From the IMG/VR virus record IMGVR_UViG_3300032304_000354, positions 1 through 21,779 of that record: a stretch of DNA of 21,779 nucleotides; one strand, written 5' to 3'. The translations under genes and the position numbers were made by a program. Under the pieces are notes generated by a model that had not been told where the DNA came from, searched no databases, and saw nothing but the letters and a program-made list of their open reading frames with translations. The stretch is from a virus. This document shows, piece after piece, positions 1 to 21,779 of the stretch (its first letter is position 1; each line of letters opens with the position of its first letter).

Positions 1-141
1 CAAATCCAAAGTCAACTGACATCCATTTTCGCAGTGCTGTTCGTGACAGGGTGGTTCTTATGGCTGATGATACTTCTAAGGACGAGCGTGACGTACCGTG
101 GTCTTTACTCATCGCCGTCATCGTTCTGTGTTTTGTGCTAG
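1..141 (+). CDS. possible C-terminal end of an upstream membrane protein (partial)
   Basis: The first plus-strand frame is open from the window edge to a TAG at 139-141. Its translation contains a hydrophobic stretch (codons 8-26, with SIFAVLFVTGWFLWLMILL) that would make one membrane segment, as in a small holin or other lysis-region protein. The last 20 or so codons look less protein-like. The reading frame would overlap the next gene by about 80 bp, which is long for this compact genome, so this may be chance. The start lies outside the window. No family is recognised. Confidence 0.3.
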   Translation, partial: QIQSQLTSIFAVLFVTGWFLWLMILLRTSVTYRGLYSSPSSFCVLC

Positions 142-260
142 TGATTGCGCTCCCAGTTATGGGGATCATGTATATGGATATGAATAATGCAACATTAGCA
201 GCAATGGAAGAAATACGCAAAATGCGTGAACTACGCGCCAAAATAATATTGGGGGAATAA
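60..260 (+). CDS. small single-pass membrane protein, lysis-region, unknown function
   Basis: A 66-residue protein with a charged N-terminus (ADDTSKDERD), one strongly hydrophobic segment at about residues 14-36, and a charged amphipathic C-terminal tail rich in Met, Arg and Lys. I chose the ATG at 60 because an AGGGTGG Shine-Dalgarno-like stretch (48-54) sits just upstream. A GTG at 51 is in frame, and the frame is open to the window edge, so a start outside the window cannot be excluded. The stop TAA overlaps the ATG of the holin gene by one base (TAATG), which suggests translational coupling. By position and topology it could be a holin partner or accessory lysis protein, but this is inference; no family is recognised. 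Confidence 0.6.
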   Translation: MADDTSKDERDVPWSLLIAVIVLCFVLVIALPVMGIMYMDMNNATLAAMEEIRKMRELRAKIILGE

Positions 261-775
261 TGCTTACAGTCTTTTCAACATTTGTATCGTTTTTGATGGG
301 CGGCTTACCCAAGATTTTAGATTTCTTCCAAGACAAATCAGACAAGTCGCATGAGTTAAAACTAGCTCAGATGCAGACGGAGCGTGAACTGCAATTAGCG
401 GCGGCTGGGTACGTAGCACAGCAGCGCATAGAAGAGATCAAACTTGATGAGATAAAGACTCAATCTGCATCTGCGGAGAAAGTCTCGCTAATCGACGCAC
501 AAAAAGCGGAGATGAATGCTATATACGCGCACGATATATCGTTAAATGAAGGCACATCTAAGTGGATGAAAGACCTGAGAGCAAGTGTGCGCCCTGTAAT
601 TACCTATGGTTTCTTTTTCCTGCTGGTTGGTATTGACGCAGTAATTGCTTACAAGGGGCTTACAACTGGAGTAGATTTTGTTCAGTTAGCTGAACAACTT
701 TGGGACGACGAAACTCAAGCGTTGTTCGCTGCAATTATCAGCTTTCACTTTGGTGGCAGGGCGTTTGGGAAATGA
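260..775 (+). CDS. holin, three-TM (GTA-holin-like) family
   Basis: A 171-residue protein predicted to permeabilise the inner membrane at the end of infection so that the neighbouring lysozyme reaches the cell wall. It has a short N-terminal hydrophobic segment (residues 4-16), a long charged helical region (about 24-105, rich in Glu, Lys and Gln), then two hydrophobic segments at about 112-128 and 150-166, the last in LFAAIISFHFGGRAFGK. The pattern RPVITYGFFFLLVGIDAVIA followed by a C-terminal DDETQALFAAIISFHFGGRA is typical of the 'holin of 3TMs' family known from gene-transfer agents and many phages. The start overlaps the previous stop by one base and has GGGGGA just upstream. The stop overlaps the lysozyme start (ATGA at 772-775), the classic holin-lysozyme order. 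Confidence 0.75.
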   Translation: MLTVFSTFVSFLMGGLPKILDFFQDKSDKSHELKLAQMQTERELQLAAAGYVAQQRIEEIKLDEIKTQSASAEKVSLIDAQKAEMNAIYAHDISLNEGTSKWMKDLRASVRPVITYGFFFLLVGIDAVIAYKGLTTGVDFVQLAEQLWDDETQALFAAIISFHFGGRAFGK

Positions 776-1251
776 TAAGCCCCAAAGCACTAACGATGAT
801 TAAACACCACGAGGGGGTAAGGAATAAACCTTACCGTTGCCCAGCACGACTATGGACAATTGGTGTAGGTCATGTGATTGACCCTAATCATGCGAAGGTG
901 CCGTTTGAGGAGCGCAGTTATCTGGAAATTCCGGATGGCTGGAATCGCGTATTTACAATGGAAGAGGTAGATGCCATACTTGCAAAAGACCTTGAGAGGT
1001 TTGAACGTGGAGTTCTTAAATATTGTCCTACTGCTGGCTCTAATCAAAGCTGGCTGGACAGTCTAGTCAGTTTTAGTTTTAACGTAGGCTTGGGGACGTT
1101 GCAACGTAGCACTCTGCGACAGAAGCACAACAGAGGCGATTACGCCGGTGCTGCTGATGAGCTATTAAAGTATTCTTTTGCTGGTGGCAAGGTTCTTAAA
1201 GGACTGCTTAATAGACGTAAAGATGAACGTGCTTTGTACTTGGGTGGATAA
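772..1251 (+). CDS. T4-type lysozyme (GH24 endolysin)
   Basis: A 159-residue muramidase that cleaves the glycan strands of peptidoglycan. Starting at the ATG that overlaps the holin stop (ATGA), the catalytic block is HHEG...CPARLWTIGVGH: Glu14, Cys23 and Thr29 have the E-x8-[D/C]-x5-T spacing of phage GH24 lysozymes, with Cys at the position that is Asp20 in T4 lysozyme. Further conserved parts are SFSFNVGLGTL (about residues 100-110) and the C-terminal GLLNRRKDERALYL, the usual 'GL-x-x-RR-x-x-E' signature. There is no obvious signal peptide or N-terminal SAR segment, so export should depend on the holin. The frame is also open further upstream to 700, but that part overlaps the holin gene in another frame and is not family-like. 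Confidence 0.92.
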   Translation: MISPKALTMIKHHEGVRNKPYRCPARLWTIGVGHVIDPNHAKVPFEERSYLEIPDGWNRVFTMEEVDAILAKDLERFERGVLKYCPTAGSNQSWLDSLVSFSFNVGLGTLQRSTLRQKHNRGDYAGAADELLKYSFAGGKVLKGLLNRRKDERALYLGG

Positions 1252-1253
1252 GA

Positions 1254-3392
1254 ATGCCATTACAGAAATTACAATTGCGTCCAGGCGTCAACAGAGAAGG
1301 CACAACGCTCGCTAATGAAGGCGGTTGGTTTGAGTGCGACAAGATCAGATTTCGTTCAGGATATCCACAGAAGATTGGCGGATGGACTCCTATCTCCAGT
1401 AATACGTATGTAGGTGTTGCTCGTTCTTTATGGAATTGGGTAACCCTGCGCGGATACAACCTGCTTGGCGTAGGAACAAACTTAAAGTATTACGTTGAGA
1501 GTGGCGGTGTCTACAATGACATTACGCCTATCCGTGCGACAGATATACTAACAAATCCTTTTACCACCATAAACGGCTCTGCCGTAGTGACAGTTACCGA
1601 TGCTGGTCACGGCGCTATTAACGGCTCTTACGTAACTTTCTCTGGCGCTTCTACTGTAGCCGGGTTAAATCTTAACAATGAATACGTAATATTCAATGTT
1701 GACACTAACTCGTATCAAATTACAGCGGCTACTGCTGCTAACGCAGATTCTACTGGCGGCGGGACTGTAACTGCGGCGTATCAAATTAATATCGGCTTGG
1801 CTACGTTTGGTTATTTGACTGGCTGGGGCGCAGGTCTGTGGGGAGGTTTTGTATACGGTACAGCCCAGACTAAATTAAGCCTTGCTCTAAATACGAGCAA
1901 CACTACCATTGCAGTTAACTCAACTACAGGGTTTGCCAACGCTACTGGCACTCTGATGATTGGTAATAGCGAGTTAACTACGTACACAGGTAATACTGCT
2001 ACGGCGTTTACTGGTGCTACTCGCGGAGCCAGCGGGACTATACCTACGGCATTTCCTGCAAATACGGCTGTGTACAACGCCGCTACGTTTACAGGCTGGG
2101 GTCAGTCTGCTGCTTACGGTATTGCAGAACAACCGCGCTTGTGGTCAGAGGCTAACTACGGTGAGTACCTGATTATCAATCCTCGAGGCGGGGCATTATA
2201 TTTATGGGTGCCAGACTACAGCTCATCGGGAAGCTTACAGTTTGCTGATAGGGCTAAGTTACTTTCTCCTAATAGCTCTGGCATATACGATACAGATGCT
2301 AACTGCCCGTCTGTTTGTAACTTTGTGATGGTGTCAGATGCGTCGCGGTTTGTACTTACGTTTGGCGTTAATGATTACGGCGATACCATTCAAGACCCAT
2401 TGTTAATCCGCTGGTCTGCGCAGGAAGATTATCAGACTTGGACGCCAGCTATTACCAATCAGGCTGGTAGCTACCGTCTGTCTAGCGGATCGCAGATTAT
2501 TACCGCCCAGCAGACTCGCCAAGAGATTCTAGTATTTACAGATGCTGCGCTGTTTTCTATGCAGTATCTTGGCCCACCGTTTGTGTGGGGATTTAACATC
2601 CTGTCTGACAACATATCTATTGTCGGCCCGAACGCGGTAGCAACTGCTAACAACATTACTTACTGGATGGGTGTGGATAAGTTCTACGCCTACACAGGTC
2701 GAGTGGAAACTCTTCCATGTTCACTTCGACAATATGTCTTTGGCGATATTAATTTGCAGCAGAGCTACCAGTTCTTTGCTGGCACGAACGAAGGATTCAG
2801 TGAGGTCTGGTGGTTCTATTGCTCGGCTAATTCATCCGTTATTGACCGCTATGTGATTTACAACTATCTAGATCAGGTCTGGTACTACGGCAATCTAGGA
2901 AGAACCGCTTGGACTGACAGCCCGCTGCGCGAGTACCCTATGGGAGCCACGTACAGCCAGACGGTTGTGTACCACGAGAGCGGCACTAACAATGTAGAGG
3001 TAAACGGCACAGTATTGCCTATCACTTCATTCATCCAGTCTTCTGACTTTGATATTGGTGACGGTCACAACTTCGGTTTTGTCTGGAGGATGATCCCTGA
3101 CATTACGTTTGACGGATCTACTACGTCTTCGCCTGACAAGCCAGAGGTTACATTTAGCCTACGTCCACGCCAGAACCCTGGTGCGCCGTATGGCACAGCA
3201 GACACGCCGTTGGTACAGTCAGCTCAGTCATACAACTCAGTCAAGAACTACAATGTTCAGGAATTTACTCAGATTGTGTATACCAGACTGCGCGGTCGCC
3301 AAATGGCGTTCAGGATTAGCTCGGATCAGTTGGGATGTCAGTGGCAATTAGGTGCGCCAAGGATTGATGTGCGCAGCGACGGTCGGAGATAG
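1254..3392 (+). CDS. virion protein, tail-hub/nozzle-like beta-propeller (P22 gp10/T7 gp12-like role)
   Basis: A 712-residue beta-rich protein, probably a structural component at the base of the portal or tail. It opens with MPLQKLQLRPGVNREGT and a Gly/Trp-rich block (GGWFECDKIRFRSG), a start I associate with proteins of short-tailed environmental phages. Residues about 100-290 are Thr/Ala/Gly-rich beta repeats that look like an inserted immunoglobulin-like domain. From about residue 290 onward the sequence has strand-turn repeats with Trp/Tyr and motifs such as SAQEDYQTWTP, RQEILVFTDAALFSMQYLG and NNITYWMGVDKFYAYTG, which resemble the propeller of P22 gp10-type stabilisation/hub proteins. 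Its length is close to that of T7 gp12. That it is a virion protein is fairly sure; the exact role is inferred from pattern only. Confidence 0.65.
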   Translation: MPLQKLQLRPGVNREGTTLANEGGWFECDKIRFRSGYPQKIGGWTPISSNTYVGVARSLWNWVTLRGYNLLGVGTNLKYYVESGGVYNDITPIRATDILTNPFTTINGSAVVTVTDAGHGAINGSYVTFSGASTVAGLNLNNEYVIFNVDTNSYQITAATAANADSTGGGTVTAAYQINIGLATFGYLTGWGAGLWGGFVYGTAQTKLSLALNTSNTTIAVNSTTGFANATGTLMIGNSELTTYTGNTATAFTGATRGASGTIPTAFPANTAVYNAATFTGWGQSAAYGIAEQPRLWSEANYGEYLIINPRGGALYLWVPDYSSSGSLQFADRAKLLSPNSSGIYDTDANCPSVCNFVMVSDASRFVLTFGVNDYGDTIQDPLLIRWSAQEDYQTWTPAITNQAGSYRLSSGSQIITAQQTRQEILVFTDAALFSMQYLGPPFVWGFNILSDNISIVGPNAVATANNITYWMGVDKFYAYTGRVETLPCSLRQYVFGDINLQQSYQFFAGTNEGFSEVWWFYCSANSSVIDRYVIYNYLDQVWYYGNLGRTAWTDSPLREYPMGATYSQTVVYHESGTNNVEVNGTVLPITSFIQSSDFDIGDGHNFGFVWRMIPDITFDGSTTSSPDKPEVTFSLRPRQNPGAPYGTADTPLVQSAQSYNSVKNYNVQEFTQIVYTRLRGRQMAFRISSDQLGCQWQLGAPRIDVRSDGRR

Positions 3393-3394
3393 GT

Positions 3395-3709
3395 ATGTCA
3401 ACTGGTACCACAAAATCGCCATCATTACCAATAGCTCCGGTAGAATATAGCCGAACTTATCAAGATACATTAAACAACATTTTGCGCCTGTACTTTGCGC
3501 AATTAGATACTCCTGGCGTAAGTGCTGGCTCTGCACAAAGAACCGGCAATACAGTTATTGCTGCACTAAATTTCAGCACCACTGACCCAGTTACAGGAAA
3601 CACTGTGGTCAGCTTTGCTACAAGTGTAGATGAGTCTGCTGGAAGATTACGAATAGGCGACGTCTATTATGACGTTGCAACAACTGCATTAAAGATAAAG
3701 GTGTCTTAA
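3395..3709 (+). CDS. small virion-associated protein, unknown function
   Basis: A 104-residue protein encoded two bases after the 712-residue tail-hub-like gene and one base before the 1187-residue virion gene, so it almost certainly belongs to the same structural operon. An SD-like GGAG precedes the ATG. The N-terminal half (SLPIAPVEYSRTYQDTLNNI, then LRLYFAQLDT) looks helical; the C-terminal half is Thr/Ser/Val-rich and probably beta-structured. No cysteines, membrane segment or catalytic motif is visible. I do not recognise the family. A small tail or connector protein is plausible from position alone. Confidence 0.65.
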   Translation: MSTGTTKSPSLPIAPVEYSRTYQDTLNNILRLYFAQLDTPGVSAGSAQRTGNTVIAALNFSTTDPVTGNTVVSFATSVDESAGRLRIGDVYYDVATTALKIKVS

Positions 3710-3710
3710 C

Positions 3711-6700
3711 ATGAGCCTGCACACATTAGCTAACCATCTCCAGACCGCCGGTAGAGGCGAGGACAAGGTACTTGTTCATATGACCCCAGGCGAAGTACAG
3801 GGGCTGCAATCCTTGGCTATGGCACATGGTGGTTCGTTGACTACCAACCCTGAGACTGGTCTGCCAGAAGCTGGGTTCTTGTCTGGACTTCTGCCTACAT
3901 TAATTGGCGCTGGTTTAACTGTTGCTTCTGGTGGTGCGTTAACACCATTGATGGCGGCGGGAATGACTGGAGCAGGCTACGCTGTAGCTACAGGCAGCTT
4001 AGGCAAAGGTTTGATGGCTGGTTTGGGTGCATACGGCGGTGCAGGTCTTGGCGCTGGTTTGGCAGGTAGTGCAGCCTCGTCTCTAGCCCCACAAATGTCT
4101 ATGGCTCCAGCAGCAGCTAGTGCCGGTACTGCCGCAGGCACAGTTGCACCTGGTGCTTACAACAACATAATGGCAAGTTTTACTAATCCTGCTGGGCAAG
4201 TTGCAGGTGCAACACCGGGTGTGTTTAACCCTGCTGGAACTTTTGGTGGTGCAGCAGGTACAAATGTTGGTTTTCAATATGGGGCCGTTCCGCCAGCCAC
4301 ATCAGCACCTCAAATTGCACAGCCAGTAGTTGCTAGTGAAGCTCCACTTCAATCTATTGCAAAACCGCCAGCGCCATCTGTATTGGAAAACGTCAAAAAT
4401 TTACCAAGTAAAGCTATGGATTTGCTTAACAAAGGCGGTCAAGAAGGTGAAGATGCTAGGAAAGAATTTTTTGCAAAGTATAAAAACCCATTGATGATGT
4501 CTGGTCTTTCCACGCTTATGTTGTCGCGTGACGATCCTAGAGGCCCGCGTAAGGAAGAGCCTACTCAGGAATTTAATCCTAACTACCGTGCATCTACAGG
4601 CCAGTATAGCGCAGGCCCAATGTATGGCAAGAGCAGCGAACGTCTGTATTCTTTCTATGCCGATGGTGGATCTGTAGGTCAGCCTGTCGAGCGCATGTCA
4701 CAAGATAATTCTGTTGGCGCTAATACTAATTACCCTATGGCTAACATCAAGCCGTATGGTTATGCCGTGCCTAAGAATGTGCCTATATCGCAGAACGTAT
4801 TCCAACCTGATGGCTATCAGAACCTAGACCCATATACCGGTGAGCAGAAGTTTGCTGGCGGCGGACTAGCAGCTTTGCACTTTAAATCAGGCGGTGCATT
4901 TATATCCAAGTTAAAGCCAGTAACGGCTCCAAAGAAAGCTACGCCTAAGTTGGCGGATACCAAGAAGCTGGAATCTGAAATTAAAGGATTGGAAAAGTAC
5001 GGTTCGTATGATGACCAGATGGGCAAGTTTAATGATTTAGGCAATCAAATCAAAGACCGCCAAGCAGACAAACAGAACAAAGCTAAAGAACTTGCTGAAC
5101 GTCAGAAATCTTTTAACGACGATCTTAAAAGGATGAAGGCAGAGCAGGCTAACCGTGCAAAAGAAATTAACAATGAGTACGCAGGCAAGCTCAAAGATTT
5201 TAATGCTGAGACTGCTGCTGAGGTAAAGAACCGTCAAGCAAGCATATCTAAAATTAAAAACAAAACCGAAAGATCAAACGCACAAAAAGATTTAGCTAAC
5301 TACCAGAAAGAACGTAGTGGCGAGGTAGCCAACATTAACAAAGATAAGGCTAATGCGTTAAGTGAAGCTAATGCTGACATTAAAAATTTCACCAATGATT
5401 TCAACAACTTTAAGAATGAAGTAGGTGCATTTAATAAAGATGTTGATTCACAGATTGCTAAAGCTACGAAAGAACAAAACGACGCAAAGGCCGCTGCTGG
5501 ATTAGCCAAGCAACGTCAAGACAAAGAAGCTCAGTTTGAAAAAACAAGAGCAGCTAATGAATCATTGGTTAACAAAGCCAACGAAGATTATGAAACTGGT
5601 ATGAGTAAGTTTAATGAATACCAGAATGCTTTGAAAGATGAACAGTCTAAGTACGAAGAGCAAACCAAGCGTCAAGCTACTGGTATATCTTCCTTGCGCG
5701 CTCAATCTACTGCGTCGCGTCCTGGCGTCAATCCAAACCAAGCTAGGATTGATCAGCTTAGAAAAGAAATGCAAAATGTTAACCAACTGTCTGGTGGCAA
5801 TGTAGGTGATATACAAAAAGAGATAGATGATCTTGAAGCTGAGTACAAATCAGGTGCATCTGGCACGACATCACAGTCTGGCATCTACACGCCTAAGTAT
5901 ATGAAAGACTCAAGCGGCAATCTTGTACCGTATTCAGAGAAGGCAACATTTAATAAGTACACCAAAGCCCCTGGCTACGATACGTCTGTTCGTATTATGG
6001 ATGAGTCGGATGTTAACAATCTGTTCCAAGATGTGGCTGGTCGCCGTCCAACGCCAGAGGAAATGGATCAGTATGTTGGTATGAAAGCATCAGATGCTGC
6101 ACTTGCCAATCAGATTATGAAGTTGCCGGACGTTGCTGGCAAAACAACATTCTCTGATGAAGACTTAGCAGATAACTTCAAGTATTACGCAGGCCGCGAT
6201 CCTACTAAGGGCGAGCTTGCCAACATGAAGAAGTCAAAACTTGATACGTTTAATGCGGTAAGAAATTATGTGCAAGCACAACCAGCGTATGTAGAAAACT
6301 TAAACAGGATTGGTCAATCTTTGTTTGAGCAAGCTATGGAACAACAAACAACGGCGCAAGCACAGGAGGCTCGTGGATATAGGCCGCTGACGGCAGATGA
6401 GGTTGCTACATCGTACAAAGATGCGCTAGGCCGTGATCCAACTATGGATGAGCTGCGTAAGTACATGGGCACAAGTGCGTTGCCAACAGACATAACCAAA
6501 CAACTTAGGTCATCAGAAGAGTATTTGGCATCGTTGACTAAGCCGTTGGTTCCGGGATTACAGCAAGGCGCTATTAGCACAGCACCGCTTGCAGCTCCAA
6601 GATACGCGCCAGGTACTGTATTGGAATACACGCCTGAGCAACAGGCACAAACTGGATTGGGATCTATCACGGGCGGATTGCAGCCAACAGCTACAGGTAT

Positions 6701-7274
6701 GCAGCAACCTATGAATCGTGGTGCAGTGACCATTGAAGGTGCGATGCCGTTGAATCCTACTAGTCAAGAACAGTTGGGATTGCAGACATTGTTTGGTCAA
6801 TTAGCTACTCAAGCACCGGCATTGCAAACTGGTATGAAATTTGCCGCACCTGAGCAAAATATGTTTGGGTTTCAACCTTATGCTGCCCCACAGAATCCAC
6901 AATCTCTTGAGGCTGTTTTAGCTGCGCTTAAATCGCAACAAGCTGCTCCTGTAGGAATGGCTGATGGTGGTATGGCTGGAGGCGGATATAACTTAGGTGG
7001 ATACTCCGATGGCGGCAGATTACTCAAAGGCCCAGGTGATGGTGTTAGTGATTCTATTCCAGCGTCCATTGGTAATCGTCAGCCTGCTCGTCTTGCTGAT
7101 GGAGAATTTGTCGTTCCTGCGCGCATCGTCTCAGAACTTGGAAACGGCAGCACAGACGCCGGAGCAAGAAAACTCTACGCTATGATGAATCGTATTCAGC
7201 AAGCTCGTGGCAAAACAGTTGGCAACGGAAAGGTTGCAGTTAATAGTCGCGCAGAGAAACTTCTGCCTGCATGA
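3711..7274 (+). CDS. large coiled-coil virion protein with three GRDPT repeats and C-terminal 'DGEFVVPA' module
   Basis: A 1187-residue protein. Its regions in order are: a short conserved start (VHMTPGEVQGLQSLA, HGGSLTTNPETGLPEAGFL); a Gly/Ala-rich hydrophobic block at about residues 55-125; a Pro/Ala linker; two Gly-rich motifs (YADGGSVG near 315 and FAGGGLAALHF near 381); a long Lys/Glu/Asn/Gln-rich, probably coiled-coil stretch (about 400-720); three diverged repeats centred on Gly777, Gly828 and Gly907; a Gln/Pro/Ala region; a Gly-rich block near 1082-1105; and a C-terminal SDSIPA...LADGEFVVPARIVSEL module. The architecture fits an internal or ejected virion protein or a tail protein; I do not know its precise function. 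Similar N- and C-terminal modules are, from memory, common in marine and freshwater phage contigs. The stop overlaps the next start (ATGA). Confidence 0.8.
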   Translation: MSLHTLANHLQTAGRGEDKVLVHMTPGEVQGLQSLAMAHGGSLTTNPETGLPEAGFLSGLLPTLIGAGLTVASGGALTPLMAAGMTGAGYAVATGSLGKGLMAGLGAYGGAGLGAGLAGSAASSLAPQMSMAPAAASAGTAAGTVAPGAYNNIMASFTNPAGQVAGATPGVFNPAGTFGGAAGTNVGFQYGAVPPATSAPQIAQPVVASEAPLQSIAKPPAPSVLENVKNLPSKAMDLLNKGGQEGEDARKEFFAKYKNPLMMSGLSTLMLSRDDPRGPRKEEPTQEFNPNYRASTGQYSAGPMYGKSSERLYSFYADGGSVGQPVERMSQDNSVGANTNYPMANIKPYGYAVPKNVPISQNVFQPDGYQNLDPYTGEQKFAGGGLAALHFKSGGAFISKLKPVTAPKKATPKLADTKKLESEIKGLEKYGSYDDQMGKFNDLGNQIKDRQADKQNKAKELAERQKSFNDDLKRMKAEQANRAKEINNEYAGKLKDFNAETAAEVKNRQASISKIKNKTERSNAQKDLANYQKERSGEVANINKDKANALSEANADIKNFTNDFNNFKNEVGAFNKDVDSQIAKATKEQNDAKAAAGLAKQRQDKEAQFEKTRAANESLVNKANEDYETGMSKFNEYQNALKDEQSKYEEQTKRQATGISSLRAQSTASRPGVNPNQARIDQLRKEMQNVNQLSGGNVGDIQKEIDDLEAEYKSGASGTTSQSGIYTPKYMKDSSGNLVPYSEKATFNKYTKAPGYDTSVRIMDESDVNNLFQDVAGRRPTPEEMDQYVGMKASDAALANQIMKLPDVAGKTTFSDEDLADNFKYYAGRDPTKGELANMKKSKLDTFNAVRNYVQAQPAYVENLNRIGQSLFEQAMEQQTTAQAQEARGYRPLTADEVATSYKDALGRDPTMDELRKYMGTSALPTDITKQLRSSEEYLASLTKPLVPGLQQGAISTAPLAAPRYAPGTVLEYTPEQQAQTGLGSITGGLQPTATGMQQPMNRGAVTIEGAMPLNPTSQEQLGLQTLFGQLATQAPALQTGMKFAAPEQNMFGFQPYAAPQNPQSLEAVLAALKSQQAAPVGMADGGMAGGGYNLGGYSDGGRLLKGPGDGVSDSIPASIGNRQPARLADGEFVVPARIVSELGNGSTDAGARKLYAMMNRIQQARGKTVGNGKVAVNSRAEKLLPA
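6009..6470 (+). repeat. three diverged protein repeats (GR-[RD]-PT type) inside the 1187-residue virion protein
   Basis: Three segments of the same frame share the pattern [DE]-[VL]-x(8)-G-R-x-P-T-x-x-E-[LM]. They start at residues 767, 818 and 897, and each has its Gly exactly ten residues later (777, 828, 907), followed by RRPT, RDPT and RDPT. The spacing between copies is 51 and 79 residues. The pattern recalls the short helical repeat of DUF4214-type proteins (YxxxLGRxPxxxE/GL), but I cannot confirm family membership without a profile search. Confidence 0.6.
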
Positions 7275-7702
7275 AGCTGAACATTAGTCTAGTACCGTAT
7301 GGCGGATTGTCAAAAGCAGTAATGGCAATCATGCCGTACTTAGAAGAGTCGGCAATAAGAAGTAGAGGTCGGTCTTCTGTAGATGACATATTGAAGTTTT
7401 TGTTTACTGGGCAGATGGCGTTATGGGTTGTGTTTAATGAAGAGACGCATGAAGCGCACGGGCATTTCATTACAGAGGTCAAGCAGTATCCGCAATCAAG
7501 TATGTTGGTAATTCAGTACGCTGCTATGTTGCCTAATCACATGGATGAGATTGAGGATCTGATGCAGGAATATGCACAGGTGTATGCAAAAGATACTGGA
7601 TGCCGTGGGATAGAGTTTGTAGGCAGGCCAGGGTGGAAGAAACATGCAACTAAATATGGTTACCAAGCGCAGAGCGTGACGTACCAGAAATTCTTTGAAT
7701 AG
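7271..7702 (+). CDS. GNAT-like acetyltransferase-fold protein
   Basis: A 143-residue protein whose start overlaps the preceding stop by four bases (ATGA). The layout suggests a small GNAT domain: an N-terminal helix pair (LSKAVMAIMPYLEESA), a beta pair around LWVVFNEETHEAHGHFIT, a central strand SSMLVIQYAAML, a helix MDEIEDLMQEYAQVYAKDTG, and a C-terminal CRGIEFVGRPGW...KYGY, which matches the end of GNAT-type proteins often found among phage structural genes. The acetyl-CoA loop (Q/R-x-x-G-x-G/A) is not clearly recognisable, so catalytic activity is uncertain. It lies between virion genes and is probably co-expressed late; it could modify a virion or host protein, or be only structural. Confidence 0.55.
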   Translation: MKLNISLVPYGGLSKAVMAIMPYLEESAIRSRGRSSVDDILKFLFTGQMALWVVFNEETHEAHGHFITEVKQYPQSSMLVIQYAAMLPNHMDEIEDLMQEYAQVYAKDTGCRGIEFVGRPGWKKHATKYGYQAQSVTYQKFFE

Positions 7703-7710
7703 AGGCGATT

Positions 7711-8820
7711 ATGAGCCGAGTATCGTATGCAATGATGGAAGCTGGGTTTATACCTGGTGACTTGGGCGCGTTCAAAAAAGAGGGCGGCAAGATTAAGCTG
7801 TATGGTGACGGCGGTGGTGCATCATCTCAACCAACCAGCCAAACAGTCACCCAGCTATCTTATCCTGCTGAATACAAGCCTTTGGTTATGGAGGCTACTC
7901 AACGTGCGGTAACTGAGGCGTCTACTCCATACACTGCATACAAGGGTAATCGTATAGCTGGATTTGATCCTTTCCAGCTTACTGCCCAGCAGGCTGTAGC
8001 TAATCTTGGCCCAGCACAACAACTAGGCCCAGCAACACAGTACGCTGCTTCTGCGGGCGCTCGTGCGGGTGATGTTCAGTATCAACCGCAGACTAACTTT
8101 GGCGCACCTAGTTTTACGCAGCCAGGTCTAGCAGGTTTATACATGTCGCCATACGCACAGAACGTGGTGGATATTCAGAAACGTGAAGCACAACGCCAAG
8201 GTGATATAGCTAATCAACAGCTACAAGCAGGCGCTGTAAAGTCTGGCGCTTTTGGTGGATCCCGTCAGGCTATTTTGCAAGCAGAGGCTAATCGTAATCT
8301 GGCTCAACAGATGGGCGACATACAGAAAGCTGGCAGCCAAGCGGCATACGAGCAAGCCCAGAATCTGTACAGCAACGAAGCGCAGCGTCAGATGGCAGCA
8401 CAGCAGGCTACAGAACAATCGCGTCAGTATGGTGCAGGTCTCGGCTTACAAGGTCTACAGACACAGCTACAAGCAGCACAGCAGTTGGGTCAATTGGGTG
8501 GCGAGCAGATGAGCCAGCAGCAGGCAATCATCAATGCAATGCAGGCTGTGGGTCAGCAACGTCAAGCATTGAACCAACAACAGTTGTCGCAGCAATACCA
8601 AGACTTCTTAACGCAGAAACAGTATCCATATCAGCAGATTGCTTTCTTGCAGGAAATGTTGAAGGGTGTGCCGACACAAACAACAAAGTCTTTGTACGAA
8701 GCGCCTGAGTCTACAACGGCACAACTGGCTGGTTTAGGTTCAACCTTGTATGGTGCTAGTAAGTTCTTTGCGGGCGGTGGTCTTGCCGATCTAGGCATAT
8801 ACAATTTGTCTAAGGGGTAA
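7711..8820 (+). CDS. Gln/Ala-rich internal virion protein
   Basis: A 369-residue protein preceded by a GAGG Shine-Dalgarno-like site (7702-7705). After a Gly-rich start (KLYGDGGGASS) come a Pro/Tyr segment and a conserved-looking block (MSPYAQNVVDIQKREAQRQG, then GAFGGSRQAILQAEANRNLA), followed by long helices extremely rich in Gln and Ala (about residues 205-320). It ends in FFAGGGLADLGIYNLSKG. This arrangement is common in uncultured aquatic phages next to the SLT-containing gene, and I take it to be an internal or ejection-type virion protein, comparable in place and helical character to T7 gp14, although no sequence relation is claimed. No membrane segment or catalytic motif is seen. Confidence 0.7.
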   Translation: MSRVSYAMMEAGFIPGDLGAFKKEGGKIKLYGDGGGASSQPTSQTVTQLSYPAEYKPLVMEATQRAVTEASTPYTAYKGNRIAGFDPFQLTAQQAVANLGPAQQLGPATQYAASAGARAGDVQYQPQTNFGAPSFTQPGLAGLYMSPYAQNVVDIQKREAQRQGDIANQQLQAGAVKSGAFGGSRQAILQAEANRNLAQQMGDIQKAGSQAAYEQAQNLYSNEAQRQMAAQQATEQSRQYGAGLGLQGLQTQLQAAQQLGQLGGEQMSQQQAIINAMQAVGQQRQALNQQQLSQQYQDFLTQKQYPYQQIAFLQEMLKGVPTQTTKSLYEAPESTTAQLAGLGSTLYGASKFFAGGGLADLGIYNLSKG

Positions 8821-8822
8821 TC

Positions 8823-10796
8823 ATGTTTGGTGAGATAAATGCAATCCGTGCGCTTGCTACTAAGTACAGCAAACCGCAACTAGCAAACTTGGTGCAGACA
8901 GGTCAGCTTGAGCCGCAGAAAGCGGTGCTTGCTGGCATGATGATTGACCGCATAGCCAAGTCAGCTATGGAGCCTCCGCAGACTACAGTTGCTCAAGATG
9001 TATTAGGTGCAGCTCCTACATCAGGTCAAATGCCGCCAGGGCAAATGCAGCAAGGGCAAATGCCTCCACAGATGCCACCACAAAATGCCGGTGTATCTGG
9101 TTTACCATCTGGCATAAATGATATGGCTGGGGGCGGGATAGTTGCGTTTGCAGACGGCGGTGATGTACCTAGATTTGCTGAACGCGGTTATGTTGACCCT
9201 AATTTATTTAAGTCAGTAATTGCTGCTGAAAGCGGTGGCAATCCAAATGCTGTCAGTCCTAAAGGCGCTAGAGGTTTAGCCCAGCTTATGCCGGGTACTG
9301 CGCGTGATCCTGGATTTGGCGTAGAAGGCGTTAGGGATGACAGTCCTAAAGAAAATGTACGTGTAGGTAGAGACTATTTAAATGCCCTGATTAAAAAATA
9401 TGGCAACATAGATTATGCATTGGCTGCGTACAACATGGGGCCTGGCAACACAGATAAATGGATTGCTCGTGGCGCTAAGCCGGAAGAACTTCCAGCAGAA
9501 ACTCGTGCATACATACCTAAAGTAAAAGCAGGTATGGCACAAATGGACGCTAAATCTCCTATGCCTGGTGGAGAGCAATTAGCTGGTATTGCAGATTTAA
9601 TTCCATCTGCACAAGCAGCAGATACGCAACGCATACCTGCTGGCCCAGCCTCGCTCAGAGCGCAAGCCGCAAAAGCTGCTTCTGCTGAAGAAGAGGCATC
9701 TTATGATCCTATGACAGGTATGCGTATTTCTGGCCCAGAGCCTAAGCCTTACGATCCAACTGTAAAGCCTGGAACTATTGTTGAGCCAAATCCAATACGC
9801 GATATATTGCAAGGTAGGCCAAGAGCTGCTGGAGCGCAACCAGCTTTGCCTCCTATAGCTCCACCCAAAAAAGCGCAAGACACAACAGTTAATACTTTAA
9901 AACCTGAAAGTGCGGCGCCCGCAGCAGAAGAGAAGCCATCTATGGGGCCAGCTCGTTCTACTAATGCAGCTCAGCTTGGTAACTTCTACGGCGCATCTAT
10001 GGAAGAGCCAAAAGAAAGAACCCTGCAAGATGTGATGAAAGATCAAGCAGAATCAGATCGAGCTTATGGTGTTGATACTAAGAAGATGTTTGATGACCTA
10101 CGTTTGGACTACAAAAATTCTGCCGGAAACCTAAAAAATCGTGCAGACAAAGCGGCAGGCATGGCATTTATGATGTTTGGTGCTGGTCTAGCGGGCGCTA
10201 AGAGAGGCCGTGTTGGAGAAGCCGTAAGTAGATCTGGTCAGCAAGCTCTTACTTCGTACATGGGAGCAATGGAAAAGATCAACGATAACGAAGACAAGTT
10301 GCAGCAACGATTGCAAGATTTGTCTATTGCTGAGAACCAGTTTAATCGCGGTCGTTCTGACAAAGCATTGGCTGAAGTTCAATCAAGTAAGAAGGATATC
10401 CAAGCTATTCGTTTAGAAAATGCCAAGCTAGAAAATCAAGCCTTGATAAAAGCTGCGGAGTTTAGGGTTGATATATTTAAAAATGAAAACCCAGCTCAAT
10501 ATACTTTGCTTAAAAACATTGCAATTGAAAGCGGGAAAACTCCGGCTGAAATATTTATGATTGCGAATGGCGTAGCTAAAACTGGTGGCATGACTTTAAA
10601 AGATGCGCTTGAAGGCGTGCAAAGAAATATGAAATATGCAGGTATGACATTCCCTGAACAAATGCAGATTGCTAGGGAGGGTATAGGTGAAGGTGGTGGC
10701 GGATTACCTAAACCTAAAACAGCGGCTGATGCTGAAAAATTACCACCAGGTACACGTTACCAAGCGCCAGATGGATCAATAAGAACTAAGCAATAA
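8823..10796 (+). CDS. internal virion protein with SLT lytic transglycosylase (GH23) domain
   Basis: A 657-residue protein that should cleave peptidoglycan locally during DNA entry. After an N-terminal helical part comes a Gly/Met/Pro/Gln repeat (residues 68-87), the motif GGGIVAFADGGDV (103-115), then a complete SLT domain at about residues 124-235. Its catalytic Glu136 lies in VIAAESGGNPNAVSPKGARG, followed by GLAQLMPGTA (151-160) and AAYNMGPGNT (201-210), the three signature blocks of GH23. The remainder is a Pro/Ala-rich linker and a helical C-terminal half (about 400-620). The role parallels the N-terminal transglycosylase of T7 gp16, but here it sits in the middle-sized protein of the set. 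The ATG follows an AAGGGG SD-like site and the previous stop by two bases. Confidence 0.88.
   Translation: MFGEINAIRALATKYSKPQLANLVQTGQLEPQKAVLAGMMIDRIAKSAMEPPQTTVAQDVLGAAPTSGQMPPGQMQQGQMPPQMPPQNAGVSGLPSGINDMAGGGIVAFADGGDVPRFAERGYVDPNLFKSVIAAESGGNPNAVSPKGARGLAQLMPGTARDPGFGVEGVRDDSPKENVRVGRDYLNALIKKYGNIDYALAAYNMGPGNTDKWIARGAKPEELPAETRAYIPKVKAGMAQMDAKSPMPGGEQLAGIADLIPSAQAADTQRIPAGPASLRAQAAKAASAEEEASYDPMTGMRISGPEPKPYDPTVKPGTIVEPNPIRDILQGRPRAAGAQPALPPIAPPKKAQDTTVNTLKPESAAPAAEEKPSMGPARSTNAAQLGNFYGASMEEPKERTLQDVMKDQAESDRAYGVDTKKMFDDLRLDYKNSAGNLKNRADKAAGMAFMMFGAGLAGAKRGRVGEAVSRSGQQALTSYMGAMEKINDNEDKLQQRLQDLSIAENQFNRGRSDKALAEVQSSKKDIQAIRLENAKLENQALIKAAEFRVDIFKNENPAQYTLLKNIAIESGKTPAEIFMIANGVAKTGGMTLKDALEGVQRNMKYAGMTFPEQMQIAREGIGEGGGGLPKPKTAADAEKLPPGTRYQAPDGSIRTKQ
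9024..9089 (+). repeat. short in-frame tandem repeat encoding GQM-PP/QQ units
   Basis: An imperfect tandem of about 15-18 bases built on 'ggcaaatgc' plus a Pro or Gln codon pair encodes GQMPPGQMQQGQMPPQMPPQ (residues 68-87 of the SLT protein). It separates the N-terminal helical part from the Gly-rich motif and the transglycosylase domain, so it is most likely a flexible linker. Copy number could vary by slippage. Confidence 0.75.
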
Positions 10797-10805
10797 GGAA
10801 TCGCC

Positions 10806-13800
10806 ATGGCAAAAGAATGGTGGGAAAACGACCCTGTTGCAACTGCCGCAAAAGGTGATCAGTGGTGGTCAAATGATCCTGTAGTTGGAAAATCTGGCAA
10901 AGAAAAAGAACGCACCTTTGGTGAATCAATTACTGATATTGGCGCTGGATTAAAGTCTGGCGCTGGATCGCTGCTGCAATTGCCCGGTCAGATTTCTGGT
11001 GCTGTTTTTGGAGATTATGAAAAGCCAGGTCAAGAGACTGGCTTGACTGCTATTGGTAAAGAGATGCAGGCAGAAGCACAGGCCATGAAGTCTCCGGGTT
11101 TGAAAGCTCGCGAGGCTGAACGCTCTGCCAAAATATCAGAGGCAGAAAAGACTGGTCAAATTAACGCATTCTTTACTGCATTCTCTGAGACCGCCAAAGA
11201 CCCTGGGCTGCTGCTTAACTTTATGGCAGAGCAAGCCCCGCAACTTATTCCCGCGCTTGGTGCTGCTAGGTTAATTAAACCTATAGCTGGTACGGCTGCG
11301 GCTGTGCGTGGAGCTGTAGGTACTGGTGCCGTACAACAAGGCGCAGACATAGCTGCTGGTACGTATGAACAGATGTATCAAACGCTGGTGGACAAAGGCG
11401 TATCTGAAACAGAAGCGGCTGGTACTGCGCTGGGATACGCACGAGCTACCGGTGCTAGTGCTGCAGCCATATCTTTACTGGCACAACGCCTGCCAGGCGC
11501 ACGAGCTATTGAAGAAGCATTTGCAGGTCAGGAAGGTAAGCTAGGCAGAATCCTCGGTGGTATACGCGGAGGTGCTGGTGAGGCAATGAGTGAGACCGCA
11601 GAAGAAACTGGCGGCAAGTTTGCGCAGAACGTAGCACAGAGACAGGTTGATCCAAATGTGGAGCTAACAAGCGGCTTAGGTGAAGTTGCTGGTATGGCTG
11701 CACTTGGTGGTCTTGGGTTGGGTAGCGCTACAGGATTGGCACAAAGGCAAGCTGGTAGGCAAGAGGCAGCACCAGAAGAAAAGCAAATGCCATCTCAGTT
11801 TGCGGCAGAGGGTGAGCCAGAACGCACCCGTCCGTTGATGATTGAGTTTAAAGAGCCTCCTCCAAAAATTACTGATGCAGAGGTGCCTGCGCTTTTAACA
11901 GGAACGGAAGAAATTACACCTGTTAGTTTGCCAGACAATACTGTTGCATTAACAAAAACAGATTTGATTGAGTACACACAAGAGCAAGGTGTAGAAACTG
12001 GACTGACAGAAGAACAAGTAGATGCTTTGCGCGTTAGGGCAGAGTCCCCCCCTATTATTGAGGGGGAGTATGTATCTGAGCAGCCAGTGGAGCGAGAAGA
12101 AATTGTTGGCATGAGAGCAGACGCAGAAAGTTTGGAAAAAGAACGTCGCAAACTTGAACGCGGTGAAACAGGAAAAAGTCTGTGGTCTGCCATACAAGGA
12201 AAGCTTACGCCTTCAGATTTGGCGGAACTTGGTGGAGGAAAGTTTAAAAAGCTTAATGCTCCTGAAGGAGAAGGTAAGTCCATATCGGAACTTGCAGCCG
12301 ATGGATCGCTTAATGATTGGCTTCCTGGTGAGTTACGTATCAATCGTGATGAAATGGATGTTAGCCCTGAAGATGCGTTAGACCGTGCAATAGCGGCAGA
12401 TCAATATATTAAAGATAGATTGATTGAGGGCAACTATTTAACTTACCAAACCAACCAGCGGTTAGAAGAAATAGGCGCATCTTTACGCGAAATAGAACAA
12501 GCATATCAGGAGATCAACGATGAAGAATTATTCAATGCCCTCGCCCAAGAAGCAATTAATGAGCAAAGAGCAATTGATCAAGAAGCTGCGACAGCTCCCA
12601 CCGAAGGAGAGGTTGGAAGTATTGAACCACCTGAAGGAATTTTCGAGCGGGCAACAGAAGAACAAGTAAAAGAAGAAGACGAATACTATCCAGACAAATA
12701 CTTAAGCATTGAGCCGCAACGCGATGTACAAAAAAATCCATCGTTCCGTCGTGAAGCTGCAAAGTTAATTAAAACATATAACACGAACGATAAAATGTCT
12801 GCCGAATATGCAATGGCGGCTATGGGTCGTATATACGACAGAACTAAATCCGAAGATTCTGTTAATCCTCGCCGTCGCGGAGCAACATGGATACGTCGCA
12901 AACTTTTAGAAGCTGTTGATCAGGGCGTGTTGGATGAAAAAGCGATTGATTTTGCCGAATGGTTAATTAAACAAAACCCTGCGCTAGTAGAAGATTTAGC
13001 TATAGCAATTCAGACTGCTAAAGAAGGTAATGAGGCATCAGGTGGGTACAATCCTTTTGGCAGGATGTTTACTTTGTTTAAGGGAAGAGCGTCAGAAAAA
13101 ACTGCGGTGCATGAAATACTGCATCACATGGAACGCATGATGCCTGCAAATGTTCAAGATGAAATACGAAAACTGTGGATAAAGACTTTTATAAAAGCAA
13201 GCAAAGAGTCTACAAAAAGTACAGATGAAAATATAAAAAGTTTTTTTAACATACTTAGCAACTACCACTTTGGTGGTGGAACTCCATCAGAAACGCAGTT
13301 TAGATCGGCGTTGCAAATGATTGTAGATGGAAAAGTACCATCTCAATATTATCAGTTTGCAAATGCTTCAGAGTTTTGGGCAGTAAATGCTACTGACATT
13401 ATGTCAAAGCGTTTTGAGGCAAAGCAAGGCGTAATTAATCGCTTGCGTAATTGGTTAAGCGAGTTTTCGCAATACATAAAAGATGCGTTTGGATTTACCT
13501 CTAATGCTCCTATTCTTAGAGCTTTGGATAGCTTGATAAAGGGTGATGGTAAGTTTAAAAGTCAGACAATGCTTGGAGCAGCAACTACCTATGAAAGTAT
13601 TGTTGGGAAAGCAAAAGACGCGGCTCAAAAGATCGCTAAGAAAGCTTCCAGTCAGCGCCAGTTAGATGAAGAGGGATTTGAAGGCATCAGTCCAGACATG
13701 ATGGATCTGGTTAAGAAACATTTCTTTGCCGAGAGAAAAACTATTGTTGATAAAGTTGAAGGACTACAACAAGACTTCTGGAAGAAGATGGCGCAGGGTG

Positions 13801-16310
13801 TGGCTGACCAGTATCGCTCTATCAAAGACTATACTCAAGAAGGTTACATGCTTGCCCGTTTGTCTAAGACTGTGGATGGCGCGCTAGAAGGAATGCTGTT
13901 TAACGGTCAGGTCAAACTTACGGACGGCGCGTTAGATATTAAACAGGGAACCAAAGGCTTGATGCAGGTCATGGAACCTATAGGCAAAGAGGTTGATCGC
14001 TACATGATATGGGTAGCGTTGAGCCGTGATGCGCAGTTGCGATCACAGGGTAAGCAGGGATCTATTAGTCCTGAGTTAGTATCCAAACGAAAGCAATTCG
14101 TTGCTGGCACAATCAACGGTAAACCACGTTTAGAGGTATACCAACAAGTTCAAAAAGATATGAATGCGCTGAATAAATCAGTGCTAGATATTGCGTTCAA
14201 GCAAGGCATTATTGATCGCGTTGCTTACAACAACTTCTCTAAAGATATTAACTACGTGCCTTTTTACAAAGAAATGGAAAGCGGTGATATCCAGGGAGCT
14301 GCTACTGCCAGTGGTTTGGCTAATCAGTATTTCTCCAAGCAATTAGAAGGTGGCGAGAAAGCATTTGGCGATTTGATGGAAAACACGTTGCGCAACTGGA
14401 GTCACATCCTATCTGCGTCGATGAAGAACCAAGCAGCCAATGTAACAATGGATGCTGCTGTAAAGATGAATGCTGCATTCCCCAATTTAAAAGTTGGATT
14501 GGAGTGGCAAGACGGCAAAGTTTATTCATCCAAAACTGGTCAATTGGTTGGCGATGGTTCACTAAAGCCTGAGTACACAACTAGCAAGCCTGGCATGGTT
14601 AAGATTATGCGAGATGGCAAACCTACGTACTTTGACGTACAAGATCCTCTGTTGTTGGAATCCATTATGTCTATTGGATACCTTGGGCCAAAGTCAAAGT
14701 TTCTTGACGTTGCCAGAGACTTTAAAAACATATTGCAGGCTGGTGTAACTATCTCTCCTGCTTTTAAGGTTCGTAACTTAATACGCGACTCTGTGCAATC
14801 TGCCGCCGTTTCTCCAATAGGATTAAACATTGCAGGCAACGTAATACAGGGTCTTAACTTAAGCAATAAGGACAATCCTAATTACATCTCTGCTTTAGCT
14901 GGCGGCGGCATCTTTAACTTTGGTAGCTCTATGGAGGGCGACCAAGCCAAGCTAATTAAGCGCCTTATAAAGAGCGGAGTAGACTCCAACAATATCTGGA
15001 ATACAGAAGCAAAGATTACTGCTGGCATGAGCAAAGCATGGAAAGCATATCAAGATTGGGGCAACAAGTCTGAAGCTGCTAACCGTATTGCGCTATACAA
15101 ACAGTTACGCGATAAAGGATTAAGCCATCTTGAAGCGTCGTTCCAGGCTAGAGATTTGTTGGACTTCTCTATGCAAGGATCGTGGCCTGCGCTGCGAATG
15201 GTTACTCAAGTAGTGCCGTTCTTAAATGCGCGTATACAAGGTTTATACAAACTAGGTCGTGATGGAATTATTCCTACTAGTCGGGTTCTATATAACTCGG
15301 TTACTGGTCAGCCTATAGATGCTACTGACGCACAGAAAGCCAAACAATTTTCTGTTGTAAGTGGTGCTGTAGTGCTTGCATCTCTTATGCTGTACATGGC
15401 ATTCAAAGATGATGATGACTACAAGAAACGCGAACAGTGGGATCGTGACAACTTCTGGTGGTTTAAGCTGCCAGGCATGGATGCTGCCGTTCGTATTCCT
15501 AAACCATTTGAGATTGGTGCATTTGGTACGTTGGCAGAAAGAACAGCAGAACAGATCTTTGACCAAGGTGCTGAGGGTCGCGTGTTTGAGCAAAGCTTAA
15601 AGCGTATGCTGACAGATACGTTTGCTATCAATCCTATGCCACAGATGTTCAAGCCGCTGGTAGATCTGTATGCCAATAAAGATAGCTTTACTGGCGCGCC
15701 TATTGAGACAGCGGGCATGGAAAGACTTTCCAAGGCAGAGCGCATAGCTACCGGAACTAGTCCTTTGGCTATAGCTTTATCCAAAGTATCTAACGTGTTC
15801 TTACCTGAGAGCATGGAAACATCTCCAGTACAAGTTGACTATGCTATCAAGGCGTACTTTGGCTGGCTGGGCGCAACCATATCAGCTACCTCCCACTATG
15901 CCGTAATGCCATTTGCAAAGGGCGCATACCCTGACCATAACTGGACAGACACTATCTCTATGGGATTTGTGAAGACATTGCCATCTACCCAATCTGGATA
16001 TGTCACATCGTTCTACGAGAACATGAAGATTATTGAACAGTCGTATGCTGACATGCGTCACTACGCAGAGATAGGTAATTCTGAAAAAGTTCAACAAATT
16101 ATTGAAGAGCAGGGTGATAAGATTGCCATGGCTAAGTTCTACGACAAAACGTCTAAGGACATGTCAAAAATACGCCAGGTTATTAGCTTCATCCAAAACG
16201 ATGAAACGATGAGCGGCGCAGCAAAGCGTGAAGAAATTGACAGGCTCAAGATACTGATTGGTGATTTAGCCAAGCAGGCAGAGGATGTCAGGAAGTCAAT
16301 GAGAAACTGA
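10806..16310 (+). CDS. giant polyvalent internal virion protein with putative zinc metallopeptidase and LPD38-like region
   Basis: An 1834-residue protein with an AAGGA Shine-Dalgarno site (10796-10800) six bases before the ATG. It begins with two copies of WW-x-NDPV (residues 5-11 and 20-26). Residues about 145-315 contain Ala/Gly-rich helices that could insert in a membrane, and acidic, low-complexity sequence follows to about 690. A metallopeptidase motif, VHEILHHMERMMP, places His769, Glu770 and His773, with a candidate third ligand Glu856 in NASEFWA. The C-terminal half has a block around FKVRNLIRDSV (1320-1330), which resembles large polyvalent protein-associated domain 38, and a hydrophobic segment at 1515-1533. 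Polyvalent proteins of this kind are injected with phage DNA; a T7 gp16-like ejection role and/or processing of virion or host proteins is inferred. The 3' end overlaps the convergent HNH gene by 15 bp. Confidence 0.8.
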   Translation: MAKEWWENDPVATAAKGDQWWSNDPVVGKSGKEKERTFGESITDIGAGLKSGAGSLLQLPGQISGAVFGDYEKPGQETGLTAIGKEMQAEAQAMKSPGLKAREAERSAKISEAEKTGQINAFFTAFSETAKDPGLLLNFMAEQAPQLIPALGAARLIKPIAGTAAAVRGAVGTGAVQQGADIAAGTYEQMYQTLVDKGVSETEAAGTALGYARATGASAAAISLLAQRLPGARAIEEAFAGQEGKLGRILGGIRGGAGEAMSETAEETGGKFAQNVAQRQVDPNVELTSGLGEVAGMAALGGLGLGSATGLAQRQAGRQEAAPEEKQMPSQFAAEGEPERTRPLMIEFKEPPPKITDAEVPALLTGTEEITPVSLPDNTVALTKTDLIEYTQEQGVETGLTEEQVDALRVRAESPPIIEGEYVSEQPVEREEIVGMRADAESLEKERRKLERGETGKSLWSAIQGKLTPSDLAELGGGKFKKLNAPEGEGKSISELAADGSLNDWLPGELRINRDEMDVSPEDALDRAIAADQYIKDRLIEGNYLTYQTNQRLEEIGASLREIEQAYQEINDEELFNALAQEAINEQRAIDQEAATAPTEGEVGSIEPPEGIFERATEEQVKEEDEYYPDKYLSIEPQRDVQKNPSFRREAAKLIKTYNTNDKMSAEYAMAAMGRIYDRTKSEDSVNPRRRGATWIRRKLLEAVDQGVLDEKAIDFAEWLIKQNPALVEDLAIAIQTAKEGNEASGGYNPFGRMFTLFKGRASEKTAVHEILHHMERMMPANVQDEIRKLWIKTFIKASKESTKSTDENIKSFFNILSNYHFGGGTPSETQFRSALQMIVDGKVPSQYYQFANASEFWAVNATDIMSKRFEAKQGVINRLRNWLSEFSQYIKDAFGFTSNAPILRALDSLIKGDGKFKSQTMLGAATTYESIVGKAKDAAQKIAKKASSQRQLDEEGFEGISPDMMDLVKKHFFAERKTIVDKVEGLQQDFWKKMAQGVADQYRSIKDYTQEGYMLARLSKTVDGALEGMLFNGQVKLTDGALDIKQGTKGLMQVMEPIGKEVDRYMIWVALSRDAQLRSQGKQGSISPELVSKRKQFVAGTINGKPRLEVYQQVQKDMNALNKSVLDIAFKQGIIDRVAYNNFSKDINYVPFYKEMESGDIQGAATASGLANQYFSKQLEGGEKAFGDLMENTLRNWSHILSASMKNQAANVTMDAAVKMNAAFPNLKVGLEWQDGKVYSSKTGQLVGDGSLKPEYTTSKPGMVKIMRDGKPTYFDVQDPLLLESIMSIGYLGPKSKFLDVARDFKNILQAGVTISPAFKVRNLIRDSVQSAAVSPIGLNIAGNVIQGLNLSNKDNPNYISALAGGGIFNFGSSMEGDQAKLIKRLIKSGVDSNNIWNTEAKITAGMSKAWKAYQDWGNKSEAANRIALYKQLRDKGLSHLEASFQARDLLDFSMQGSWPALRMVTQVVPFLNARIQGLYKLGRDGIIPTSRVLYNSVTGQPIDATDAQKAKQFSVVSGAVVLASLMLYMAFKDDDDYKKREQWDRDNFWWFKLPGMDAAVRIPKPFEIGAFGTLAERTAEQIFDQGAEGRVFEQSLKRMLTDTFAINPMPQMFKPLVDLYANKDSFTGAPIETAGMERLSKAERIATGTSPLAIALSKVSNVFLPESMETSPVQVDYAIKAYFGWLGATISATSHYAVMPFAKGAYPDHNWTDTISMGFVKTLPSTQSGYVTSFYENMKIIEQSYADMRHYAEIGNSEKVQQIIEEQGDKIAMAKFYDKTSKDMSKIRQVISFIQNDETMSGAAKREEIDRLKILIGDLAKQAEDVRKSMRN
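10818..10883 (+). repeat. duplicated WW-x-NDPV motif at the N-terminus of the giant virion protein
   Basis: Residues 5-11 (WWENDPV) and 20-26 (WWSNDPV) repeat the same seven-residue pattern with a 15-residue period. The codons differ slightly, so selection on the protein rather than recent DNA duplication is likely. A docking or head-targeting signal is one possibility; nothing in the sequence proves it. Confidence 0.7.
16296..16310. other. convergent overlap of the last plus-strand and last minus-strand genes
   Basis: The giant virion gene stops with TGA at 16308-16310 on the plus strand and the HNH gene stops with TGA at 16298-16296 on the minus strand, so 15 bases code on both strands. 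No GC-rich hairpin with a T-run is seen between or just beyond the two stops, so there is no visible bidirectional terminator. Confidence 0.85.
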
Positions 16311-16586
16311 TTTATTGTGCAGCTCAATAGTCATCGCCATTAGATCCCACTCTGAGAGCTTATACCGTGTATAAAACCCTCTGCTACCTAACCCATGGTA
16401 ACCTGATTTTCCAACATGATGTTCAGGACAGAGGGGAATCACCAACCAGTCTGACGCCCGCTGCGCCCCACCCACTGCGTCGCGAGGATGGTGGAGAACG
16501 GCAGGCGAGTAGCCGTTCCCAAGATGGTGGCACATCACGCAACCTATGCCAGCTACTTCGTTCATATACTCTTTAACTGACTTCAC
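16296..16586 (-). CDS. HNH endonuclease, DUF968/Ref-like
   Basis: A 96-residue protein if started at the GTG at 16586, which has GGGGG four bases upstream and gives the usual family beginning (SVKEYMNEVAGIGCVMC). An ATG at 16622 would add twelve residues but has no SD-like site and deepens the overlap with the preceding gene to 50 bp. Visible motifs are Cys16-x2-Cys19, His32-His33 (LHHPRD), RASDWLVIPLCPEHH with Cys53 and His56-His57, and GYHGLGSRGF. These are the metal-binding and catalytic His pattern of the small phage HNH proteins related to DUF968 and the P1 Ref nuclease, which act in recombination or DNA repair on single-stranded or RecA-coated DNA. It is the last gene of the minus-strand operon and overlaps the late block at its 3' end. 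Confidence 0.8.
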   Translation of the reverse strand: MKSVKEYMNEVAGIGCVMCHHLGNGYSPAVLHHPRDAVGGAQRASDWLVIPLCPEHHVGKSGYHGLGSRGFYTRYKLSEWDLMAMTIELHNKSVSH

Positions 16587-16752
16587 TTTGCCCCCGTGCG
16601 CGTATAGCTTGAGCGCATTCAAATTGCGTCATCGCTGCTTTAACCATTGGGTCGCCACGATCACATAGCTTCGCACACGCCTCGCGCTCTATTCGAATAG
16701 CACCTTCAATAATCAATCGCACCATTTCTTCTGTGTATTCTTTTTTATCCAT
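16573..16752 (-). CDS. small protein of unknown function (59 residues)
   Basis: A short reading frame from ATG at 16752 to TAA at 16575-16573. Its start overlaps the stop of the upstream zinc-ribbon gene by eight bases (ATGGATAA), and the HNH gene starts within its 3' end. The protein is probably helical, begins MDKKEYTEEMVRLIIEGAIR, and has three Cys residues (26, 30, 46) that do not form a CxxC pair. The continuous chain of overlaps on both sides argues that it is a real gene. No family is recognised; a small regulatory or host-directed protein would fit its place. Confidence 0.55.
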   Translation of the reverse strand: MDKKEYTEEMVRLIIEGAIRIEREACAKLCDRGDPMVKAAMTQFECAQAIRARGQSEVS

Positions 16753-16942
16753 CGTTTCTATACCTCTTAGGTAGCTTGTAAGTTTTATCCCAAGTCTCCT
16801 GTGGGATTTCTATAGACGAAAACTTGTGGTCACATTCCCTGCACGCACGTTGGCGTTGCACAAAGTCAAACGTATTGGTTATGTCTCTGTACTTGCGCGT
16901 GTCTGTAACTTTAGTCGGACTATCGCACAATGGGCACCACAT
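16745..16942 (-). CDS. stand-alone zinc-ribbon protein resembling the NrdR N-terminal domain
   Basis: A 65-residue protein with MWCPLCDSPTKVTDTRKY near the start and RQRACRECDHKFSSIEI at residues 30-46: two CxxC pairs 27 residues apart and the D-[ST]-R...R-x-R-x-C-x-x-C-x-x-x-F-x-[ST]-x-E pattern of the DNA-binding ribbon of the ribonucleotide-reductase repressor NrdR. NrdR is about 150 residues and carries an ATP-cone, which is absent here, so this is a ribbon-only protein, likely a DNA-binding or transcription factor of the phage. An AGAGGAAAAAG Shine-Dalgarno region precedes the ATG. It overlaps the upstream 59-residue zinc-ribbon gene by 23 bases and the downstream small gene by eight. 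Confidence 0.75.
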   Translation of the reverse strand: MWCPLCDSPTKVTDTRKYRDITNTFDFVQRQRACRECDHKFSSIEIPQETWDKTYKLPKRYRNDG

Positions 16943-17099
16943 TCTTTTTCCTCTCTTCTATTCTTGCTAGACATCCTTTGCAGACCCAGCGTGGACTGCC
17001 CTTTGTTGGCTTGTACCCACCACCTTCTAGCGGCTTGAACATGTTGCAGTGAGCGCAGTATTTACGGTCGTAGTTCATGCGTTTACGCCACAGACTCAT
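16920..17099 (-). CDS. small zinc-ribbon protein (59 residues)
   Basis: A short reading frame from ATG at 17099 to TAG at 16922-16920, beginning MSLWRKRMNYDRKYCAHC. It has two CxxC pairs, Cys15-x2-Cys18 and Cys40-x2-Cys43, separated by a Gly/Lys-rich loop, and a basic C-terminal helix (ARIEERKK). This is a zinc-ribbon/knuckle layout, probably nucleic-acid binding. The ATG overlaps the stop of the SDR gene (ATGA at 17099-17096), so it is coupled directly to the sugar genes. No specific family is recognised; it could be a small transcription factor or recombination accessory protein. Confidence 0.65.
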   Translation of the reverse strand: MSLWRKRMNYDRKYCAHCNMFKPLEGGGYKPTKGSPRWVCKGCLARIEERKKNVVPIVR

Positions 17100-18007
17100 T
17101 CAAGTATTTCATCCGCAGCCAAGAAAATGTTTTCAATAGAAGATAATTCAGGTCTGTACCCAAGAGCATACGCCGCACTATTGACTGAATAATATTTCTC
17201 CTTCACGCCCGTAGCTGGCAGACCTACCGGCACACCAGTAGTCTCATACTCTAGCTTGTATCTCTGTGCCATAGCAGTTAGTAGGCTGTCTTTAGATACA
17301 GGCTGGCGGCTGTACATATCTACAGCAGTATTCATCTTGTCGTGCTTCATCAATACGTTAATCATTTGATGAAAGTCTCTTGGGCCAACATAGTCACGCA
17401 CGATAGGAGTACGGTCTACTTTGTATACAGTCTTCTCTTTGATGGCGCGGATCATGTCTGTGATCATGAACCTATAGTTAATGTTTATGTTAGTGCTGAA
17501 GTAATTGAACACTCGAAGGTCAAAGATATTGCGCTCGGTAATCCTGTGCTGGACTTCTGCCATTGCCTTGGCGTACCCGTAGTAATGTTTGGGCTGAAGG
17601 TTATTGAGAGGGAATGACGATACTTTGTCGATGTCTGCTGGTGTGTTGAAGTTGTCGCCAAAGACTGCGCCGCTAGAGATGAAGATGTATTTGCATTCAC
17701 GGTTGTTTGCTATGTAATCTAATGCCATTTGATCAAATATTTTAGTAATACTGAAAATCTGTTCACCTAAACTAATGACTTTCTCAGGACTGCCTGCGCC
17801 TACAAAGTTGATGATGACGTCTATGTCGCGGGTATGTCTGAATTCAAAGTAACTATTAGAAGTGTAGTTGTGAAAATTGTTTTCCATCATCCACAAAGTT
17901 ACGCCGCTGACGTTTCGTGAATACAGCGACAGATTATGCTCGTCGTTAAAAGACAGGATCAAATCTTTAGCTATGGCGCTAGTTGCACCCATTATGGCTA
18001 TCTTCAT
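17096..18007 (-). CDS. NAD(P)-dependent sugar reductase/epimerase, extended SDR family (YerF-like role proposed)
   Basis: A 303-residue protein with a Rossmann start MKIAIMGATSAIAKDL (the nucleotide-binding loop is G-A-T-S-A-I-A, with the last Gly replaced by Ala), an IINFVGAG strand, FISSGAVFG with the catalytic Ser at about 112, and Tyr143-x3-Lys147 (YGYAK). This is the active-site set of nucleotide-sugar epimerases, dehydratases and ketoreductases. Coupled (ATGA) to the C-terminal ThDP gene, it would most simply reduce the keto group of the branched sugar, as YerF does in yersiniose synthesis. The reaction is inferred from context; an abequose-synthase-like 4-keto reduction or an epimerisation is also possible. 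The N-terminal part of the gene is notably AT-rich (16 G/C of 60 at 17701-17760). Confidence 0.75.
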   Translation of the reverse strand: MKIAIMGATSAIAKDLILSFNDEHNLSLYSRNVSGVTLWMMENNFHNYTSNSYFEFRHTRDIDVIINFVGAGSPEKVISLGEQIFSITKIFDQMALDYIANNRECKYIFISSGAVFGDNFNTPADIDKVSSFPLNNLQPKHYYGYAKAMAEVQHRITERNIFDLRVFNYFSTNININYRFMITDMIRAIKEKTVYKVDRTPIVRDYVGPRDFHQMINVLMKHDKMNTAVDMYSRQPVSKDSLLTAMAQRYKLEYETTGVPVGLPATGVKEKYYSVNSAAYALGYRPELSSIENIFLAADEILE

Positions 18008-18735
18008 AGTTTTATCACCATTTCTTGTTGGAGTTCCTCATCAGATAGGAATGGAGTCATGTCATGCAGAGGTGCTTGCTTGCCGTCTTTGAACGATTGT
18101 GATGGCAGGACTTGCTGGTCTGGTGTGCAAATGCAATCAAACAAAACAGTATCAAATGTAGACAGAGAAAGTTTAAAGTGTATAGGTAGACTTTCAATAT
18201 GTTTGATTTTTACGTATGCCATATCAAATGTTACTGCTATGTTTATCATGTGAGGGAACCATACGCCTGTGTCTGGACTGGTGCCGTGTACTCTGCCTTC
18301 GTAGAACTTAGACTGCGTGTTCTTGATGCTGAGATAACCGGAGTTGTTTATAACAATAATTTTGATAGGCAGTTTGTGTTCACGGATAACAGCAAGCTCT
18401 TGCAGGTTGGACATGAAGCTGCCGTCACCCACAATACAGATAACTTGTTTAGCTCCAGCTTTAGCTACGCCTATAGCAGCAGGTAGTGCCCATCCCATGT
18501 CACCCTGAGACTGGCTCATGACTAACCGCTGTGTACCTTTAAACTTGTACGCCTGCGGGACTGTGTAGAAAGCTGTGCCAGCGTCGCACATAATCACAGC
18601 ATCATCTTGGCTGTACTTGCTTATGTTATCTAGCACCGCATAGATATCCAGACCATTGTCGTCCGGCAGGTATTCCCGCTGAGACCACTTCTGTTTCCAG
18701 TGGGTACACTTTTCTACCCATTCTTTTGCGTTCAT
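18004..18735 (-). CDS. ThDP-binding (PP-domain) subunit of a split acetolactate-synthase/YerE-like enzyme
   Basis: A 243-residue protein equal to the C-terminal third of acetolactate-synthase-type enzymes. After a short helical lead come DAGTAFYTVPQAYKF, SQSQGDMGWALPAAIGVAKA, and the thiamine-diphosphate/Mg motif Gly103-Asp104-Gly105-Ser-Phe-x2-Asn, with Asn130-Asn131 completing the GDG-x24-NN signature. It lacks the PYR and middle domains, which are encoded by the gene just upstream; start and stop overlap as ATGA (18735-18732). Together the two products give about 580 residues, the size of single-chain YerE or acetolactate synthase, so I read them as two subunits of one enzyme. The C-terminal 60 residues are less conserved in appearance. 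The stop overlaps the SDR start (ATGA). Confidence 0.85.
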   Translation of the reverse strand: MNAKEWVEKCTHWKQKWSQREYLPDDNGLDIYAVLDNISKYSQDDAVIMCDAGTAFYTVPQAYKFKGTQRLVMSQSQGDMGWALPAAIGVAKAGAKQVICIVGDGSFMSNLQELAVIREHKLPIKIIVINNSGYLSIKNTQSKFYEGRVHGTSPDTGVWFPHMINIAVTFDMAYVKIKHIESLPIHFKLSLSTFDTVLFDCICTPDQQVLPSQSFKDGKQAPLHDMTPFLSDEELQQEMVIKL

Positions 18736-19745
18736 AACATAGCTCCAAAGAATTGATCCAGTGGTACTTTTACTTTTTCATCTATGCGAATGATGTCTTT
18801 GTTAAGTTCATCCTGATCTATGTCCACATAAATCTTGTAGCTGTGCGGGCTGAACTGTTTAGGGTCATATCCCACAACTGGCGCACCTAAAGATGTGCCG
18901 AGAATAAGCAACATGCCTGCGTTTTGCATAACAAAGTTTCCAGTACGGTTGCCGCGAACTCCAACAGTTCCCATGTTTAGCGGGTGATCAAACGGTGCAT
19001 AGTCCTGCGCTCCGTAAGTAGTGACGAACGGCAGATTGTACTTCTCCACAAAATTCATAAATCCAGTTACACATCCTGACTGACGAATACCTACGCCAGC
19101 TAAAACTACTGGGCGGTAACCGGCATACAAAAGGGAAGTAAGTTTAAAGTGGTCAAAGATAGCTTTTGTAGGTTTGGTAGAAACGTATTCTAAAGACGTA
19201 TGTTCTGGCATCTGTGCTGCCTGTATGTTGCTAGGCACATCCACCCATACTGGCCCTGGTCTGCCGCGTGTGGCGTGGTCTACAGCCATGTGCATTGCGT
19301 ACTCCACGTTTGCTGGGTCGGTAATAAATGCAGCAAGCTTGGTCATGGACGCAACTGTATTCACAATGTCATGCTCTTGCGCGCCGTAGTGTCTAACTTT
19401 GACGTCTTTAAAAGTTCTTAACCAATGAGCTGTGTTATCAGCGCGCACGTTGCCTGACAGGAATAGGACTGGCACACCATCCTGCCAAGCGTTCAGCACA
19501 CTGGTCACGCAGTTAGTCCCACCGCAGCCTGTGGTGGGGTTCACCACAGACAATCTGCCTGTGTACTTGGATTCCCCTATGGCTGCATGCCCAGCGCCCT
19601 GCTCGTGGTGGTAGCAGATGTATTCAATCCCACGGTGTTTGATGAAGCCATCATTTAACCCTGCTGCGCCACCGCCCATCAGGCCATGAACTCTGTTGAC
19701 TCCTATCTCCCACAGGTAGTCTGCTATCCAGTCAGCTACTCTCAT
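18732..19745 (-). CDS. PYR + FAD-type middle-domain subunit of a split acetolactate-synthase/YerE-like enzyme
   Basis: A 337-residue protein starting at the ATG at 19745, whose first base overlaps the stop of the upstream dehydrase gene (TGATG). It begins MRVADWIADYLWEIGVNRVH, continues with GLMGGGAAGLNDGF, and has the catalytic Glu48 in HHEQGAGHAAIGES, which activates the thiazolium ring of ThDP bound by the partner subunit. NPTTGCGGTNCVTSVLNAW and GVPVLFLSGN follow as in the PYR domain. Residues about 180-330 fit the middle (TH3, nucleotide-binding) domain, ending in KIYVDIDQDELNK, the usual end of that domain in acetolactate synthase. There is no PP domain. In the YerE reaction a two-carbon acetyl unit from pyruvate is added to C4 of CDP-3,6-dideoxy-4-keto-glucose; here that substrate is inferred from neighbours. 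The open frame continues to 19967 but that part lies inside the dehydrase gene. Confidence 0.85.
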   Translation of the reverse strand: MRVADWIADYLWEIGVNRVHGLMGGGAAGLNDGFIKHRGIEYICYHHEQGAGHAAIGESKYTGRLSVVNPTTGCGGTNCVTSVLNAWQDGVPVLFLSGNVRADNTAHWLRTFKDVKVRHYGAQEHDIVNTVASMTKLAAFITDPANVEYAMHMAVDHATRGRPGPVWVDVPSNIQAAQMPEHTSLEYVSTKPTKAIFDHFKLTSLLYAGYRPVVLAGVGIRQSGCVTGFMNFVEKYNLPFVTTYGAQDYAPFDHPLNMGTVGVRGNRTGNFVMQNAGMLLILGTSLGAPVVGYDPKQFSPHSYKIYVDIDQDELNKDIIRIDEKVKVPLDQFFGAML

Positions 19746-20977
19746 CAGTAATCCTTTATAAACTTGTTGATGGTGTCTGCCACGTAGGTCAGCATCTCGC
19801 GGGTTAGAGCAGGCTGCACACCTACCCAGAACGTGTTGTTCATAACCTCGTCTGTCTTCTCTAGGCTGCCGTGGATGCGGTAGTTCTGACCCTTCATGAA
19901 CGGCTGCTTGGTAGCGTTGCCAGCAAAGACTAGCCGCGTTCCAATCTGGTGTTCGTTCAAATACCAAGTCAGTTCATCCCGCTTGAACTTGGCTCGCGGA
20001 GATACAGTGATAGGGAATCCAAACCACGAAGGCCACGCATCAGGATAGATAGTAGGCAGCCACAAATCCTGTTGATCTATCAGAGCTGATTGCAGGAACT
20101 TGTAGTTGTCCCTGCGCATCTGAACAAACCTGTCTAGTTGTTCTAACTGTCCCCAACCGCAGGCTGCCTGCATCTCTGTGATCTTCAGGTTGTAGCCTAC
20201 GTGCGTAAAGACGTACTTGTGATCGTACCCGTCTGGCAGGTCTTCAAACTTCTGGCAGAACCGCTGCTTGCAGGTGTTGTCCTTGCCAGGCTCGCACCAG
20301 CAGTCACGACCCCAGTCACGGAATGATTCGACTAGTCTAGTCAGCTTGGTGTTGTTGACTATCACCGCACCACCTTCGCCCATTGTGATGTGATGTGCTG
20401 GGAAGAATGACAGCGTAGCCAAGTCACCGAATGTACCTACCTTCTGGTTCTTCCACTCTGCACCTAGCGCGTCGCAGCAGTCTTCTATCAGCCACAGGTT
20501 GTACTTCTTAGCCACCTCTACCACTGCATCTACATTGAACGGATTGCCAAGCGTGTGCGCTAGGAAGATAGCCTTAGTTTTGTTAGAGATGGCGTTCTCT
20601 AGTTCTCTTGTGCAGATGTTCAGCGTCCAGTTAACGTCTAGAAATACTGGCACAGCTCCAAACTGGATAATCGGGTTGATCGTAGTAGGGAACCCGCAGG
20701 CAACAGAGATAACCTCGTCACCCTTCTTTATAGCCCTGTCCCCTAACTTCGGGGAGGTCAGAGCTGAGAAAGCAACGAGATTAGCAGAGCTGCCTGAGTT
20801 GACTGTGCGCACGGCCTTGCACCCAAGATACTTGGTCAGGCCATCCTCGAACCAGCGGTTGTACTGACCCGCAGTAAGCCAGCCCTTATCCACCGCATCG
20901 TGCATGTAGTCCTTCTCACGATCCCCTATCACTTGCCCGGAGGCAGGGATAAAGGTTTCTCCGGGGATAAAACTCAT
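19745..20977 (-). CDS. rfbH: CDP-4-keto-6-deoxy-D-glucose-3-dehydrase (E1, RfbH/DdhC type)
   Basis: A 410-residue PLP enzyme of the DegT/DnrJ/EryC1 fold. With its reductase E3 it removes the C3 hydroxyl of CDP-4-keto-6-deoxyglucose, the entry to 3,6-dideoxyhexoses. The motif FFPAHHITMGEGGAV carries His195 where aminotransferases have the PLP-binding Lys, which is diagnostic of the dehydrases. Cys168, Cys226, Cys228 and Cys236 match the E1 [2Fe-2S] motif C-X57-C-X1-C-X7-C exactly, and DWGRDCWCEPG and GYDHKYVFTHVGYNLKITEM are also typical. This separates it from ColD, which lacks the cluster. The start overlaps the glycosyltransferase stop (ATGA). No E3 (ferredoxin-type reductase) gene is in the window. 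GC content looks higher than in the SDR gene (30 of 60 at 20161-20220). Confidence 0.92.
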   Translation of the reverse strand: MSFIPGETFIPASGQVIGDREKDYMHDAVDKGWLTAGQYNRWFEDGLTKYLGCKAVRTVNSGSSANLVAFSALTSPKLGDRAIKKGDEVISVACGFPTTINPIIQFGAVPVFLDVNWTLNICTRELENAISNKTKAIFLAHTLGNPFNVDAVVEVAKKYNLWLIEDCCDALGAEWKNQKVGTFGDLATLSFFPAHHITMGEGGAVIVNNTKLTRLVESFRDWGRDCWCEPGKDNTCKQRFCQKFEDLPDGYDHKYVFTHVGYNLKITEMQAACGWGQLEQLDRFVQMRRDNYKFLQSALIDQQDLWLPTIYPDAWPSWFGFPITVSPRAKFKRDELTWYLNEHQIGTRLVFAGNATKQPFMKGQNYRIHGSLEKTDEVMNNTFWVGVQPALTREMLTYVADTINKFIKDY

Positions 20978-21756
20978 ACTGGTGTGCCTTGTGGAGCTTG
21001 CTGTTGCACGAACTGTTCAGGCTGCGGAGTCAGGATGCCGTCGAACATGTGTGTACCAATATGTGCAAGCTTTGCCCATGGTGCTGCCCATACAGTACCG
21101 CCGCACTTCTCACGCCATTCCTTGCAGAAGTGGTAGTCCTCGGACAGCAGACGCTCACCCAGTGGCTCGATGCTGGTAGCAAAGAATTCGGAGATACGCT
21201 CCTTACCGATGTTGCCACCTAGATCGTGCGTGTCGTTGATGTAGCTAGGTACGTGATCCTTTAGCTGTTCAAACACTTCGCGCTTGATTAACATGAATCC
21301 TGTGCCGCCATTCCAGATCTCAACTGGCGAGTTCACATCGACTTGAACTTGTTCGGCGTAGTTCATAAGGTTCACCACAAATGAGCCGGAGAAATGACGG
21401 AGCTGGTCTGGTGGTACACCTGCTACTGCTGCCCTATGAATCTGTTCCCAGTTCAATTCTTTCTTTGGATAAATGCCGCAGATGATTGGCTTGTCTGCCA
21501 GCATCATTGGAAGAACATCGGCTGGGTTAAAGCGAATGTCTGCATCAATAAACATCAGGTGTGTGTGGTCTGTCTTTAAGAAGCCATGTGCCAAGGCATT
21601 ACGTGCGCGCTGGATCAAGGACTCGTTAAACAAGAAACTGACAGCAGTATCAATTTTGTTTTGCTGCAACTGTGTTTGCAAAGTCATGAGTGCTTGTGTG
21701 TAATAGCCGTAGCACAGGCCGCCGTACATAGGTGTTGCGATAAACAGTTTTGCCAT
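20974..21756 (-). CDS. phage-type glycosyltransferase (GT-A fold, GT2-like)
   Basis: A 260-residue protein that probably transfers an activated sugar to an acceptor. It begins MAKLFIATPMYGG, followed by SFLFNESLIQRARNALAHGF and the GT-A nucleotide-sugar/metal motif FIDADIRF (Asp71-x-Asp73). GGTGFMLIKREVFEQL and LSEDYHFCKEW, the expected acceptor-side and base motifs, come later. No signal peptide or membrane segment is visible, so it should be cytoplasmic. An AGGA Shine-Dalgarno site lies about nine bases upstream of the ATG. It is the first visible gene of the minus-strand operon and is coupled (ATGA) to the E1 gene, so it may use the sugar made by the operon; acceptor (host LPS, virion protein, DNA) and donor are not readable from sequence. 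About 20 bases remain upstream to the window edge, with no visible promoter. Confidence 0.82.
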   Translation of the reverse strand: MAKLFIATPMYGGLCYGYYTQALMTLQTQLQQNKIDTAVSFLFNESLIQRARNALAHGFLKTDHTHLMFIDADIRFNPADVLPMMLADKPIICGIYPKKELNWEQIHRAAVAGVPPDQLRHFSGSFVVNLMNYAEQVQVDVNSPVEIWNGGTGFMLIKREVFEQLKDHVPSYINDTHDLGGNIGKERISEFFATSIEPLGERLLSEDYHFCKEWREKCGGTVWAAPWAKLAHIGTHMFDGILTPQPEQFVQQQAPQGTPV

Positions 21757-21779
21757 TTTTATTTTCCTAGAAATTAAAG

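Follow-up and report, generated by a model that had tools for sequence, protein, structure and literature searches.

One of the closest described systems is the CDP-yersiniose pathway, with the Yersinia enzymes E1 (RfbH), YerE and YerF, in which YerE moves the two-carbon unit of pyruvate onto CDP-3,6-dideoxy-4-keto-D-glucose (PMC12247030). A YerE-like enzyme, JanthE, is represented by structure 8rph (PMC12188165); it is a single chain with a CDG motif and a wide donor range (PMC12188165, PMC12247030). Split-gene transketolases have also been proposed to make branched sugars, in a paper that reports them only from Streptomycetes (PMC12247030). We analyzed a 21,779-nucleotide fragment of a phage genome (hereafter, the window) that carries the three enzyme classes of the CDP-yersiniose pathway in identical order, with an E1 that aligns end to end with its Yersinia counterpart. 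Unlike that pathway, the phage-borne cassette comes without rfbF, rfbG or an E3-type reductase, and its ThDP enzyme is split and distant from PpYerE. The order E1-ThDP-SDR recurs in bacterial rfbF-rfbG-rfbH-ThDP-SDR clusters, which bears out an earlier, sequence-only reading of the genes as the late E1-YerE-YerF steps. In two such clusters from Burkholderiales (L175 and L186), the last three genes are syntenic with those of the phage, E1 is ~59–62% identical and the SDR behind the ThDP gene is 42–47% identical; by contrast, these clusters encode a complete pathway with an unsplit ThDP enzyme and have other surface-polysaccharide genes downstream. We propose that the phage genes probably form an exchangeable glycan cassette, in which E1, a two-part ThDP enzyme and an SDR, together with glycosyltransferases, branch a host-derived CDP-sugar, most likely for a host surface glycan.

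The cassette is a minus-strand run of four overlapping genes at 17096–20977, and Pfam searches, coordinates and motifs confirmed the genes and positions first described: a predicted PMP- and [2Fe-2S]-dependent CDP-4-keto-6-deoxyglucose 3-dehydrase (E1/RfbH, 19745–20977), the N half (ThN, 18732–19745) and C half (ThC, 18004–18735) of a ThDP synthase, and an extended SDR (17096–18007). A GT-A-like glycosyltransferase gene (20974–21756, minus strand; phrog_1574, 149 bits) heads the run, coupled in front of the cassette as had been claimed. The overlaps are 4 nt between the glycosyltransferase and E1, 1 nt between E1 and ThN, and 4 nt each between ThN and ThC and between ThC and the SDR. ThN starts at the ATG in TGATG; a longer TTG reading frame from 19967 is a mere mechanical extension inside E1. 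Downstream, also on the minus strand, lie a 65-residue NrdR-like zinc ribbon (16745–16942; PF22811, 33 bits), which is conserved in gene order and flanks the exchanged segment, and a Ref-like HNH nuclease (16296–16622; PF16786, 29 bits), which is conserved and borders the accessory site on its downstream side.

E1 contains a PF01041 domain, scored 636 bits against the NCBIfam RfbH equivalog NF011936 (curated cut-off 423), and aligned over its full length with Yersinia pseudotuberculosis E1 (3BCX, 507 bits). In that alignment, PAHHITMGEGG keeps the catalytic His where the PLP lysine would be; entry 3BB8 has PAKHITM at this position. C168, C226, C228 and C236 form the [2Fe-2S] pattern C-X57-C-X1-C-X7-C, which is maintained in relatives, so that the PLP His and full iron-sulfur motif noted earlier both held up. 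A quick tree nested the phage E1 inside bacterial RfbH. Members of the DegT family differ in the reaction that they catalyze, and E1 might be aminotransferase- or ColD-like, with the cassette making a different class of sugar that has no C-branch. We consider this improbable given the iron-sulfur motif, the active-site His and the RfbH score, and given that, in these phages as in many bacterial clusters, E1 regularly stands beside a ThDP enzyme for C-C bond formation; the bacterial partners are likewise YerE-like enzymes or split transketolases. At the cut-off used, E1 was found in only 46 of 399 sampled Burkholderiales genomes, which counts against the host-dependent cassette that we favor.

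The full set of ThDP-enzyme domains is spread over two proteins: ThN has the PYR and middle domains (PF02776 and PF00205) with the catalytic Glu48 in HHEQ, and ThC has the PP domain (PF02775) with the GDG...NN ThDP/Mg motif. At the junction (18730–18750, minus strand), a GGAG resembling a ribosome-binding site lies within the end of ThN, ~8 nt ahead of the ThC ATG, and is followed by an ATGA stop/start overlap; the GGAG is present in the window and in all seven relatives compared. ThN relatives occur on 20 IMG/VR contigs, ThC is conserved as well, and dN/dS (0.13–0.24 for ThN, 0.09–0.27 for ThC) indicates purifying selection on both halves. The pair is thus the product of neither chance nor decay, and this selection, together with the conserved junction, ruled out a frameshift or pseudogene. 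In unrelated phages, related ThDP enzymes are split at a different place. A search of the open-access literature with a few terms found no earlier description of a two-subunit YerE-like synthase or of such a cassette, which offers natural examples of these enzymes.

The best NCBIfam matches of both halves were acetohydroxyacid synthase (AHAS) models, as expected if the pair were a true acetolactate synthase for branched-chain amino acids and its place next to E1 an accident. The scores, 160 and 110 bits, are nevertheless far under every AHAS cut-off (538 for TIGR00118). The sequence-only reading had named a grouping with true acetolactate synthases as the outcome that would count against it; in a quick tree, true AHAS branched apart (support 100) from a phage split clade (support 100). 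Moreover, the ThDP gene is linked to rfbH and a yerF-like SDR, the E1-ThDP-SDR order is conserved, and transketolases occupy the same slot in sister phages. We therefore rejected this identity, which we regard as barely credible. Among solved enzymes, the joined halves matched JanthE best (288 bits, against 200 for AHAS I and 185 for PpYerE), although in the quick tree the phage clade was sister to neither PpYerE nor JanthE. By sequence comparison, the pair is YerE-like in a broad sense and lies outside the PpYerE clade; the earlier assignment to the YerE type stands to that extent, and the acetyl branch and yersiniose product are therefore guesses.

Two observations on the ThDP pair weigh against the branching role that we favor. 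The pair is only ~30–38% identical to any of the bacterial enzymes seen, so its donor and acceptor cannot be read from sequence. Some related ThDP enzymes (L114–L120) lie in clusters that have no RfbH-type E1, and the wider clade therefore has other functions. A genome scan with the ThN alignment, which used exact peptide patterns and may have missed relatives, returned only enzymes of 34–38% identity, most of them without an adjoining RfbH-type E1. In reference phages, no close kin were found, and the matches were AHAS-like with 26–31% identity. The SDR (PF01370) is assigned as a YerF-like keto-sugar reductase: it has an extended SDR fold with an invariant Ser-Tyr-Lys set (S112, Y143 and K147), and its model (pLDDT 92.5) best matched the fold of a CDP-glucitol-pathway reductase (8v4h; Z 31.4, rmsd 2.6 Å over 298 aligned residues).

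Next, we considered the early steps of the pathway. RfbF and RfbG had no match above cut-off in 29 records, and a Fer2 domain of an E3-type reductase was absent from 29 viral records, the latter again counting against the favored reading. All three were missing from every same-group record searched, including one complete 67-kb genome; querying this genome with bacterial sequences also revealed neither rfbF nor rfbG. The earlier claim that the phage makes the sugar on its own was therefore rejected for this phage group: both CDP-4-keto-6-deoxyglucose and electrons have to come from the host, whose intermediate the phage apparently diverts. E1 works with an E3 iron-sulfur flavin reductase, which the host could supply. 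We also noted that none of 22 same-group records has a PF00589 integrase, and lysogenic conversion was rejected, although a phage that lacks this integrase need not be strictly lytic. By structural protein, the nearest named phages are DSL-LC04, 023Pt_psg01, CRP-901 and HTVC027P (31–38% identical), which does not settle the host.

Upon comparison of sister phages, whose genomes are ~60–67 kb, we found the cassette at a fixed accessory site: it is carried by 14 of the 24 comparable records, those with and without it having been found through the Ref-like nuclease flank. E1 is kept and the SDR usually so, while the ThDP enzyme is swapped between a split YerE-like, an unsplit YerE-like and a split transketolase form (the enzyme of L027 is unsplit); near-identical relatives fill the same slot with a ThDP synthase that is not split or with a transketolase that is. 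For example, the window and L024, which carries a transketolase pair, share 87% nucleotide identity across the glycosyltransferase and E1 genes, are unmatched over the ThDP and SDR genes, and share 88% beyond. Similarly, L038 and L029 are 96.9% identical until the end of E1, then carry a transketolase (L038) or an unsplit ThDP enzyme (L029), and are 86.7% identical thereafter. Breakpoints lie at gene ends, and a quick E1 tree requires at least five changes of partner type. A split transketolase pair adjoining E1, as in sister phages and some bacteria, recalls the proposal that transketolases encoded by split genes make such sugars branched (PMC12247030); the window carries the decarboxylase type instead.

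Since the branching enzyme is a transketolase in sister phages, a single product across the lineage, yersiniose-like as first suggested, is probably not to be expected. These exchanges may reflect a combinatorial system, including a two-subunit YerE-like synthase, in which the 3-dehydrase remains constant at one fixed site, different C-C bond enzymes (a whole or split YerE-like decarboxylase, or a split transketolase) are repeatedly plugged in beside it, and each phage thereby makes a branched sugar of its own from the CDP-sugar that it diverts from its host; we hold the case for it to be evenly balanced. Phages often carry sugar genes, and a pathway fragment that apparently taps the host, with swaps of the branching enzyme that fall exactly at gene ends, would show how they diversify surface or virion sugars. 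The transketolase variants also allow a direct test of whether split transketolases put branches on keto sugars, as has been proposed but not proven (PMC12247030).

The analysis shows gene identities, catalytic residues, bacterial synteny, selection, exchanges and the absence of early genes; we infer what the enzymes act on and produce, the order of their reactions, and the target and benefit of the sugar. E1 would strip the 3-OH from host-made CDP-4-keto-6-deoxyglucose using host electrons. The ThDP enzyme, assembled from its two separately translated halves, would then couple a keto acid to the resulting CDP-4-keto-3,6-dideoxyhexose, attaching a short, probably two-carbon, unit at C4, and the SDR would reduce the ketone of the new side chain; the product would be a C4-branched CDP-3,6-dideoxyhexose. 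Adjoining phage glycosyltransferases would transfer this sugar during infection, with a host surface glycan as the likeliest acceptor. Exchange of the ThDP enzyme should change the branch and would thus diversify the sugar.

Two other targets were weighed. Phages glycosylate modified bases, and glycosyltransferases are present here, as they would be if the sugar modified phage DNA bases against restriction. However, no thymidylate-synthase/dCMP-hydroxymethylase family gene was found in 22 same-group records, and CDP-3,6-dideoxy sugars are not known from DNA; DNA modification was rejected as very improbable. The same chemistry might instead place the sugar on the phage's own virion proteins, in the tail or capsid. 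Next to the cassette, the complete relative encodes several glycosyltransferases (a GT10, a GT2 and two of phage type), with no flippase or polymerase gene noticed there, as would suit a virion target. Against this, bacterial counterparts of the cassette genes serve LPS/O-antigen (PMC12247030), and an accessory cassette is a poor fit for an essential virion component. We therefore view a virion target as unlikely, though a serious contender, and prefer the host surface glycan. The glycosyltransferase that heads the run is 74–96% identical among same-group phages, and its low-confidence AlphaFold model (pLDDT 75) resembles GT-A enzymes including GtrB.

The four genes proposed by the sequence-only reading lie where it had placed them, at 17096-20977 on the minus strand, preceded by a glycosyltransferase gene (GT), and Pfam, NCBIfam and PDB searches bore out its domain assignments. 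E1, the CDP-4-keto-6-deoxyglucose 3-dehydrase, is a DegT/RfbH protein that scored 636 bits against the RfbH equivalog of NCBIfam (cut-off 423) and retains the catalytic His and the C-X57-C-X1-C-X7-C cysteines. The halves of the ThDP enzyme carry PYR and middle domains (ThN) and the PP domain (ThC), and the reductase (SDR) is an epimerase-family SDR. Along GT-E1-ThN-ThC-SDR, neighboring genes overlap by 4, 1, 4, and 4 bases; the window makes up the entire record, a virus fragment of 21,779 bases whose end lies a short way upstream of GT.

The ThDP enzyme is genuinely split. Its two parts, ThN with 337 aa and ThC with 243 aa, jointly cover the normal enzyme span. Enzymes of this family need both a Glu and a GDG...NN motif for the active site; here, the catalytic Glu48 is located in ThN and the motif in ThC, hence the active site requires both halves. 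The ThN stop and ThC start codons overlap as ATGA behind a conserved GGAG, both in the window and in seven relatives. The dN/dS ratio was 0.13-0.24 for ThN and 0.09-0.27 for ThC. The cut site is near-identical across 15 window-type split enzymes, which in a quick tree (without bootstrap, some branches long) formed a single clade (support 100). True acetolactate synthases fell outside it; a grouping with them would have spoken against a YerE-type enzyme. Bacterial relatives found in a search of 398 Pseudomonadota genomes are unsplit single frames of ~600 aa.

Among solved structures, the joined halves matched 8rph best (288 bits), followed by AHAS I (200) and 5ahk, which we take to be PpYerE (185). 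This nearest solved relative, 8rph, is JanthE, a YerE-like enzyme (PMC12188165). The SDR model (pLDDT 92.5) was closest in fold to 8v4h, a reductase from a pathway for CDP-linked sugars (Z 31.4), with many nucleotide-sugar SDRs scoring close behind.

We noted that the gene order GT-E1-ThN-ThC-SDR-zinc ribbon-HNH beside a large LPD38 protein is common among IMG/VR contigs. The zinc ribbon (16745-16942) is a 65-aa NrdR type without the ATP-cone domain, kept across the group; the 1834-aa LPD38-domain protein (10806-16310) shows, close to its start, weak similarity to a virion-RNA-polymerase family. No integrase was found in this group. The cassette was present in 14 of 24 records chosen for an HNH gene of at least 75% identity and at least 5.5 kb of upstream sequence; cassette-free records that were read carry other glycosyltransferases or no sugar genes at the site.

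That the phage makes its sugar self-sufficiently was not borne out. In none of the group records searched did a match to RfbF or RfbG exceed its cut-off, and none contained a Fer2 domain. The complete member G005 (67,062 bases, 20-base terminal repeat, E1 reading across the junction) was matched by bacterial RfbH, ThDP and SDR queries, but not by RfbF or RfbG. Burkholderiales clusters L175 and L186 have the same rfbH-ThDP-SDR order, with rfbF and rfbG additionally in front (both assigned from sequence by eye), and the phage SDR shares 42-47% identity with the SDR placed after the ThDP gene in bacterial clusters. Given the missing early genes, the cassette would be a module for late steps that depends on CDP-4-keto-6-deoxyglucose from the host. 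The analysis demonstrates the gene identities, the split, the synteny, the exchange and the lack of early genes; substrate, product, target and benefit we infer. Suitable candidate hosts exist, since E1 exceeded the cut-off in 46 of 399 Burkholderiales genomes and is ~54-62% identical in most of the 46.

The E1-SDR slot is occupied by a split transketolase pair in L024, L028, L033 and L038, and by an unsplit ThDP synthase (593-596 aa) in L027, L029-L032 and L039. DNA of the window and L024 is 87% identical over GT and E1, unrelated over the ThDP and SDR genes, and 88% identical beyond; L038 and L029 are 96.9% identical as far as the E1 end, diverge over the ThDP gene(s), and become similar again at the SDR start. 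These contigs are metagenome assemblies, and identical junctions were found again in several samples. E1 of all 20 same-group phages formed one clade with support 100. Within it, the ThDP-enzyme type switches at least five times. In bacteria, E1 clusters likewise contain one of these two partners, a YerE-like enzyme or a split transketolase. A review counts YerE-like decarboxylases among the enzymes that branch surface sugars, and lists split transketolases as a proposed, untested class of branching enzyme (PMC12247030). The strongest evidence for C-branching as the shared purpose is that two enzymes which are unrelated, yet share their kind of chemistry, replace each other.

Other phages (L053, L054, L065, L066, L069, L046) pair E1 with a ThDP enzyme cut after the PYR domain, and enzymes cut there occupy at least two further tree positions. 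A GIY-YIG-like endonuclease ORF between the L066 halves (7579-8565) hints at a role of mobile endonucleases in the splitting. The window-type split pair also occurs in the T4-like phages L018 and L019 and in L011, each time with an RmlB-like (dTDP-glucose 4,6-dehydratase-like) gene directly downstream; L018 and L011 have an E1-like gene as well. This arrangement suggests a version for a different nucleotide sugar. In L009, an oxygenase-like ORF (9466-10000; by eye of the 2OG type) separates E1 from ThN. L020/L060 (IMGVR_UViG_3300045125_000015) carries the same cassette, but the reading frame shifts in almost all of its genes, probably through sequencing error. In very different bacteria (L114-L118, L120), a YerE-related ThDP family adjoins genes that by eye are NeuB-like, FabZ-like and AMP-ligase-like.
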